From positions 1 through 64,000 of the forward strand of contig JAOAPC010000009.1 in assembly GCA_025462735.1 (NCBI GenBank): a stretch of 64,000 nt of DNA, in the 5' to 3' direction. This document shows positions 1 through 64,000 of the stretch, in pieces. A program made the position numbers and the translations under genes. The notes under the pieces are model-generated. The model was not told the origin of the DNA. It was given only the letters and a program-made list of their open reading frames with translations, and made no database searches. How positions within the stretch are numbered: the stretch's first letter is position 1; the number at the start of each line of letters is the position of its first letter. This stretch comes from Acidobacteriaceae bacterium (GTDB lineage: Bacteria; Acidobacteriota; Terriglobia; Terriglobales; Acidobacteriaceae).

Positions 1-24
1 AACCATCCGCCACAAAGCACGAGT

Positions 25-92
25 CCCAATCTTACGGACTTGATCTTCATCTCTCTAGGTAGATCGCGGAATGATCCCAATCATGCGGACTT
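25..92. repeat. Pair of 17-bp direct repeats
   Basis: Two copies of a CCCAATC-NNN-CGGACTT sequence lie at 25-41 and 76-92 and differ only in the central three bases. The start-to-start spacing is 51 bp. They sit in a gene-free stretch downstream of the truncated PAP2 gene. They could be operator half-sites for a gene to the left of the window or leftovers of a repeat family; nothing further can be decided from the sequence. Confidence 0.4.
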
Positions 93-217
93 TTTGCAAT
101 ATTGTGGGGAGACTAATGTAACCAGGCGTTATCACTCAGAACTCGACGATGAGTGAAATGTGTGCCGTGGTTTCATTTCTGCCTCATCAAAGGACCAGCG
201 AAAAGAGCGGCTGGGGG

Positions 218-508
218 CTAGTGCTCAGCCAAATAAGTTCCGGTTACGTATCCCAGCGTCGCGCCGATGAGAATGTCTGAAGGAAAGTGCTTCTTCGCGG
301 GGTAGCGCGAGAGACTCACTCCGGTTGCAAGCGCATACGCGCTCCACTTGAGCCATTTCTTTTCTGGATAACGGTGAGCGATTACTGCCGCGAATGCGAA
401 ACTGGTCGCGGAGTGTCCTGACGGAAAAGACCTTCCACCACCCCAGAATTTGCCGGCACCGTTCGACGTGGTAGGGAACTGTCGATCAAAAGCGAGCTTA
501 AGACCCAA
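218..508 (-). pseudogene. Truncated PAP2-family phosphatase
   Basis: The 96 codons match the C-terminal catalytic half of a PAP2 (type 2 phosphatidic acid phosphatase) protein. Motif C2 is PSGHSATSFAF and motif C3 is SRYPAKKHFPSD, both with their histidines. Motif C1, normally K-x6-RP, is at the very start as KLAFDRQFP, so its arginine is phenylalanine. Family members normally have one or more N-terminal membrane helices; here they are absent and the only possible starts are TTG codons. The reading frame begins about 30 bp from the CCA end of tRNA-Leu. I infer a 5' deletion, probably by recombination next to the tRNA, leaving an inactive remnant. A short functional protein is less likely. Confidence 0.65.
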
Positions 509-537
509 GTCGACTGTGCCAAGCTGAATAGGTTGCG

Positions 538-626
538 TGGTGCCCGGGACCGGAATTGAACCGGTACGCTCCTTTCGGAGCCCGGGATTTTAAGTCCCGT
601 GCGTCTGCCAGTTTCGCCACCCGGGC
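538..626 (-). tRNA. tRNA-Leu (anticodon UAA)
   Basis: On the minus strand the sequence folds as a class II tRNA with a long variable arm. The 7-bp acceptor stem GCCCGGG pairs with CCCGGGC, the anticodon loop CTTAAAA reads UAA, and the T-arm contains GGTTCAATTCC. The discriminator A at 541 is followed by an encoded CCA (538-540). It decodes UUA/UUG leucine codons. The truncated PAP2 remnant starts just past its 3' end. Confidence 0.95.
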
Positions 627-810
627 GGGGCATGAAGGTATTGAAAATACTACATCAGTGACAGTTCTCATGGTTGCGAGTTCCGCGGCGAGCGGTCCGT
701 TTGCATGTCTTAGGAACTGCCTTATTCGCAGATCTCGATCTTTGTGGCGCGCAACTTTCGGGTCGGATATCGGCTCAGCAACAGAGTGGACTATTTATGA
801 AACGTAACTT

Positions 811-832
811 CTTTTTATTACTTCTTTACGCC
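811..832 (+). promoter_or_regulatory. Candidate KdpE box upstream of the USP-like gene
   Basis: Two T-rich direct repeats have TTTA cores at 814-817 and 825-828, exactly 11 bp apart; the second reads TTCTTTACGCC. Tandem repeats one helical turn apart are typical of OmpR/KdpE-family regulators, and the same TTTA spacing occurs before kdpFABC and the porin gene in this window. The site lies about 30 bp before the start of the USP-like gene. Binding by KdpE is inferred from this shared pattern. Confidence 0.5.
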
Positions 833-863
833 TCTTGTTCCAACATCTACCTGTGGGTTGGAG

Positions 864-1346
864 ATGAAAGGGTATCGAAAGTTTCTGGTTCGACTCGAAA
901 AGCCGGTACACGAAGAGGGTTCGACTACAGATGCGGCTGCAAGTCACGGAGCGCGGCATAGATTAGAGATCGCTGTGGTTTTTACGTCGCTCAGTAGCAC
1001 CGTCGCAGCCCTAAACCGCGCCGCAAGCCTGCTGAGAGGCTTGGACGGCCGCATCTCTTTAATCGACGCTCGACCGATTCCCTATGTGCTGCCACTCAAT
1101 GAACCGCCGGTTTCACTCGATTTTACGCAGCTATGTCTACTCGCAATCGCCAGCGCAAGTGACGCGGAGGAGGTGACGCCACATATCGTTCTGTGCCGTT
1201 TCCGGTTTGAAGCGCTGGTAAATGTCTTGAAGCCGTACTCACTTATTATTATTGGCTGCCGCAAAAGTCGATGGCCGAATCGGGAAAAGAGATTGGCGAG
1301 AAAGCTACGGCGCAGCGGGTATGAAGTCCTTGTGCGAGAAGACTGA
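864..1346 (+). CDS. USP-like protein of the kdp locus
   Basis: This 160-residue protein has an alternating alpha/beta pattern that resembles the universal stress protein fold: a strand LEIAVVFTS near residue 35, a helix with NRAASLLRG, a second strand GRISLID, and a late strand YSLIIIGC before a basic C-terminus. I do not see the G-2x-G-9x-GS ATP-binding signature, so ATP binding is doubtful. ATG at 864 is preferred over TTG at 858. It converges on a KdpD that lacks its own cytoplasmic N-terminal region, and a KdpE-like box lies upstream. I infer that it may supply a USP-type function for KdpD in trans. The family assignment rests on pattern only. Confidence 0.55.
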   Translation: MKGYRKFLVRLEKPVHEEGSTTDAAASHGARHRLEIAVVFTSLSSTVAALNRAASLLRGLDGRISLIDARPIPYVLPLNEPPVSLDFTQLCLLAIASASDAEEVTPHIVLCRFRFEALVNVLKPYSLIIIGCRKSRWPNREKRLARKLRRSGYEVLVRED

Positions 1347-1378
1347 ATAACACGTGTGATTCTAATAGAAATGCTTGC

Positions 1379-2833
1379 TTACGCAGTAGGAAGAGAAAAA
1401 TAGAATACCGATCCTCGGCCAACTTGACTGGTAACGCCTATCTTTCCTCCGTGCAGCTCAACGATCGCTTTGGCAATTGGCAAGCCCATTCCAGTGCCCT
1501 GAATAAGCATCCGCTGGTTACGTCCGCGATAGAACTTCTCAAAAATCATACCTTGTTCCATTTCCTCGATGCCGGCGCCATGGTCGGCGACGCTGGTCAC
1601 GATCTCGGAGCCGCGCTGTTCGGCAGTGACGTGAATCGGGCTATCTGGCGGGGAATATTTGCCAGCATTATCGAGTAATTGGGTCAGCACTTCGACGATT
1701 CGTTCGAGATCCATCTGCACCGGCGGAAGTCCTGGAGCTACCGTAACCTCGACGTGATGCTGGCGCAACGCCGAATGTGAGGTCTCGATCGCGGCATCTA
1801 TGGCTTCCCGAATTTCGTGTGGCTCCAGATGAAACTGAATATCATGAGAATCGAGTTGCGTCACTTCTGCGACTTCGCCGACAAGGCGATTGAGCCGATC
1901 ACTTTCTTGATTGATTACCAACAACAGGTCCTTCTTCTGTGGCTTGTCTAACTCCATTTCCGACAGCAGAGTTTCTGCGGACGCTTTGATTGCCGTCAGT
2001 GGCGTGCGGAATTCATGTGTGACCGAATCCAGCAGCACCGATCGGAGGCGATCACTCTCTCGCGCGGCTTCGCTTTTCGTGAGTCGTTCTACGGTGTTCG
2101 CGCGCTCAATCGAAATCGCAACCAGGCTGCCGACTGCTTCCAGACTTTCGCGCGAGAAGTCACAGCCAGCTATGCCGAGGGCGCCGACGGTCCGCACTCC
2201 CATTCGTAGCGGCATGTAGCAGGTGCGGTTTTGACGATCGAACACCGGCTCTCCTCGGCCGCTGATCGCCTTCAGTTGATCTACCGGAAATAGGTTCCTA
2301 CTATGATCGTCAAAAAAGTAGGTCTCTTGCTTGCCATCTAGAAAAAGCGCGACCCCGCCGGCTTCAAACGAATCTACGATATGTTTAGGAATTACATTCA
2401 AAAGCTCGAACACACTCTCACTGAGCCACAATTCCTGGCTGAAGGAATAGAGCCGTTCGACCTCCCGCCGGCGCTGGTCTGCATACATCGTGCTGCGTCG
2501 CGCGCGCTCTGAAAGTTGGCTGCCCGCTACTGCTGTGACCAGAAAGGCGATCAATGCTACCCAATTCTGGGGATCGGCAATCGTGAACCTGAATAGTGGA
2601 GGCAGAAAGAAGTAGTTATAAGTTGTGGCCGCGAGCACAGCGGCGAAAATCGCATAGCGCAATCCCCAGGCTGCAGATATAAAGAGAATTACCAGCAGGA
2701 AGGTAAATCCCACAGTCGCTGGATTCACACGCAACCATCGAAAGTAAGCAAATACGATGGCGGAAACCACAATGGCCGAAGCGGCAAATCGAAACACCGG
2801 ATTAAATGTGTCTCGTTTCACGCGTAAATCCAT
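1379..2833 (-). CDS. kdpD: Short KdpD-type sensor histidine kinase
   Basis: 484 residues. After a short N-terminus come four closely spaced membrane segments (about residues 12-105, DUF4118 type, as in KdpD), then a GAF-like region, a HisKA domain with the phosphoacceptor in SVTHEFRTPLTAIK (H273), and a HATPase domain with NAGKYSPP, DHGAGI and GTGMGLPIAKAI. The ~370-residue cytoplasmic KdpD and USP sensor regions of E. coli KdpD are missing. The open frame extends to 3184 but overlaps kdpE, so ATG at 2833, with an AGGAA-like ribosome site, is chosen. It is divergent from kdpE, whereas kdpD and kdpE are usually co-directional. Predicted role: sensing potassium limitation or turgor and phosphorylating KdpE. 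Confidence 0.88.
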   Translation of the reverse strand: MDLRVKRDTFNPVFRFAASAIVVSAIVFAYFRWLRVNPATVGFTFLLVILFISAAWGLRYAIFAAVLAATTYNYFFLPPLFRFTIADPQNWVALIAFLVTAVAGSQLSERARRSTMYADQRRREVERLYSFSQELWLSESVFELLNVIPKHIVDSFEAGGVALFLDGKQETYFFDDHSRNLFPVDQLKAISGRGEPVFDRQNRTCYMPLRMGVRTVGALGIAGCDFSRESLEAVGSLVAISIERANTVERLTKSEAARESDRLRSVLLDSVTHEFRTPLTAIKASAETLLSEMELDKPQKKDLLLVINQESDRLNRLVGEVAEVTQLDSHDIQFHLEPHEIREAIDAAIETSHSALRQHHVEVTVAPGLPPVQMDLERIVEVLTQLLDNAGKYSPPDSPIHVTAEQRGSEIVTSVADHGAGIEEMEQGMIFEKFYRGRNQRMLIQGTGMGLPIAKAIVELHGGKIGVTSQVGRGSVFYFSLPTA

Positions 2834-2950
2834 TCTTAATTTGTTTCCTGACAACAATTGAGCATAATACATACCACGCCGACGACGCCCGAGCAGTGTT
2901 GGCAGCAAAGAATCTATACCGAACTTGACGTCATCTATGTCGATGTTGAA

Positions 2951-3664
2951 ATGAGGCGCATGGTCGACTCTGAGGTTAAGGGGAATATTCTCGTCGTGGA
3001 TGACGAGCCGCAGATCACACGTGTGCTCAAGACTACTCTGTCGAGCCAAGGTTATGGGGTGCGCAGCGCCGCAGACGGAGAAGGGGCCCTCAATGAAATG
3101 AAAGGCTGGTCGCCGGATTTGATCATCACCGACCTGCGCATGCCGAGAATGGACGGATTGGAACTGTGCCGGCGCATTCGCCAAGACTCACGGATTCCGA
3201 TTATTGTTTTGTCGGTTAAAGGCGAAGAGACAATCAAGGTGCAGGCTCTGGACGCCGGAGCAGACGATTACATCACCAAACCTTTCGGCATCAACGAGCT
3301 ATTGGCGCGCGTGCGTGCCGCGTTGCGACGGGCCAAGGCCCCCGACCAGTCCGGCACTGAGGTAGTTGACGTAGGGGATTTCCACATAGACATTCCAGCT
3401 CGCGTGGTTGCAGTGAAGAATCGCGAGGTCCACTTAACCCCTAAAGAATTCGATTTGCTGGTTTATTTGGCAACTCACCCGGGCAAAGTGATTACTCATC
3501 GCGCTCTCCTCGCGGCCGTTTGGGGATCGAACAGTGTCGAACAACCTGAATACCTGCGCGTGTTTGTGGGTCATTTGCGCAAGAAACTGGAACCTGAGGA
3601 CAATTCTTCCCGATACATCGTTACCGATCCGTGGGTCGGCTACCGCTTTGAGCCCGGCGAGTAA
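2951..3664 (+). CDS. kdpE: KdpE response regulator
   Basis: 237 residues. The receiver domain has acidic residues in VVDDEP, phosphoacceptor D61 in ITDLRMPRMDG, a conserved switch serine in VLSVKG and K in YITKPFG. A winged-helix DNA-binding domain follows (LTPKEFDLLVYLATHPG, then VGHLRKKLEP and VGYRFEP at the end), which makes it OmpR/KdpE family. Starts at 2951 and 2960 are both possible; 2960 has a GAGG just upstream. The frame is open further 5' to 2858, but that part does not look like receiver sequence. It lies between kdpD (divergent) and the kdp structural operon (same strand), and its predicted targets are the T-rich 11-bp repeats in this locus. Confidence 0.92.
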   Translation: MRRMVDSEVKGNILVVDDEPQITRVLKTTLSSQGYGVRSAADGEGALNEMKGWSPDLIITDLRMPRMDGLELCRRIRQDSRIPIIVLSVKGEETIKVQALDAGADDYITKPFGINELLARVRAALRRAKAPDQSGTEVVDVGDFHIDIPARVVAVKNREVHLTPKEFDLLVYLATHPGKVITHRALLAAVWGSNSVEQPEYLRVFVGHLRKKLEPEDNSSRYIVTDPWVGYRFEPGE

Positions 3665-3825
3665 AGAATGTTGTTGTTCGAATTAAAAGTCTGGTCCGAC
3701 CAATATCACGTAACCGCATAGCTTTCTTTTGCATCACTTCTACCTGATCTTCCGCTCCGCGGTTTAGAGCATCCGCTTTTCCAGTTAGGGCAAAGCTCGC
3801 ATAAAGAATTCACAAAGGCTTCCTG

Positions 3826-3869
3826 TTCTTTAGGAATTCTTTAGAAACTCTTTACTCTCGTTTTACGCC
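3826..3869 (+). promoter_or_regulatory. Candidate KdpE operator of the kdp operon
   Basis: Four tandem 11-bp units occur in a row: TTCTTTAGGAA, TTCTTTAGAAA, CTCTTTACTCT and CGTTTTACGCC. Their TTTA cores are at 3829, 3840, 3851 and 3862. The first two units are identical except for one base. The array ends about 50 bp before the first small ORF of the operon. Helically phased direct repeats fit binding of OmpR-family dimers, and the T-rich core resembles what is known of the E. coli kdp promoter. The sequence pattern is clear; binding by KdpE is inference. Confidence 0.65.
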
Positions 3870-3918
3870 CCTTGCTGTCAAATTATGGCTGGAGAGGGTG
3901 CAGTAACGCGGTGCGAAA

Positions 3919-4155
3919 ATGCAGATACTCGCAATCGATTCGCTTCCTGACTACGGAGTCCTCGCCGTCATCGTAGTGTCTCTATTGGGCGTCGGTTTCA
4001 TGATTTGGTTTTTAATTGCGCTTCTCCTCGATGTGAGACGCGCGCATCGAAAGCTAAATACTGTTTACGTCGCAAGAAGGGAAGACTCAGCTCGCGACCT
4101 CGGTGAACGAGCTGACCAGCGACGATTTCAAGGACGATTTCAAGTTGGAGACTGA
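3919..4155 (+). CDS. Small membrane protein preceding kdpF
   Basis: 78 residues with one strong membrane segment (about residues 13-38, GVLAVIVVSLLGVGFMIWF...) followed by a basic, hydrophilic tail rich in Arg, Asp and Gln. I do not recognise the family. It is the first reading frame after the candidate KdpE operator. Its stop is two bases before the next small gene, and kdpF and kdpA follow with equally short gaps. It is therefore very likely co-transcribed with kdpFABC and may be an accessory or regulatory peptide of the complex. The C-terminal half may be less constrained. Confidence 0.6.
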   Translation: MQILAIDSLPDYGVLAVIVVSLLGVGFMIWFLIALLLDVRRAHRKLNTVYVARREDSARDLGERADQRRFQGRFQVGD

Positions 4156-4157
4156 GC

Positions 4158-4244
4158 ATGCAAGACATTCTTTGGATAGCAGTCACGATCGCGTTCTTCG
4201 CCATGTCTGTTGGGTACGTATATTTCTGCGATCGCGTGAAGTGA
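4158..4244 (+). CDS. 28-residue kdp-linked membrane micro-protein
   Basis: The frame encodes 28 residues: MQDILWIAVTIAFFAMSVGY, then a short tail ending CDRVK. It is one hydrophobic helix capped by a charged tail. Similar very short proteins (a hydrophobic stretch, then C-[DE]-R) lie just upstream of kdpF or kdpA in other bacteria; this is from memory. It starts two bases after the preceding stop and ends ten bases before kdpF. It is distinct from KdpF, which follows it. A function as a KdpA/KdpB-associated peptide is inferred. Confidence 0.7.
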   Translation: MQDILWIAVTIAFFAMSVGYVYFCDRVK

Positions 4245-4254
4245 GGAAAATTCC

Positions 4255-4344
4255 ATGAGCCTGGAGTCGATGATTATGCTCGCAGTCAGTGCGCTGACAA
4301 CCGTCTACCTGGTCTACGCGCTGCTGCGTCCGGAGAAATTCTGA
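4255..4344 (+). CDS. kdpF: KdpF, small subunit of the Kdp K+ ATPase
   Basis: 29 residues ([20 protein letters not shown], then YALLRPEKF). It is a single transmembrane helix ending in the LLRPE-F signature typical of KdpF, which stabilises the KdpABC complex. GAGG lies 12-9 bases before ATG. Its stop is one base before the kdpA start, so the two are probably translationally coupled. Confidence 0.9.
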
Positions 4345-4345
4345 T

Positions 4346-6145
4346 ATGACCGCGAACGGGTGGTTCCAAATTCTTTTGTTTCTTTTCTTCGTGTTTCTGG
4401 TCACGAAGCCTATAGGAGTTTTCCTGACCAGAGTGTTCAATCGCGATCGCACCTTCCTGGATCCGTTGTTGCGGCCGATTGAGCGATTTCTGTATCGAAT
4501 TTGCGGAGTTGACGAGAATCGCGAGATGCGCTGGACGGAATACGCGACTGCCATGTTGCTCTTCAGTCTGGTGTCGATGGTTGTGCTGTACGGGTTCGAG
4601 CGACTGCAGGCTTATCTGCCCTTTAATCCGCAGAAGTTTGGCGCGGTGAATCCTACTGCGCTGGCCTTCAATACTGCCGCGTCTTTCACTACGAATACCA
4701 ACTGGCAAAACTATTCAGGCGAGACCACCATGAGCTATCTGACCCAGATGGCCGGCCTCGCCTACCACAACTTTATGTCAGCGGCCGTGGGAATTGTGTT
4801 GGCCATCGCTTTCATTCGCGGCATCGCTCGTCGCCAAATGCAAACCATCGGCAATTTCTGGGTTGATCTTGTTCGATGCAACCTTTGGGTGCTGCTGCCC
4901 GCTTGCATCATCGGGGCGCTCGTCCTTGTGTCACAAGGGGTCGTACAGAACTTAAAACCTTATGACTCAGCGAAGCTGGTGGAACCCATGCAGGTCCAAA
5001 AGACCACGGCTGACGGCAAGCCGATGGTGGACGCCCAGGGTAAGCCGGTCATGGACACCGTGACCACGCAAACTATCGCCCAAGGCCCGGTCGCGTCGCA
5101 GGAGATTATTAAGGAACTCGGAACAAACGGCGGCGGCTTCTTCAACGCTAACAGTGCTCACCCGTTTGAGAACCCGACCCCTTTGTCCAACTTCATCGAG
5201 CTGGTGTTGATCTTCGCCATCGGGGGCGGGCTCACTTACACATTGGGTCGCATGACTGGTTCTCAGCGTCACGGCTGGTCGGTATGGGCTGCGATGGCAA
5301 TTCTGTTCCTGGTCGGCGTCTCCGTTGCTTACTGGGCGGAAGCTCGCGGCAATCCATTACTAGCCGGAACGGACCAACACACTAGCGCGATGCAAGCGGG
5401 CGGCAACATGGAGGGGAAAGAGGTTCGCTTCGGCATTGCCAACACTGCACTTTGGGCTACGGTGACTACGGATGCAAGTTGCGGCGCCATAAATGGCTGG
5501 CACGACTCGTTTACTCCGATGGGTGGCTTGATTCCGCTGGCGAACATTATGTTGAGCGAAGTTGTCTTCGGCGGGGTTGGCGCGGGCATGTACGGAATGT
5601 TGATTTACATTGTGCTCGCGGTATTCATCGCCGGATTGATGGTTGGCCGCACCCCGGAATATCTGGGCAAGAAAATTGAGGCCTACGACGTAAAAATGGC
5701 CATGCTGGTCGTCCTCGTGTTTCCACTTGTGATCCTGAGTTTTGCGGCCATCTCGACGGTCGCAAGCTTTGGAACGTCAAGCATTTTGAACCTTGGTCCG
5801 CATGGACTCAGCGAAATTCTTTACTCATTTGTTTCGCAAGCCGGAAATAACGGGTCGGCGTTCGCCGGACTCACAACCAACACGCTCTGGTACAACACCG
5901 CAGGCGCAATGACGATGCTCATCGGACGCTTTTTGATGATTATTCCCATGCTCGCCATCGCCGGTAACCTGGCGCAAAAGAAATATGTTCCGCCGTCATT
6001 AGGCACCTTTCCTGTGACTACGCCTCTGTTCACCGTGCTCCTAATCGGCGTAGTTCTAATCGTGGGAGCGCTCACGTTTTTCCCAGCTCTAAGCTTGGGT
6101 CCGATCCTCGAGCATCTGCTCATGGCCGCGGGCAAGACTTTCTAG
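4346..6145 (+). CDS. kdpA: KdpA, potassium-binding subunit of K+-ATPase
   Basis: 599 residues, polytopic membrane protein (about ten helices) of the SKT superfamily. Selectivity-filter motifs are visible: [39 protein letters not shown], and [12 protein letters not shown]. An insert at about 210-245 ([20 protein letters not shown]) contains a small internal repeat (DGKPMVD / QGKPVMD) and is a loop elaboration. It binds and translocates K+ in the KdpFABC P-type ATPase of the inner membrane. kdpB starts ten bases after its stop. Confidence 0.96.
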
Positions 6146-6155
6146 GGGGCTCACG

Positions 6156-8255
6156 ATGACCACGACAACAACACCAGAAATCAAAATGCCTCCACAAGCG
6201 CCAATGGTGCGCCTCGGGCAGTCACCCACCAGGCGTGGCAAGAAGGAGGTGTGGGAATGGAAGATCGTCCGCCGCGCGATGGTGGACGCATTTGTAAAAC
6301 TCAGCCCGCAAAAGATGATGGGCAATCCAGTCATGTTCGTGGTGGAGATCGGAAGCGTTATCACTACCGCTCTGCTCCTTAAAGGCGGGACCGCCTTCAA
6401 GTTCAACCTGCAGATCACGCTTTGGCTATGGTTCACCGTTCTGTTTGCAAATTTCGCAGAAGCCATGGCTGAAGGCCGGGGCAAAGCGCAAGCAGACACG
6501 CTCCGCCGAGCGCGTTCCGAGACGATAGCCAATCGACTGTTTGGCGACGGCCGAGTAGAGAAAATCCCAAGCTCAAAGCTTAGAGCAGGGGACGTGGTAC
6601 TTGTTTCTGCTGGTGAGTTCATTCCTTCGGATGGAGAAATTACCGAGGGCGTCGCATCGGTGGACGAGTCGGCCATCACCGGCGAATCTGCGCCCGTGAT
6701 ACGCGAAAGCGGTGGCGACCGTTCCGCTGTGACCGGTGGAACCCGCGTTCTCTCAGATCAAATCAGAGTGAAAATTACCTCCAATCCCGGAGAAACTTTC
6801 CTCGATCGCATGATTGCTCTCGTTGAAGGTGCCGAGCGGCAGAAGACACCGAACGAAATCGCGTTGAATATCCTGCTCGCGGGCTTGACCATTATTTTCC
6901 TGCTAGCAGTGGTTACACTTCAGCCGTTCGCGATTTACTCCGGTTCTCCACAGACCGTTTTCGTGTTGGTTTCTCTGCTCGTCTGTTTAATTCCCACGAC
7001 GATTGGTGGTTTGCTTTCGGCCATCGGCATTGCGGGCATGGACCGTTTGGTGCAACACAATGTGCTTGCTATGTCCGGCCGTGCCGTAGAAGCCGCAGGC
7101 GACGTAAATACGCTTTTGCTGGACAAGACTGGAACCATCACCCTCGGAAATCGCCAGGCATCACGCTTTGTTCCAGCGCCGGGCGTCACGGAGCAAGAGT
7201 TGGCCGACGCAGCGCAGCTTTCGTCGCTCGCAGACGAGACTCCTGAGGGGCGTTCCATTGTCGTCCTTGCAAAAGAGAAGTACGGATTAAGAGGACGTCA
7301 GTTGAGCTCGCAGGAATCGCGCTTCATTCCTTTCAGTGCACAGACGCGCATGTCGGGCGTGGACCTCAACGGCTTTGAAATTCGCAAAGGCTCAGTCGAT
7401 GCGGTTACAAATTACCTCTTGCAAAATAGATGCCCAATGCCAAATGACGTTAAGGCCATTGTGGAGGAGATTGCGCGTTCTGGCGGTACACCTCTGGTAG
7501 TGGCGGAAAAGAGCCGTGGTGCCTTGGGCGTTATCGAACTCAAGGACATCGTGAAAGGTGGCATTCGCGACCGATTCGACCATCTCCGCGCTATGGGCAT
7601 CAAGACGGTAATGATCACGGGCGACAATCCGCTGACCGCCGCGGCGATTGCACGTGAAGCCGGCGTAGACGATTTTCTGGCCCAAGCGACACCCAAGGAC
7701 AAAATGGATCTCATCAAGCGGGAGCAAGGCGAGGGCAAGTTGGTCGCGATGACCGGCGACGGCACGAATGACGCGCCAGCGCTGGCGCAAGCCGATGTTG
7801 GCGTCGCTATGAACACGGGTACACAGGCCGCGAAAGAAGCCGGCAACATGGTGGATCTGGATTCGAATCCCACGAAGCTGATTGAGATCGTGGAAATCGG
7901 CAAACAATTGCTGATGACACGCGGCGCGCTGACGACATTTTCGATCGCGAACGATGTTGCGAAATACTTCGCAATCATTCCTGCAATGTTTGCGGGCACC
8001 TTTCCGGTTCTGAACGCATTGAACATCATGCATTTGCAGACACCGCAGTCGGCGATCCTCTCTGCCGTGATTTTCAACGCTCTGATTATCGTGGCGTTGA
8101 TTCCACTTGCGCTGCGCGGAGTTAAATACCGTCCCGTCGGTGCCGCTATTCTGTTGCGAAACAACCTGCTGATATACGGTGTCGGCGGGGTAATCATCCC
8201 GTTCATTGGCATAAAGCTCATCGATATGTTGATCACTCGTATCGGGCTGGCATAG
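6156..8255 (+). CDS. kdpB: KdpB, ATPase subunit of K+-ATPase
   Basis: 699 residues, class I P-type ATPase. Motifs in order: actuator loop AITGESAPV, phosphorylation site DKTGTIT with D323, KGSVDAV-type nucleotide-binding residues, [10 protein letters not shown], and the hinge [20 protein letters not shown]. Membrane helices flank the cytoplasmic domains. The length is normal. It hydrolyses ATP to drive uptake through KdpA. The first 20 residues are Pro/Gln/Thr-rich, and ATG at 6156 follows AGGGGG closely. Confidence 0.96.
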
Positions 8256-8265
8256 TGAGGCGCTC

Positions 8266-8856
8266 ATGAAAAAGAATCTTCTTATTTCGCTGTGGATGAC
8301 AATAGCCACGACTATCATTTTTGGTTTGATCTACCCTCTGTTGGTCACCGGACTAGCGCAGTTGATTTTCCCGCACAAGGCAAATGGGCAGTTGATCCAG
8401 AAGAACGGAGAAATCATAGGCTCGACACTGATCGGCCAAGGCTTCTCCAGCCCCGGATATTTTCACTCCAGGCCCTCGGCTGCAGGAAATGGCTGGGATG
8501 CAGCGAACTCGGCCGGATCGAATTTGGGGCCGACTAACCAGAAACTGATCGATCGAGTAAAAGAAGATGTCCTTACGGCGCAAGCTGACAATCCCGGGAC
8601 TCCGGTACCTATCGATCTGGTGACGACGTCTGCGTCTGGCTTCGATCCCCACATCACGCCTGCGGCGGCCGAATTCCAATTAGCTCGAGTAGCTAAGGCG
8701 CGGGGGACAACTATTGATCAGTTACGCGCTGTCGTGGCCGGACATATGTCGGGAAGGCAGCTTGGATTTTTAGGTGAGCCGACTGTTAACGTGCTGGAGC
8801 TAAATCTTGATCTTGACCAGCAATTTCCCATGAACAAGCAGGCCAGAGCTCAATAG
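8266..8856 (+). CDS. kdpC: KdpC, accessory subunit of K+-ATPase
   Basis: 196 residues. One N-terminal membrane helix (LLISLWMTIATTIIFGLIYP), then a soluble extracytoplasmic domain with the KdpC signatures GSTLIGQGFSSPGYFHSRPS, NSAGSNLGPTN, VTTSASGFDPHITPAAA and a conserved C-terminal VNVLELNLDLD. It stabilises the KdpAB complex. It is the last gene of the kdpFABC set, and a gap of 118 bp follows. Confidence 0.95.
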   Translation: MKKNLLISLWMTIATTIIFGLIYPLLVTGLAQLIFPHKANGQLIQKNGEIIGSTLIGQGFSSPGYFHSRPSAAGNGWDAANSAGSNLGPTNQKLIDRVKEDVLTAQADNPGTPVPIDLVTTSASGFDPHITPAAAEFQLARVAKARGTTIDQLRAVVAGHMSGRQLGFLGEPTVNVLELNLDLDQQFPMNKQARAQ

Positions 8857-8974
8857 AACCGAATGCCGTAGTGCTTTCAGACCGGCCCGGCAATCCCTTC
8901 CAGGTAAGTCTCCCGCTAATGTGCGCCAGTAATTTCTGCGAGCGCTGCTGTAATACTATCGATCTATCGCACAT

Positions 8975-9361
8975 ATGAAAACTTCACTCCGCACGGTCAG
9001 GGTTCTAGCGATGTTTCTCGGCTGGGTCGCTCTTGCCTCGGTAGTGCTGTTGTTTGCCTCGGATTTGTTTCCAACTGCGTTTCCGGCGCACGCCCACGAT
9101 CTGTTTGGGGCTCTCCCGCTTGCTTTGATTGCCTTTACTTATCTCACCTATCAGGTGGTTCGCCGACCGCTTGCCGGAGAACTGTTTAAGGCTGTTCTGC
9201 TGGCCACTGCCTTTCTTCTCTGGGCAGCAAACCAGTTCTGGCCCGACAGGCCATCGGCCACATTACTTAACGACTCGGCAATCGGACTGTTTGTGCTCGA
9301 CGTTTTTTTAGTGGTAATCGGTTGGCCTGCTACCTCGGCCGCCGAAGATCCCGGCCTTTAG
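8975..9361 (+). CDS. Four-helix membrane protein downstream of kdpC
   Basis: 128 residues, predicted to span the membrane four times: about residues 9-29, 45-62, 70-90 and 103-120. The N-terminus MKTSLRTVRV is positively charged. No enzyme motif is visible and I do not recognise a named family. It is in the same direction as kdpFABC and lies between kdpC and the porin gene, whose promoter carries the KdpE-like repeats. A link to osmotic or potassium homeostasis is guilt by association only. Confidence 0.65.
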   Translation: MKTSLRTVRVLAMFLGWVALASVVLLFASDLFPTAFPAHAHDLFGALPLALIAFTYLTYQVVRRPLAGELFKAVLLATAFLLWAANQFWPDRPSATLLNDSAIGLFVLDVFLVVIGWPATSAAEDPGL

Positions 9362-9490
9362 CGTAGACTATCGCGTCTCATCACACATCCAATAGACCAT
9401 CTCCAGATATCTTTCTCGGCGATTTCACCTTTCTTGCGCAATTGGAGCATTGCGGTCGAGAGTGCGCGGGCGGAACAGAACGTTTAGGGA

Positions 9491-9523
9491 AAATTTATTC
9501 GGATTTTATTTTGTCTTTACGGC
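9491..9523 (+). promoter_or_regulatory. Candidate KdpE box upstream of the porin
   Basis: Three T-rich units with TTTA cores at 9494, 9505 and 9516 follow one another at exactly 11 bp (AAATTTATTCG, GATTTTATTTT, GTCTTTACGGC). The phasing and core are those of the array before the kdp operon. The site is about 40 bp upstream of the porin start codon. It suggests that the porin responds to the same regulator. Confidence 0.55.
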
Positions 9524-9560
9524 CCTTTCGATCTAATCAAGCTATGGAGAAAGGGAAGGC

Positions 9561-11339
9561 GTGAAAAAGACTAACCCCAACGCGGTGCTTAGAGCTACGA
9601 AACTCAATAGGTGTAGAGCGCTCTCATCCCTGCCCGTATTGCTTGCAATGGGTTTAGCCATAGCTCAGATCCCGCGCTGCCATGGCCAGGACACGGCGTC
9701 TGCCTCGGCGCAGGCGCAGACTAGCACTCCTGCGCCATCCGGGGACGCCTCGGACCCCGCTGTGCCATCCGCAGTCATGAAAGAGCTCCAACAGATGAAG
9801 GCGCGCATCGATGAATTGGAAAAACAACTGAAAGCGCGTGATGCAACTCCAGGCACGGCCGCCGCCGGGCCGACTTCGACTGAGGCTTCTCCCGCAGCAG
9901 TACAGGAGTCCCCTGCAGCGTCGAAGGGAGCACCTGCGGCAGCGTCAGAACTGTCCGAACCTACACAACCTTTTGCTTACGCCGATTGGACGTGGCTGAA
10001 CGGCACCCCTCGCACTAAAGACGCGGTGTGGGATTCGAAATTCTTTACGCCAGAAATCAGATTCGACTCTAACTTCATCAGCAGTTTGAATCATCCCAAA
10101 GACGACACGATTGGCGGGTCGACCGAGATCTTTCGGTCCAATGAATTCCAATTGGAGCAGATCAGCTTTGGCGGCGACTTCCACTGGCAAAATGTTCGCG
10201 GCCGAGTGTTGACCATGAATGGAATGTTTGGCGTTACGACGCCGCGCAATGATGCCAGCCCTGGACGCGGACAATGGGACCTTCGTGGCGCATACAAGTA
10301 CGTATCCGAGGCCTACGGCGGGTACCACTTCAACGTGAATCGCGGGCTCAACGTAGATGCGGGAATCTTTGTGTCATACATCGGCCTCTTCAGCTACTAC
10401 AACTTCGATAACTGGGCCTATCAGCCATCCTACGTGTCATCCAACACGCCGTGGTTCTTCAACGGATTGCGCATCCAGTGGTTCCCAACCGACAAGCTGA
10501 AAATTGAGCCTTGGATCATTAACGGATGGCAATCCTATGGCAGGTTGGGTAGCAGGCCCGGTCTCGGCGGGCAAATCTTGTATCGTCCTAAGCCCTGGCT
10601 GTCATTGGTCTTCAATAACTACGGCATGGGCGAAGATACCCTGGGCGCCGGTAATGGCAAATTCGGCCGCTCGCGTATCCACACCGATGACAGTATTGAG
10701 GTCAAATACTTCGATCGTCCGACAAAGACACTCGACAAGATGGCGTTCTCGTTTACGGGCGATCTGGGATGCGAATACGGCGCGGGCGCGGCTTGTATGG
10801 GAAATAAAAAAGATGCGTCGGGCAATATCATCGCCCACAAGCAGGCATTTCTAGGCTGGATGGCTTACAACCGGTGGTGGTTCAAGAAAGACACGTACGG
10901 ATTCACTCTCGGCGGCGGGGCGATGAACAATCCAGGGCGCTACCTGGTGTTGCTTCCTCCAATAAATGGAGCGGATGCGATCTCGGGCTCTCCGTACTTT
11001 ACGCAAAACCCCGGAGACCCCTTCAAAGCCTGGGATGCTTCCGCAACCTTTGACTGGATGCCCAAGCAGTACATCACCTTTCGCTGGGAGTACGGCTATC
11101 GCCATGCAAATGTGCCATATTTTTCGGGCCGCGGCGGGATAACGCCGGGCGTCAACATCACTCCTAGCACGGTTCCCAACCCAACTGCCGGGTCTTTAGT
11201 GGGAAACACTACCTTGGTGCCGGGTCCGTTCTTGTCCGCGACGCCGGGTTTGACCTGTGTCGCAGGAAGCACGGGTTTCTGCCCCGACCTGCGGAAGGAT
11301 GAACCCAGTATCAGAATGGCCATCATGGTCAAATTCTAG
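9561..11339 (+). CDS. OmpL-like beta-barrel porin with coiled-coil N-terminus
   Basis: 592 residues beginning at GTG after a GGAGAAAGGGAAGG ribosome site. A signal peptide (hydrophobic LPVLLAMGLAIAQI, cleavage near HGQ) is followed by an Ala/Pro/Ser-rich linker, a short coiled coil (KELQQMKARIDELEKQLKA, about 75-95) and a long beta-barrel region with alternating aromatic strands, ending in Phe (IRMAIMVKF), as outer-membrane proteins do. It resembles the 'putative beta-barrel porin-2, OmpL-like' family. The coiled coil could trimerise or touch peptidoglycan. Its position behind kdp and the KdpE-like box suggest a solute or ion porin induced with the potassium pump. Confidence 0.8.
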   Translation: MKKTNPNAVLRATKLNRCRALSSLPVLLAMGLAIAQIPRCHGQDTASASAQAQTSTPAPSGDASDPAVPSAVMKELQQMKARIDELEKQLKARDATPGTAAAGPTSTEASPAAVQESPAASKGAPAAASELSEPTQPFAYADWTWLNGTPRTKDAVWDSKFFTPEIRFDSNFISSLNHPKDDTIGGSTEIFRSNEFQLEQISFGGDFHWQNVRGRVLTMNGMFGVTTPRNDASPGRGQWDLRGAYKYVSEAYGGYHFNVNRGLNVDAGIFVSYIGLFSYYNFDNWAYQPSYVSSNTPWFFNGLRIQWFPTDKLKIEPWIINGWQSYGRLGSRPGLGGQILYRPKPWLSLVFNNYGMGEDTLGAGNGKFGRSRIHTDDSIEVKYFDRPTKTLDKMAFSFTGDLGCEYGAGAACMGNKKDASGNIIAHKQAFLGWMAYNRWWFKKDTYGFTLGGGAMNNPGRYLVLLPPINGADAISGSPYFTQNPGDPFKAWDASATFDWMPKQYITFRWEYGYRHANVPYFSGRGGITPGVNITPSTVPNPTAGSLVGNTTLVPGPFLSATPGLTCVAGSTGFCPDLRKDEPSIRMAIMVKF

Positions 11340-11749
11340 ATTGGGGAGTTCTCCGCTTTATGGTGGGGAGACGACTACAACACTTCGAATGGAACAGCAG
11401 CGTTCCGGATGGTTCGGGTTTCCTGCTCCGCCGTCCCTCGGCGGTGCAAGTCAGCGATTGAAGTTGACGCCCCTCGGGGCGACGCTACCTCCGCACACAT
11501 TGATGGTTCACCCATCGCCTTCGGATTTCCCCTTTGGCCTGCAAGTTGAAACCATCCTGCCTTCGCGCGCCACGGCTCCGGATTTCGACATGTGTCGAAG
11601 CGTACCTTCGACATGTATCGACACCATCTCTGCCTGATTTTCCCTCCTTCATTAAAGTCAGCGATTTACGAGAGATTGTTTTAGCACCTCTCTGGTCGGT
11701 CATTTGCTTGAACTCGTATTGCAGATTTCTGTCCATAGGAGAACGCGGA
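11340..11749. other. 410-bp intergenic region with twin dyads
   Basis: No coding frame is convincing here. Visible elements are short GC hairpins (for example CGCCCC-TC-GGGGCG near 11470) and two copies of a palindrome: TTCGACATGTGTCGAA at 11584-11599 and TTCGACATGTATCGAC at 11607-11622, 23 bp apart. An AGGAGA ribosome site precedes the next start at 11750. The twin dyads are good candidates for a repressor binding on the same face of the helix. Confidence 0.55.
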
Positions 11750-12787
11750 ATGAAGGGGCGTCTTTTTGTCTTTACCTTTGTCATCTTTGTCGTCTTTGCA
11801 CTCGTGCTGTGCGGGAGAACTGCTGAGGCGCAGGAGCCGCAGGCTCTCCTGCCTGATGCGCCCAAACCGCGGACAGGAATTATTGTAGGCACGGTGACCG
11901 ATCTGAATAACGACACTGTTACTGGCGCGACTGTGGTTCTCGCAGGTCCGGCCCCCAAGGTGTCCCGCACGGTGGTGTCGAATGACAACGGATTCTTCGA
12001 ATTCAACGATGTTGAGCCTGGAACCACCTACCAAGTCACCGTTAGCGCCGAGGGATTTGCTAACTGGACCTCACCCCCTCTCATTCTCAAGCCAGGCCAG
12101 TACGCAATCCTCCCGGGCAGCAAGCTCCGTATCGCAGAGGCGCACACCTCAATAACCGTAACTCCGGCTTCCTCCGAGGAGATTGCCAGGGAGCAGGTCA
12201 AGATCGAGGAGCAGCAGCGCGTCTTCGGCGTCATCCCTAATTTCTATGTCGTCTATGATCACAACGCCGCTCCGCTCACGCCGAAGCTAAAGTTCAGGCT
12301 CGCCACCAAAGTCTTGATTGATCCGGTTACGATCCTTGGAGTCGCCGCGGTTGCAGGCATTAACCAAGCAGGAGATCTTCCCAACTACGGCCAGGGTGCA
12401 CAGGGTTACGCTAAGCGCTTCGGCGCTGCCTATGCCACCGGTGCTACGGACATCATGATCGGCGGCGCCATCCTGCCGTCGCTTCTGCACCAGGACCCCC
12501 GATACTTCTACCAAGGTACAGGGACCAAGAAATCTCGTGCTTGGCATGCAATTTCTAGCACATTTATCACCAGAGGAGACGACGGATCGCGCCAGCCAAA
12601 CTACTCAACCATAGGTGGCGATCTGGCCTCGGCTGCCATTGCGAATGCGTACTATCCGCCGGCGGATCGCGGCCCGGGAAGGGTGTTCCAGAATGTCCTC
12701 ATAAACAGCGGCGAGCGCGCGCTTGCCAACTTGGCACAGGAGTTCGTCCTGGGCCGGATCACGTCTAAAGGCAAGGATAAAAAATAG
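11750..12787 (+). CDS. Secreted carboxypeptidase-regulatory-like domain protein
   Basis: 345 residues from ATG at 11750, which has AGGAGA eight bases upstream; the frame is open to 11534 but that part lacks a signal. Signal peptide about 1-25 (LFVFTFVIFVVFALVL, cleavage after AEAQ). Residues 40-125 form a CarboxypepD_reg-like beta-sandwich (GTVTDLNNDTVTGATVVLAG, NGFFEFNDVEPGTTYQVTV). The C-terminal half has mixed hydrophobic helices and the stretch HQDPRYFYQGTG. Such proteins are abundant in Acidobacteria, where the first domain is often coupled to TonB-dependent receptors; here there is no receptor barrel. Envelope location is likely; function unknown. Confidence 0.75.
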   Translation: MKGRLFVFTFVIFVVFALVLCGRTAEAQEPQALLPDAPKPRTGIIVGTVTDLNNDTVTGATVVLAGPAPKVSRTVVSNDNGFFEFNDVEPGTTYQVTVSAEGFANWTSPPLILKPGQYAILPGSKLRIAEAHTSITVTPASSEEIAREQVKIEEQQRVFGVIPNFYVVYDHNAAPLTPKLKFRLATKVLIDPVTILGVAAVAGINQAGDLPNYGQGAQGYAKRFGAAYATGATDIMIGGAILPSLLHQDPRYFYQGTGTKKSRAWHAISSTFITRGDDGSRQPNYSTIGGDLASAAIANAYYPPADRGPGRVFQNVLINSGERALANLAQEFVLGRITSKGKDKK

Positions 12788-12843
12788 ATTACCTGGCAGA
12801 CCCAGCTAGTTTGTGAGCCGATCGAAGCAACTGGGTTGCGCGC

Positions 12844-14196
12844 CTAGGGTAGCGACGTGACGTAGCAGGGGCCGCTGGTCGGCTGCGAGGGAGGTGTGGG
12901 TGGGGTGAGATTCGGCGCATTGGTGAAATCGAAGAAGTAGCTAATGTCAGGCTGGGCTGCATCGCGCGCCGTGAGCGTTTGCAGACCAAAGCGTTTTTCG
13001 ATGAAGCGCAGAATCGCTGTGGTATCCATCGCAGTGTGGTCCACGTAATGCAGTTTCGCAAACGGGGAGACCACGAAATTCGGCAGCCTGAATCCCGTGT
13101 AAGTAAAGTCACACATTGGGCCTGTAGTTGTGGCACACGTGTCGAACGGACCAAGTACAGGTGGAATGCCATCGGGCGAAGGCATGGGAATCGCCGGCTC
13201 ATGGTCGTAAGCGCCTCCCGCCTCGTCATAGCTCAAGAAGAAGACTGAATCCTGCCACGAGCTGCTGGCCATCAGCGCGTCGATGAGGCTCTTCACGTAC
13301 GCCGCGCCTTTTTGAACACTTATGCCTTGGCCAGGATGCTCATCCAATCCGTTACTCGAATCACGATCAATGAACGCAACCTGCGGGAGCGTTCCGTGTT
13401 GCAGGTCTTTAAGGTACTGGGCCATGGGAACAATGTTGGTGTTGACGTACTTAGTGTAAGCGGGAAATGCCTTGAGTGAGCTACCGTTTGGATAGTCAGG
13501 GACGTAGTTCTTCCAGGTAATTTTCGCTGCCTGCAGCTCATCGAAAATTGTAGGCACGTTTATTTGCGTGAGAGGCTTGTTCACAACCCCATGTGACGTA
13601 GCGGCCATGGCATACATGCGATTGGCCGGAGTGTTGGTCATGATGGGGGTAAACCAGTGGTCCGACATGGCGAATTGGCTTGCCATGAAGTAGTAGTAAG
13701 GCAGATCTCTTTCGTCGTAATAGCCCATCACGCGTTGACCATTAATATCAAAGCCGGGGGGATTGCTGTTACGCGAGTTGCCGCCGGCGGCATTGGCAAA
13801 GCCATCCATCATGGGAGTGGCTGAAGTAGGTGCGTTATGGTTCCAGTCGTTATGGCTCTCATTCCAGTAGGAGCTCATCTCCTCTACGCATTGTGATGTC
13901 ATGTGAAACGGCGGCCAGGTGGTCGAATGGTCGTAACTAAGTTGTGACGCGTTGGGCGGTGTGACATCGACGTCGGCGCTGTAGCCCTGACGCTGGCGAT
14001 AGGCATTCAGCTGGCCAAAGTACTGATCGAAGCTGCGGTTTTCCTGCAACATGTAAATGATGTGCTTGACGACCGTTAAGTCAGCAGAAGGGGGAGGGGG
14101 TGGAGGAGGAGGACCCTGCTGTGTAGTAGCCATTCCGCCGCAACCAGCCAGGACCAGGGTCAGACCAAGAACGAGGACACCGAGAGCTTTCAACAC
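12844..14196 (-). CDS. Lipoprotein phosphoesterase (phospholipase C/acid phosphatase family)
   Basis: 450 residues. The N-terminus has a lipobox LVLAGC with the lipidated Cys at 19 and a poly-proline spacer. The catalytic domain starts with HIIYMLQENRSFDQYFG, the metal-binding signature of the PC-PLC/AcpA phosphoesterase family, and continues with MSDHWFTP, FIDRDSSNGLDEHP and FFLSYDEAGGAYDHEPAIP, all expected metal or catalytic blocks. Family members hydrolyse phospholipids or phosphomonoesters outside the cytoplasm; the substrate cannot be assigned. A short gap separates it from the convergent upstream gene. Confidence 0.82.
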   Translation of the reverse strand: MLKALGVLVLGLTLVLAGCGGMATTQQGPPPPPPPPSADLTVVKHIIYMLQENRSFDQYFGQLNAYRQRQGYSADVDVTPPNASQLSYDHSTTWPPFHMTSQCVEEMSSYWNESHNDWNHNAPTSATPMMDGFANAAGGNSRNSNPPGFDINGQRVMGYYDERDLPYYYFMASQFAMSDHWFTPIMTNTPANRMYAMAATSHGVVNKPLTQINVPTIFDELQAAKITWKNYVPDYPNGSSLKAFPAYTKYVNTNIVPMAQYLKDLQHGTLPQVAFIDRDSSNGLDEHPGQGISVQKGAAYVKSLIDALMASSSWQDSVFFLSYDEAGGAYDHEPAIPMPSPDGIPPVLGPFDTCATTTGPMCDFTYTGFRLPNFVVSPFAKLHYVDHTAMDTTAILRFIEKRFGLQTLTARDAAQPDISYFFDFTNAPNLTPPTPPSQPTSGPCYVTSLP

Positions 14197-14260
14197 GCAC
14201 CTTCGATGAATTCGGCAGCTCAGGTGTTGTCCACAGAAGATACTGGAAAGTCACGATTTG

Positions 14261-14280
14261 CCGCGCCAGGCGCGGTTTTT
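14261..14280 (+). terminator. Terminator-like hairpin in an odd place
   Basis: CCGCGC-CAG-GCGCGG followed by TTTTT on the plus strand is a typical intrinsic-terminator shape. No plus-strand gene ends upstream of it: the left neighbour is transcribed away to the left and the right neighbour starts at 14478. It could stop antisense or read-through transcripts or act as a leader element for the CocE gene. Confidence 0.4.
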
Positions 14281-14477
14281 CTGCTGTTGCTGGTCGCCTT
14301 TGTGCCTGCCAGTACGTCCTGATTCCGGGCGCGGCCCTGGATGCTTAGCGGCGAGTGGCAATGACAATAACTCTGTACTCTCCGGAAGTTGCTTGCCTTG
14401 GCGCGTGAAATGAAAAATAATTGCCTCCGCTGCATACGGCGAGTTTTGTGGCCGCGTCGCGGCAGGAGGCTTTAAAC

Positions 14478-16313
14478 ATGAGACTGGGCCGCGCGGCTGT
14501 GCCGTCGGTATTCAGATTCAAGTTCGTCTTAGTTTTGGCTACGGTTAGTTTCAACTTTTCGCCGCTTCTGAGGGCACAAGTGCAACCACCTGCAGCGCCC
14601 TCTGACATTGTTATCCAGCACGACGTGCCGATGAAGACGCGTGATGGGGTTACCCTCTACGCTGACATTTATCGTCCTAAGTCTTCGTCAGACGAAAAAT
14701 TTCCCGTCATACTGATGCGCACTCCCTACGACAAGAATGTTAGTTGGGCGGTTTCACCCGTCTTTAGGATGGTGCCGCGCGGATACGTAATCATCATTCA
14801 GGATGTTCGCGGTCGCTACACATCGGAAGGCGAATGGTATCCGTTCAGGCACGAGCAAGCTGACGGTTTCGATACCGTGGAATGGGCCGCAGCTCTTCCT
14901 TATTCGAATGGCAAAGTGGGGATGATGGGAGGATCCTACGTCGGCGCGACACAGATGCAAGCGGCCATTGCGCAACCTCCGCACCTGGCTGGGATCGCCC
15001 CGAATGTGACTGCGAGCAATTACCACGACGGTTGGACGTACCAAGGTGGCGCTTTTGAGCAGTGGTTTGATCAGAACTGGACTTCGCAGCTGGCGGGGAA
15101 CACGCTCCAGCGTTTGATTGACCAGAACACCGATGCGCGCGTCGGCGTTCCCACGCTGCCGCTGGCCAACTATCCTGTGTTCAATTTTGGTCAGTTGCCT
15201 GCCGATGCCCAGCTTACCGCTGAGATCGCGCCGTACTACTTAGACTGGCTGGCGCACCCGGATTATGACGATTACTGGAAGCAGTGGTCGATTGAGGAAC
15301 ATTTTTCGAACATCGCTGTGCCCATGCTGCAGGTTGGTGGCTGGTACGACATTTTCAACGGCGGAACTTTGCGCAATTACATGGGCGCAAAGGCTCGTGG
15401 GTCGACTGAGGCTGCGCGCACCCAGCAGCATCTGCTTATTGAAATAGGTGGGCATGCGGGTTTTGGCCGCCGCATCGGCGATGTGGATTTTGGTCCGCAC
15501 GCAGTCGAGAACGGCTACACAGACGTGATTCTCGATTGGTACGATTTTCTTTTCAAGGGCATCAAGAACCACTACGCAACTGACAAGCCGGTTACGCTGT
15601 TTGTAATGGGCGCCAATGAATATCGCCAGGAAGACGATTGGCCGCCCCCGCAAGCTCAGCCGACGAAGTATTTTCTGCACTCGGCTGGAAAAGCGAATTC
15701 AGTGCGTGGCAACGGTTCGCTTTCCACGTCCGCACCGAAATCCGAACCGGCCGATGTCTATGTTTACGATCCAGCTAATCCTGCGCCAACTGTTGGTGGG
15801 CCGCTGTGCTGCGACCAAGAACACATGGAGCCAGGTCCGCGTGACCAGCGCGCCGTAGAGAATCGTGACGACGTGCTGGTTTACTCAATTGGCCCGCTGG
15901 CTAACGACTTGGAAGTCACTGGACCCGTCACTGCCACGCTTTTTGTGAAATCATCGGCCGTGGATACCGACTTCACCGCGAAGTTGGTTGATGTCGGGGC
16001 CGACGGGTTCGCGCAAGATTTGACTGAAGGTATTCTCCGCATGCGCTATCGGGATTCACCTGAACGTTCCAACCTGATGAACCCGGGGCAGATATACCAA
16101 ATCTCGGTCGATCTATGGGGTACGAGCAACGTTTTTCTTCGCGGCCACTCCTTGCGTCTGGAGATTTCGAGCAGCAATTTCCCTCGGTTCGATCGCAATC
16201 TGAATACCGGCGAGGAGATTAAATTTGCGCGGCATGATGTTTCCGCGACGAACACCATTTTGCACGACGCCCAACATCCGTCGGCGCTGGTGCTGTCAGT
16301 TATCCCGAAGTAA
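14478..16313 (+). CDS. CocE/NonD-family (S15-like) hydrolase, secreted
   Basis: 611 residues from ATG at 14478 with AGGAGG nine bases upstream; an upstream TTG at 14421 is less likely. Signal peptide (FKFVLVLATVSFNFSPLL) precedes an alpha/beta-hydrolase domain: MKTRDGVTLYADIYRP, DVRGRYTSEGEW, nucleophile S153 in MGGSYVG, Asp in GGWYDIFNGGT, and His in IGGHAGFG. The C-terminal jelly-roll domain is of X-Pro dipeptidyl-peptidase type (PLANDLEVTGPV, LRGHSLRLEISSSNFPRFDRN). Members cleave esters, amides or acyl-peptides; the true substrate is unknown. Likely periplasmic or extracellular. Confidence 0.85.
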   Translation: MRLGRAAVPSVFRFKFVLVLATVSFNFSPLLRAQVQPPAAPSDIVIQHDVPMKTRDGVTLYADIYRPKSSSDEKFPVILMRTPYDKNVSWAVSPVFRMVPRGYVIIIQDVRGRYTSEGEWYPFRHEQADGFDTVEWAAALPYSNGKVGMMGGSYVGATQMQAAIAQPPHLAGIAPNVTASNYHDGWTYQGGAFEQWFDQNWTSQLAGNTLQRLIDQNTDARVGVPTLPLANYPVFNFGQLPADAQLTAEIAPYYLDWLAHPDYDDYWKQWSIEEHFSNIAVPMLQVGGWYDIFNGGTLRNYMGAKARGSTEAARTQQHLLIEIGGHAGFGRRIGDVDFGPHAVENGYTDVILDWYDFLFKGIKNHYATDKPVTLFVMGANEYRQEDDWPPPQAQPTKYFLHSAGKANSVRGNGSLSTSAPKSEPADVYVYDPANPAPTVGGPLCCDQEHMEPGPRDQRAVENRDDVLVYSIGPLANDLEVTGPVTATLFVKSSAVDTDFTAKLVDVGADGFAQDLTEGILRMRYRDSPERSNLMNPGQIYQISVDLWGTSNVFLRGHSLRLEISSSNFPRFDRNLNTGEEIKFARHDVSATNTILHDAQHPSALVLSVIPK

Positions 16314-16411
16314 TCCGAGAAGATGTTGCGGAGGTTCAGAATTGTCGGTGGTGCTGCTGCTGCAGCATAAGGTGCGTTCATGCAGTTGCCTGCGTCGCCA
16401 TTGGGTGCCGG

Positions 16412-16439
16412 TTTAGAATTCAACCTTTAGAATTCAATC
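16412..16439 (+). repeat. Tandem 14-bp repeat in the ppk2 leader
   Basis: TTTAGAATTCAACC at 16412-16425 is followed directly by TTTAGAATTCAATC at 16426-16439, one mismatch apart. The array ends ten bases before the ppk2 start codon and partly abuts its GAGGAA ribosome site. It is a recent slip duplication or a regulatory direct repeat. Confidence 0.6.
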
Positions 16440-16449
16440 GAGGAACCGC

Positions 16450-17331
16450 ATGAGCTGGGCCAGCAAGTTGTCTGATCCTTACCGCATTGATCACGGCAAG
16501 AAGTTCCGGCTGAAAGATTCTGATCCAGCCGACACGGGATATTGTCGCACCCAGGAACACGCGCAGGAGTTGCTGGACAAGGGCATTGCCGACATGCGCG
16601 GGTTGCAAGACAAGCTCTACGCGCAGGGGAAGTGGGCCGTGCTAATCATTCTGCAGGCAATGGATGCGGCTGGAAAAGATGGTGTGATCAAGCATGTAAT
16701 GTCGGGCGTAAATCCCCAAGGGTGCCAAGTGTATCCCTTCAAGCAGCCGTCACTCGAGGACCTGAACCACGATTACATGTGGCGCGCAAACCGCAGATTG
16801 CCCGAGCGCGGCCATATAGGAATTTTTAACCGATCTTATTACGAAGAGGTGCTAGTGGTACGGGTGCACCCTGACCTTCTGAAAAATGAGCGCATTCCGG
16901 ACGAGCTGATAGGGAAGAATATTTGGCAGGACCGGTTTGAGGACATCAGAAACGCTGAGCGACATCTCGCCCGCAATGGAATTATGATCCTGAAATTCTT
17001 TCTGAACATTTCCAAAAAAGAGCAGAAGCGGCGGTTTCTGGAGAGGCTGGACAATCCGGAAAAGAACTGGAAGTTTTCCGCTGCCGACGTGCGCGAGCGG
17101 GAATTCTGGGATGAGTATATGACCGCATACGAAAAGATGATTTCGGCTACATCGAAAAAGCACGCACCGTGGTACGCGGTCCCGGCCGATAACAAGTGGT
17201 ACACGCGGGTGGTAGTGGCGGCGGCGATTGTAAATGCGATGGAAGCGTTGAAAGTGTCGTATCCGGAGGTCAGCCCGAAAGAGCGCAAGCAATTGTTGGC
17301 GGCGCGGAAGGAATTGGAAGGGAAGAAGTGA
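16450..17331 (+). CDS. ppk2: Polyphosphate kinase 2 family nucleotide phosphotransferase
   Basis: 293 residues. Walker A-like loop AMDAAGKDG at about 70-78, then GVNPQGCQVYPFKQPS, lid residues RRLPERG, and Walker B-like GIFNRSYYEEVLVVRVHP, a block typical of the PPK2 subfamily of polyphosphate:AMP/ADP phosphotransferases. Later come FFLNISKKEQKRRF and NWKFSAADVRERE. The enzyme uses polyphosphate to phosphorylate nucleotides in the cytoplasm; AMP/ADP versus GDP preference cannot be read with certainty. A GAGGAACC ribosome site precedes ATG. A sugar kinase gene follows in the same direction. Confidence 0.9.
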   Translation: MSWASKLSDPYRIDHGKKFRLKDSDPADTGYCRTQEHAQELLDKGIADMRGLQDKLYAQGKWAVLIILQAMDAAGKDGVIKHVMSGVNPQGCQVYPFKQPSLEDLNHDYMWRANRRLPERGHIGIFNRSYYEEVLVVRVHPDLLKNERIPDELIGKNIWQDRFEDIRNAERHLARNGIMILKFFLNISKKEQKRRFLERLDNPEKNWKFSAADVREREFWDEYMTAYEKMISATSKKHAPWYAVPADNKWYTRVVVAAAIVNAMEALKVSYPEVSPKERKQLLAARKELEGKK

Positions 17332-17403
17332 GAAGATCATCTCTCAGGTGTCAGCCCTCTGCTGCAGCCGTGACTCCTGTAGCCACTTCTGAAAGCTGAT
17401 CTG

Positions 17404-18309
17404 ATGATGAAGCAGCCCACGGTCATTGGACTCGGTGAAATTCTTTGGGACCTTTTGCCTTCTGGGCGCCAACTGGGCGGCGCTCCGGCGAATTTCGCGT
17501 ACTGTTCGCATTTGTTGGGTGATCGCGCGATCGTCGCCAGCAGAGTTGGACGTGACCAGCTCGGGCAAGACATTCGCGAGTCTCTGTCAAACGCCGGCAT
17601 CGCCGATCAATATGTGCAGTCCGATTCCTCGCAGCCGACGGGAACTGTGCAGGTTCAACTAGACCCCGCGGGTCAGCCCAAATTTCAGATTACGGAACCT
17701 GCAGCCTGGGATTTTCTGGAGTGGACAGAGGATTGGCACGCCCTCGCGAAATCCGCTGACGCGGTCTGCTTCGGCTCGCTGGCCCAGCGCTCGGCAAAAT
17801 CCCGGAGCACGATTCTCGAGTTTTTAGCTGCGACCCGTTCTGATGCGTTGCGCATTTTTGACGTCAACCTCAGGCAAGGTTTCTATTCCCCGGACGTCGT
17901 ATGCGAATCGCTAAAACGCGCGAACGCCGTGAAGCTGAATCATGAAGAGGTCCCACGAGTAAGGGAACTGTTAAAAATGAATGATGCCGGCGATGGTTCA
18001 TTTTGCCGAGGTTTGATTGGGCGATTTGACATGCGATTGATTTGCATCACTAGAGGAGCAAACGGGAGCATGCTGTGCGATAAGCACACGACGCGGGAAC
18101 ATCCAGGATTTCGAGTGAGAGTAAATGACACAATTGGCGCCGGCGATGCATTTACTGCCGCCCTGGTCCACGAGTACCTGCGTGAGCGGCCGTTAGCAGA
18201 GATGAATGAAAGCGCGAATCGGATGGGGGCGTGGGTCGCAACACATTCCGGAGCCATGCCGCAGGCTCCCGCTACTGGACTGAAAGAAGCTTTGGAAGAT
18301 TTGGGTTGA
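17404..18309 (+). CDS. PfkB-family sugar kinase (fructokinase-like)
   Basis: 301 residues (ATG at 17404; a second ATG follows immediately). The ribokinase fold is shown by GLGEILWDLLPSG and LGGAPANFAYCSHLLG at the N-terminus and by the catalytic anion-hole signature DTIGAGDAFTAAL near residue 245. VGRDQLGQDI and ITRGANGSML are further family blocks. The early EILWD...GGAPAN pattern is closest to fructokinases. It phosphorylates a sugar with ATP in the cytoplasm; the sugar is inferred. It follows ppk2 by 72 bp. Confidence 0.82.
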   Translation: MMKQPTVIGLGEILWDLLPSGRQLGGAPANFAYCSHLLGDRAIVASRVGRDQLGQDIRESLSNAGIADQYVQSDSSQPTGTVQVQLDPAGQPKFQITEPAAWDFLEWTEDWHALAKSADAVCFGSLAQRSAKSRSTILEFLAATRSDALRIFDVNLRQGFYSPDVVCESLKRANAVKLNHEEVPRVRELLKMNDAGDGSFCRGLIGRFDMRLICITRGANGSMLCDKHTTREHPGFRVRVNDTIGAGDAFTAALVHEYLRERPLAEMNESANRMGAWVATHSGAMPQAPATGLKEALEDLG

Positions 18310-18320
18310 GACGCTTTTTC

Positions 18321-18731
18321 TTACCAGACCGGAGCGTCGCTGCGAATCGGCTGGAAAAAGTTCTGGTGGCTCAATAGGACTTCAATGGCATGCACGACCT
18401 CGCTACCAGTGTTTTTGGAAAGCGCGCCACGACAGCCCGCGTTCATGGCCTGGTAGCTGAGTTCCTTGGAGACCTGCTGCACGGTGAAAAGCAGCATGGG
18501 CAGCTCGGGGTTATTTCGTGAAATCTCTCGTGCCGCCTGCAATCCATTCATCTCGGGCATCGCAAGATCCAGCACCACAACATCCGGCTTCAGCTCTTCC
18601 GTTTTGTCAACGGCCTCATGGCCATCACGCGCATCGGCGCAAACCGTCCAGCCACGGTGTGTTTCAATCAGCCGACGGAGAAGGCGGCGGATCGCGGCAT
18701 CGTCATCAGCAATGAGAACACGTATAGACAT
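18321..18731 (-). CDS. Single-domain response regulator
   Basis: 136 residues from ATG at 18731; the open frame extends to 18824, but the receiver starts right after this Met (MSIRVLIADDDAAIRRLL). Phosphoacceptor D55 lies in VVVLDLAMPEMNG, with TVQQ and a lysine in GALSKNTGSEV completing the receiver site. The sequence resembles the receiver of NarL/FixJ-type regulators, but no helix-turn-helix follows. It may work by protein contact or be a phosphate sink. No kinase is adjacent. Confidence 0.8.
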   Translation of the reverse strand: MSIRVLIADDDAAIRRLLRRLIETHRGWTVCADARDGHEAVDKTEELKPDVVVLDLAMPEMNGLQAAREISRNNPELPMLLFTVQQVSKELSYQAMNAGCRGALSKNTGSEVVHAIEVLLSHQNFFQPIRSDAPVW

Positions 18732-18907
18732 AGCGACGGCCAGTAGTTTAGAACGTCCCTGAGAAACACGCCCGAGCACCTTTATTATGCCGGGTACGAT
18801 GGTCTTAGTTGCAATACCCTTCATACCCGATTACTGAGGTAGATAAAAACCTGATCACTACTGACAAGGTCTAGCCTTCTATACTAAAGAAACCAAAGAG
18901 GCAACCG

Positions 18908-19765
18908 ATGAAGCATCGATCTTTAACAGCATTAGCGGTTTTCGCAATTGTTCTACTCTCGACGATCGGCTCCGCTCAGGCACCTTCAGCGTTTACACCG
19001 CTGGCACATTGGAAAGCTGTAATCATCAGCGGTAACGTGCAGAGCCTCAAAAGTCTTTACAGCAGTGATCCACCCGCGCGCATCAGCGTAGTCACCAAGA
19101 GTTCAGCCGAAATTTCTGCGGAAGCCGACACCGCGTTCTGGACGGAGCTGAAGGCTAGGCAGCTCTCGCTGAACATTTCCGAATCTTCATCGCCCCAGGC
19201 GGGGGTTCAGCAAGTCACGTTTCAGGCGACCATCCGCACCGCGTCACCGGGACGCACGTTGTATGTAGTTGAATCACAATTGTGGCAGCAGCAAGCAGGA
19301 GTGTGGAAGCTGGTCGTCGTCGAACGTACCGACGCACGCAAGCTCGAACAGCCGTTGTCGCTGGAGGCGAAGTTGTATCCTCCCGCGAGCGGTGCACGGC
19401 AAGAAATTCGTGGGGCAATCGACCAAGCCGCAAAAACCCATAAAAACGTGCTCGTCGTCTTCGGCGCTGACTGGTGCTACGACTGCCACGTTCTGGACCG
19501 CGCTTTGCGTCGAGCGGATATTGCCCCCGTTCTTAAGGGGAATTTCGAAGTAGTGCACGTAGACGTGGGCCAGGGCGACAAGAACCAGGACCTGATGAAC
19601 GAATATCAGGTGCCGATGCAGCGCGGCATTCCGGCGATCGCGGTGCTCGACGCCTCCGGCAAAGTGATATACAGCCAAAAAAATGGAGAGTTCGAACGCG
19701 CCCGCGCCATCGGACCGGAAGACCTGCTGGAATTTTTGAAGAAGTGGAAGCCGCAGGCTAGATAG
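18908..19765 (+). CDS. Secreted thioredoxin-like protein with NTF2-like N-domain
   Basis: 285 residues. Signal peptide 1-24 (LTALAVFAIVLLSTIGSAQA). Residues 28-145 look like a SnoaL/NTF2-like domain (HWKAVIISGNVQSLKSLYSS ... YVVESQLWQQQAGVWKLVVV). Residues 165-285 are a thioredoxin fold with the active site WCYDC (C190, C193) and a cis-proline in RGIPAIAVLD. It is probably a periplasmic disulphide oxidoreductase; the fused NTF2-like part may bind a ligand or partner. AGAGGCAACCG precedes the ATG. Confidence 0.78.
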   Translation: MKHRSLTALAVFAIVLLSTIGSAQAPSAFTPLAHWKAVIISGNVQSLKSLYSSDPPARISVVTKSSAEISAEADTAFWTELKARQLSLNISESSSPQAGVQQVTFQATIRTASPGRTLYVVESQLWQQQAGVWKLVVVERTDARKLEQPLSLEAKLYPPASGARQEIRGAIDQAAKTHKNVLVVFGADWCYDCHVLDRALRRADIAPVLKGNFEVVHVDVGQGDKNQDLMNEYQVPMQRGIPAIAVLDASGKVIYSQKNGEFERARAIGPEDLLEFLKKWKPQAR

Positions 19766-20000
19766 CTGCTAAATCCAACTATTCAGTCGCGCTGGCTCTG
19801 CAGGCGTTGCGGATGAGACTCGCGGCGGCCCGGAGGGTTCCCTCCGCTCGCTCTTCGCTCATAGGTTATAGAGGACGAAGTTAGCCCCAGTTCCGAATAC
19901 ATTCCTCACTTTGGCCCTGTCTGCAAGGAGTGCAACCGTTACTGCATGCCTATGGAAACGCTCTTTCGAGAGGTTCTTGATATGGGAGTTAAGCTTAGCC

Positions 20001-20270
20001 TTACGGCCAGCGGGGAGAAACGTTGCGTGCAGGGGGCTTCGCCGCAGCAGGCTGGCCTTGAGTGGTAGCAGTGGCGGCAGCAGCTTTGGGAGCAGCCGGT
20101 GCTGGTTCCTCAATGTCAGCCAGGATGGCGAAGTCGTCGTCTTCATTGTCCGCGAGTAGCGGGGCGACTTCGCGGAGCTTCTCTGCCACCTGCTGCAACA
20201 TTTCGATCTGCTTCCCAAGTTGAGCGTATTTGGCCTGTTTCCTCCGCAGGACCTCGTGGATGTCTTTCAT
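20001..20270 (-). CDS. Small coiled-coil protein, acidobacterial family
   Basis: 89 residues from ATG at 20270 after GGGGGTAG. The first half is a helix with heptad-like repeats (MKDIHEVLRRKQAKYAQLGK ... QQVAEKLREVAPLLADNEDD). The second half is an Ala/Pro-rich low-complexity tail (EEPAPAAPKAAAATATT). Similar short proteins that begin with MKDIHEVLR recur in Acidobacteria genomes; this is from memory. No function is known to me. No signal peptide, so cytoplasmic. Confidence 0.65.
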   Translation of the reverse strand: MKDIHEVLRRKQAKYAQLGKQIEMLQQVAEKLREVAPLLADNEDDDFAILADIEEPAPAAPKAAAATATTQGQPAAAKPPARNVSPRWP

Positions 20271-20410
20271 TACTACCCCCACTAGGACTTTAAGAAGCGG
20301 GGAAGCGAGGGTCAACGAAGAACACTGGCGGGGTGGTTACGCGCGTAATCACCCGTCGTTTCTTTTGGGGAGGTGGAGAGGGTTGACACCGCGTTGCCTG
20401 GCATAAACAC

Positions 20411-20438
20411 GAAGCCCCGCCGATTAGAGCGGGGCTTC
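20411..20438 (-). terminator. Terminator of the PEP-CTERM gene
   Basis: A perfect 10-bp stem, GAAGCCCCGC (20411-20420) with GCGGGGCTTC (20429-20438), and an 8-base loop. It lies 35 bp after the PEP-CTERM gene stop on the minus strand, followed there by GTGTTTAT. The T-tract is weak. Confidence 0.7.
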
Positions 20439-20472
20439 TGAGGCAAGTAATTTGTGGTAGAGAATCTATAGC

Positions 20473-21000
20473 TTAGCTGCGAAACTTACGACGGAAAATC
20501 CCGGCAAGCCCTACCAGTCCAGTGCCGAGCAGTCCGAGGGTGCCCGGTTCAGGAACTACGGTAAAGTCGCCGCTAACCTGTTGAATGTGTCCAGTGCTCG
20601 TCTTTTGTATGACGAAATCGAATCCCGCGATAACGGGATTACCCGGAGTCGCACCGATCGTTGTTACTGTCTTCCCGTTGATTGTGGCGGTGGTAAGCGT
20701 TCCATTGAAGGTAAAGGTTCCGTTGGCCGAGCCACTGACGGTTATTGTGCCGTTGTTGAAGCACAGGCTTGAGCCACAACTAAATAACGTTCCGGTGGTG
20801 ACAGTCATGGTTCCGGTGGCCGGGTTGCCATTAACCAGGCTAAGTGGCGAACTGATGCTAAATGTATCCCCGACTGTCGCACTGCCGGAAACAGAGGAAT
20901 TACTACCGTTTCCGACTGTCGTGAAGTCACCAAAGCTGTCAGCGAGCGCCACCGTGGGCAGCGCGAAGGCCAACAACGCCAACATAATTACTCGTCTCAT
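20473..21000 (-). CDS. PEP-CTERM sorting-signal protein
   Basis: 175 residues from ATG at 21000, with AGGAG six to seven bases upstream (a frame start at 21021 is less likely). Signal peptide MRRVIMLALLAFALPTVALA. The middle is a Ser/Thr/Gly/Asn-rich beta-sandwich-like region. The C-terminus carries the PEP-CTERM signal: VVPEPGTLGLLGTGLVGLAG, then the basic end FRRKFRS. Such proteins are processed by an exosortase and anchored at or released from the surface. No exosortase gene is in the window. Confidence 0.92.
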   Translation of the reverse strand: MRRVIMLALLAFALPTVALADSFGDFTTVGNGSNSSVSGSATVGDTFSISSPLSLVNGNPATGTMTVTTGTLFSCGSSLCFNNGTITVSGSANGTFTFNGTLTTATINGKTVTTIGATPGNPVIAGFDFVIQKTSTGHIQQVSGDFTVVPEPGTLGLLGTGLVGLAGIFRRKFRS

Positions 21001-21419
21001 AAATCGCTCCTCATATCTCAATCCCGTTTATCGGGGGAACCAAAAAGCTTTGTGGTGAGAACCTTCGTGGGCCTGCGGTGGCCAGTTCTCAGCCCTTCAC
21101 TTCCGCAGATTACGACTACTACTAAGCATATGCGTTACCAAAGTATATGACTGGATGAGCTGTTGAAAACAAGTAACTTAGAGCCAAGATTGTCACTGCT
21201 TGTTCGTCCCGGTATGCAAACCCCTGCACATCTTTTCTGAATATGTTGCTTTTGGGGAACCCGGTAAGTGATAGGAGCAGAAGGGGAACTCTGGATTTTA
21301 AGGCCAGGTTTCCTGTTTACGGAAGCTTTAAAATCGACTCAAGACGGGCCGGAATCACGACTTCCGAATTCTAGAGATGCATTCCTCTTTTTAGGATCAC
21401 AAGCGTCCTGGTGCCGGTG
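21001..21419. other. 419-bp leader region of the PEP-CTERM gene
   Basis: No gene is seen. On the minus strand, the part nearest the PEP-CTERM gene can fold into successive hairpins. One has arms GAGAAC (RNA sense, pairing 21085-21090 with 21057-21062) and an inner GGCC pairing; a second is ACCA/TGGT; a third is CCCG/CGGG around 21025-21037. It may be a structured 5' leader. I could not match it to a known riboswitch class. The remainder holds nothing I recognise. Confidence 0.35.
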
Positions 21420-21496
21420 TGGCGACCCCGGAGGGAGTCGAACCCCCAACCCTCAGATCCGAAGTCTGATGCTCTATCCAGTTGAGCTACGGGGCC
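21420..21496 (-). tRNA. tRNA-Arg (anticodon UCG)
   Basis: The minus strand gives a standard class I tRNA: acceptor GGCCCCG/CGGGGTC (with one G-U), D-arm GCTCAACTGGATAGAGC, anticodon loop CTTCGGA with anticodon TCG, T-arm GGGTTCGACTCCC, discriminator G and encoded CCA (21420-21422). It decodes CGA and probably CGG. Confidence 0.95.
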
Positions 21497-21685
21497 GTGG
21501 AATGTTCTAGCGAGGAGTAGTGTACACCCGGTGGAGGTAGGGTGGTCTTCAGGTCGGAATGACCCAGGCAAATCAGTATCAGTCCTGTACTTTGCTTCAC
21601 GGTTTCACATTGTTGATCGCGCGATTGACAATCCTATTGCTGATCTCTAACTTTGATTTCTTCCGAAACAGAGGAGGAATTTCTC

Positions 21686-23194
21686 ATGAGGAAATGCAGC
21701 CTGGCTGCCGCGCTGGCAATTTTTTTAGTTCACTTGTGTAACGCTCAGTCGTTGGGAATTTTTGCCGGACATTCTGATGTGGGCACGGTGGTGCATGCGG
21801 GCTCGACGGGCTACGATTCCTCGAAGAACGCGTACACACTCGTCGGCAGTGGTGAGAACATGTGGTCGACTGCCGATGCGTTTCAGTTTGCGTGGAAGAA
21901 AGTGTCCGGCGATGTGGAGATTTCGGCTGACATTTCCTTTTTGAACTCCGGAGGCAACGAACACAAGAAGGCTGTGCTGATGATTCGCCAATCGCTCGAC
22001 CCCGATTCGGTTTACGCGGATGTGGCGCTGCATGGAAATGGGTTGACTTCGCTTCAGTATCGGGATGAAAAAGGCGGGACCACTCACGAAGTCGAGTCGA
22101 CAATTTCCGCTCCGCGGCGGCTTCGAATTACCCGAGCCGGAAAGTACGTTTATATTTCGCTGGCGCAGCAGGGGAGTGATTTGCATTTCGCCGCTGGCTC
22201 TGTCCGCATCCCTCTTGATGGCGAGTTCTACGCCGGCATCGGGGTGTGTTCGCATGACAAGAACGCGACCGAGCAGGCCACTTTCGCAAATGTCGAGATC
22301 AAGAATGTGAGCTCGGGCGCAGCTCAACCGGTGGCTTACAGCAGTCTGGAAACCGTCACGATTGCGACAACCATCCGGCACGTTGTCTATCTCGCGCCGA
22401 ACCGCTTTGAAGCTTCCAACTGGGCGCATGATGGTTCGTATTTGCTTTTCAATCGTAATGGGCACCTTGAGAAACTGGCTGTGGGAGGCGGCGCACCAGA
22501 GGTGATTAACAGCGGATTCGCCGACAAACTGAATAACGATCACGGTATTTCGCCGGACAGCACGCAACTGGCGGTCAGCGATAACTCTCAGGAGACGAAG
22601 TCTGCAACCGGAGCGGCATCTCACGATTCGCTTGTCTACATTTTGCCCATTGCCGGCGGCACCCCCCGCCGCCTCACGCAAAATGCTCCCTCGTACGGGC
22701 ATGGATGGTCTCCTGATGGAAGGACCCTGGCCTTTGTGGGCCAGCGCAACGGCGACTTCGACATCTACACGATTCCAGCGAGTGGCGGCGCTGAGACTCG
22801 CCTGACTACTGCAAAGGGTCTCGACGATGGCCCTGAGTATTCTCCCGACGGCCAGTACATTTATTTCAACTCTGAGCGCACCGGGCATATGCAGATCTGG
22901 CGCATGCATTCCGATGGTACCGGGCAGGAACAGATTTTTTCTGACGATTACAACAACTGGTTCCCTCACATTTCGCCGGACGGGAAGTGGATGGTTTTTT
23001 TGACTTACGAGAGAGATGTGACCGGACATCCGGAGAACAAAGATGTGATGTTGCGATTGATGTCGCTCGACGATAAGAAAATCTTGGTGCTGACAAAACT
23101 GTTCGGCGGGCAGGGAAGCATCAACGTGCCGTCATGGTCGCCGGATAGCAAGTCGGTGGCGTTTGTGAGTTATCAGTTGGTGGGGACGGAGTAG
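21686..23194 (+). CDS. Secreted TolB-like beta-propeller protein
   Basis: 502 residues from ATG at 21686 after GAGGAGG. Signal peptide [20 protein letters not shown]. Residues 25-215 resemble a lectin-like beta-sandwich (DUF1349 type: [33 protein letters not shown]). Residues 230-500 hold TolB/WD40-like PD40 repeats: [78 protein letters not shown] and [15 protein letters not shown]. It is probably periplasmic. The protein ends soon after the last blade, so it lacks the usual C-terminal strand. No substrate is evident. Confidence 0.78.
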
Positions 23195-23262
23195 GTTGGG
23201 CGAATGTAGACGTCAGGACCTACGCGGGTGCACGGGCGTGAGGCCCGGCTCTCCTCTGCAGT

Positions 23263-24315
23263 CTATTTCCCTACATTCTGGTCGAAGAAGTTGGCCATCA
23301 TCTGCAGCGCCTCTTTCGTTTCCGGTAGCTGGAAGTGATACCAGAACGCATGCGGCAGGGCTTCAAAAACCACCAGCTGGGCGTTCACTCCCGAGCGTAG
23401 AAGCGCCAAATGAAAAATGGAGGTATTGCTCAACAGCAGGTCACGCGTGCTCGTAACCAGCAAGCAGGGAGGCAGGCCGTGGAGATCGGCAAATAGCGGA
23501 GAGAGCACAGGGTCTTTGGGATCGGTCTTGCCTACATAGCGTTCGTCGTGGGGACGATCTGAAGTCTGCGGGGCTATATCTCCCGAAAAGCCGTTCAAGG
23601 CAAAAAGCTGCTGAGAATCAGACGGCCGGCTGAAATCGGCTAGGGTAGAGAACATCCCGAGCGCAGCGGGTAGGGGCAAGCCTGATTGTTTCAGCTTGAT
23701 AGCGACTTCGCCGGTGAGAATCGCGCCCGCGGAAGTTCCAAAAATTCCGATGCTGCGCGGCTGATACGTTTTCAGCAATTCTTTGTAAACCACGACCACG
23801 TCATCAACCGCGGCAGGGAATGGATTTTCCGGAGCCAACCGGTAATAAACAGAAACAACTTTGGTTTTGGTTAAATACGCGATCGGAATTCCTTCGATCA
23901 GCGAACCCGAGTCGAGGATGAATCCGCCGCCGTGGAGATTGATCAGCACGCGATTTTTATTCGCTTCCGGCGTCGTCAGCGGGGTAATGATGTCCGTCCG
24001 CACGCCCGCAATGCTGGTCTCCTCAATATTTACCTGATAAAGCTTGCGGGCTTCAGCAGAGTCTTTCTTCCGCCACTCGTCCACCCCAGCGCGGATCGCG
24101 GCGAGGTCTTTGGATTGCGGTCCCTGATGTTCAATTTCCTTCAACCATTGTTGCGCTTCAGGACTGACGGTTGAAGGCATGGGCACCACGCGCACTATGT
24201 GCGCAGTGCCATCGGAATCGAACGTTGCTGAATCAGGATTCGGAGGTTCGCCAGTTTGTCCTGATGCGCAGGCCGCGATCAACAATACAGACACGGTGCG
24301 GAGAAGTGTTTTCAT
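23263..24315 (-). CDS. Alpha/beta hydrolase (HSL-type esterase), secreted
   Basis: 350 residues. Signal peptide MKTLLRTVSVLLIAACASG, possibly a lipoprotein because of the Cys at its end. Oxyanion-hole motif NLHGGGFILDSG, a nucleophile elbow GTSAGAILTGE (the family's usual GDSAGG with Asp changed to Thr), Asp in LVTSTRDLLLSNT and His in ALPHAFWYHF. This is the hormone-sensitive lipase type. It should hydrolyse short-chain esters. It lies 29 bp downstream of the acyl-CoA dehydrogenase gene and is likely co-transcribed. Confidence 0.85.
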   Translation of the reverse strand: MKTLLRTVSVLLIAACASGQTGEPPNPDSATFDSDGTAHIVRVVPMPSTVSPEAQQWLKEIEHQGPQSKDLAAIRAGVDEWRKKDSAEARKLYQVNIEETSIAGVRTDIITPLTTPEANKNRVLINLHGGGFILDSGSLIEGIPIAYLTKTKVVSVYYRLAPENPFPAAVDDVVVVYKELLKTYQPRSIGIFGTSAGAILTGEVAIKLKQSGLPLPAALGMFSTLADFSRPSDSQQLFALNGFSGDIAPQTSDRPHDERYVGKTDPKDPVLSPLFADLHGLPPCLLVTSTRDLLLSNTSIFHLALLRSGVNAQLVVFEALPHAFWYHFQLPETKEALQMMANFFDQNVGK

Positions 24316-24344
24316 TTTTTATTCTGCGAATTTGTTCCGCAGGG

Positions 24345-26144
24345 TTAGCTCAAGCCATACCGGCCCCGCTCAATTACTTTTTCCGCGATCTGCTGACGCA
24401 ACTCGATAGTATTGACCGGATCGTGCTTCGCCAGCCGCCGCAGGATGGCCATCTGCGTCCGCAGCGTGTCGCCATCGGCAACATCAGCGATTATTTTGCG
24501 AGCGGCCGATTCGATCTTGTCCATCGCTTGTGACAAGTAGACGCGGGTCATCGCGATCGGCACGGCGGCGGCGGTTTCGCCTTGAGCGGATGCGATCTTC
24601 ATCGTCCGCAACAGTACGGATTCCATGGCGTAGACCTCGATCACCATGTCGGCGATTGCGCCCATGACTTCCTGCTGCTGCTCGATTTGCATCATGTACT
24701 TCTGGGTGGCGGCGCCGGCGGCGAACAGGCCAAGCTTCTTGGCAGAAACGACCAGCTTCTGCTCTTCCGCAAGCACGCCTTCGATTTCCTCGCCTGATGA
24801 CGGGCCAGAAAGGACTTCGTCCATCAATTGCTTGATGGCTGGCATGAGTGCAAGTTGCCCACCCATGGCGCGCTTCAACAGGAAGCCGGTGATGATCAGA
24901 CGATTGATTTCGTTGGTACCTTCAAAGATGCGATTGATTCTGGCGTCACGATAAGCGCGCTCTGCTGGGTATTCTTCGACGAAACCGTAGCCGGCGTAGA
25001 TCTGAAGGGTTTCGTCGACCACGTAATCCAACATCTCCGACGCCCAGACCTTGATGATGGAGCACTCGACCGCATACTCCTCGATCGCCTTCAGAGTTTT
25101 CTTGTCGGAGTCGGCGGCAGACTTGTCGATCGCCGCCAGCGCTGCATCCATCATTCCTACAGTGCGGAATACTAGCGACTCGCCCACATAGATGAGCATA
25201 GCCATGTTCGCCAGCTTCTCGCGCACCAGCCCGAAATCGGCAATGACTTTTTTAAACGCTTTGCGCTGCTTGGCGTAGCCGATCGCATTGTTCAGAGATT
25301 CGCGAGCTCCGCCCACGCACATGGCTCCTAGCTTGAAACGGCCGATGTTGAGGATGTTGAAGGCGATTATGTGTCCACGGCCAATTTCGCCCAGAACATT
25401 TTCCACCGGCACCTTGCAGTCGTTGAGGATGATGGGGCAGGTGGACGATCCGCGAATCCCCATCTTGTGCTCTTCTGCGCCGATGGAGAATCCGGGAAAG
25501 TTACGTTCAACCAGAAACGCGGTGAATTTTTCGCCGTCGACTTTGGCGAAGACGGTGAACAGATCGGCAAAACCGGCGTTGGTGATCCACATCTTCTCGC
25601 CGTTGAGCACGTAATGCTTGCCATCGGACGACAGCGCTGCCCGTGAACGGCAATTCAGCGCGTCGGATCCGGACGATGCCTCGGAAAGTGCGTAGGCGCC
25701 GACAATCTCGCCGGCCGCCAGCTTTGGCAGGTATTTTTTCTTCTGCTCGTCGTTTCCGAAGTAAACCAGCGGCAAGGTGCCGATGCCGGTGTGCCCGCCC
25801 CAGGTGGTGGCAAATCCGGCATACTTTGCGATGTGATCGGCGATGACAGCGGCGGAAACTTTATCAAGTTCCATGCCGCCGTAGATCTCTGGAATTTCAA
25901 CCCCACTCAACCCAAGATCGCCTGCTTTCTTCAAAAGATCGCGCGTAACGGAGAAATCCTTGCGCTCCATCTTCTCAATGTTGGGGATAATCTCTTTTTG
26001 CGCAAATTCTTCCGCAGTCTGGGCAATCAGCACGTGCTGTTCGCTGAAGTCTTCAGGGGTGAATATCTCTTCCGGCGGACGCGCCTCCAACAAGAAACTG
26101 CCGCCGGAGATCGAAGCGCCTGGAGCTGACGAGGTCGTTGCCAT
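24345..26144 (-). CDS. Acyl-CoA dehydrogenase family protein
   Basis: 599 residues. Residues 30-430 form the acyl-CoA dehydrogenase core: GLSGVEIPEIYGGMELDKV, AYALSEASSGSDALN (FAD/substrate loop), GEKMWITNAGFADLFTVFAK, QIYAGYGFVEEYPAERAYRD and IFEGTNEINRLI near the C-terminal end of the core. About 170 extra helical residues follow, as in the longer FadE/VLCAD-like proteins. It oxidises acyl-CoA to enoyl-CoA with FAD. No electron-transfer flavoprotein gene is nearby. The PilZ gene precedes it on the same strand by 117 bp. Confidence 0.9.
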   Translation of the reverse strand: MATTSSAPGASISGGSFLLEARPPEEIFTPEDFSEQHVLIAQTAEEFAQKEIIPNIEKMERKDFSVTRDLLKKAGDLGLSGVEIPEIYGGMELDKVSAAVIADHIAKYAGFATTWGGHTGIGTLPLVYFGNDEQKKKYLPKLAAGEIVGAYALSEASSGSDALNCRSRAALSSDGKHYVLNGEKMWITNAGFADLFTVFAKVDGEKFTAFLVERNFPGFSIGAEEHKMGIRGSSTCPIILNDCKVPVENVLGEIGRGHIIAFNILNIGRFKLGAMCVGGARESLNNAIGYAKQRKAFKKVIADFGLVREKLANMAMLIYVGESLVFRTVGMMDAALAAIDKSAADSDKKTLKAIEEYAVECSIIKVWASEMLDYVVDETLQIYAGYGFVEEYPAERAYRDARINRIFEGTNEINRLIITGFLLKRAMGGQLALMPAIKQLMDEVLSGPSSGEEIEGVLAEEQKLVVSAKKLGLFAAGAATQKYMMQIEQQQEVMGAIADMVIEVYAMESVLLRTMKIASAQGETAAAVPIAMTRVYLSQAMDKIESAARKIIADVADGDTLRTQMAILRRLAKHDPVNTIELRQQIAEKVIERGRYGLS

Positions 26145-26261
26145 TGATTATCCCTTCCTGCCTAGAAAGGATTATTACTGCTTTCTGAAAGTTTTCCAAT
26201 CGGGTATGCAGCTGAGGGTTCCGAAGGTACAACTATTGGCAAAAGCGGAAGAATCCGTTAG

Positions 26262-26651
26262 TTATGTAAGTTGGAAGCCATCTCGCGGCCAGGGGCGAAG
26301 CAGCAAACGATGAATGCAGCTCTCGATACTGCGCAGAAACTCTGGCGGCAATTCCACGAACTCGAAGCCGGTGCGCGCCGGACTGCCGTACCGAACGATA
26401 GCGGAAGTTTCGAATGGAGAGTCCAGTAGTTGCACTCGTAGCGAAACCCGCTCACCAATTAGCGGAGGGCCACAGAGGACTGCCGAGAGTCCGCCAATGC
26501 TGATTTCGAGCGTGAGCCCGTGCGTTATCTGGAGCCCGGAGTTCAGCAGGGGCCAAGTAGTCACCGGGGCGCTCAGGAAGTGCCGCGGATAGCGCCTTTC
26601 AACGCTATATTGCGCCGCAGATGCTGCCGTTCTCCGGGTTTGAACCTGCAT
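26262..26651 (-). CDS. PilZ domain protein
   Basis: 129 residues. The PilZ signatures are RRYPR (RxxxR, R19-R23) and, 25 residues later, LEISIGGL, matching [DN]xSxxG with Glu for Asp. The rest (GERVSLRVQLLDSPFETSAI, ARTGFEFVELPPEF) is the expected six-strand barrel. It should bind cyclic di-GMP, although the Glu substitution may weaken this. It lies 38 bp after the last response regulator of the phosphorelay operon and is probably its final gene, giving a possible c-di-GMP output. Confidence 0.8.
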   Translation of the reverse strand: MQVQTRRTAASAAQYSVERRYPRHFLSAPVTTWPLLNSGLQITHGLTLEISIGGLSAVLCGPPLIGERVSLRVQLLDSPFETSAIVRYGSPARTGFEFVELPPEFLRSIESCIHRLLLRPWPRDGFQLT

Positions 26652-26689
26652 GTTCGTACTCCTGCGATGCGTATCTTGGCGCGGGATGC

Positions 26690-27127
26690 CTATGACGGGG
26701 GAGCGGCTCCCCAGGCTGATGCCGAGCGCAGGCTGGCGCGGATTACCTGCAACAGCTCGTTATTATCAGCCGGCTTTTGGAGAAATGCGGTTGCGCCCGA
26801 ATCCAGGCTGCGCAATTCATTACTCTGGGGGTCGCGCGCCGTCAGAACGATTACCGGAATGTGCGAGAGGGCGTCGTTCTCCTGCAGACGCTTCAGCACG
26901 TTGAAACCGTTGCCGACAGGAAGCCCGAGATCGAGAATTATTAGGTTGGGGCGCTCTTTCTGGGCCAGGGCGATTGCCGAGTATCCATCCCCAGCGCTCA
27001 CGGTCTCATAGTGGTTTGCCCGCAGCCGAAGTTTCAAGGCCATTCTCAGCTCGGGATCGTCATCCACGATCAGGATCTTCGCCCGGTTGAAGTTTAGCGC
27101 GTTACTTTCTTTCATTTCAGTCTGCAT
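26690..27127 (-). CDS. Response regulator, single receiver domain
   Basis: 145 residues from ATG at 27127, which has AAGGAG ten bases upstream and overlaps the preceding kinase by 11 bp; ATG at 27115 is the alternative. Receiver residues: acidic VDDDPE, phosphoacceptor D66 in LIILDLGLP, T in VLTARD and K in FLQKPADNN. No output domain follows. It is the sixth gene of the operon and probably receives phosphate from the adjacent REC-kinase hybrid. The C-terminal AWGAAPPS is a short tail. Confidence 0.88.
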   Translation of the reverse strand: MQTEMKESNALNFNRAKILIVDDDPELRMALKLRLRANHYETVSAGDGYSAIALAQKERPNLIILDLGLPVGNGFNVLKRLQENDALSHIPVIVLTARDPQSNELRSLDSGATAFLQKPADNNELLQVIRASLRSASAWGAAPPS

Positions 27128-28712
27128 TTGCACTGGTCTCCTTGGTGTTGAAGCCATTCATGGTTCTGAGATCGGTGAGGACCAACTCGGTGATACTTTC
27201 GGCCACCTGTTCCACCTGTTCCTTCAGCGACTTGCCGTGCATCTCTTCGGAAAACTTAACCGGCCTTGCAGTGGCCCGTATGGTGCCTGAGGCTTTCAAG
27301 TGGGTGAGCGCGCCAATTTGAGCAACAATACGGCTGATCATGATATTTACCCGTTCCATGTCAGTCGAAGCCACCACATAGAACGTGTCTTCCGGGCCGT
27401 TGGTGGCCATTGCGGGCAGCACCAGGTCTTTATCCACGTAGACGCAGTGTCGCAACAGGTTCAAGCAGTCATGGCAGACCTCTTTCCAGTTTCCGCGAAC
27501 TGGACTGGCCAGCGGCTTGAGATCGACGCGCACTAGCACGATAGATTCGCGCAGTTCTGGCTCACGGGTGATGACCGGAAAAAGAAGTTTAGAAAGCGAG
27601 TAAACCGGCAGGTTGAAAGTGAAGGTAGCGCCGTGACCAGGTTGACTTACCGCCCAAATGCGGCCGCCGTGCAGGTTTATCAATTCTCTCGCAATGTACA
27701 GTCCCAGGCCGAGGCCCGAGCGGTTGCCGTCAACTGAATCCGGGTCCTGATACAGGCGTTCAAAAATTAGAGGGAGGGCTTCGGGCGAAATGCCACGGCC
27801 AGTGTCGGTGACGGTGACATAAGTAAATTCGGGATCGGTTTTCTGCTGGCTGAGGTTAATGGTCACCGATCCTTGCGGTGGCGTAAATTTGACCGCGTTG
27901 TCGAGCAGATTGATGAGAACTTCGAGAACACGATCGGGATCGGCGTGCACCAGCGGTATGTGACTGTCAGCTTCGAGGTGCACGGTGATGCGTTTCTCGA
28001 TCGCCATTGGGCGTATCATCGCGACCGCTTGCCGGGCGAGTTCGACCAGCGCGAGGCAACGGGGTTCGATGCGGAGCTTGCCGGACTCGGCGCGAGTAGC
28101 TTCGAGCAAATCGCGGATCATGGCGTGCAGCTGGTTGACGCTTTTCAAAATGGTTTGCAGGTGGTCGCGCTGTTCGGGAGATACCGGGCCAGATAGGCCG
28201 TCGAACAAGAGCGATGCGTACTGATGAATGCAGGTGAGCGGGGTGCGCAGTTCATGTGAGACGTGGGAGAGAAACTGGTTCTTGAATTCAATTTGTTGCT
28301 TGCGGCTCATATCAAGGGAGCGCAGGACCGACTGCCGCTCAACCGCATACCGCAGCGAACGCTCTAGAGTCCGGCTCGTCAGGTCCGCCTTGATCAGATA
28401 ATCCTGGACGCCCTGGTGAATGGCCTTCATGGCGAGCGCTTCATCCTCCTTTCCGGAAAGAATGACTACCGGCACGCCCGGCGCTTTTTCCAGAACTTTG
28501 CGGAAGGTTTCGCTGCCTTGGCTGTCGGGAAGGTTCAGATCGAGGAGCACGACCGACGGCGGCGTGGATTCAATGGATGCGAGCCCTTCGGAAAGACGGT
28601 TCACGCAACTTACATCCAGCTGGGTCCGGCTCTCGATCAAACGCAAACGGATCAGGTCAGCGTCGCCGGGATTGTCTTCAATCAGTAAGACCTGCTTTGG
28701 GAAATCTTGCAT
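27117..28712 (-). CDS. REC-histidine kinase hybrid with degenerate GGDEF-like C-terminus
   Basis: 531 residues. REC domain 6-122 (IEDNPGDADL, phosphoacceptor D58 in LLDLNLPDSQG, K in YLIKADLTS); HisKA with H153 in SHVSHELRTPLTCIHQYAS; HATPase to about 370 (LINLLDNAVKFTPP, DTGRGI, GLGLGLYIARELINLHGG). The last ~150 residues begin ESIVLVRVDLKPL and run through GPEDTFYVVAST and ERVNIMISRIVAQIGAL, a strand-helix order like GGDEF domains but without the GGDEF signature. No membrane segment. It is a cytoplasmic relay kinase inside the operon. Confidence 0.85.
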   Translation of the reverse strand: MQDFPKQVLLIEDNPGDADLIRLRLIESRTQLDVSCVNRLSEGLASIESTPPSVVLLDLNLPDSQGSETFRKVLEKAPGVPVVILSGKEDEALAMKAIHQGVQDYLIKADLTSRTLERSLRYAVERQSVLRSLDMSRKQQIEFKNQFLSHVSHELRTPLTCIHQYASLLFDGLSGPVSPEQRDHLQTILKSVNQLHAMIRDLLEATRAESGKLRIEPRCLALVELARQAVAMIRPMAIEKRITVHLEADSHIPLVHADPDRVLEVLINLLDNAVKFTPPQGSVTINLSQQKTDPEFTYVTVTDTGRGISPEALPLIFERLYQDPDSVDGNRSGLGLGLYIARELINLHGGRIWAVSQPGHGATFTFNLPVYSLSKLLFPVITREPELRESIVLVRVDLKPLASPVRGNWKEVCHDCLNLLRHCVYVDKDLVLPAMATNGPEDTFYVVASTDMERVNIMISRIVAQIGALTHLKASGTIRATARPVKFSEEMHGKSLKEQVEQVAESITELVLTDLRTMNGFNTKETSANAD

Positions 28713-28720
28713 GGTTTCTC

Positions 28721-29149
28721 CTAGTTAGGTAGGCTGGCGAAGCCGAACCAGAAATTTTCAATCGAGCGTACTGCCGAGAAGAATTGCGCCAAATTTCCCG
28801 GCTTGCTGACATACGAATTCGCCCCCAGCTCGTAGCAGCGGGCGATATCGCGCGGAGAATGCGAAGTGGTGAAGATCACGACCGGCACCTCGTTCAACTC
28901 CGGGTCGGCTTTCACCTCGGCAAGCACTGCGCGTCCATCTTTACGCGGAAGGTTCAAGTCGAGGATGATCAGGTCCGGCCGACTGGCCTCCGCGAATTGG
29001 CCCGCGCGATGGAGAAACTGCAGCGCCTGCTCACCATCCTGCACCGTGCTTACCTCCGCGGGATGCTCACTTGTCGCCAGCACCTCACAAGTGAGATTGG
29101 CGTCCGCCGGGTTGTCATCGACTAACAAGATTCTCGGCGCTGAGTTCAT
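28721..29149 (-). CDS. Rcp1-like response regulator
   Basis: 142 residues from ATG at 29149, with AAGGAAG just upstream; it overlaps the preceding kinase by 35 bp. Receiver with VDDNPADANL, phosphoacceptor D64 in LIILDLNLPRKDGRAVL, TTSHS and K in ANSYVSKPG. The extended loop DGEQALQFLHRAGQF is typical of the Rcp1 type that partners phytochrome-like kinases. No output domain. It is probably the substrate of the kinase encoded directly upstream. Confidence 0.87.
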   Translation of the reverse strand: MNSAPRILLVDDNPADANLTCEVLATSEHPAEVSTVQDGEQALQFLHRAGQFAEASRPDLIILDLNLPRKDGRAVLAEVKADPELNEVPVVIFTTSHSPRDIARCYELGANSYVSKPGNLAQFFSAVRSIENFWFGFASLPN

Positions 29150-30308
29150 AGTCTTCCTTCTTACCAGCTTTATCGGCCAGCACAGCAGGAAACGTGAAGC
29201 GAAAGTTTGAACCGCGGCCCAATTCGGAGTCGACCCAAATCCGTCCGCCATTGTGTTCCACGATTTTTTTGCAGATAGCGAGACCGACGCCGTTACCTGG
29301 GTACTCAGCCCGCGTATGCAGCCGTTGAAAAATCTTGAAGATAAATTCCTTGTGTTCGGAAGCGATGCCAATGCCATTGTCGAAAATCGAAAAAAGCCAT
29401 TCTTCGCCGTGTTGTTCGGCGGAAATAATGACGCTCGGCGCCTGCCTGCCGCGAAATTTAATCGCATTGCCGATTAGATTCTGAAAAAGCTGCACCACTT
29501 GAAAGCGGTCTGCCAAAATCGTGGGCAGCGGATTACAGGTAATGGTTACGTTGTGCTCCTTAAGGGTGATGGCCAGATTCCTGAGTACTTCTTCGATAGC
29601 TGTATTTGAATCTACGGGCGTGGGTGTGACTCCGTTGCGGCCGATTCGAGAAAAAGCCAGCAGATCTTCAAGCAACGCCTGCATTCGGGTCGCACCCTCG
29701 ACCGCATAGCCGATGTACCGGTCGGCAGTCGTATCCAGCTTGCCGCGATAGCGTTCCGCCAGAAGTTGGGTGTAGGCAGCAACCATGCGAAGCGGTTCCT
29801 GTAAGTCGTGGGAGGCTACGTAGGCAAACTGCTCGAGGTCGCAGTTGGAGCGCGCCAGTTCCTCAACCTTGTGGGCGAGTTGCTCTTGCGCGCGCGCGCG
29901 TTCCTGGCGTAGCCGAGTGTCTTCAAGCGCCCGGCGAACGCAGAGCACCAGGCGCGCGAGATTGTCTTTCATTACGTAGTCCACCGCGCCCTGCTTTACG
30001 CACTCGACTGCGGTTTCGCTGTTCAACGCGCCGGTTACCAGGATCAGCGGAGTGTTCAGGTTCTTCTCGCGCAGAATGTCCACCGCATCCATGCCGCGAA
30101 AGTTCGGCAAACTGTAATCCGCCAGAATGACGTCGTAGGAATTTTTCCCCAGGCGTCCGCGGACTTGGTCGCCGGTTTCCACCACGTCAGCGGTGACATC
30201 AAATCCGCCATGTCGCAGCTCCGCGATCTCGATCTCAGCATCTGAGGGCTCGTCTTCGATCAAGAGGACATGCAGTCTTTTGTTGCTGGTCCTGCTCTTG
30301 TGGGTCAT
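29115..30308 (-). CDS. REC-histidine kinase hybrid, phytochrome-kinase type
   Basis: 397 residues. REC 10-130 (IEDEPSDAEIEIAELRHGGF, phosphoacceptor D64 in ILADYSLPNFRG, K in YVMKDNLARL), a coiled coil, then HisKA with H167 in ASHDLQEPLRMVAAYTQLL, the sequence type of bacteriophytochrome kinases, and HATPase with FQNLIGNAIKFRG, DNGIGI and GNGVGLAICKKIVEHNGG. Cytoplasmic. Its start overlaps the upstream regulator by four bases (ATGA). Confidence 0.88.
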   Translation of the reverse strand: MTHKSRTSNKRLHVLLIEDEPSDAEIEIAELRHGGFDVTADVVETGDQVRGRLGKNSYDVILADYSLPNFRGMDAVDILREKNLNTPLILVTGALNSETAVECVKQGAVDYVMKDNLARLVLCVRRALEDTRLRQERARAQEQLAHKVEELARSNCDLEQFAYVASHDLQEPLRMVAAYTQLLAERYRGKLDTTADRYIGYAVEGATRMQALLEDLLAFSRIGRNGVTPTPVDSNTAIEEVLRNLAITLKEHNVTITCNPLPTILADRFQVVQLFQNLIGNAIKFRGRQAPSVIISAEQHGEEWLFSIFDNGIGIASEHKEFIFKIFQRLHTRAEYPGNGVGLAICKKIVEHNGGRIWVDSELGRGSNFRFTFPAVLADKAGKKEDYELSAENLVSR

Positions 30309-30787
30309 GGTTGTGTCGCCGCCCTGCTCGCGCTCGCGGTATTAGATAAGGGGCGCTGGTTGATGACCATCCAGTAGAGGCCGGTGCTTTTCACAATCTC
30401 GCGGAAGCGGTCGAAATCGACTGGCTTCTGGATATAGCTATTTGCGCCCAGGTTGTAACTGGCAACTAAATCGCGCTCTTCTTTGGACGAGGTAAGGACG
30501 ACCACCGGCAACGCTTTGGTACGCGGGTCCTGTTTGACGCGCTTCAGGACTTCCAGCCCGTTCAGCTTCGGTAGCTTCAGGTCGAGCAAAACCAGGCGTG
30601 GAAGATGATCGAAGTTGCGTTGCTGAAAGCGTCCAGTGCAGAAGAGGAATTCAACCGCTTCTTCTCCGTCGCGGACGGCAAAAATGTTGTTGGCTAAATG
30701 CTCGCGCCGCAGGGCGTGCAGTGTGAGCTCGAGATCGTCAGGGTTGTCCTCCACCAGCAAGATGTCAACTTCGTTGGGTTCCGTCAT
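30305..30787 (-). CDS. Rcp1-like response regulator of the ethylene-receptor-like kinase
   Basis: 160 residues, one receiver domain: LVEDNPDDLELTLHALRREH, phosphoacceptor D69 in LVLLDLKLPKLNG, TSSKEERD, and K in NSYIQKPVDF. The loop EAVEFLFCTGRF marks it as Rcp1-like. A short disordered tail follows. It overlaps the kinase genes on both sides by four bases, so stoichiometric co-translation is likely. I infer that it takes phosphate from the membrane kinase and passes it on. Confidence 0.88.
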   Translation of the reverse strand: MTEPNEVDILLVEDNPDDLELTLHALRREHLANNIFAVRDGEEAVEFLFCTGRFQQRNFDHLPRLVLLDLKLPKLNGLEVLKRVKQDPRTKALPVVVLTSSKEERDLVASYNLGANSYIQKPVDFDRFREIVKSTGLYWMVINQRPLSNTASASRAATQP

Positions 30788-32877
30788 GAGATATCTCCTG
30801 CCATAGCGGCTTCACTTTCAACCTCTGCGTCTTTGGCCTTGCCAAAACTCACATAAAAAGTTGCGCCTTTGTCGAGCTCGGCCTGGGCCCAAATCCGGCC
30901 CCCGTGTTTTTGCACAATGCGTTGCGCGGTGGCCAGACCCACGCCGCTGCCTTCAAAGTCTTCCGAGCGATGCAGCCGCTCAAACACGCCAAATAACTTA
31001 TCGGCATAAATCATGTTGAAGCCCACTCCGTTGTCGCGGACGAACACTATCTGTTCGCCGCCCATCTGCTCGCAGCCCACTTCAATAACTGCCTTGGCGC
31101 GCGGCCGGGTGTACTTTAGGGCGTTGGAAAGAAGGTTCTGAAACACCACTCTGAGCAGGGCGGGATCGCCTTCGGCGTGAGGCAGGTTGCGGATTTTCCA
31201 CTCAACTTCCCTGCCTTCCATGTCCGGAGTCAGTTCGGCGATGACGTCTTTAACCACGGAGTGCAGTGCGGTGACTTGCAGCCTGAGTTCGTGCCGCCCG
31301 ATGCGTGCCAGGTTGAGCAGATCGTCGACCAGCATGCCCATTCGCCGGGTCCCATCCTGGATGCGTTGCAAGTAATGCTGCCCTTCCGGCTGCAGCGAAG
31401 CCCCGCATTCCTCGGCCAGCATCTTCGAGAATCCAGCGATATGGCGCAGTGGCGCCCGGAGATCATGCGACACCGAGTAGGTGAAGGCCTCGAGCTCCTT
31501 GTTGGCAGCTTCCAGATCCACGGTGCGCTCACGGACCCGTTTTTCCAACTGCAGATTGAGATCGCGCACCTGGCGCTCCACCGCCTTGCGCTCGGTAATG
31601 TCATGCGCGATGCTGGAGATGCCGATGATGTGTCCTTCGGCGTTTCTCATTGGCGACAGGATCAACGAGACGGTAAGCAAGCTGCCGTCCTTGCGCACGC
31701 GGATGGTTTCGTCGCGAGTTACCATCCTTCCTTCTGCTACTTCGAGCAAAGCCCGGTTGCTTTCGTCCAGCCGCTCTGGCGGAACGATAAGATCGACAGA
31801 TTTTCCTAGAATCTCCGCCTCCGCGTAGCCGTAAATTTGCTGCGCGCCACGGTTCCAGCTGAGGATTTTGCCGGACAAATCCTTGCTTACGATGGCGTCA
31901 TCCGAGGACTCAACAATGGTTGCCAGCAAGACATTGCGGGCCTCGGCCTGTTTGCGTTCAGTCATGTCGCGCAAAATGACAGTGAACAGTTTTGGTTCCC
32001 CAGCCTCGGTCTGGGAAATCGAGGCTTCAATCGGGACTTCGGTTCCGTTCGCCCGCAGACCCCAAAGCTCGCCAATCGCGCCCATGGTGCGATTGGTAGC
32101 ACCGGTCTCACTGAAGCGATGGATGTATTGCGCATGCGACGCGCGGAACCGCTCTGGAATAAAACGGCTCAACGGCTGCCGCATGGCTTCTTTGGCGGAG
32201 CACGCGAACATTTTTTCCGCAGCCACATTGAACAGCACGATGCGTTGCTCTTCGTCGATGGCTAGAATCGCATCCGTGGCTGACTCAATCACGCTACTCA
32301 GGCGGGCCTGACTGGCGCGCAATGCCTGCTGGCTCTCTGCGCCAAGCGCAATTTCTTTTTGCAGAGAGTGATTGATCGATTGCAACTCGGCGGTCCGATT
32401 CTGGATCCGAAGTTCTAGCTCCTGAGTCAGTTGTATAAGTTCCTGCTCACGCTGAGCCCGCTCCCCAGCCTGGTGTTTCAACTCCTGGTTTATGGCTTGC
32501 AACTGCCCTGGACCCGGCAACGCGATCGCCTTCGGAACCAGCGGAACGAGTGTAACTGCCGTAACCACGGAAACTGCCGCGGTAAAGGCCTTCACTGCGC
32601 CCGAAAGCAGGTAAGTGCCATGCCAGACCGTCCAGACCTCCATCAGGTGAGTAGTGCCGCAGCCCAGAATGAATAGTCCGAACATCCAGAAGATCCAATT
32701 GAAGGGAAGATCGCGGCGCTTTCGTACTAGATAAACCAGCGCCAGCGGGATGCAGTAATAAGCAAGTGTGATGAGGCTGTCCGAGATTACGTGCAACCAC
32801 ACTATGTGCGGATCCCACAGGTAGCAAGTGCCATGGGGCAGGAAATCAGACGAAACTAATCGCTTAAGAAATTCCAA
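30784..32877 (-). CDS. Ethylene-receptor-like sensor histidine kinase
   Basis: 697 residues. Residues 25-112 form three membrane helices with the pattern of the ETR1 ethylene-binding domain: D33, Y40, I43-P44, C73 and H77 (GCGTTH) fall exactly where D25, Y32, I35-P36, C65 and H69 are in ETR1, a constant offset of 8. Cys and His bind the copper cofactor in ETR1. A coiled coil (about 125-190) is followed by two PAS domains (about 190-310 and 315-440), HisKA with H471 in SVSHDLRAPLRHIAGF, and HATPase with FQNLLSNALKYTR, DNGVGF and GSGVGLATAQRIVQKHGG. It heads a seven-gene signalling operon. Ethylene sensing is inferred from ligand conservation. Confidence 0.88.
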   Translation of the reverse strand: MEFLKRLVSSDFLPHGTCYLWDPHIVWLHVISDSLITLAYYCIPLALVYLVRKRRDLPFNWIFWMFGLFILGCGTTHLMEVWTVWHGTYLLSGAVKAFTAAVSVVTAVTLVPLVPKAIALPGPGQLQAINQELKHQAGERAQREQELIQLTQELELRIQNRTAELQSINHSLQKEIALGAESQQALRASQARLSSVIESATDAILAIDEEQRIVLFNVAAEKMFACSAKEAMRQPLSRFIPERFRASHAQYIHRFSETGATNRTMGAIGELWGLRANGTEVPIEASISQTEAGEPKLFTVILRDMTERKQAEARNVLLATIVESSDDAIVSKDLSGKILSWNRGAQQIYGYAEAEILGKSVDLIVPPERLDESNRALLEVAEGRMVTRDETIRVRKDGSLLTVSLILSPMRNAEGHIIGISSIAHDITERKAVERQVRDLNLQLEKRVRERTVDLEAANKELEAFTYSVSHDLRAPLRHIAGFSKMLAEECGASLQPEGQHYLQRIQDGTRRMGMLVDDLLNLARIGRHELRLQVTALHSVVKDVIAELTPDMEGREVEWKIRNLPHAEGDPALLRVVFQNLLSNALKYTRPRAKAVIEVGCEQMGGEQIVFVRDNGVGFNMIYADKLFGVFERLHRSEDFEGSGVGLATAQRIVQKHGGRIWAQAELDKGATFYVSFGKAKDAEVESEAAMAGDIS

Positions 32878-33055
32878 TGCTGCTTGCCCTCATCGAGCTA
32901 GTCGCAATCCGGTGTGATTACCGGGCATAGTAGTCCGGCAACTTACCATCGTCAGAAATTTGGGCAACTTGAGCGGCGGAAAATGACGGGATTCGTATAA
33001 GGGTCCGTCCAGACGGACATGACCTCGTGCAGTGCGGGCTTAGAACTGGTTTATG

Positions 33056-33952
33056 TTAGGCGGTTCGGAGACGAACCGGTTCATTCTTCGCTTGCAAGTG
33101 CTCCAGAAACGCGCGGTGGACTCGGCTGCGGAAGTGCCGCTTGAGTTGCGCGACACCGATTCGGCGATAGGCACCCTCGTCAGCCAGGGGAATGAATCGG
33201 CAGCCTTGCCTTTGCTCGACCGCCATTTCCGGGACGATGGAGACTCCAACCCCGGCCGCCACCATGGCCATGATGGTCGCAAACTGGCCGCTTTCAAACG
33301 CCACATTGGGATGCAAGCGGGCGCGCCCGCATGCGGCTAGGGTGTTTTCGCGGAAGCAGTGGCCTTCCTTCAGCAGCAAAAATGGATCGTTCTCAATTTC
33401 CGCAAGCCGGACCCGGGAAGCTTTGGCCAACCGATGATGCTGGGGAACTACCACGAACAGCCGTTCACGAAATAATTCGCGGCACACACATTGAGTTGCC
33501 GGCAGAGGCAATGCGAGCAGAGCAAGGTCGATGGCGCCGCGATGAACAAGATTGAGAAGCTCGGCCGTCACCTCCTCGATTACGCTGATCTGCACTCGCG
33601 GGAACTTGCGCGCGAAGCTGGTAAGGTGCGGGGGCAGGAAATAAGGCGCGACCGTCGGAATAGCTCCGATGACCAGCTTGCCTTGTTCAGCCCCGGCCAT
33701 CTCCTGAATTTCCAATTTGCTTTCATCCAATTGGCGCAAGATTCCTTCCGCGCGCGGAAGGAATGCTTCGCCCAATTGCGTCAAACGAACTGCCCGGCCC
33801 AGGCGGTCGAATAATTTCGTGTCCAGTTCGTCTTCCAGCTTGCGGATTTGCTGCGACAAAGAAGGTTGGGCGACGTGCTCATGTTGCGCAGCGCGGGTGA
33901 AGCTGCCGGTTCTGGCTACAGCGCAAAAATAACGAAGCTGATGAATCTGCAT
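33056..33952 (-). CDS. oxyR: OxyR-type LysR regulator
   Basis: 298 residues from ATG at 33952. LysR helix-turn-helix at the N-terminus (FCAVARTGSFTRAAQHEHVA, QPSLSQQIRKLEDELD), then the effector domain. The redox cysteines are in GHCFREN and LAACG at residues 199 and 208, the same numbers and spacing as E. coli OxyR, so disulphide sensing of peroxide is strongly supported. It is divergent from the DPSL ferritin gene with 261 bp between, which contains a candidate OxyR site. Confidence 0.9.
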   Translation of the reverse strand: MQIHQLRYFCAVARTGSFTRAAQHEHVAQPSLSQQIRKLEDELDTKLFDRLGRAVRLTQLGEAFLPRAEGILRQLDESKLEIQEMAGAEQGKLVIGAIPTVAPYFLPPHLTSFARKFPRVQISVIEEVTAELLNLVHRGAIDLALLALPLPATQCVCRELFRERLFVVVPQHHRLAKASRVRLAEIENDPFLLLKEGHCFRENTLAACGRARLHPNVAFESGQFATIMAMVAAGVGVSIVPEMAVEQRQGCRFIPLADEGAYRRIGVAQLKRHFRSRVHRAFLEHLQAKNEPVRLRTA

Positions 33953-33959
33953 AAGAACA

Positions 33960-34105
33960 GTCGTTGGTCGTTCGTCGTTGGCCCTTGGAGTAGTCCCCGT
34001 AGTCATCGATATGAAATTCGCTGGCGCGCCGGAACAGTGAACATTCGTTCCTCACCTTCCGGCGTCATGGTTCAGGCCAACGACGCGCGACGAACGACCA
34101 ACGAC
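33960..34105. repeat. Inverted-repeat element between oxyR and dpsL
   Basis: The left arm GTCGTTGGTCGTTCGTCGTT (33960-33979, continuing GGCC) has its reverse complement at 34075-34105, where the order is GGCCAACGACGCGCGACGAA then CGACCAACGAC. The arms are about 24 and 31 bp and flank about 90 bp that codes for nothing convincing. It could be a small palindromic repeat of the REP/MITE kind inserted in the control region. It begins eight bases from the oxyR start codon. Confidence 0.6.
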
Positions 34106-34114
34106 GAATCTCCC

Positions 34115-34151
34115 AGAGGTAAATACTATGCCTGAGATAGAAACTATATCT
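34115..34151 (+). promoter_or_regulatory. Candidate OxyR operator
   Basis: The centre reads CTAT-GCCTGAG-ATAG (34126-34140), the CTAT-N7-ATAG core of the four-part OxyR consensus. The outer elements at seven-base spacing are AGAG on the left (3 of 4 bases) and a weak ATCT on the right. It lies about 65 bp before the dpsL start codon and about 165 bp from oxyR. OxyR control is inferred from this and the gene pair. Confidence 0.5.
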
Positions 34152-34213
34152 TAGACCTATCACCGCTGCGGCGTTTACAGTTAGGGAAACTAAAAAACAA
34201 GGAGGCTGTTTAC

Positions 34214-34831
34214 ATGCCAGACAAGAACGTCCCGGTGGTTAAAGCAGGCGATGTGACGCAGCGCGTCGGAGTGGAAGTAATCAAGGCGCGTGGGGTTGAC
34301 GTAGATCTGCTGATCAAGAAGCTGATTGCCAATGCCGCCGCAGAATTTGCCAGCACCTACTATTACTACACAATTCTTCGCATGCACCTTGCCGGCCACG
34401 AAGACTACAAAGAAATTTGCGAGGACGCGCGCCTCGAAGATCGCGCCCACTGGGAGCTGATTGTGCCCCGCATTTATGAACTGGGAGGCGAGTTGCCCAA
34501 CGACCTGCCAGCATTCCACGATCAGGCGGGATGCCGCGCCGCGAAACTTCCGGATCCGCCTACGACGGTGAATATTCTCACGCTGCTTTTGGAATCGGAA
34601 AGATGCGCGATCCGAAGCTGGATCGAGATCTGCGACATGACATTCGGCAAGGACCCTCGCACTTATGACATGGCGGCTCGAATCTTGAACGAGGAAATTG
34701 AGCACGAGGCCTGGTTCATCGAGTTGCTGGCCCACGAGCGCGATGGCAAGTCCATTCCATCCGGGCACTTCCGCCGCGGCGAACCGGGCGAGGCGCCATA
34801 CAGCAAGAACCGCGGATTCTACAATCCGTAA
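34214..34831 (+). CDS. DPSL-type ferritin-like protein (Dps-like)
   Basis: 205 residues after an AAGGAGG ribosome site. A four-helix ferritin-like fold with likely diiron ligands E44, E75/H79 (LEDRAHWE), E127 and E161-x-x-H164 ([10 protein letters not shown]). C107, C131 and C140 are present; DPSL proteins are noted for a cysteine pair close to the metal site. [12 protein letters not shown] is a family block. Such proteins oxidise Fe(II) with peroxide and store iron, protecting DNA. The gene is paired with oxyR and followed by a ferredoxin gene, consistent with a peroxide and iron response. Confidence 0.85.
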
Positions 34832-34853
34832 ACCTCTCCCCCAGAACTCTGTT

Positions 34854-34922
34854 CCCTCTGTGGTTGAGTTAAGGATTTAAACCGCAGAGGGCACAGAAAC
34901 CACAAAGTAAAGACCACAGAGA
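34854..34922. repeat. 'Cacagagg'-type intergenic repeat
   Basis: CCCTCTGTGGTT (34854-34865) pairs with AACCGCAGAGGG (34880-34891) to form a 12-bp stem with one G-U. It is followed by repeating ACAGAA-ACCACAAAG-ACCACAGAG units. This CACAGAGG-like repetitive sequence resembles a type scattered through intergenic regions of diverse bacteria (from memory). It may terminate dpsL transcription, although no T-tract follows. Confidence 0.5.
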
Positions 34923-34977
34923 AGAACGTGAATATCCGGTTTGGCTTTCCGGTCAGACACGATTACCGTGGAAACAT

Positions 34978-35340
34978 ATGGCATCTGAACCGGAGGTGTT
35001 TCAAGTCACGTTCCTCCTACCAAGCGGTGATGAGCCCACGATTCCGATCGCGCGCGAAGAGCACATCTGGGACGCGGCATTCGCGGCCGGAATTACACTG
35101 CCCGCAATGTGCCATCAAGGTTATTGCCTCACGTGCGCCGCGCGGTCGGAAGATGGTGGTGAGGTCGATCAATCAGATTCGCTGGTTTATTATCCTGCCG
35201 ATCGCGAAGCCGGTTTTGTTCTCCTCTGCACCGGCAAGCCGCGATCTAACCTAAAATTGCGGACCCACCAGCAAAAAGAGATGCGGCAGTTTCGCAAACA
35301 GCGAAAATTGCTGGCCCCGTATTCGTGGAAAGAGGAATAG
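34978..35340 (+). CDS. 2Fe-2S ferredoxin
   Basis: 120 residues. Plant-type ferredoxin cluster ligands C45, C50, C53 and C84 (MCHQGYCLTC ... LLCTG) with CX4CX2CX30C spacing. The N-terminal half is the beta-grasp fold (VFQVTFLLPSGDEPTIPI, HIWDAAFAAGITLPA). An extra basic tail of about 30 residues (QQKEMRQFRKQRKLL) follows the last cysteine. Small cytoplasmic electron carrier; partner unknown. ATG at 34978 is used; the gene follows dpsL and may share its stress context. Confidence 0.88.
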   Translation: MASEPEVFQVTFLLPSGDEPTIPIAREEHIWDAAFAAGITLPAMCHQGYCLTCAARSEDGGEVDQSDSLVYYPADREAGFVLLCTGKPRSNLKLRTHQQKEMRQFRKQRKLLAPYSWKEE

Positions 35341-35458
35341 CCGTTGAGATCCTACATATACATCTCTGAATTCCAGTGGAACTTTGCTCCTTCTGACAAC
35401 GTAAGTAGGCGAATGATGTAGTCTGTGCGAACTTTTGTCCGAGGAGCCTGTTCACAAA

Positions 35459-37030
35459 ATGGCTGCCACTCTTACTACCTCTGCACCAAGCCGGGATCAA
35501 CAGTCATCGTTGGTAACCGGAATGACCGTGATCTGGGCGATCGCGCTCGCCAAATTTCTTTTTCATGTGTATTTCAACAACCGCTACGGTTATTTTCGCG
35601 ATGAGTTCGATTACATGTCCTGTGGCGACCACCTCGCTTGGGGATACGTGGATCAACCGCCACTCATTCCGTTTCTCATCCATATTTCTCGCGCGGTGCT
35701 CGGAGATTCGGTACGCGCTGTCCGTTTCATTCCGGCGTTGGCCTCGTCGTTGCTGGCAGTGCAAGCCGCATTGATCGCACGCGAACTTGGCGGCAAAAAG
35801 TTTGCTCTTTTGCTGAGCGCGGTCACGGTTGCAATCGCGCCGCAATATTTGTCAAACGGAAGCCTGCTAGGAACGAATTGCCTGGAACCGAATCTGTGGA
35901 TGGGTTGTGCTTACTTCGTGATCCTCGCCATCAAGCGCGACGATCCCCGCTATTGGCTCTGGTTCGGCGTCATCGCAGGCATCGGCATGGAGGAGAAATA
36001 TTCCATTGCGCTTTTTGGTTTCGCTATTGTCGTTGGCTTACTTCTGACGGAACAGCGGCGGGTTTTTCTGAACAAGTGGATTTGGTTGGGCGGCCTGGCC
36101 GCGTTCCTGATCCTCCTGCCAAATCTGCTCTGGAACATCCACTACCATTGGCCTTTTGTGGAGCTGATGCACAACATCCGCGCAGAAGGCCGGGATGTGG
36201 TGCTTCCGGCGGGGCAATACTTTCTTCAGCAGACGCTACTCGTTAATCCGCTGACCGCGCCCATTTGGATTACGGGTTTGATTGCGTTCTTCGTCTGGCC
36301 GCGACTGAAGCCCTATCGCGTGCTGGGCTGGAGTTATCTCTTCTGCTACGGCGTGTTTTTTGCCCTACACGGTAAGAACTATTATCTGGCGCCGATTTAT
36401 CCCATGCTGCTGGCGGCGGGTGCCGTCGTGATCGAATCCGCTCTTAGACGACCGCGTGTGGCCTGGCTTAAGCCCGCGATTGTTGTCATTCTGCTCGCCA
36501 GCGGCGCACATTTGGCTCCTGTGGTTGTGCCAATGTTGTCCCCAGATAGATTTATCGCTTATACGCATTATCTTCCGTTCAAGTTGCCGGTCATGGAACA
36601 TTCACATGCTCGTGCGGTGTTGCCGCAGTGGTACGCGGACCAGTTCGGCTGGAATGAGATCGTTGACGAAACCGCGGTGGCCTGGAGCCAGCTCAGCCCT
36701 GCCGAGCGCGGCGACTGCGGCATTTTTGCGCAGGATTATGGACAGGCGGGCGCAATTGATTTCCTCGGACGCCGCTATGGCTTACCGCAATCACTGAGCG
36801 GGGATAAAACCTTTTTCCTTTGGGGGCCGCGTGGCTATTCGGGAAAGTGCCTCATTGTGCTCGACGACAGCCGCGAAAATCTGGAGCGACTGTGGAGCAA
36901 CGTTCGATATATAGGGACATCGGCGGATAATCGCTACGCGCTGGAGAAGAACATCGACGTGTTCATCTGCCGAGATCCAAAATTCGGCACGCTCGCCGAT
37001 CTGTGGCCAAAATTAAAGAAGTGGCGATAG
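35459..37030 (+). CDS. GT39/ArnT-like membrane glycosyltransferase
   Basis: 523 residues from ATG at 35459 (GAGGAG about 12 bases upstream; a TTG at 35435 is an alternative). About ten membrane segments. The catalytic loop is near the N-terminus: NRYGYFRDEFDYMSCGDHLA, with the DE of the PMT family, followed by GYVDQPPLIPFLIHIS. Later comes GIGMEEKYSIALFG. The C-terminal 120 residues are periplasmic. Such enzymes move a sugar from a polyprenyl-phosphate donor to lipid A, protein or glycan. It is convergent with cfa, five bases apart. Confidence 0.82.
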   Translation: MAATLTTSAPSRDQQSSLVTGMTVIWAIALAKFLFHVYFNNRYGYFRDEFDYMSCGDHLAWGYVDQPPLIPFLIHISRAVLGDSVRAVRFIPALASSLLAVQAALIARELGGKKFALLLSAVTVAIAPQYLSNGSLLGTNCLEPNLWMGCAYFVILAIKRDDPRYWLWFGVIAGIGMEEKYSIALFGFAIVVGLLLTEQRRVFLNKWIWLGGLAAFLILLPNLLWNIHYHWPFVELMHNIRAEGRDVVLPAGQYFLQQTLLVNPLTAPIWITGLIAFFVWPRLKPYRVLGWSYLFCYGVFFALHGKNYYLAPIYPMLLAAGAVVIESALRRPRVAWLKPAIVVILLASGAHLAPVVVPMLSPDRFIAYTHYLPFKLPVMEHSHARAVLPQWYADQFGWNEIVDETAVAWSQLSPAERGDCGIFAQDYGQAGAIDFLGRRYGLPQSLSGDKTFFLWGPRGYSGKCLIVLDDSRENLERLWSNVRYIGTSADNRYALEKNIDVFICRDPKFGTLADLWPKLKKWR

Positions 37031-37035
37031 CACAG

Positions 37036-38331
37036 TCAGTCGTACCAGTCGCCCCTGGTCAAAGACAGTCCGCTGCGGCCGTCGACGCACTTCACCAATA
37101 GTGATTGATAGAGATCCAGCTTGCCCGATTGGAAATAATGCGCGGAGCCGGCGAGATACAGGCGCCAGATCCGGTATTTGAGCTCACCTACCAGACTCGT
37201 GACTGGTTCCATGCTGTTCTCCACGCGCCGCAGCCACTGACAAAGAGTGAGGAAATAATGTTCGCGGAGGTTCTCCACGTCGCGCACTTCAAAGCCAGCG
37301 TCTTCGGCGCAACGCAGCGTCGTGGGAATTGGAATCATTTCGCCGTCGGGAAATACGTAAACGTCGGTGAAAGTTCGCTCATCCGGTTTCGTCCGGTTTC
37401 CTGCGCGCGCGATTCCATGATTGAGAAATAGCCCGCCCGGCTTGAGTAGTTGGAAGGCACGGCGAAAATATTCTGGCAACGCGACTTCTCCAACATGCTC
37501 GACCATGCCAACACTTGCCAGCTTGTCGAACTCGCCCAGTTGGGGTGCATCGCGGTAATCGAGCAGCCGGACTTCGCACCGGGAAGAGAGCCCAGCGTCT
37601 TTGATTCGCTTCTGTGCGAGCGTCAGCTGCCGCTCGCTCAATGTGATTCCGATTGCCTGGACCCCGTAATACCGTGCGGCGTGAATGATCAGTCCGCCCC
37701 AGCCGCATCCGATGTCGAGCAGTCGCTCGCCCGAGCGAAGCCGCAGCTTGCGGCAAATGTAATCGAGCTTCTGTGCCTGCGCTGTCTCAAGGCTGTCATC
37801 GTGCGATTTGAAATAAGCGCACGAATAAATCATCGCCGGATCGAGCCACAACCGGTAAAAATCGTTGGAGACATCGTAGTGAAAAGTGACGGCCTCCCGA
37901 TCCCGCGATTTAGAGTGGGTCCGGCCTCGGAGTTCCACGCGCGCGACTTCTTCTTTGTCATGAAGCTTGGAACGCAAACCGAGCAGCAAGGTTCCCAGCC
38001 GTAATTTCTTGCCCGCGCCGAAATGTTTCTGCTCAACGTACTCTGCGACCGGGAAGATGGCGAGAATGTCGCCGGAAATATCGAAATCGCCGTGAATGAA
38101 GGCTTCTCCGAGCGCGACTTGCCGGTCGGAACGAAGCAACGCACGAAATACGTTTGGATTGTGAATGTGCCAGGTAAAGCGGCAGAACTGTCCGGGTTCA
38201 GGGTCCCAGCGCGAGCCGTCCCAATATTCGATGGCGAAATCCCGTGGGTGGTACTCCTGCAACAATTCGCGCACAATAGCTGCCGCCTTTGACGCCGACT
38301 TGCCTGTTGCAGTCTGTGCACGTTCTTTCAT
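37036..38331 (-). CDS. cfa: Cyclopropane-fatty-acyl-phospholipid synthase
   Basis: 431 residues. The N-terminal domain (FAIEYWDGSRW, LGEAFIHGDFDISGDILAIF) and the SAM-dependent methyltransferase domain (YHYDVSNDFYRLWLDP-type block, YSCAYF, GERLLDIGCGWGGLIIHAA, GITLSERQ, VGMVEHVGE) match the CFA synthase family. It adds a methylene from S-adenosylmethionine across double bonds of membrane phospholipid acyl chains, usually under acid or stationary-phase stress. It starts 20 bp after the glucoamylase gene on the same strand, so it may be the last gene of a transcript that begins at hisI. Confidence 0.92.
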   Translation of the reverse strand: MKERAQTATGKSASKAAAIVRELLQEYHPRDFAIEYWDGSRWDPEPGQFCRFTWHIHNPNVFRALLRSDRQVALGEAFIHGDFDISGDILAIFPVAEYVEQKHFGAGKKLRLGTLLLGLRSKLHDKEEVARVELRGRTHSKSRDREAVTFHYDVSNDFYRLWLDPAMIYSCAYFKSHDDSLETAQAQKLDYICRKLRLRSGERLLDIGCGWGGLIIHAARYYGVQAIGITLSERQLTLAQKRIKDAGLSSRCEVRLLDYRDAPQLGEFDKLASVGMVEHVGEVALPEYFRRAFQLLKPGGLFLNHGIARAGNRTKPDERTFTDVYVFPDGEMIPIPTTLRCAEDAGFEVRDVENLREHYFLTLCQWLRRVENSMEPVTSLVGELKYRIWRLYLAGSAHYFQSGKLDLYQSLLVKCVDGRSGLSLTRGDWYD

Positions 38332-38351
38332 GGGGTTCCATTATGCCCCGA

Positions 38352-40781
38352 CTAGTCTTCAATGGTTACGGAAAAATCTGCGCCCTCCCAATGTTTCACC
38401 GCGGGCCAATAGAACGTAAAAGTCACTGTATGCCCCGGATCCATGGTGGTTGTGGGCAAATCTGCAACATACATCCCAAGTCCTGTGTCTATCGCGGGAA
38501 GGTCCTGCGAGGTTTGCCACCCGTCGCTGCTCCAATGCAGAATCGCAGGCGCCTGAACTGCAATTCGAAGAATTTTGCCTGTGGGCACAATGCGGCACTT
38601 GTTGTTGAAACGCCACTCCCAATGCGCCGCCTTTTGCTTTTGAAGCCGGTAACGCTTTACCGTTTGGGGCGGCTGGTCAAAGATTTTGCCGTCCTTGAGC
38701 GAGCGCACCAGCTTGATGTATTCCGAATGCGCCCATACCAGCGGGCATGCGGAGCCCGAAGCCTTGCCAAAGAACAGCTCGCGGTCAGAAATGTCGGCTG
38801 CGTCCCAGACCTGCTCGGGCAAGAGCCTGCTGCCGTTCGACGACAAGCTCATGGTTCGGAGCAGTTCCTCGGCTGCTGTTTTGTTACCCGCGTCGAGTTC
38901 GTAGTGTGCGCGCTCTCCTGAAAGCAGCGGCCACGGACGTCCGATGCCGGTGCCATCAAACGGGGAGCCGTCCGCGTGTTCGCCATACCCATCGTCGTTG
39001 TAGCGATACCAGCACGGGCCCTGAGGCAGTTTCACGCGCAACAACGCATCGACGACTTTGATCGTATTGAGAATCTTTGGATCGTCGGCAGCACGCAGCC
39101 CGAAGCGCACCAACGCGAGGGCATCAGGACTGATAATGTGCGAGGCACGCTCTAAATCCTGCCCCGGCGGTCTGTTCTTAATGGGAACGAATCCCTCGGT
39201 TGGCGAAGCAGCACAATCAGTTTCTGGCGGCGCAATGCGAACGTAGTATCCATCTACTCCGATCTGCCGCGCCAGGTCGCCGTTGGTTGAATAAGTCCAG
39301 CGCTCGATGTTTTCATTCCAATTATCGGCAAGCTCGCGAAGATACGTCGCCACTTTCGCTTCGCCCACAACATCGGCGATATCCGCGGCCGCGAGCAGGC
39401 CCGCAATTTCGACTGCTAAAGTGAATGGCGAGTAACCGGCATCCTCTTCCCAACGGTCCTGCTGGGTCACCGGCCCATTGCACGCGATAAAGCCCGCCGC
39501 GCGCCGCACCATTGACCACCAACGTTTCATGTCTCCTAACGCCCCTGGAGATTCGCGGCGCAGCAGATCGACCAGCAGGATGGGAAACGCGGCTTCATCC
39601 ATCTGCGACCCGCCCCAGTACGCGCGTCCGTCAAGCCACATGTTCTGCGGCCAGCGCCCGTCGGGTTCCTGCGTCGTTTCTAGATAGTGCAGCACGCGCA
39701 GCGCATCACCGACGGCGCCTGCGGCGAGAAAGCCGCCAGCAGTTTCAACCAAATCACGTGGCCAAACCAGGTGATATCCGCCGAGGTCTTCGTCGCCTTT
39801 GTTGAAGCCCCAGGGAATCGAAAGACTGGCAATCACTCCGCCAAGAAAATCTTTGGATTCATGCGCGCGCAACATCGCTGTACTGGAGCGATAAAGATCA
39901 TGATCAACATTGCGATCAAGCGGCATCAATCCCTTTTGCCAGTTCCTCCACTGCGAAACGTAATCGCGAAAAAGGCTGTTGTAGTCTTCGAGCAGGCTGG
40001 CGCGGGCTTGTTCGGCCGCCTCCGCCCAAATTCCTCCGAAGCCGAGGGCGAGAACGCATTCATTTCCGCAGGCTTCCAGATCGATCTCTCCAGTCAGTGC
40101 GACGTTACCGTTCTCAGCGCGCGGATATTCGTGCGTGAGCCGAAAATTGTGTGCGAGGTCCTGCCAGCCATCGGAATAGCCGGCAAATCCGACAGACATT
40201 TTCTTCCAAGGAACGGAGCAGGCGAGCGCCAAGGCAAGGCCTCCGGGGAACTCGGCAAACAGCATGGGAACGCCTTTGTAGTCTCCGATCCAACCGGTAT
40301 TGTGGTCGCCAAAGTTACCGAGGTGAGGCGCAAGCAGGGCGTACAGGTGATAATTCGGCTTTGCTGTAGCCGACGACTTCGTTTTATCGGCGGGAGTAAG
40401 CGCCGCGAAACGGGTCTTCTGCAGAACGACGTGTCGGTGGGGATCGGCAAAAACTTCTTTTTCAATCCGGTACTTTCCGCCGAGCTCCGTGTTTACTAGG
40501 CGAAATCCGGGAACACCCGGCTCAAAAGGAGTGGCTTCAAATTTGCAGTGCCGTTTTTCTTCGGAGAAGAAACTGTCGCCGTCGGTTACGAGCAGGCCCA
40601 TGTCGCGACTACAAGCCATATCGACGCGGGGAAAATAAATTTCATTGAGGATGCCGTGGCTGAGAGTGAACCACACGCGGCTGCTGCGGTTCAATGCGGT
40701 CCCAACACCGGTCTTCGCGCTGGAAGTCCAACGCGGCGGAATGCCCGGCCAACCGGGCGCAGCAATATTTGAATCGCTCAT
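38352..40781 (-). CDS. GH15 glucoamylase (glucan 1,4-alpha-glucosidase)
   Basis: 809 residues from ATG at 40781; ATG at 40802 is also possible and would put it 12 bp from hisA. The N-terminal third is a GH15 beta-sandwich (WTSSAKTGVGTALNRSSRVW, ILNEIYFPRVD). The (alpha/alpha)6 catalytic domain follows, with IPWGFNKGDEDLGGYHLVWP, RDLVETAGGF, DGRWPQNMWLDG, YWGGSQMDEAAFP and the catalytic-base region LLPEQVWD (Glu about 656). No signal peptide, so it probably acts on cytoplasmic glucans such as glycogen or on oligosaccharides, releasing glucose. It is unusually placed between the histidine operon and cfa on one strand. Confidence 0.88.
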   Translation of the reverse strand: MSDSNIAAPGWPGIPPRWTSSAKTGVGTALNRSSRVWFTLSHGILNEIYFPRVDMACSRDMGLLVTDGDSFFSEEKRHCKFEATPFEPGVPGFRLVNTELGGKYRIEKEVFADPHRHVVLQKTRFAALTPADKTKSSATAKPNYHLYALLAPHLGNFGDHNTGWIGDYKGVPMLFAEFPGGLALALACSVPWKKMSVGFAGYSDGWQDLAHNFRLTHEYPRAENGNVALTGEIDLEACGNECVLALGFGGIWAEAAEQARASLLEDYNSLFRDYVSQWRNWQKGLMPLDRNVDHDLYRSSTAMLRAHESKDFLGGVIASLSIPWGFNKGDEDLGGYHLVWPRDLVETAGGFLAAGAVGDALRVLHYLETTQEPDGRWPQNMWLDGRAYWGGSQMDEAAFPILLVDLLRRESPGALGDMKRWWSMVRRAAGFIACNGPVTQQDRWEEDAGYSPFTLAVEIAGLLAAADIADVVGEAKVATYLRELADNWNENIERWTYSTNGDLARQIGVDGYYVRIAPPETDCAASPTEGFVPIKNRPPGQDLERASHIISPDALALVRFGLRAADDPKILNTIKVVDALLRVKLPQGPCWYRYNDDGYGEHADGSPFDGTGIGRPWPLLSGERAHYELDAGNKTAAEELLRTMSLSSNGSRLLPEQVWDAADISDRELFFGKASGSACPLVWAHSEYIKLVRSLKDGKIFDQPPQTVKRYRLQKQKAAHWEWRFNNKCRIVPTGKILRIAVQAPAILHWSSDGWQTSQDLPAIDTGLGMYVADLPTTTMDPGHTVTFTFYWPAVKHWEGADFSVTIED

Positions 40782-40814
40782 CGTGAGTTTCAGCCCCAGC
40801 ATTCTTGGAGCAGA

Positions 40815-41513
40815 TTATTTGGAAATTGGAATAGTAACAGGCAGAGTCAAACGCCCCGAATACAGTGCCATGCCGACCACCGCATCTACTCCCAGTTGGT
40901 CAAGATGCTCAATTTCTTTGAAAGTTGCAACCCCTCCGGCGACGATGAGCTGTTTGCTGGTCGCCTGGCGCAAAGGACGAACTGCTTCGAGGGGAAGACC
41001 TGTCATCAGACCTTCGGTGTCGATGTGCGTGTAGAGAAACGCGCAACAGAAAGGATCGAGGGCCTGAATCATTTGCAGTGGAGAAATTGCAGTAATCTCG
41101 CGCCACCCGCGTATCGCCACTTTGCCGCCTTGTGCATCAATACCAAACACGAGCTTACTCTCGCCAAGTCCCGAGGCTAACTGTTTGGCAAAGTCGATAT
41201 TTATTTTTCCATCTTGAATCAGCGCCGAACCCAAAATAACGCGCTGCGCACCCAGATCCAGCATCTCCCGGGCAGTTGCTAGCGAACGGATTCCGCCACC
41301 AACCTGGCAGGGAAGTCTCTTCACGAAGAATTCGATCAGATCCGAATTCGAGCCGCGGCCCATAGCAGCGTCGAGATCGATGAGTTGCACTAGCGGGAAG
41401 GTGGAGAACCGCGATGCCCATACTTCGAAATCGTCGAACTCCAGGACCTTACGCTTTCCTTGGACCAGTTGGACGATTTTTCCTCCCATGAGATCGACTG
41501 AAGGGATCAGCAT
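40815..41513 (-). CDS. hisA: HisA, ProFAR isomerase
   Basis: 232 residues, (beta/alpha)8 barrel. Catalytic aspartates are in [10 protein letters not shown] (D7) and [16 protein letters not shown]. Phosphate-binding QVGGGIRS and VAGGVAT are present. It converts ProFAR to PRFAR in histidine synthesis. It is slightly short for the family (usually 240-245) because the C-terminus is truncated, and its eighth-strand region differs. The loop normally like TDI-x-x-DG reads THIDTEG. It overlaps hisF by seven bases. Confidence 0.9.
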
Positions 41514-42268
41514 GGAAACCTCACAGGAATTCCAGCGGCAAAAAGACGACTCTTCAGATCGGAGATAGAAGTAAGGCCAAAGTGGAAAATCGAAGCGGCC
41601 AGCGCGGCGTCCGCGGCACCTTCACGAAAGACATGGACGAAATGCTCCGCGCCGCCTGCGCCGCCGGATGCAATGACCGGAATTCTCACCGCTTCCGAAA
41701 TTATCCGAGTCAACTCGCAATCGAAGCCGTCACCAGTACCGTCGCGGTCCATCGAGGTGAGAAGGATCTCTCCCGCGCCGCGGCTTTCGGCCTCCTTCGC
41801 CCATTCAACCGCATCTTTGCCGGACAGTTTGCGTCCGCCCGACGTCCACGCCTCAAAGTTGGCACCGTTACGTTTGGCGTCGATGGCTACGATTACCGCT
41901 TGAGAGCCGAAATGTTGCGCGATGCATGTGATAAGCGAAGCATCGGCAAACGCGGCCGAGTTGATGCTGATCTTGTCCGCACCCGCGTCGAAGATTGCTG
42001 CTGCATCTTGCAGGGTTCGCACACCGCCACCCACCGTGAACGGTATAAACAGTTCCTTCGCGGTGCGGCGAACGGTCTCGAGCAAGGTCGTGCGCTTTTG
42101 ATGGGTAGCCGTGATGTCAAGCAGCACGATCTCATCCGCACCGGCAGCGCTGTGCGCGGCGGCCAGCTCAGCGGGATCGCCGGCGTCGCGCAGATTCAGA
42201 AACTGCGTGCCTTTGACCACGCGGCCGGCGTCGACGTCCAGACAGGCGATGATTCGTTTTGTCAGCAT
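41507..42268 (-). CDS. hisF: HisF, imidazole glycerol phosphate synthase cyclase subunit
   Basis: 253 residues. [19 protein letters not shown] with catalytic D11, [22 protein letters not shown] with the second Asp, [10 protein letters not shown] and [11 protein letters not shown] are all present. Length and motifs are standard. It uses ammonia from HisH to make IGP and AICAR. It begins one base from the hisH stop. Confidence 0.95.
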
Positions 42269-42862
42269 TTATAGATCACAAAAATTCTTCAGAATTGTGA
42301 GTCCCGCCTGCCCAGACTTCTCCGGGTGGAATTGCACTCCGAACAGATTGTCCTTTTCCACCGCAGCTGAAAAACCGCCGCCATATTCGCATCCGGCCGT
42401 TGTTGCTGCAAGGAGCGGAACACGATACGAGTGAGTGAAATAGACGTACGATCCGGGCGAAACTCCGCGAAGCAAGCGCGACCCGCCGTTGCGGATCTGC
42501 AAACTATTCCATCCCACGTGGGGACTTTTCACGTCGGGCGGGAACCGGCTGCACTCCCCGGCCCAAAGCGCGAGGCCATGAAGTTCAGGCGCCTCTTCGC
42601 TCGAAGCCAACATCCATTGCATACCAAGGCAAATGCCGAGAAAGGGAACGCTGCGCTCGATGCTTTCCATGATCACATCGCGAAGCCCAGAATCGTTCAA
42701 AGTCTTGGTTGTGGCGAAATGCCCGACCCCGGGAACGACGATTTTGTCCGACTTCGCGACTTGTGCTGGATCTGAAGTGACGATCGTCTCCGCGCCGAGA
42801 TGATCAAGCGCCTTCTTCACCGAGGTAAGGTTGCCGGCCTTGTAGTCAACTATGGCGATCAT
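42269..42862 (-). CDS. hisH: HisH, imidazole glycerol phosphate synthase glutaminase
   Basis: 197 residues, class I glutamine amidotransferase. The oxyanion strand is IVVPGVGHFATT, the nucleophile is in PFLGICLGMQWML, and the His-Glu pair is in GVQFHPEKSG. VDYKAGNLTSVKKALDHLG is the N-terminal signature. It supplies ammonia to HisF. It overlaps hisB by one base (ATG within TAATG). Confidence 0.95.
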   Translation of the reverse strand: MIAIVDYKAGNLTSVKKALDHLGAETIVTSDPAQVAKSDKIVVPGVGHFATTKTLNDSGLRDVIMESIERSVPFLGICLGMQWMLASSEEAPELHGLALWAGECSRFPPDVKSPHVGWNSLQIRNGGSRLLRGVSPGSYVYFTHSYRVPLLAATTAGCEYGGGFSAAVEKDNLFGVQFHPEKSGQAGLTILKNFCDL

Positions 42863-43449
42863 TACAGCAGCCCCTTAGTGCTGGGAAGGAGACGTTTCAT
42901 TTGTTGGTCACGCCAGCAAGCAGCCCGCAGCGCTCGCGCGAAGGCTTTGAACAATGCTTCGAGTTTGTGATGATTCGACCGGCCGTAGAGTATTCGAGCG
43001 TGAACATTGGCATTCGCGCCGCGGGCAAACCCATCGAAGAAGTCGTGCACCAGCTCTGATTGCAAATCGCCGACGACGCGCGTGCGAACTTTCGTATCCA
43101 CAACTGCCGCCGTGCGTCCGGAAAAATCAACGGCGGCCAGTCCCAGAGTCTCATCCATCGGCATTACGAAGTACCCCGCGCGCAAAATTCCGCGCTTATT
43201 GCCAAGCGCCTGCGCAAAGGCTTGCCCCAGGCCGATTCCCACGTCTTCGACGGTGTGGTGCTGATCAACGTCGAGGTCGCCGTTTGCGGAGAGATCGAGG
43301 TCAAACCCCCCATGGTGGGCGAAGAGCTCGAGCATGTGATCAAAAAATCGGATGCCGGTCGAAACCTTGTAGCGGCCGCGTCCTTCGATTACTAGCCGAA
43401 TGCGAATGCTGGTTTCTTTGGTGCTGCGATCGATGGCGGCCTTCCTCAT
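42862..43449 (-). CDS. hisB: HisB, imidazoleglycerol-phosphate dehydratase
   Basis: 195 residues, monofunctional (no fused phosphatase). Metal-binding histidine motifs are [27 protein letters not shown], a second pair in VHDFFDGFA and [20 protein letters not shown]. It dehydrates IGP to imidazole acetol phosphate. Histidinol-phosphate phosphatase is therefore a separate enzyme elsewhere. ATG overlaps the hisC stop by four bases. Confidence 0.95.
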
Positions 43450-44522
43450 CGCGCTACCTTCTGGCGCAGGCCGATTTCAGAAAACACTTCACGCAGCGAC
43501 GTGAGCAGCCGCTGGTTGTGCTCGCGAATTCCAACGGTGATGCGAACGCAATCCTGGCAGCCTGGGTCGCTGGAGCGGTCGCGAACCAGAATGCCGCGTG
43601 CCCGCATGGCTGAAATAAATTCTTTGCAGTGCTCGCCAAGATACATCAGGACAAAATTGGCGCGGCTCGGCCAGAAGCGGACGCCCCACACTTCAACTTC
43701 AGATTCAAGTTGACGGCGACCGTCGAGGGCTTGGCTAACATAGTTGCTAACGAAATCTTTATCGGCCAGCGCTTCCGGCAGACAAGCCAGCGCAACGGAA
43801 TTCAAGTTGTAAGGAGAGCTGGCGCGCCGGAGCACCTGCATCTGGTCGCCGTTGCCCATCAAAACGCCGATCCTGAGCCCGGCCAGTCCATAGGCCTTCG
43901 AGAACGTTCTGGATACGAAAAGATTGGGAAGCTCACGCCATTTGGGGGCGATAGTCTCGCCAGAAAATTCAAAATAAGCTTCGTCGACCAGGAATGCGGC
44001 ATGTGGAGCTACTTTCGCAATACTGGCGAGATCGGGAAGCGACGTGAATGCGCCTGTCGGGTTGTTCGGATTTGCCACGGCGATGAAGCGAGTGCGGCTG
44101 GTGATGGTAGAGAGGACATCGGCAGTAGGGAAGGCGAAGTCTTGACCCGCGGGGATTGAGACTACTCGAGCACCAGTAGCCGCCGCGTAAATTTCGTACA
44201 TTGCGAAAGTCGGAACCACCACGAGCGCATCGTCGCCGGGTTCGAGGTATGTTTCGCAGATCAGGTGAATGGCTTCGTCAGTTCCGTTGGTCAGAAGCAA
44301 TTCTTCCGGCGACACCCCGAACGCGGCAGCCACAACCCGTTCTCCTGGTTCTCGTACGGGATAACGGGCGAGCGAGTCACCATCCAGTTCGCGCAGCTTT
44401 TGCAAGACACGTCGAGAACATCCGGCGGTGTTTTCGTTGAAGTCCAGTCGCAAGCCTTCGCGGTTGCCCAGTGGCGGATGATATTCCTTGAGTGTGCGGA
44501 CGGCTTCTCTGGCTTTAAGCAT
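43446..44522 (-). CDS. hisC: HisC, histidinol-phosphate aminotransferase
   Basis: 358 residues, fold-type I PLP enzyme. [48 protein letters not shown] and the Schiff-base lysine in [16 protein letters not shown] are seen. It converts imidazole acetol phosphate to histidinol phosphate. It overlaps hisD by eight bases. Confidence 0.94.
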
Positions 44523-45768
44523 CGGGGCACCTCACCCGGATAGAATCCGCATGGGCTCTAAGTCCTTCCGTTTCGGCGAGGCGAATAATTGTAGGCGCAA
44601 TGCGATCCAAACCTTTGGAAGATAGATCCTGGACGGAAATCACTTTCACAAAATCCATTACGCTGAGGCCGCCGCGAAAGCGTGCCGCGCCTGCGGTAGG
44701 CAAAACATGATTGGGGCCGGACGCATAGTCGCCTGCGGCTTGCGCCGAATAGTCTCCGATGAAAACCGATCCGGCATTTCGCACCAGAGGCAAATCCTTT
44801 TTGTCGATGTTTATATGTTCGGGCGCAATGCAATTCGCCCAATCGAAGGCCTGTTCTCGCGAGCTGGCGACGAGGATTGCGCCACGAGTCGCAAGCGATT
44901 GTTCCGCAATAGGGTTTTTACGTAGCGGCTCTCGTCCGCCCTGCGGCAATCGGTTTGTAACCGACGCTGCGAGTTTTTTCGATGTTGTGATGAACACCAC
45001 CAGCGTCTCGGGATCGTGCTCAGCTTGCGCAAGCAGATCGGCGGCGATGAAAGCAGGATTTCCTTTTGATGAGACGATTACGACTTCAGTCGGCCCAGCC
45101 AGCATGTCAATCGCACAATCAAATGCGACCAGCTTTTTCGCGGCGGTCACATATAAATTTCCCGGACCAACGATTTTATCCACCCGTGGAATAGTTTCCG
45201 TCCCAAAGGCGAGCGCAGCAATCGCCTGAGCGCCTCCGACACGGTAGAACTCGTGTACGCCCAACATGGCTGCTGCTGCCAGAACTTCGGAGGTAGGGTG
45301 GGGCGAAACCACGCGGATGTCTTTCACTCCGGCAACTTGTGCCGGGATCACCGTCATCAGCAAAGTCGAGAGCAGAGGGAATCGGCCTCCCGGAACATAG
45401 CAGCCGACGGAATCGAGCGGACGGACCAACTGACCGAGCGAAATGCCGTCACGGGATCGAGTCCATTCTTTTGGCTTTTGCCACTCGCAAAACTGGCGAA
45501 TATTTTTTGTGGCGGTTCGCAGCGCAGTTTGAAGCGGGGCCGGCGCGAGCTTCCATGCTTCCTTCAATTCGGAATCACTGACTCGCAAATCCTGGGTGGG
45601 CTCGACTCCATCAAATTCACGCGCATACTTCATGAGCGCACGATTTCCACAACTGCGAACATCTTCGACAATTCGTCGTACCGCTGGCTCCACATCATCC
45701 AGCCGCGATCCGCGAGTCTCTAAATTAGCCACGTACGCGTCGGCGGCTTTGCCTTCGAGAATCCGCAT
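44515..45768 (-). CDS. hisD: HisD, histidinol dehydrogenase
   Basis: 417 residues from ATG at 45768. The open frame runs to 46065, but the extension is out-of-frame hisG sequence. VGCYVPGGRFPLLSTLLMT, AAAMLGVHEFYRVGGAQAI, IVGPGNLYVTAAKK, DMLAGPTEVVIV, DLLAQAEHDPE, and AGDYASGPNHVLPTAGAARF with zinc ligands are all standard. It performs the last two oxidations to histidine. Its start overlaps the hisG stop by one base (TAATG). Confidence 0.95.
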   Translation of the reverse strand: MRILEGKAADAYVANLETRGSRLDDVEPAVRRIVEDVRSCGNRALMKYAREFDGVEPTQDLRVSDSELKEAWKLAPAPLQTALRTATKNIRQFCEWQKPKEWTRSRDGISLGQLVRPLDSVGCYVPGGRFPLLSTLLMTVIPAQVAGVKDIRVVSPHPTSEVLAAAAMLGVHEFYRVGGAQAIAALAFGTETIPRVDKIVGPGNLYVTAAKKLVAFDCAIDMLAGPTEVVIVSSKGNPAFIAADLLAQAEHDPETLVVFITTSKKLAASVTNRLPQGGREPLRKNPIAEQSLATRGAILVASSREQAFDWANCIAPEHINIDKKDLPLVRNAGSVFIGDYSAQAAGDYASGPNHVLPTAGAARFRGGLSVMDFVKVISVQDLSSKGLDRIAPTIIRLAETEGLRAHADSIRVRCPDA

Positions 45769-46637
45769 TACATGACCACCTTGTTCAGCGGATATTCGAC
45801 GATGCCTTGCGCGTTCGCTTCTTTGAGGCGGGGAATCACCTCCCAAGCCTGCGACTCTTCGATCACGGTATTGACGGCCAGCCATTCCGGATCGCTGAGA
45901 GTAGAAATGGTTGGACGCTTCAGCGCGGGCAGCACGCTCAACACACGATCGAGATCTGCCTTGCGAACATTCAGCATCAAGCCGACGCGGTCTTTGGCTT
46001 CCATTGCGCCGCGCAGCATCAGCGCTAGATTCTCGATCTTGCGCCGCTTCCCGCAGTCTGCCCACGAGGTTTTGTTGGCGATGATCTGGGTATTGCTTTC
46101 CAGCACCGTGTCCATAATGCGCAGGTGATTGGCGCGTAGCGAGCTGCCGGTTTCGGTGACCTCAACGATAGCGTCGGCCAACATCGGAGGTTTCACCTCG
46201 GTCGCGCCCCATGAGAACTCAACTTGAACGTTTACGCCGCGTTCAGAGAAATACTTCCTGGTAACGTTCACGAGTTCGGTAGCAATGATGCGTCCGCTAA
46301 GATCGTCAGGTTTTTCGTATGACGAGCTTTCCGGTACCGCCAGAACCCAACGAACTTTTTCCCGGCTCTGCTTGGCATAGATCAAATCGGAAACCGTGGC
46401 CACTTCAAGCCCGCTCTCGATAACCCAATCGAGGCCAGTTAATCCGGCGTCAAGGGCCCCGTGCTCGACGTAACGGGCCATCTCCTGCGCTCGAATCAAC
46501 ATGCACTCGATCTCGGGGTCGCCGGTGGAGGCGAAGTACGAGCGGGAATTAGTGTGGATGGGCAATCCGGCCTGAGCGAAGAGTTGCAGTGTCGCTTCCT
46601 GCAGGCTGCCCTTGGGAATTCCTAAGCGGATCTTCAT
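45768..46637 (-). CDS. hisG: HisG, ATP phosphoribosyltransferase (long form)
   Basis: 289 residues. [17 protein letters not shown] at the N-terminus, [19 protein letters not shown], and the PRPP-binding region [19 protein letters not shown]. The ~75-residue C-terminal domain ([20 protein letters not shown] ... [20 protein letters not shown]) is the ACT-like regulatory part of the long form, so no HisZ is needed and histidine feedback inhibition is expected. It catalyses the first committed step. Overlaps hisI by four bases. Confidence 0.95.
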
Positions 46638-46987
46638 CGTGCGATCTCCGCAATCACGGGGGTGGTGTTGAGCTTAATCGGTTTGGTGAAGCACGAGCGT
46701 GTGCCCTCGTGACACACGACGCCTGCGCCCTCGACTTCAACCTGAATCAATAGGGTGTCGGAGTCGCAATCAGTCGAAGCGGAGATTACCTTCAGTCGGT
46801 TGCCGGAGGTTTCGCCTTTGGTCCAAAGCTGATTGCGGGTTCGGCTATAAAAAGTCACGTAGCCGAGCGATTGGGTCTGCTGCCAGGCTTCACGGTTCAT
46901 GAAGCCGAGCATCAGGATTTCCCCGCTGCTGCCGTCCTGAACAATGGCGGGAACCAGGCCCTGCATTTTTTCAAAGTCAATGTTCAT
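46634..46987 (-). CDS. hisI: HisI, phosphoribosyl-AMP cyclohydrolase
   Basis: 117 residues, cyclohydrolase only, with no fused HisE pyrophosphatase. [47 protein letters not shown] (metal-binding D73, C74, D75, D77) and [11 protein letters not shown] (C92, C99) are the zinc- and magnesium-binding signatures. It is the first gene of the operon, directly behind the His-rich leader peptide and attenuator. hisE is not in the window. Confidence 0.95.
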
Positions 46988-47019
46988 AGAATTCGCCCTG
47001 TTGCGCGTAAAAACAAAAA

Positions 47020-47048
47020 GCCCGCTGAGCTTTTGCGCTTCAGCGGGC
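47020..47048 (-). terminator. Attenuator terminator of the his operon
   Basis: On the minus strand GCCCGCTGA (47048-47040) pairs with TCAGCGGGC (47028-47020), a perfect 9-bp stem, followed by TTTTTGTTTTT (47019-47009). It is placed between the leader peptide and hisI, 25 bp after the leader stop codon and 32 bp before the hisI start. The part CCCGCTG of the 5' arm can instead pair with CGGCGGG of the leader (47093-47087), giving a competing antiterminator. Confidence 0.85.
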
Positions 47049-47073
47049 CTGAAACTTATGTTTGCTGGCTAAC

Positions 47074-47142
47074 TCAGCCGCATACCCCCGCCGTCGCGCA
47101 GTGCGCGTGATGATGGTGGTGGTGATGGCGACTAGTCAGCAT
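47074..47142 (-). CDS. hisL: His-rich leader peptide of the his operon
   Basis: A 22-codon frame starts at ATG 47142. It encodes MLTSR, then seven consecutive His codons (CAT CAC CAC CAC CAT CAT CAC), Ala, an eighth His, and CATAGVCG before TGA. A His run directly in front of the his operon, followed by an intrinsic-terminator hairpin, is the classical layout of ribosome-mediated attenuation. The ATG lies nine bases after the -10 element, so there is almost no 5' untranslated region and no Shine-Dalgarno. It is too short for usual gene calling. Low charged tRNA-His would stall the ribosome and favour read-through. Confidence 0.88.
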   Translation of the reverse strand: MLTSRHHHHHHHAHCATAGVCG

Positions 47143-47151
47143 GAGAGATTT

Positions 47152-47180
47152 AAGTTACGCGACGACGATCAAGCGGTCAA
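47152..47180 (-). promoter_or_regulatory. Promoter of the his operon leader
   Basis: TTGACC (complement of 47175-47180) and TAACTT (complement of 47152-47157) are separated by exactly 17 bp. The expected transcription start is about 5-9 bases downstream, that is, at or just before the leader ATG at 47142. Confidence 0.65.
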
Positions 47181-47292
47181 TTCGAAAGATTCGATGCGCA
47201 TCATCGGATTTCGTAATGCGACAGCCGGGATTTCGCAATGTCAGATCTGGCCGACGCCAACTGCTGCGATGGGCCGGACTTTCGCAGCTGAT

Positions 47293-48432
47293 TCAGCGGG
47301 GACGTTTCTGCGAAACCGCAGTCACCTTGGCAGAACCGGAGCTGACGAAGTCAGACGCGTATTGCACTTGAAGTTGGTCGGCGGCGACGCGCACGCCATC
47401 GCCGTTCCAGTGGGTGTCGTCGCGCCAGTACAGCAGACTTCCGTGTTCGATGCCTTCGGCGGCGGCTTGCTGAAGCGCGGCGGTCGTATTCACAACGGGC
47501 ATATCCTTTAGCCTCTTCTGCAATTCCTCAAATGCTTCGCTCTTGTTCGTCTTCGGCGCGTCTTTTATTAGAGGTTGATAGACGGTGTACTTGCTGGGGA
47601 CGAGAATGACGATCAATCTAAAGTTCCGTTGGCGCAGCTCTTTATTCAAGACGCGGAAATATTTCACCCATGACGGGACTGCGTCGGATGTAGCGTCACG
47701 CAAATCATATAGTTGAAAGAGGATTGGCCGTCCATTCGGCAGAATGTGGCGAACGACGTTTACTGAATAAGGATTCGGCAAGAGGCGCCCGTCGTAAAGG
47801 CGGCCTACCAGTTCGCGGGACACATTCGATAGCGGCGAATATTGCACATTTCTAGACCAGCGATCAAATCCCTCGAAGCCGGGATCTTCTTGTGTGGTGC
47901 GGGGGTAGCTCAGACTCGCGTCCATCAGCTCAAAAAAAACTATGCCATGGGACATGCCAAGTTGGTCAATCAGGACCATGAGGCTTTCGCGGCTGATTGA
48001 CCGTATGGGCGAACATGCATTGTAGATGGACAGGCCGGTGCGCTGGGAGATTTGCGACGAGAGAGTTGCGTCACCAGGTTGCTCAGCGCCGATTCCGAAA
48101 GAATCCCCGACTAGGATGGCATCGTAAGGGGCAGATGAAGCTGGATTCGCGAAGCCGCGCCGATCAATGTGAATATGCATAGGCCTATACTCCCGGCATT
48201 CCGTGCAGTTGCCGAGCGAGGCCAGGTCACCATAGGCACGAGAATTCTGGTAAGTAAGATTGGCGCGGAGTGGGCCTAAATCATGTGGGCCAGTGATCAT
48301 AGCGAACTCATGCATACGAAACGTGTACCACTGGGGCGGCGCGAAGCGCAGCATGACGTCGAGCAAAGCCCAGAGCAAGAGCACGCGGGGCAGAAGATAT
48401 CCGCATCGGAGAATTGAATTTCGATTTGGCAT
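47293..48432 (-). CDS. AlgJ/AlgX-like SGNH-fold protein
   Basis: 379 residues. One N-terminal membrane anchor (LLPRVLLLWALLDVMLRF), then a GDSL/SGNH-like domain: VGDSFGIG (nucleophile S111) and near the end WRDDTHWNGDG (D338, H341), the catalytic Asp-His pattern of AlgJ/AlgX O-acetyltransferase partners. It lies 12 bp after the MBOAT gene on the same strand. The pair probably O-acylates a cell-surface polysaccharide: MBOAT passes the acyl group through the membrane and this protein transfers it in the periplasm. The target glycan is unknown. Confidence 0.8.
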   Translation of the reverse strand: MPNRNSILRCGYLLPRVLLLWALLDVMLRFAPPQWYTFRMHEFAMITGPHDLGPLRANLTYQNSRAYGDLASLGNCTECREYRPMHIHIDRRGFANPASSAPYDAILVGDSFGIGAEQPGDATLSSQISQRTGLSIYNACSPIRSISRESLMVLIDQLGMSHGIVFFELMDASLSYPRTTQEDPGFEGFDRWSRNVQYSPLSNVSRELVGRLYDGRLLPNPYSVNVVRHILPNGRPILFQLYDLRDATSDAVPSWVKYFRVLNKELRQRNFRLIVILVPSKYTVYQPLIKDAPKTNKSEAFEELQKRLKDMPVVNTTAALQQAAAEGIEHGSLLYWRDDTHWNGDGVRVAADQLQVQYASDFVSSGSAKVTAVSQKRPR

Positions 48433-48444
48433 CTATATCTCCGC

Positions 48445-49881
48445 TCAAAATTGAAAGTACAGGAATGGCGATCGCTGCCCGCCAGTGATCATGACCAGGC
48501 AGCACATCAGGCCGGCCGCGAGGGCACATGCCACTTGCGGACTCCACTGGTGCGACATCTCAAAAGTGTTTGGAGCAGCATGCGCGATGACGGCCGCGAC
48601 TGCAATGCACGCTGCCAACGCAACTGCTCCGGTAAACATGTAGCCGCTGGTGGGATAAAACATTTTCGCCAGCCACTGCGCGGCCATTGTGAATGAGTCG
48701 GCGCGAAAAATCACCCATCCGATGATTGATAGCAGGAACATGGCGGCGCGACGAACAAGGGTAGGCAGGGCATCCCAGGGTTCGCCGAGGCGCTTATACA
48801 ACATCAGCAACGCGCCGTGATAACCGCCCCACACGAGGAACGTCCAGTTCGCGCCGTGCCAGATTCCCCCCAGCAGCATGGTGATGAGCAGGTTGCGGTA
48901 CATGCCGCTGCGATTGCCGCCAAGCGGAACATATAGATAATCCCGCAGACAAGTCGAGAGTGAGATGTGCCAGCGACGCCAGAAATCCGAGGGATCGAGA
49001 GCCTTGTATGGCGAGTTGAAATTTTGCGGCAGACGGATTCCGAACATGTGGGCTAGGCCGACGGCCATGTCGCTGTATCCGGAGAAATCGAAATAGATTT
49101 GATACGTGTATCCCAGAGCGCAAAGCCAGGCTCCAGCAGTGCCCAGGCTCGAAAAAGATCCAAGGCCCGCATTGATAACTGCCGCGATCGTATCCGCGAT
49201 GAGAACTTTCTTGATTAGACCGATAACGAAATAGGACCAGCCGATATCGAGACCGGAGCAGCGATTTGCCGCGTCCAGATGTTCCAGGTCATTTTCGACT
49301 TGGCGGAAGCGCACGATCGGCCCCGCGACAAGTTGCGGAAACAACGCCACGTAACAGGCGAACTCGAAGATGTTGGTGGTGGGCTTGATGGTGCCGCGAT
49401 AGCTATCAACGATGTAGCTGATGGTGTGGAAGGTGTAGAAGGAAATTCCCACCGGCAGCAGCGCGCCCTCAAGCAGGTCTTTGTTCCAAAGCAGTGAGTG
49501 AAGGTGAAATTTCCAGAGCAGCGAGGATCCGCCCTCCATACCCCACAGAGAAGCGATCCATTCTCCGGAACTCATGGCAAAATTCCAGAATTTGAAATAC
49601 TTGAAAAAACCGAGAAGTGACAGATCAACCACGATAGGAATGATTAGGCAAAGCCTTCGGCGAAGACCCTCGCGGAAACGCAGAAATCCGATGCCGGCAG
49701 CGTAGCTAACCAGGGTCGAGAAGGCCATGAGCGCGCAGAATTTGTAATTCCAGAAGGAGTAGAAAACGTATCCAGCGACGGTGAGCCAAATGTATCGCAG
49801 CTGCCGCGACGATAGTCTCCAGAAGACGAAGTAAACCACGGGAAGAAAAACAAACAGAAATACGCGGCTGTTGAAGAGCAT
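48445..49881 (-). CDS. MBOAT-family O-acyltransferase (AlgI-like)
   Basis: 478 residues with about eleven membrane segments. Starts LFNSRVFLFVFLPVVYFVFW, typical of AlgI. Conserved features: PVGISFYTFHTISYIVD, DFSGYSDMAVGLAHMFGI, DFWRRWHISLSTCLRDYLY (H305), and the active-site His in LLGGIWHGANWTF (H342). It transfers acetyl groups across the inner membrane for polysaccharide O-acetylation, together with the adjacent AlgJ-like protein. AlgI orthologues act on alginate, but no alginate genes are here, so another glycan is likely. Confidence 0.9.
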   Translation of the reverse strand: MLFNSRVFLFVFLPVVYFVFWRLSSRQLRYIWLTVAGYVFYSFWNYKFCALMAFSTLVSYAAGIGFLRFREGLRRRLCLIIPIVVDLSLLGFFKYFKFWNFAMSSGEWIASLWGMEGGSSLLWKFHLHSLLWNKDLLEGALLPVGISFYTFHTISYIVDSYRGTIKPTTNIFEFACYVALFPQLVAGPIVRFRQVENDLEHLDAANRCSGLDIGWSYFVIGLIKKVLIADTIAAVINAGLGSFSSLGTAGAWLCALGYTYQIYFDFSGYSDMAVGLAHMFGIRLPQNFNSPYKALDPSDFWRRWHISLSTCLRDYLYVPLGGNRSGMYRNLLITMLLGGIWHGANWTFLVWGGYHGALLMLYKRLGEPWDALPTLVRRAAMFLLSIIGWVIFRADSFTMAAQWLAKMFYPTSGYMFTGAVALAACIAVAAVIAHAAPNTFEMSHQWSPQVACALAAGLMCCLVMITGGQRSPFLYFQF

Positions 49882-50179
49882 GGGATTGTTTCCGCGCCCA
49901 CCAGCTTTGGCGGAAATCAGTTTTGCGCGGGTGTGCGGCTCGCAACCGGAGAATATCGTGAGAGCGGGGCGGAGCGGACATTACGGCGGTAATGGGTGGG
50001 CAGGAGAACGGCTCAAAGCTTACTTCTGCCGCTTCTTCAGGTGAGGAAGGGTCTCCGGCACAACGGCCTGCTAAAATGAGATCACCTCATAAACAGATTT
50101 CCCGCGGCCCCGAACTGCCAAACTCAAATCAGCTGTGAAATGCGCAAATCGGAATACGCCGTTTGATTAAAGGAGAGAC

Positions 50180-50359
50180 ATGGCCAAGATCGCGAAAACT
50201 GCAGACCGCAAGAAGATTATGGATACCACGAAGAGCACCGACTGCCCGAAATGCGGCAAGCCAACGCGCATTGTGAAGCGCGTAAAGGACCGCGAGCGCG
50301 GAGTGCCCGGCGGTATCTTTATTTCCTGCTCGGGCTGCGAGTTCTACGAGAAGCTCTAA
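50180..50359 (+). CDS. 59-residue zinc-ribbon protein
   Basis: Begins MAKIAKTADRKK after the ribosome site AGGAGA. Two knuckles, DCPKCGKP (C22, C25) and SCSGCEF (C50, C53), form a zinc ribbon. Between them is a basic segment (RIVKRVKDRERG). The basic N-terminus also suggests nucleic-acid or ribosome contact. No named family is recognised. It stands alone on the plus strand between the MBOAT and DoxX genes. Confidence 0.75.
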   Translation: MAKIAKTADRKKIMDTTKSTDCPKCGKPTRIVKRVKDRERGVPGGIFISCSGCEFYEKL

Positions 50360-50376
50360 CCGAAATGCGCCCTCTG

Positions 50377-50871
50377 TTAGGCGCCACGATTGTCGCCCAT
50401 TAGAGAGCGTCGCCGCAGGGAAACGATCGACCAAAGTTCTTCCGGATTGGTCAACGCGAACGCGCCGAAGCATAGAGCCAATACCGAGTGGTCCAGAGAA
50501 GCTCCGAAGTATTGCCACACCGGGGCGTTGGTCCCTGGATAGTTCGACGAGAACAGCAACGCGAGCATGTAAACCATACCGCACACGCTTGCGGGGCGCA
50601 CCAGGATGCCGAATACCAGCGCAAGGCCAATAGCAAGCTCGCCATAAGCCACGAGGAACGCGATCAGCGTCGCGTGGGGAAGAACGAAACCTCTCAGGAC
50701 GGGAACCATGAACGGGTAGGCGCCCCCCTGCAAAAAGACGTTGATCCAGTGCTGAAATCCTCCGCCTCGAGTGAATTGCATGCCGAAGACTTTGTACTGG
50801 GCAAAGATCAGGAACAGACAACCGATTGCAATACGAAGAGCTGTGAGCGACCTGGCACTGGTAGTCGACAT
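50377..50871 (-). CDS. DoxX-family membrane protein
   Basis: 164 residues from ATG at 50871; a TTG at 50895 would couple it to the pyrF stop (TTGA overlap). Four membrane segments: SLTALRIAIGCLFLIFAQYK, LPHATLIAFLVAYGELAIGL, a third with SVCGMVYMLALLFSS, and SVLALCFGAFALTN. The first and second helices with the ...GELAIGLALV block identify the DoxX/DoxD-like family. Members have diverse roles, such as quinone- or stress-linked membrane complexes; none can be assigned. Downstream of and probably co-transcribed with pyrF. Confidence 0.78.
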   Translation of the reverse strand: MSTTSARSLTALRIAIGCLFLIFAQYKVFGMQFTRGGGFQHWINVFLQGGAYPFMVPVLRGFVLPHATLIAFLVAYGELAIGLALVFGILVRPASVCGMVYMLALLFSSNYPGTNAPVWQYFGASLDHSVLALCFGAFALTNPEELWSIVSLRRRSLMGDNRGA

Positions 50872-50891
50872 TGCGGAGGTCTGAGATATTT

Positions 50892-51650
50892 TCAATGTGC
50901 GGAGGAGGCGCGAACGGGAGAGTTTCGTGAAAGCTCGTCAGCCGCTGTCCTGATTTCCTGGTTTATGGCTCGGGCCGCCGCCGCAGGATCTTTGGCAGCT
51001 GTAATCGGTCTTCCCACTACTATGTGTGTTGCTCCGGCCTGAATCGCTTCGGCTGGAGTTACCACGCGCGCCTGATCTCCATGGTCAGCGCCTGCGGACC
51101 GCACCCCCGGGTTGACGATCAGGAAATTGTCGCCCAGTTTTTCGCGCAATGCTTTCACTTCGCGCGCCGAGCTCACGACTCCGGCGCAACCGGCGTGTAA
51201 GGCGATTGAAGCGAGTCTGATTACTTGATCCACAACCGCCCCGGGTACGCCTGTCGAATTCAGGTCATTCTCGTCTATGCTGGTGAGCACCGTAACGGCG
51301 AGAATTTGCAACGAGCTTACACGAGAGGCTTCTACCGCTGAAAGCAGCATTTTTGAGCCCCCGGAGGCGTGTACGGTCAGCATGCTTACGCCGAGCTGCA
51401 CGGCCTCACGCACCGCGGACGCCACAGTATTGGGGATGTCGTGATACTTCAAGTCAAGAAATACCTGTCGTCCGGAGCCCACCAGTTCACGCACTATCTG
51501 CGGTCCTTCGGCGGTGTAAAGCTGCATTCCGACTTTGTAAATATGAACCGAGTCGCCGAGAGCGCTCACAATCTTCTGGGCGGCGGCAGCAGATGAAACA
51601 TCCAGGGCGACAATCAGGCGTTGGTCAGAAGTGAAATTCGTGGACATCAC
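50892..51650 (-). CDS. pyrF: PyrF, orotidine 5'-phosphate decarboxylase
   Basis: 252 residues, TIM barrel. Catalytic set: D17 in IVALDV and D66, K68, D71 in VFLDLKYHDIPNT. The phosphate-binding loop is IVVGRPITAAKDP near 218-230. It decarboxylates OMP to UMP, the last step of pyrimidine synthesis. The second Met could also start. Gene order pyrF-doxX on the minus strand. Confidence 0.94.
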   Translation of the reverse strand: MMSTNFTSDQRLIVALDVSSAAAAQKIVSALGDSVHIYKVGMQLYTAEGPQIVRELVGSGRQVFLDLKYHDIPNTVASAVREAVQLGVSMLTVHASGGSKMLLSAVEASRVSSLQILAVTVLTSIDENDLNSTGVPGAVVDQVIRLASIALHAGCAGVVSSAREVKALREKLGDNFLIVNPGVRSAGADHGDQARVVTPAEAIQAGATHIVVGRPITAAKDPAAAARAINQEIRTAADELSRNSPVRASSAH

Positions 51651-51758
51651 TATGCCTTATCAGTCTAAGCGAAACGGCCTGCTTCCACTGTGACAAAGTA
51701 GCTGCCAAGCGTATGATTCTCGCCACCCTTTCTGTCAAATTCGCCTGAGGAGATCACC

Positions 51759-52190
51759 ATGAAAAAACTGTGCGTTATGGCAGTCTTCATATCTGTGTTT
51801 GTGCCCGCGCTGTTCGCGCAGGAAAACTATAGTGAAGGACCCGTGTGGCGGGTCTCGCTGATTCGGGTTAAAGCCACGCATTTGGACGAGTATTTGACCA
51901 GCCTTCGGCAGGTGAGCAAGCCGTTCATAGAGGAAGAGAAGCGCCAGGGATTGATCGTCGATTACAAGATCTTCCTAAAGGAAACCAAAAACAATCCGCA
52001 AGATTGGGACCTCTGTCTCGCCGTCGAGTACAAAAACCACGCCGCACTCGACGGTTTAGACGCGAAAGTGGAGGCAATCCGCGACAAAGTTCTGGGAGGA
52101 AAACAACAAGCCCATCAGCTAGGGGAAAAGCGCGAGGAAATTCGCGAAATCATCAGCGACGAGCTGCTGCAGGAGATTTACCTAAAGTAG
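51759..52190 (+). CDS. Secreted protein of unknown function
   Basis: 143 residues. Signal peptide MKKLCVMAVFISVFVPALFA. The mature part (VWRVSLIRVKATHLDEYLTS, QGLIVDYKIFLKETKNNPQD, WDLCLAVEYKNHAALDGLDA) has a strand-helix-strand order reminiscent of dimeric alpha/beta (ferredoxin-like/ABM-type) proteins. The C-terminal helix is rich in Glu, Lys and Arg. GAGGAGA precedes ATG. No enzyme signature. Periplasmic location is inferred. Confidence 0.7.
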   Translation: MKKLCVMAVFISVFVPALFAQENYSEGPVWRVSLIRVKATHLDEYLTSLRQVSKPFIEEEKRQGLIVDYKIFLKETKNNPQDWDLCLAVEYKNHAALDGLDAKVEAIRDKVLGGKQQAHQLGEKREEIREIISDELLQEIYLK

Positions 52191-52207
52191 GTAGCTTTAT
52201 AAGGCAA

Positions 52208-52227
52208 GACGGGCCGCCTGGCCCGTC
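52208..52227. terminator. Bidirectional terminator-like hairpin
   Basis: GACGGGCC-GCCT-GGCCCGTC is a perfect 8-bp stem located between the end of the secreted protein gene (52190) and the end of the convergent rlpA-like gene (52240). No strong T-tract is present on either side. Confidence 0.55.
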
Positions 52228-52239
52228 CTGCGTCGGAAA

Positions 52240-52734
52240 TTACTGTCCCAGGGCTGGTTCGCGGAGCATCGCCAGGGTGGCGGAGGCCTTGTGGCGAGGA
52301 ACGACGTCCAGCCGCACCCTTTGCAGACCCTGTTCCTCAAATCGAAGAACCTTGGCAGCGTTGTAGGAGAGGTCTACGATCCTGCCGTCAACATAGGGAC
52401 CGCGGTCGTTAATCCGCACGATGACTGATCGATGGTTGTGCAGGTTCGTCACCCTAACCAGGGTTCCAAGGGGCAAGGTTAGGTGGGCGGCGGTCATGTC
52501 ATACATATTGAATGGCTCGCCGCTGGCTGTCGGCTTACCCTCGAAATAATCCCCGTACCAGGAAGCCGTTCCTACCTGGTAAGGGCGAACGTTGCTCTGG
52601 GCAGAGAGTGCCTGGGGGGCTGGGTTCGGACTTAATCTGGGGTTCCCGGCCGCGCTGGAGCTGATTGGCCCGTGGGCCACTCCTACGCCTACAAGTAACG
52701 CTACGGCCAGACCTTGAACTATTCGTCCTTGCAT
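52240..52734 (-). CDS. RlpA-like septal ring lytic transglycosylase family protein
   Basis: 164 residues. N-terminal hydrophobic segment (MQGRIVQGLAVALLVGVGVA) for export. Residues 50-145 form the double-psi beta-barrel RlpA domain: GTASWYGDYFEGKPTASGEP, FNMYDMTAAHLTLPLGTLVR, VIVRINDRGPYVDGRIVDLS, with the catalytic Asp in NDRGP. No SPOR domain, unlike E. coli RlpA. It probably cleaves or binds peptidoglycan in the envelope. Confidence 0.88.
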   Translation of the reverse strand: MQGRIVQGLAVALLVGVGVAHGPISSSAAGNPRLSPNPAPQALSAQSNVRPYQVGTASWYGDYFEGKPTASGEPFNMYDMTAAHLTLPLGTLVRVTNLHNHRSVIVRINDRGPYVDGRIVDLSYNAAKVLRFEEQGLQRVRLDVVPRHKASATLAMLREPALGQ

Positions 52735-53113
52735 TCAGTAATCCTCCATTGCCAAACTCGATCTACTCGGGTACACGTTCGGTCAGTCTCCAAAATGCTA
52801 TGGGGCCAGGGGGGTCGTGTCAATTGGGAATGGCGTGTATAAGTACCTTAGGACAGTTATAGATAGGTGAAGTAACCTGTCGCACGTACTCAGCTTTTCC
52901 TGGCTATGTTGATGATTTATTAGAGCCATGCTTGTTTACCTATGAGTAAATAACCCGATCTGTTGGGGCTCGTGCAGTATTTTCATAGCTTTGTTTTCAG
53001 TAACTTACATGTAAAAACTGATCTACTCTCCTGTTTTCATCGAGTTATGGCGATTTTGACCTTCCACCGCGCGTTGATTTTGCGAGAACCGCAATTTTCG
53101 ATACAGTCGCCTC
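52735..53113. other. 379-bp AT-rich intergenic region
   Basis: A gap between the divergent rlpA-like and thiD genes, markedly more AT-rich than the surrounding sequence. I see no gene. Several possible -10 elements are present, but none with a convincing -35. No thiamine (TPP) riboswitch: the CTGAGA and GATACGC-type core sequences are absent before thiD. TTGACC occurs at 53056-53061 without a clear partner. Confidence 0.5.
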
Positions 53114-53914
53114 ATGTCCCAAGCACCGCCGATCGTCCTGACCATTGCCGGATTTGACCCGTCGTCGGGTGCCGGCGTCACGGCCGATATCCAGACCATC
53201 GCCGCTCATGGCTGTTATGGGGTTTCGGCAATTACCGCCTTGACGGTTCAGTCCACAGCTGGGGTACGCGAAGTGGTTCCGGTCGATCCCAAGTTGCTTG
53301 CACATACCTTGGAGGAGTTGCAGAGGGATGTGAAGGTCTCTGCGGTACATATCGGAATGCTTGGCAGTAGCCAGGTTGTGTCCGTGGTTGCCGATTTCCT
53401 CAAGGACGCGCGGCTGAAAAACGCAGTCCTGGATCCGGTCTTTGCATCCTCGTCTGGCGCAGCATTGTTGGATAAAGCGGGGATCGCATTAATGGTTCAA
53501 CGGCTTTTACCGCTTGCCGATGTCATCACTCCCAACGTGGACGAGGCTGCAGCCCTGACCGGACTTGAAGTGAAATATCCAGCGCAAATGAAGCTGGCTG
53601 CCAAGCGCCTACACGAAATGGGGGCGAAGTCGGTGGCCGTCACTGGCGGACACCTGGGTCAGGCCATCGATCTGCTTAGCGTTAAGGGGGATCAGGTGCA
53701 AACCTATTGCGCAGACCGTGTGGATTCCCCCAACACGCACGGCACTGGTTGTGCTTTTTCGACCGCGATTGCCTGTCAGTTGGCTTTAGGTCAATCTCTG
53801 CCGATGGCGGTTCTGTTGGCCAAGGCCTACGTCTTAGCCGCGATCAAGCATAGTTATTCGATCGGGCGAGGGCCGGGACCGGTGAATCATATGTGGCGAA
53901 AAGAGGGCTATTAG
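53114..53914 (+). CDS. thiD: ThiD, HMP/HMP-P kinase
   Basis: 266 residues, ribokinase fold. LTIAGFDPSSGAGVTADIQT (substrate-binding start), AITALTVQSTAGV, HIGMLGSS, VLDPVFASSSG, ITPNVDEAAALTG and the nucleotide motif DSPNTHGTGCAFSTAIA near the C-terminus are typical. It phosphorylates hydroxymethylpyrimidine and its phosphate in thiamine synthesis. No other thi genes are adjacent, and no TPP riboswitch is seen. Confidence 0.92.
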   Translation: MSQAPPIVLTIAGFDPSSGAGVTADIQTIAAHGCYGVSAITALTVQSTAGVREVVPVDPKLLAHTLEELQRDVKVSAVHIGMLGSSQVVSVVADFLKDARLKNAVLDPVFASSSGAALLDKAGIALMVQRLLPLADVITPNVDEAAALTGLEVKYPAQMKLAAKRLHEMGAKSVAVTGGHLGQAIDLLSVKGDQVQTYCADRVDSPNTHGTGCAFSTAIACQLALGQSLPMAVLLAKAYVLAAIKHSYSIGRGPGPVNHMWRKEGY

Positions 53915-53930
53915 GAAAAAGACGAGAGAA

Positions 53931-54371
53931 CTACTTCTCGGACTTCCGGCCCTTGAGAAGGATGCCGGCCAAAAACGACGCGCAGGCAACCATCAGCCAC
54001 TGGATGCGCCACAGTTGGACGGCTTCGAAGTCCGCAGTGTCGTGAACGGTGACCAAACCCATGGCTAGCGCGACAATCAGGAACGCAATGCCCAAAAGAA
54101 ACGCACACAGGGAAGGAATCGGCAACCCGAACCAGGCTTTAACACTGCCGAATTCGAGCGCTCGCAGGAAACCGAGGTGTTTTGTCCAGCTTCGGGAGGG
54201 GACTATCTCCGCGCGGTGACGGTTGGAGCCGCAGACATGACAAAACGCAGCGCCGACCATAAACTCGGTTCCGCAACGCCTACAAGACTCGGCTAAGTTT
54301 GTCGCAGTGGGGGGCTGAGACAGGGGAGGGCGCCAAAACTCCTGATGGGCGTCGCGGACCGCGTCACTCAT
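53931..54371 (-). CDS. Zinc-ribbon membrane protein, unknown function
   Basis: 146 residues from ATG at 54371 (an upstream ATG at 54404 is possible). A zinc ribbon at about 30-50 (SCRRCGTEFM ... CHVCGSNRH) is followed by two membrane segments: IPSLCAFLLGIAFLIVALAM and RIQWLMVACASFLAGILL. The tail is basic (KGRKSEK). This is a common bacterial layout for small membrane proteins of unknown function. It is convergent with thiD, 17 bp apart. Confidence 0.65.
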   Translation of the reverse strand: MSDAVRDAHQEFWRPPLSQPPTATNLAESCRRCGTEFMVGAAFCHVCGSNRHRAEIVPSRSWTKHLGFLRALEFGSVKAWFGLPIPSLCAFLLGIAFLIVALAMGLVTVHDTADFEAVQLWRIQWLMVACASFLAGILLKGRKSEK

Positions 54372-54577
54372 AAAGTTCCTGAGGTTCTTGAAATCGCACG
54401 TCACATTCCAAAGCTTTGATTGAGCAACTCCATTTGTTGGCGGTAGTTAGCTTTTGTATATACCGGAACAGAAACTTGGAGTCGAGCAAGAATTACTCTG
54501 ATAGTGCAAAGTTTCTAAATAGAGGAGACAAAAAGAGCGAACCTGACTGGAGTTGAGACGAATCGGTTTAGCGTCGA

Positions 54578-55897
54578 TTGTGTTTCTCAGATAAACTTTC
54601 AGATAGTTGCTGCTTGGGTTCAACGGGTTTTCTTTTGTCCTTCCGCATCGCATCTCGTGCTTTGCTGGCCATAGTCTTCGCCGGCGGCTGCGCCTTGGCA
54701 CAGCGATCTGATAGTGCAATCCCGTCTTTAAATTCAAAGACCGCTTCCGAGATAACAAAACCATCAGGTGCCCGCCTCACTCTCCGATCCAAAGAACCGC
54801 TGAACGCGCAGGCATTCGAGCATTTCTATGACATGGAATATGAGCGCTCGATCCAGGAGTTCACGCTCTCGTATCAACGTCATCCGGATGATCCCGACTC
54901 GATCAACCACCTCCTGAACGCCGTGCTCTTCCACGAACTGTACCGCATCGGCGCCTTGAGCGCCGGAGAATACGCGAACGACAGTTTCATCAACGCGCCT
55001 CACGAGCCAGCTGACCCCCGCACTTGTGAGCAGATCAAGTCTCTGGTCCAGAAGGCGCTAGCAAGTGAGAACCGGCGGCTGGAGGCGAACTCCAAGGACG
55101 TGGGGGCGCTTTACGCCCGCGGGGTCACTAAGGCTGAGTTCGCGACCTACACCGCGCTGATCGAGCACGCATGGTTTTCGGCACTGCGGAACGCGGTGTC
55201 TGCGAGGCACGACCACGAAAAAGTGCTCGAGTTGAACCCGAACAACGTCGATGCCAAGCTGATTGTCGGCGCGCACAACTATGTGGTGGGCAATCTTCCA
55301 TGGGCGGTCAAGACAGCGTCAAGCGCAGTGGGACTTGGCGGGAACAAGGAAAAGGGACTGGACTACCTTCACGAAGCTGCCGCCGCCAACGGCGAAACCA
55401 GCGTGGATGCAAAAATTGTGCTGGTTGTGTTTCTACGCCGCGAGCGCCGCTACGATGAATCGCTGCAGATTCTGAGGACGCTCGAGCCGCAGTATCCACA
55501 CAACGTGCTGTTCGCGATGGAAGAAGGAAACTTGCTGAGCACGAAAGGGCAAGGCGGAGAAGCGGCGGCTGTGTATCGCCGGGTATGGCAAGAAGGCCGG
55601 AACGGCCGCTACGCCGGACTGCACTATGAAATCGCAGCGACGGCCCTGGGGGATCTGCTTAGGAGACAGAAGAACTATTCCGCAGCGGCAGCAGCGTACG
55701 AGCAGGTTGGGGAAATTCAGAAACCGGATCTTCAAATTGCACAAAGAGCCGCGCTTGGGGCTGGAGAAATGTATGATTTACTGCAAAAGCGCGATCTCGC
55801 GCTAAAGAAATATGAAGCCGTCGTAGAAGTCGATGCTCATTCGCCCCAGGCTGAAATCGCCCGCAAGCGGATGAAAGAGCCGTATAAAGGCTCGTGA
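54578..55897 (+). CDS. Secreted TPR-repeat protein
   Basis: 439 residues if the TTG at 54578 is used; no ATG fits, so the start is uncertain. A hydrophobic segment ALLAIVFAGGCALAQ suggests a signal peptide. The rest is helical TPR-like repeats: AFEHFYDMEYERSIQEFTLS, HEKVLELNPNNVDAKLIVGA, DESLQILRTLEPQYPHNVLF, AVYRRVWQEG, AAAYEQVGEI and LKKYEAVVEVDAHSPQAEIA. It is probably a periplasmic scaffold. Function unknown; similar proteins are frequent in Acidobacteria. Confidence 0.72.
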   Translation: MCFSDKLSDSCCLGSTGFLLSFRIASRALLAIVFAGGCALAQRSDSAIPSLNSKTASEITKPSGARLTLRSKEPLNAQAFEHFYDMEYERSIQEFTLSYQRHPDDPDSINHLLNAVLFHELYRIGALSAGEYANDSFINAPHEPADPRTCEQIKSLVQKALASENRRLEANSKDVGALYARGVTKAEFATYTALIEHAWFSALRNAVSARHDHEKVLELNPNNVDAKLIVGAHNYVVGNLPWAVKTASSAVGLGGNKEKGLDYLHEAAAANGETSVDAKIVLVVFLRRERRYDESLQILRTLEPQYPHNVLFAMEEGNLLSTKGQGGEAAAVYRRVWQEGRNGRYAGLHYEIAATALGDLLRRQKNYSAAAAAYEQVGEIQKPDLQIAQRAALGAGEMYDLLQKRDLALKKYEAVVEVDAHSPQAEIARKRMKEPYKGS

Positions 55898-55972
55898 ACT
55901 GCATCGCCTTTCGACGGAATTTTCCCGGAACATCTGCGCGAGACGGCGCGTATCCTATGTGGGAGGTGAACC

Positions 55973-56290
55973 ATGTATTGCAATTACTGTGGCAAATCCA
56001 TTCAGGATGACGCCAATGTATGCGCCTATTGCGGGACGCGCATAGGCGGAATTATCGCGCGCAAGCGCCTGGTCCGTCCGCGTGAAGGGCGAAAAATTGC
56101 CGGCGTCTGCCTCGGCGTGGCTGAGTACTTTGATTTAGACGTGACCATTGTCCGACTGGTCTGGCTAATTGCATCGGTTGTGACCGGCATAGGTCTGTTG
56201 TCGTATCCCATCGCCTGGATCGTAATGCCGGAAGAGCCGTACCGGCTCCCGGCAAATGTGCCGTCCGGCCAGGTGGTTACGAACTCCTGA
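55973..56290 (+). CDS. Zinc-ribbon PspC-domain membrane protein
   Basis: 105 residues. N-terminal zinc ribbon (MYCNYCGKSIQDDANVCAYCG, four Cys), basic linker (RKRLVRPREGRKI), then the PspC domain: AGVCLGVAEYFDLDVTIVRL, a membrane helix VWLIASVVTGIGLLSYPIAW, ending IVMPEEP. PspC proteins sense or relay membrane stress. GGAGG precedes ATG. The next small membrane gene follows by eight bases. Confidence 0.88.
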   Translation: MYCNYCGKSIQDDANVCAYCGTRIGGIIARKRLVRPREGRKIAGVCLGVAEYFDLDVTIVRLVWLIASVVTGIGLLSYPIAWIVMPEEPYRLPANVPSGQVVTNS

Positions 56291-56298
56291 GGCTGTGT

Positions 56299-56571
56299 AT
56301 GCTGAAGCGAAGTTCGCGGTTCCTAAAGATTTTTTTTAGTGCCTTAGGGCGTTGCTTTCTCGAAGGCGCGGTGTCCGATACACCAGATGTCTTGGGTGAA
56401 GGCGTTGGCGGAGTTGTGGCACTGCTAATTACGGCAGCCGCTTGCGCCTGTGTCGTCTGTCTTTTCTATGGATTCTTCCAAGTCGCTTACGAACTTATGT
56501 TCGACCCGAACGCGGCCGATGTTGCCTCAAGATTGGCCGGTATTTCGATAAGCCCCGAAAAGTGGATGTAG
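56299..56571 (+). CDS. Small membrane protein next to PspC-like gene
   Basis: 90 residues. A hydrophilic, basic start (MLKRSSRFLKIFFSALGRCF) is followed by one long hydrophobic stretch (VVALLITAAACACVVCLFYG) and a short acidic tail. I do not recognise the family. It starts eight bases after the PspC-like gene with no clear ribosome site, so translational coupling is likely if real. Confidence 0.5.
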   Translation: MLKRSSRFLKIFFSALGRCFLEGAVSDTPDVLGEGVGGVVALLITAAACACVVCLFYGFFQVAYELMFDPNAADVASRLAGISISPEKWM

Positions 56572-56664
56572 TCGGTACGAGGTTGTACGGGCGAGGACGC
56601 CCGTACCTCCACAATTCATTCGGGAAGGGCGAGCTCAATACAACGAGCCCAATATAATTTCGAA

Positions 56665-57465
56665 ATGCAAAAGATCGTAAGTGACGACGCCGAGATTTTC
56701 TACGACGTAGCCGGCGCCGGGCCACCCGTTATCTTGCTGCACCCCTTCCCCTCGAATCACGAATTCTGGCTGCCTGTCGCGGCATATTTATCGTCACGAT
56801 ACCAGCTCATCATGCCTGATCTGCGCGGCCATGGTCGCTCCGCCCTTGGCGATGGTCCGGCGACCATGCAGAAGCACACCTCCGATGTTGCCGGGGTTAT
56901 GACCGATGCCGGTGTTGACCGCGCGCCGCTGATCGGAGTCTCGATCGGCGGCTACACGCTTTTTGAATTCTGGCGGCGGTTCCGCGATCGGGTGAGCGGG
57001 TTGGTTCTTTGCAACACCAAAGCTCAAGCGGACACAGCCGAAGCCCGCGCTTCGCGCCTGGAAGCCGCCAACGATGTGCTGCAACGCGGCACTGAGCCAT
57101 TCTTCGAAAGCATGTTGCCGAAATTACTAGGCGAAACTACCCGGCAGTCTCGACCTGACCTGGTCGAAGGCGCGCTTCGCCTGATGCGCCAGATGTCCGC
57201 AGAAGACGTCGCGGGAGTGCAGCGCGGTATGGCGGAGCGTCCGAATTCGATCTCGACGCTGAAAACTATTAATGCGCCAGTGTTAATCATCACTGGAGAT
57301 GAGGACATTTTGACAGGCATTCCCGAAGCTGAGTTGATGAAGCAAAACATCGCCGGCAGCCAGATGAAAGTGATCGGCAAAGCCGGGCATTACTCGCCCT
57401 GGGAACAGCCGGAAGAAGCAGGGAGGCTACTAAGGCAGTTTCTGGATTCGATGACGCGCGGCTGA
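56665..57465 (+). CDS. Alpha/beta hydrolase
   Basis: 266 residues, AB_hydrolase_1 fold. Oxyanion region ILLHPFPSNHEFW, DLRGHGRS, nucleophile in LIGVSIGGYTLFEFW, Asp in ITGDEDILTG and His in GKAGHYSPWEQPE. No signal peptide, so cytoplasmic. Closest in pattern to esterase/lactonase or haloperoxidase-like hydrolases; the substrate cannot be read. It ends 120 bp before aroA. Confidence 0.85.
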   Translation: MQKIVSDDAEIFYDVAGAGPPVILLHPFPSNHEFWLPVAAYLSSRYQLIMPDLRGHGRSALGDGPATMQKHTSDVAGVMTDAGVDRAPLIGVSIGGYTLFEFWRRFRDRVSGLVLCNTKAQADTAEARASRLEAANDVLQRGTEPFFESMLPKLLGETTRQSRPDLVEGALRLMRQMSAEDVAGVQRGMAERPNSISTLKTINAPVLIITGDEDILTGIPEAELMKQNIAGSQMKVIGKAGHYSPWEQPEEAGRLLRQFLDSMTRG

Positions 57466-57585
57466 ATTTGCGAATCCGTGATCCAGCACTGTCCCCGAGA
57501 TTTGTCAACAACCCGAGAGGCTGTGCAGGCGTGTCCGTTCGGCACGGTACCAAGCGCTACCTGTTCCGCTATATTGAAAGAACCG

Positions 57586-58878
57586 ATGCCTGACAAAAAA
57601 TCAGTAGTAATTCGTCCCGCCAAAGGCTTTACGGGCTCGATGAGCCTGCCAGGAGACAAGTCCATCTCCCACCGCTACGCGATGCTGGGCGCAATCGCGG
57701 AGGGCCTAACCAAGCTGGAGAATTTTTCCACCGGGGCTGACTGTGCCAGCACTTTAGAGTGCCTGAAGACATTAGGCGTTAAATGGGAACGGATTGGAGA
57801 CGCGGTTGCAATCTATGGCCACGGTCCAAAACTGAAGGCGCCGGATGCCCCGCTGGATTGCGGAAATTCCGGTTCCACCATTCGCATGCTGAGCGGCATT
57901 CTTGCCGGGCAGAAGTTTACCAGCGAGTTGACCGGCGACGACTCGCTCCGCCGCCGCCCGATGGCACGGATCATTGAGCCCCTGGAAATGATGGGGGCAA
58001 AGACCACGGCAGCAGACGGTGGCCGGGCTCCGCTTAGTATTAGTGGCGGTCGCCTCAAGGCAATTGACTACAAATTGTCGGTTGCGAGCGCACAGGTGAA
58101 AACTTCATTGCTCTTCGCCGGGCTCTATGCCGATGGCACGACCCGGGTAGCCGAACCGATTCAGACCCGCGACCATGGTGAACACGCGCTAGAGGCCTTC
58201 GGCGCACAACTCGAACGGCGCATGAAAGACGTGAGCGTTGCTGGAGGGCAGAAATTGCACGCCATCGAAGCCACTATTCCCGGCGACTTTTCCAGCGCGG
58301 CATTTTTCTTGTGCGCGGCCGGATTGTTTCCCGAGTCGCAGCTCACAATTTCCGGCCTGCTACTGAATCCGACGCGGACTCGTCTGCTGGACTTTCTGAT
58401 CGGGCTTGGGTTGCGAATCACGCCCACGGACCTTCGCGAACAACACGGCGAACTGGTAGGAATGGTGCAGGTACAAGGGGGAGTATTAAAAGGAGCGCGC
58501 GTGGTTGGCGAAGACACTGCCGCGCTGATTGATGAAATTCCGGTGCTGGCAGCAATCGCGCCCTACACGTCAGAGGGAATCGAAATTCGAGATGCCCGCG
58601 AGCTGCGGGTGAAAGAGTCGGACCGAATCGCCAGCGTTGCGACTAATCTGCGGGCAATGGGAGCCAAGGTCGAGGAGTTCGAAGATGGCCTGCGAATTCC
58701 CGGCGGACAGAAGCTGCACGGGGCAAAGCTCGATTCATTCGGAGATCACCGGATCGCCATGGCGTTTGCGGTGGCGGCGCTGCGCGCGGAAGGGAACACC
58801 GAGATCACCGGGGCCGATGCTGCTGTGATTTCCTATCCGGAGTTTTTCAATGCGTTAGAGGGCTTGGTGCAGCGGTAA
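57586..58878 (+). CDS. aroA: AroA, EPSP synthase
   Basis: 430 residues from ATG at 57586; the frame runs to 57478 but the extension does not resemble the family. Key blocks: MSLPGDKSISHRYAMLGAIA, LDCGNSGSTIRMLSG, TGDDSLRRRPMARI, VKESDRIASVATNLR and FGDHRIAMAFAVAA. It joins shikimate-3-phosphate and PEP in chorismate synthesis. GNSGSTIRM, with Gly before the Ser (not the class I LGNAGTAMR), suggests the class II-like type. A strong hairpin follows. Confidence 0.93.
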   Translation: MPDKKSVVIRPAKGFTGSMSLPGDKSISHRYAMLGAIAEGLTKLENFSTGADCASTLECLKTLGVKWERIGDAVAIYGHGPKLKAPDAPLDCGNSGSTIRMLSGILAGQKFTSELTGDDSLRRRPMARIIEPLEMMGAKTTAADGGRAPLSISGGRLKAIDYKLSVASAQVKTSLLFAGLYADGTTRVAEPIQTRDHGEHALEAFGAQLERRMKDVSVAGGQKLHAIEATIPGDFSSAAFFLCAAGLFPESQLTISGLLLNPTRTRLLDFLIGLGLRITPTDLREQHGELVGMVQVQGGVLKGARVVGEDTAALIDEIPVLAAIAPYTSEGIEIRDARELRVKESDRIASVATNLRAMGAKVEEFEDGLRIPGGQKLHGAKLDSFGDHRIAMAFAVAALRAEGNTEITGADAAVISYPEFFNALEGLVQR

Positions 58879-58905
58879 GGCGATCGAAACAAGATTCAAG
58901 GGTGC

Positions 58906-58934
58906 CCCACTTCTCGCGCTTCGCGAGAAGTGGG
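58906..58934. terminator. Terminator between aroA and convergent gene
   Basis: CCCACTTCTCGCG and CGCGAGAAGTGGG form a perfect 13-bp stem with a three-base loop. It is 27 bp after the aroA stop and 20 bp after the end of the convergent secreted-protein gene. Only a weak T-tract (ACATTTCTT) follows on the plus strand. Confidence 0.75.
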
Positions 58935-58954
58935 ACATTTCTTGGTCACCTGCG

Positions 58955-59518
58955 TTACTTAATCTGCTCTGTTTTGCCGTCGTACTTCACGAAGCCGTTC
59001 TTGTGATTTTCCTGATCGACATCCTGGTTGGTGATGGTGCGCGCGGCATGTCGTCCAGTTCGGGCTGAGGCAGATGCGTCAACCGCGCTCGAAGTCTCTT
59101 CTTCCGAGGCGTAGTAGATCCAGGCCCGCGGCGCGGCTTCGGCGCGCTCGTGCTCCCGTTCATGCTCTCGTCGTTCCGAGTACTGCATCTGCGCTATGGG
59201 GACGGGAAGCTGAACTGCGGGAGATGAAATCAGCGGCGTTGTTCCTCCGGCGTACCACACCGGCTGGGTGTAAACCCCGCCTAGGTTTCCGGTGACATTC
59301 GAAAGCGTGGCATTAGTCGCGCCGGCAGTCAGCCCATAAGTGGCATTGCTGGCCCCGACCGGAGCGGCCGAGACGGTTTGAAGCGAAATCTGGGGCGTGG
59401 TCACAAGCGGAATATAAGGTCCACAGCCGTAGTATCCCGCGCGAACTGCGACGGGAGTTTGTGCAAGGGCTACGCACGAGAGCAGAACAACCGCAAACAT
59501 AAGGGACAAAAGACGCAT
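58955..59518 (-). CDS. Secreted low-complexity protein, unknown function
   Basis: 187 residues. Signal peptide MRLLSLMFAVVLLSCVALA. The mature part starts VRAGYYGCGPYIPLVTTP, followed by a Thr/Ala/Asn-rich stretch with repeats of NATxxL (SNATYGLTAGATNATLSNVT), and ends with charged segments (ERREHEREHERAE). I do not recognise the family; similar sequences occur in Acidobacteria as surface proteins (from memory). Envelope location inferred. Confidence 0.65.
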   Translation of the reverse strand: MRLLSLMFAVVLLSCVALAQTPVAVRAGYYGCGPYIPLVTTPQISLQTVSAAPVGASNATYGLTAGATNATLSNVTGNLGGVYTQPVWYAGGTTPLISSPAVQLPVPIAQMQYSERREHEREHERAEAAPRAWIYYASEEETSSAVDASASARTGRHAARTITNQDVDQENHKNGFVKYDGKTEQIK

Positions 59519-59736
59519 ACTACCTCCTGGGGCAAAGCTACAAGCTTCGTAGCAGGTAAGATGCCAGTCCGCCGCGCCGGCAATCAGTACCGAGAGATTT
59601 ACCTGTCTTTGCTGAAGATTTCGGCTTCAGCAGTAGCGGCTACGGAGCCACAGTGCAAACCATTGCGCAAAAGCCGCAGCAGTGTTGTGATTCCGGGCTT
59701 CTCTTGATTTGCGCATGGCACCGGTCTGTGACGAGG

Positions 59737-60759
59737 CTAATTACCGACGTAACGCGCGTAGAGGCTGCGCGCGATGCCCATGTCGGTGGTTCCCTTGATG
59801 ATTGCACGCCCATCTGGGAAGAGCGTCATTTCATATGGCTCTTTCCAGAACTTCAGGATGAAGTCGGTGTGGCGAACGCTGCCGTGTAGCTGAAGTCGCT
59901 TGCTCAAATCGCCAAGATCGACGGGACGACGGTGCTCATGAATCTGCACCGAATTCCGCCCGCAGAGCGTGATGTGTGGGCGCCCCGCTCCCGACAGGTG
60001 AACAAACTCTTTACGTCCGCAGGTGCGGCAATCTGCGTGCGGTTTGTCGGCCGCAACTTCCGCTCGCTGGTTGCTCCACAAATCGTGCGAGAGCAATGTG
60101 GTGCGGAGTTGTTGACGGGCGCCGGTGAGGAGCTTCAAGGCTTCAGTCGCCGCAATCGAAGCGGCCAGGTTCACCGCAGAATTCAGGATTCCGGCGGTGT
60201 CGCAGGTCTCGACTACGCCAGCCGGAGCTTCCGGGAAAAGGCAGGACAGGCAGGCGGTTTCGCCGGGCACAATATTCATGGTGAGGGCATAACTTCCCAC
60301 GGCGGCAACATAAATCCACGGCAGGGAATTCTTCACCGCATAGTCGTTGATCAGATACCGCGTTTCAAAATTGTCCGTGCCGTCCAAAATCAGCTGAACA
60401 CCACCGAGAAGCTGGTCCGCATTCTGGGGGGTCAAATCACTGACCCGGGGTTCAGCGACAACCTGGGAGTTGAATTGCGCGATTTTCCGCGATGCGGCAA
60501 TTGCCTTGGGTACCGACTCGGCGGCATCACTCTCGTCGAAGAGTATTTGCCGCTGAAGGTTGCTGGCCTCGACGTAATCGCGATCAATGATGCGCAGCTT
60601 GCCAAGGCCCGCGCGCGCAAGCAGGGAAGCCAGGGCCGAACCGGTTGCGCCGCAGCCGACGATGGCCACGCGGGATTCCGAAAGCCGTTGCTGGCCTTCG
60701 GCGCCTATCCCTGCAAACAGCACCTGACGCGAGTATCTTTCTTCCAGTCCGGGTTTCAT
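59737..60759 (-). CDS. ThiF/MoeB-type E1-like adenylyltransferase
   Basis: 340 residues. Nucleotide-binding IVGCGATGSALASLLARAG (35-53), IIDRDYVEASNLQRQILF, DGTDNFETRYLINDY, catalytic Cys in VETCDTAGILNSA, and zinc cysteines in CLSC and CRTCG. These are the ThiF/MoeB/HesA signatures. An extra ~80-residue C-terminal domain (IHEHRRPVDLGDLSKRLQLH ... LFPDGRAIIKGTTDMGIAR) looks like a partial sulphur-carrier- or ThiF-associated module. It adenylates the C-terminus of a ubiquitin-like sulphur carrier for thiamine or cofactor synthesis; which one is unknown. Divergent from the Omp85 gene. Confidence 0.85.
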   Translation of the reverse strand: MKPGLEERYSRQVLFAGIGAEGQQRLSESRVAIVGCGATGSALASLLARAGLGKLRIIDRDYVEASNLQRQILFDESDAAESVPKAIAASRKIAQFNSQVVAEPRVSDLTPQNADQLLGGVQLILDGTDNFETRYLINDYAVKNSLPWIYVAAVGSYALTMNIVPGETACLSCLFPEAPAGVVETCDTAGILNSAVNLAASIAATEALKLLTGARQQLRTTLLSHDLWSNQRAEVAADKPHADCRTCGRKEFVHLSGAGRPHITLCGRNSVQIHEHRRPVDLGDLSKRLQLHGSVRHTDFILKFWKEPYEMTLFPDGRAIIKGTTDMGIARSLYARYVGN

Positions 60760-60934
60760 TCAGGAGACCATTCCCACAGCCGCAATGCGCCCCAATCGTC
60801 TGCGAACCACCGTGTCTACTTTAGTTGCGCCGCGCGACATTTATTATAAGTGGCGAGGGCACGAGAGTTGCGCGAACCGCGTACCCGCGCGCATTGGGCC
60901 GTTCAGTTTTCCAGAGCACAACGCAGGAGTGTTT

Positions 60935-63900
60935 TTGCCGAATCGGGCCTTGAGCCGGGTCTTCGTGGTGATTGTGATTGCCTCGTCACTCTTGATGGGG
61001 AGAGCCTGGGCCCTCTCTCAGACAAATGATGCGGGCCCGCAAAAAACCCAGGAAAAGCAGGGTCTGCCGCAGCAAGAGTCCTCCTGCTTTGGCGCCACGG
61101 TCCGGAAAATCAGTTTCCCCGGCGTGAACGAGGAGGACCAACAGACGCTGCTAAGCATGATTCCCGTGCAGGAAGGAAAGCCGCTCGATCGTGAGCAGCT
61201 CCGGCAGAGCATGCGCATTCTGTTTGCAACCGGCCGCTTCGCCGAAGTGAATGCGGAATGCCAGCGCAGCCCGGATGGCGGGGTGTTGCTCTCATTCGCT
61301 AATACGCCTAACTACTTTATTGGTCTGGTCAGTGTCGAAGGCGCCCCGGGTCATCCCACGCAGTCGCAGACCGTTAATGCCTCTAAATTGCAATTGGGCG
61401 AGCCGTTCACCGCTGAGAAACTGGACCGGGCGTTACAAAACATCAGAAGGCTGATGGAACAGAACGAGTACTATCGGTCAACGATTACGTACACGCAACG
61501 TCAGATTGCCGAGACCCAGCAGGTCGAAATTACGTTTCACATCCATTCCGGAGATCCTGCGCGGGTGGGGAAGATCATGGTCCAGGGCGGCGGCCTTTAT
61601 TCTGTCGATCAGATCGAAGACATCTCGCACTTGCATCCCGGAGATATCGTCACCGCACAGAAAGTCTCCGACGCAATCGACCGCTTCCGCAAACGGTTGC
61701 AAAAACGCGACCGGTGGCTGGCCCAGGTTGCAATTGCGGCCAAAACCTACAATCCCAAGCTCAATACCGTTGATTACACGTTGGCCATTGAAGTCGGCCC
61801 GCGGGTCGAGATCCGTGTCGAAGGATTTTTCGTAACCAACGCAACTCTGCGGAGAAACGTTCCGGTTTACGAAGAGCATGCCCTTGATGATGACTTATTA
61901 AACGAAGGCCGCCGTAACCTGCTCAGCTACATGGAAGCGCGCGGCTACTCCGATGCCAAAGTCAATCTGAAGCGCGAGACGGACTCGCAGGCGCAGGTGC
62001 TGCGGGTGATATACCAGATCGATCCGGGTCAGCGCCACAAATTGGTAAAGGTGGAGATTTCGGGTAATAAATATTTCCGTGCAGAAGACCTGCGTCCCCT
62101 TCTGCAGGTACAGACCGCCAGCCTCGCGCTCCCGCACGGCACCTACAGCCAGGCGCTGCTGCGAAACGGCATTCGCGACATAGAGAATACGTATCGCGCC
62201 AACGGTTTCCCGAAGGTGAAGGTTGAAAGCCATGTAGATGATAATTACCGGGGCGCGAAAAACCATCTTGCGATATTTGTCCAAATCGAGGAAGGTCCGC
62301 AGACCAGAGTTGGAAGCTTCCAGATCCTCGGCAGCACGCAACTCAACGACCCAACTTTTCAAAATCTGTACACCGGCCCCGGACAGCCTTTTTCCGACTC
62401 CCGTATTGCCGACGATCGCGACATTATTCTGAACTATTACTTCGATGACGGCTTTCCTAACGCGACCTTTGAGGCCACAGCCACGCCGGGGGGTGACAAT
62501 CGCATGAACGTGGTCTTCAACATCCACGAAGGCGAACGGATTTATGTTGATCGCGTGCTTATCTCGGGAAGGGAATTTACCCAGGCCTATGTAGTCGACC
62601 ACGAACTGCAGATGAAATCAGGTGACCCGCTCAGTCAGGGAGACCTGTTGAAGACCCAGCAGAAGCTTTACGATCTGGGTATCTTCAGTCAGGTCGATAC
62701 TGCGGTGCAGAACCCGGACGGGATTCAGACGCGCAAGAACGTGCTTGTACAGGTGCAGGAGGCACGAAGATACACGTTCAATTATGGCGCCGGATTTGAG
62801 TTTCAAACCGGACAGCCTGCAAAATTTCAAACCGGACAGCCTCGCAAGCAACCACTCGGCCAAACCGGAGTCAGTCCGCTGGCATCGCTCGATGTGACGC
62901 GGCTGAACTTCCGTGGCCGCGATCATACGATTACATTTCAATCACGGGTCGGCGGTTTGCAGCAGCGCGGTCTCATCAGCTACGCGGCCCCCCGTTGGTT
63001 CAACAATCCGAGTTGGAAGCTGACGTTCACTGGTTTCTTTGATCACACGTTGGACGTGGCCACCTTCACTTCGCAACGCCTGGAGGGATCCGTACAAGCG
63101 GAACAAATTGTGAGCCGCAAAGCCGATGGCACTCCCGTGAGCGTGATGAATTACCGCTTCAACTACCGGCTGGTGAAAGCCACTAATGTGCAAGTCAACC
63201 CGGCGTTGATTCCTTTGCTGTCACTACCGGTCCGCGTAGGGGAGCCCGGCTTCAGCTATCTTCGCAATCATCGCGACAATGACCTTGAAACTACCCGGGG
63301 GAGCTACTACACGGTTGATGGGGGCGTGGCTGCCAGCTACTTTGGCTCGCAAGCCGACTTCAGTAGAGTTCTCGTGCAGAATTCCACATACCATCCATTC
63401 GGCAAAGCCAATGGTAGAGCCAAGCAGTTCGTGTTCGCGAGGTCGACTCGAATCGGATTGGAAAATGCGTTTGCCAGCACCATCATTACACAGCCGGGCC
63501 AGCAGGCCCCGCCAAACGCCAACTTCATTCCGTTGCCGGAACGCTTTTTTATGGGCGGCGGCAACTCGCATCGCGGCTTTGGCTTAAATCAAGCCGGGCC
63601 ACGGGATCCGATCACAGGATTTCCGACCGGCGGTTCGGCCCTGTTCCTGAATAACCTTGAGTTGCGCTTTCCTCCGCCTACTCTTCCGTTCGTCCATGAC
63701 AACGTGAGCTTCGCGATTTTTCACGATATGGGGAACGTCTTCACCGATGGAAGCCACATGCGGGACAGCTTACTGCGGTGGCACCAGAACAAAAGCTTGT
63801 GCACGCAGAGTCTCAACTCCGTTTTTCAGATTGGCGCTAACGGCAGCAACGCTTCACGCTGTAATTACAACTACATCTCGCACGCGATTGGTCTTGGCGT

Positions 63901-64000
63901 ACGCTACAAAACACCCGTTGGCCCGGTCCGGTTTGACTTTGGATACAACCTGAACCCGACGCTTTTCCCTGGTGTCATACTGGTCAAACTCAAACCAGTG
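60935..64000 (+). CDS. Omp85/BamA-family outer-membrane protein (3' incomplete)
   Basis: 1022 codons are present and the gene continues past the window. TTG at 60935 has AGGAG five bases upstream; GTG at 60929 is an alternative. Signal peptide FVVIVIASSLLMGRAWA. About five POTRA repeats (for example SVEGAPGHPTQSQTVNASKL, RVEGFFVTNATLRRNVPVYE, KVEISGNKYFRAEDLRPLLQ, FQILGSTQLNDPTFQNLYTG) are followed by the barrel, with the L6 signature MGGGNSHRGFGLN (VRGF variant) and a late PVRFDFGYNLNP. It inserts or translocates outer-membrane proteins. At 62801-62842 an 18-bp unit is duplicated in tandem (FQTGQP-AK-FQTGQP). Confidence 0.92.
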   Translation, partial: MPNRALSRVFVVIVIASSLLMGRAWALSQTNDAGPQKTQEKQGLPQQESSCFGATVRKISFPGVNEEDQQTLLSMIPVQEGKPLDREQLRQSMRILFATGRFAEVNAECQRSPDGGVLLSFANTPNYFIGLVSVEGAPGHPTQSQTVNASKLQLGEPFTAEKLDRALQNIRRLMEQNEYYRSTITYTQRQIAETQQVEITFHIHSGDPARVGKIMVQGGGLYSVDQIEDISHLHPGDIVTAQKVSDAIDRFRKRLQKRDRWLAQVAIAAKTYNPKLNTVDYTLAIEVGPRVEIRVEGFFVTNATLRRNVPVYEEHALDDDLLNEGRRNLLSYMEARGYSDAKVNLKRETDSQAQVLRVIYQIDPGQRHKLVKVEISGNKYFRAEDLRPLLQVQTASLALPHGTYSQALLRNGIRDIENTYRANGFPKVKVESHVDDNYRGAKNHLAIFVQIEEGPQTRVGSFQILGSTQLNDPTFQNLYTGPGQPFSDSRIADDRDIILNYYFDDGFPNATFEATATPGGDNRMNVVFNIHEGERIYVDRVLISGREFTQAYVVDHELQMKSGDPLSQGDLLKTQQKLYDLGIFSQVDTAVQNPDGIQTRKNVLVQVQEARRYTFNYGAGFEFQTGQPAKFQTGQPRKQPLGQTGVSPLASLDVTRLNFRGRDHTITFQSRVGGLQQRGLISYAAPRWFNNPSWKLTFTGFFDHTLDVATFTSQRLEGSVQAEQIVSRKADGTPVSVMNYRFNYRLVKATNVQVNPALIPLLSLPVRVGEPGFSYLRNHRDNDLETTRGSYYTVDGGVAASYFGSQADFSRVLVQNSTYHPFGKANGRAKQFVFARSTRIGLENAFASTIITQPGQQAPPNANFIPLPERFFMGGGNSHRGFGLNQAGPRDPITGFPTGGSALFLNNLELRFPPPTLPFVHDNVSFAIFHDMGNVFTDGSHMRDSLLRWHQNKSLCTQSLNSVFQIGANGSNASRCNYNYISHAIGLGVRYKTPVGPVRFDFGYNLNPTLFPGVILVKLKPV

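Follow-up and report, generated by a model that had tools for sequence, protein, structure and literature searches.

What is a short open reading frame with seven consecutive His codons doing directly in front of a histidine operon, and by what route might it act on the genes behind it? The window (the whole 64,000-nucleotide stretch of Acidobacteriaceae DNA analysed) poses this question on its minus strand, where reading of the sequence gave the order TTGACC, 17 nt, TAACTT, 9 nt, ATG, a 22-codon ORF, 25 nt, a GC-rich hairpin with 9-bp arms, the U-tract TTTTTGTTTTT, 21 nt and then hisI. The -35 element TTGACC (47175-47180), assigned from the sequence and from its conserved position in relatives, is separated by a 17-bp spacer from the -10 element TAACTT (47152-47157), which is of the TAnnnT form. 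Translation of the leader ORF (47074-47142; 22 codons plus TGA) gave MLTSRHHHHHHHAHCATAGVCG, with the ATG at 47142-47140, the TGA stop at 47076-47074, the seven consecutive His codons as codons 6-12 (47107-47127) and one further His codon besides. The terminator has a 5′ arm of GCCCGCTGA (47040-47048) and a 3′ arm of TCAGCGGGC (47020-47028), both also seen in the consensus helix of relatives, and its U-tract (47009-47019) corresponds to a T-rich tract in their alignment. Thus, the promoter hexamers, the 22-codon ORF with 7+1 His codons, the 9-bp terminator, the U-tract and hisI named in the first-pass annotation were all present. A seven-His run matched once in the window and in 0 of 100 dinucleotide-preserving shuffles.

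The first structural gene is hisI (phosphoribosyl-AMP cyclohydrolase; 46634-46987, minus strand, ATG at 46987-46985), which matched NCBIfam NF000768 with 134.7 bits against a cut-off of 126. The operon order is hisI-hisG-hisD-hisC-hisB-hisH-hisF followed by a HisA-like gene, the genes after hisI (40815-46637, minus strand, NCBIfam) being close or overlapping. The last of them (40815-41513) scored 167.8 bits against a cut-off of 228.95 and, judged from its sequence, is a divergent HisA. Upstream of the his promoter, two genes lie on the same strand (47293-49881), one DltB-like with a score below the family cut-off and the other encoding a 379-aa protein with no NCBIfam match.

Folding of the RNA of 47146-47009, a check suggested in the first-pass annotation, gave -57.1 kcal/mol (z = -4.35), more stable than all 200 of 200 shuffles. 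Three alternative helices were predicted, namely 1:2, 2:3 (the antiterminator) and 3:4 (the terminator). Strand 1 (47128-47140, minus strand), which begins at the G of the ATG and extends into codon 5, forms the 5′ arm of the 1:2 protector hairpin and pairs in the minimum free energy fold with 47068-47081, a segment that surrounds the stop codon and supplies the 3′ arm for the lower part of the 1:2 helix. Strand 2 (CGGCGGG, 47087-47093) pairs with CCCGCTG of the terminator, whose 5′ and 3′ arms are strands 3 and 4. Of the two exclusive structures proposed earlier, the pairing of strand 2 with the terminator stands, and the third helix (47140-47128 with 47081-47068) had been missed; modelling suggests that this helix would tie up the antiterminator region in the absence of a ribosome.

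To see how widely the arrangement occurs, hisI neighbourhoods were compared. The hisI family was present in 47 of 61 genomes (our own and 60 relatives); the remaining 14, among them 10 of the 43 genomes of high quality, had no hisI-family match. All 47 neighbourhoods were read, and a His leader, defined as a short ORF in which a stretch of 8 codons includes at least 4 for His, was located on the strand of hisI within 700 nt upstream in 42, our own included, so that the His-rich leader before hisI is kept in relatives. Five loci (L001, L002, L003, L004 and L006) had no His leader by this definition. Over 40 leaders, His was encoded by 121 CAC and 144 CAT codons and the neighbouring codons CAA and CAG were rare (5 and 9); since third bases vary and CAA/CAG are rare, it is His that is kept and not the letters. 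The run of codons for the amino acid in question, a feature of ribosome-mediated transcription attenuators, is present at the level of sequence. Among 80 named hisI loci, 14 bear an acidobacterial title, and a leader was found in 13 of these (L138 being without), including MAGs of Acidobacteriaceae, Bryobacteraceae and Vicinamibacterales; of those with other titles, L135 and L172 had a chance-like ORF. The record of L137 is titled Cyanobacteria and has the same leader peptide as L100; the title looks wrong.

The retained identity of the His codons also bears on whether the ORF could be incidental to a T-box or another ligand- or tRNA-sensing RNA. T-boxes do occur before hisS in some Firmicutes, and one has been proposed for C. 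glutamicum hisDCB, according to the accessible portions of two papers (PMC2965389, PMC3896937). In the window at 44000-50000, RF00514 and the T-box models of Rfam 15 had no match at E <= 1, the sole Rfam match at this threshold (E 0.72) being on the opposite strand. With codon identity kept as well, a sensing RNA of this kind is scarcely credible here. The same search agrees with the earlier description of the attenuator as unannotated.

The promoter had been called good; measured against the consensus it is weak (-35, 5/6; -10, 3/6), and a generic sigma-70 scan with a threshold of 9 matches in 12 reported no promoter in 46900-47400. Its assignment is supported by the conservation of its position in relatives: 35 of the 42 leaders located by way of hisI have a hexamer with 5 or 6 matches to TTGACA that starts 34-43 nt ahead of the ATG. 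A single ATG was possible in 36 of these 42 leaders; for the others, the script picked one on the basis of the promoter. In a larger set of 79 single-ATG leaders, TTGAC occurred 65 times at 34-44 nt before the ATG and 8 times elsewhere up to 120 nt; the commonest base was T at -15 (51%) and -10 (54%) and, narrowly, A at -14 (41%), T and C were commonest at -2 and -1, respectively, and a Shine-Dalgarno-like 4-mer was present in 3. Because some of the 79 were found with a model that contains the promoter, the set of 42 obtained through hisI is the cleaner of the two. TTGAC was at 34-44 nt in 6 of the 13 leader-bearing hisI loci with acidobacterial titles, and in several Bryobacterales-type loci no clear -35 was seen before the leader.

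From the position of the -10 element, the transcript is expected to start at 47142-47145 (minus strand), and its 5′ UTR would be about 0-3 nt long. The start of our -10 lies some 3 nt beyond the distance of about 12 bp to the ATG that is given for leaderless genes in the part of the source available (PMC3160421), so that a UTR of 1-3 nt is just as likely as none. The sequence has the marks by which leaderless mRNAs are recognised, i.e., TAnnnT near the start codon, a UTR predicted to be absent or of a few nt, and no Shine-Dalgarno. In the same source, as far as accessible, 9.7-19.4% of genes were predicted to be leaderless in all three acidobacterial genomes (PMC3160421). While the narrow promoter-to-ATG spacing is read directly, the start site and leaderless initiation are what we infer from it: the leader ORF is probably initiated near-leaderlessly, and in most leaders this is backed by a -35 at 34-44 nt. 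The same conserved spacing, together with the 3 in 79 Shine-Dalgarno-like 4-mers, lends weight to the earlier proposal of a near-leaderless transcript and speaks against a longer 5′ UTR made from an upstream promoter, in which case the His attenuator would be the same and its leader not leaderless. Such a UTR would fit the empty result of the generic scan and the 112 nt that lie between the -35 and the preceding gene; with TTGAC-TAnnnT at 34-43 nt from the ATG in 35 of 42 leaders, we consider it unlikely.

An intrinsic terminator before the first structural gene, as is expected of a transcription attenuator, was found by script in 40 of the 42 leaders; L012 and L041, without one by the script's rule, were dropped from the pairing tests, and L007, L036 and L045, for which the wrong hairpin was probably chosen, were retained. 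When arms were swapped among the 40 leaders, own arms paired better than swapped ones for 2:3 (-18.7 versus -17.0 ± 0.37 kcal/mol; 0 of 5000 permutations) and for 1:2 (-19.35 versus -17.64 ± 0.46 kcal/mol; 0 of 5000). For 3:4, the figure was 0 of 2000, partly a consequence of choosing hairpins that pair. Such swaps ignore relatedness among the genomes, the effect of which is gauged by the pairings 1:3 and 2:4 that the mechanism does not need (48 of 2000 each). Consensus folding of 34 sequences with RNAalifold showed two-sided change in 7 of the 9 pairs of the terminator helix, and a T-rich tract downstream of the hairpin was visible in the same alignment.

Because of the terminator and its U-tract, the element is to be regarded as a transcription attenuator and not, as first labelled, a translational one. 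The short distance of just 21 nt between the U-tract and the hisI ATG would suit a leader that governs access to the hisI start site; the competing arms, however, stop short of both the U-tract and hisI, and the T-rich tract comes after the hairpin in the alignment of 34 sequences, which makes control of translation very unlikely.

Whether the position of a ribosome could choose between the helices was modelled in 40 leaders by masking the bases covered by the ribosome and considering the RNA made before strand 4. The mean number of 2:3 pairs was 7.8 for a ribosome stalled within the run of His codons, as compared with 2.1 for one at the stop codon and 4.5 for RNA that carried no ribosome, and the stalled ribosome exceeded the one at the stop codon by more than one 2:3 pair in 36 of 40 leaders. 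Free RNA formed at least four 2:3 pairs in 20 of 40 leaders, so that the 1:2 hairpin is not protective everywhere. For our own leader the values were 6.9 stalled, 0.0 at the stop codon and 0.0 with no ribosome; by A site, there were 2.4-4.1 pairs at codons 2-4, 6.8-7.0 at codons 5-11 and no more than 0.4 at codon 12 or later, the best antiterminator window being codons 5-11 as compared with codons 6-12 for the His run. Over all 40 leaders, the mean was 7.45 with the A site before the run, 6.55 within it and 1.63 after it; as sites before the run are as permissive as sites within, it is only the downstream limit of the permissive codons that the model puts to the test. His accounted for 50% of permissive positions versus 29% of leader codons in the 40 leaders. 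In the full-length RNA at equilibrium, the terminator persisted in 36 of 40 despite a stalled ribosome, and antitermination must hence be kinetic, during transcription. In the model, then, stalling releases an antiterminator that is exclusive with the terminator, the behaviour anticipated for this class of element.

Taken together, we put at roughly 0.88 the probability that the locus is a ribosome-mediated transcription attenuator of the his operon that senses His and has a near-leaderless start. Its ORF and arms, the co-varying pairing, the taxonomic conservation and the narrow promoter-to-ATG spacing, all read at the sequence level, point to this, and stalling, termination and read-through are the steps that we infer. 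RNA polymerase would start at, or up to about 3 bases before, the leader ATG, and a ribosome would have to enter at the 5′ end unaided by a Shine-Dalgarno. When His-tRNA is abundant, the ribosome would reach the stop codon and cover strand 2, and with no ribosome strand 1 would hold strand 2; in either case 3:4 would form and transcription would end before hisI. With His-tRNA scarce, the ribosome would stall in the His run and cover strand 1, leaving strand 2 free to pair with strand 3 while strand 4 is still to be transcribed; the polymerase would then read into the his genes. An attenuator of the his operon sensing His, the central proposal of the first-pass annotation, is in keeping with the leader in 42 of 47 neighbourhoods, its co-varying arms and its preserved codon identity.

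A covariance model (R1) was built from 34 of the 40 leaders (alignment A1; L007, L009, L026, L034, L035 and L036 left out). In 299 genomes of the class, 237 matched R1 at E <= 0.01 and at least 150 at E <= 1.6e-10, with one listed place per genome; of these at least 150, 138 had not been used and 12 had been used in building the model. Across the phylum sample, 60 of 247 genomes matched at E <= 0.001. In a control of 49 genomes of other groups (named records), the best match had E 3.4e-7 and 21 matched at E <= 0.01, many of them hairpins alone, at the model's 3′ end; R1 is unspecific below about E 1e-6, and weak matches need checking. The best control match (L350, from a MAG labelled Ferrithrix) is itself a His leader before hisI-hisG, and another (L352, Aeromonas) is hisL before his genes. 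The leader of L350 (941) is His-rich with a GTG start, and its HisI and HisG are 59% and 64% identical to those of the window; as Ferrithrix belongs to the Actinobacteria, this indicates transfer or mislabelling. In 50 loci of the class (L048-L097), hisI was present in all 50 and the His criterion was passed by 49 (L081 fails). Of the 20 strongest full-length R1 matches outside the class (L099-L118), 17 passed the criterion and 18 had his genes, the exceptions being L115 (argC) and L116, which runs to the contig end. His leaders were also found before hisZ (L117, below the family cut-off, and L221) and hisG (L110 and L118), and the gene of L218 resembles hisG by reading. It is a well-supported reading of these sequences that the putative His attenuator is conserved over much of Acidobacteriota.

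Extra R1 matches revealed the same layout before other amino-acid genes, identified by NCBIfam: 1) before metY, MFDVAHNTTMAMCTIIMCMRR... (L217), 2) before thrB, a thrL-like leader rich in Thr/Ile, MSTGGATTITTTKRIMRI... (L219, one genome), 3) before argC, MLLPPAERPAARVRRAPCVRRVAAV (L115, minus strand, 1568-1645), and 4) before cysH, a leader with a Cys cluster, ...CICCCSNIV... (L222 and L348, one genome). By reading, the genes after thrB and argC resemble thrC and argB. The window of permissive codons predicted by the model takes in, or extends to, the Met and Thr clusters and the first of the Arg clusters, and it misses the Cys codons of the cysH leader in its one genome. Among 10 further metY-type regions, 3 (L255, L257 and L259) had a Met-rich leader near a TTGAC promoter; in these and L217, Met/Cys-rich near-leaderless ORFs with terminators stand before metY. 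An Arg-rich leader was present in 9 of 13 further regions before argC-type matches; with L115, the only locus whose argC gene was confirmed by NCBIfam, this makes 10/10 regions of clade f52 (the others being L335-L339, L341 and L344-L346) and 0/4 in f87 and f89. All ten f52 Arg leaders have TTGACA, a 16-nt spacer and a -35 to ATG distance of 37-42 nt. The Arg-leader scan gave 0 of 280 in dinucleotide shuffles of the 14 regions and three matches in 842,998 strand-bases of other gene neighbourhoods, two of them the same metY leader, which had been retrieved twice, and the third lying before asd. Arg share alone is weak in GC-rich genomes (24%, as compared with 16% in 62 short ORFs taken as background, of which one third have 20% or more), so that support for the Arg leaders comes from position and from rare codons (28 of 64 versus 61 of 337), a count over relatives that are not independent.

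Other candidates were set aside. In two genomes (L300, 1283; L349, 846), asd is preceded by near-leaderless ORFs that are rich in Lys/Arg/Thr and have terminators, a case too weak to call. A Trp-leader pattern, TTGAC at a fixed distance from the ATG plus two Trp codons, was dropped as unspecific, having matched 121 of 121 genomes with fewer but many matches in controls. R1 match L224 had no leader that could be seen. No such leader was found before trpE (L199), ilvC-ilvB (L200) or the PF00682 leuA-type locus (L320) of our own genome, nor at 30 PF00682 loci of the phylum, L320 included. Also set aside was R1 match L223, in a relative, where a small His-rich protein with a signal-like start, seemingly secreted, precedes a terminator directly before a carA-like gene.

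The protein of L223 gives some ground for supposing that our ORF, too, encodes a small functional His-rich (metal-binding) protein beside a coincidental terminator. Against this, hisI is present in all 50 class loci checked, the arms of 1:2 and 2:3 co-vary, and comparable elements have codons for Met, Thr or Arg in front of the corresponding genes, making a functional protein extremely unlikely. Attenuation through leader peptides may extend further: we see about even odds that in Acidobacteriota leaderless leader-peptide attenuators are general for amino-acid synthesis, with His phylum-wide and Met (metY), Thr/Ile (thrBC), Cys (cysH) and Arg (argCB) in certain clades. If so, the Arg version, with CGA and AGG as its rare codons, would attenuate an operon for arginine biosynthesis by way of arginine codons. 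A search of mostly open papers, as far as their text was accessible, found no leader-peptide attenuator of an arg operon; arginine-codon sensing by another mechanism is described for Salmonella speF in the available part of PMC6386406. The same layout before other operons would supply regulators open to testing in soil bacteria that are known chiefly through their genomes.

Among known systems, hisL of enterobacteria is a ribosome-mediated attenuator with a His run. It is alike (RF00514) in its short His-run ORF, competing hairpins, terminator and downstream his genes, and it differs in that the Aeromonas ORF has AAAGGA upstream, for which the leader of the window has no room, and in that this leader precedes hisI, not hisG. 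RF00514 (gathering threshold 49 bits) was unmatched at 44000-50000 of the window (E <= 1) and, at E <= 0.1, in 12 acidobacterial loci, among them the His loci L018, L028, L031, L040, L101 and L106; the Aeromonas leader (L352), as a control, scored 78 bits. The hisL arrangement claimed at first therefore holds for the way of working and not for membership of the same family.

In the Actinobacteria, according to the text available, Streptomyces leuL, trpL, ilvL, metL and thrL and C. glutamicum ilvBNC have a 5′-end leader ORF with amino-acid codons and attenuation. Leaderless leader peptides are described, in the accessible parts, for Streptomyces lividans (PMC8079986) and C. glutamicum ilvBNC (PMC11857589, and likewise in the title of Morbach 2000 as cited in PMC10272879), and mycobacterial poly-Cys ORFs are likewise leaderless (cited in PMC9031893, seen in part). 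These leaders differ in phylum and amino acid and, unlike the acidobacterial His leader, some from Streptomyces have no clear intrinsic terminator in the sections available. In Sinorhizobium meliloti, the transcript of the trpL attenuator starts at the leader ATG; it differs in sensing Trp, in belonging to Alphaproteobacteria and in the trans functions reported for trpL (PMC7298713, in part). Given these precedents, the remark that a leaderless start is unusual for attenuator peptides was too strong. Outside Proteobacteria, His-codon leader peptides also precede hisS/hisZ paralogues in bacilli (PMC2965389, accessible part), with other genes controlled and the likeness drawn from description, not sequence. 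For Acidobacteria themselves, the available parts of two surveys report that almost no predicted attenuator had an associated function (Naville and Gautheret 2010, PMC2965389) and name the phylum only in a leader-gene distance statistic (Korolev 2016, PMC4833913), and a search of mostly open papers, in the text accessible, found no acidobacterial his attenuator. The present locus would give the phylum an attenuator with a named signal, target and mechanism, plus a covariance model for much of it. With the sensor ORF at the 5′ end, ribosome loading must beat the folding of 1:2, and such an ORF is a clean system in which to time leaderless initiation against transcription. As judged from sequence, what we describe appears to be a known kind of attenuator in a new phylum, with a layout common to apparent attenuators of other amino acids.
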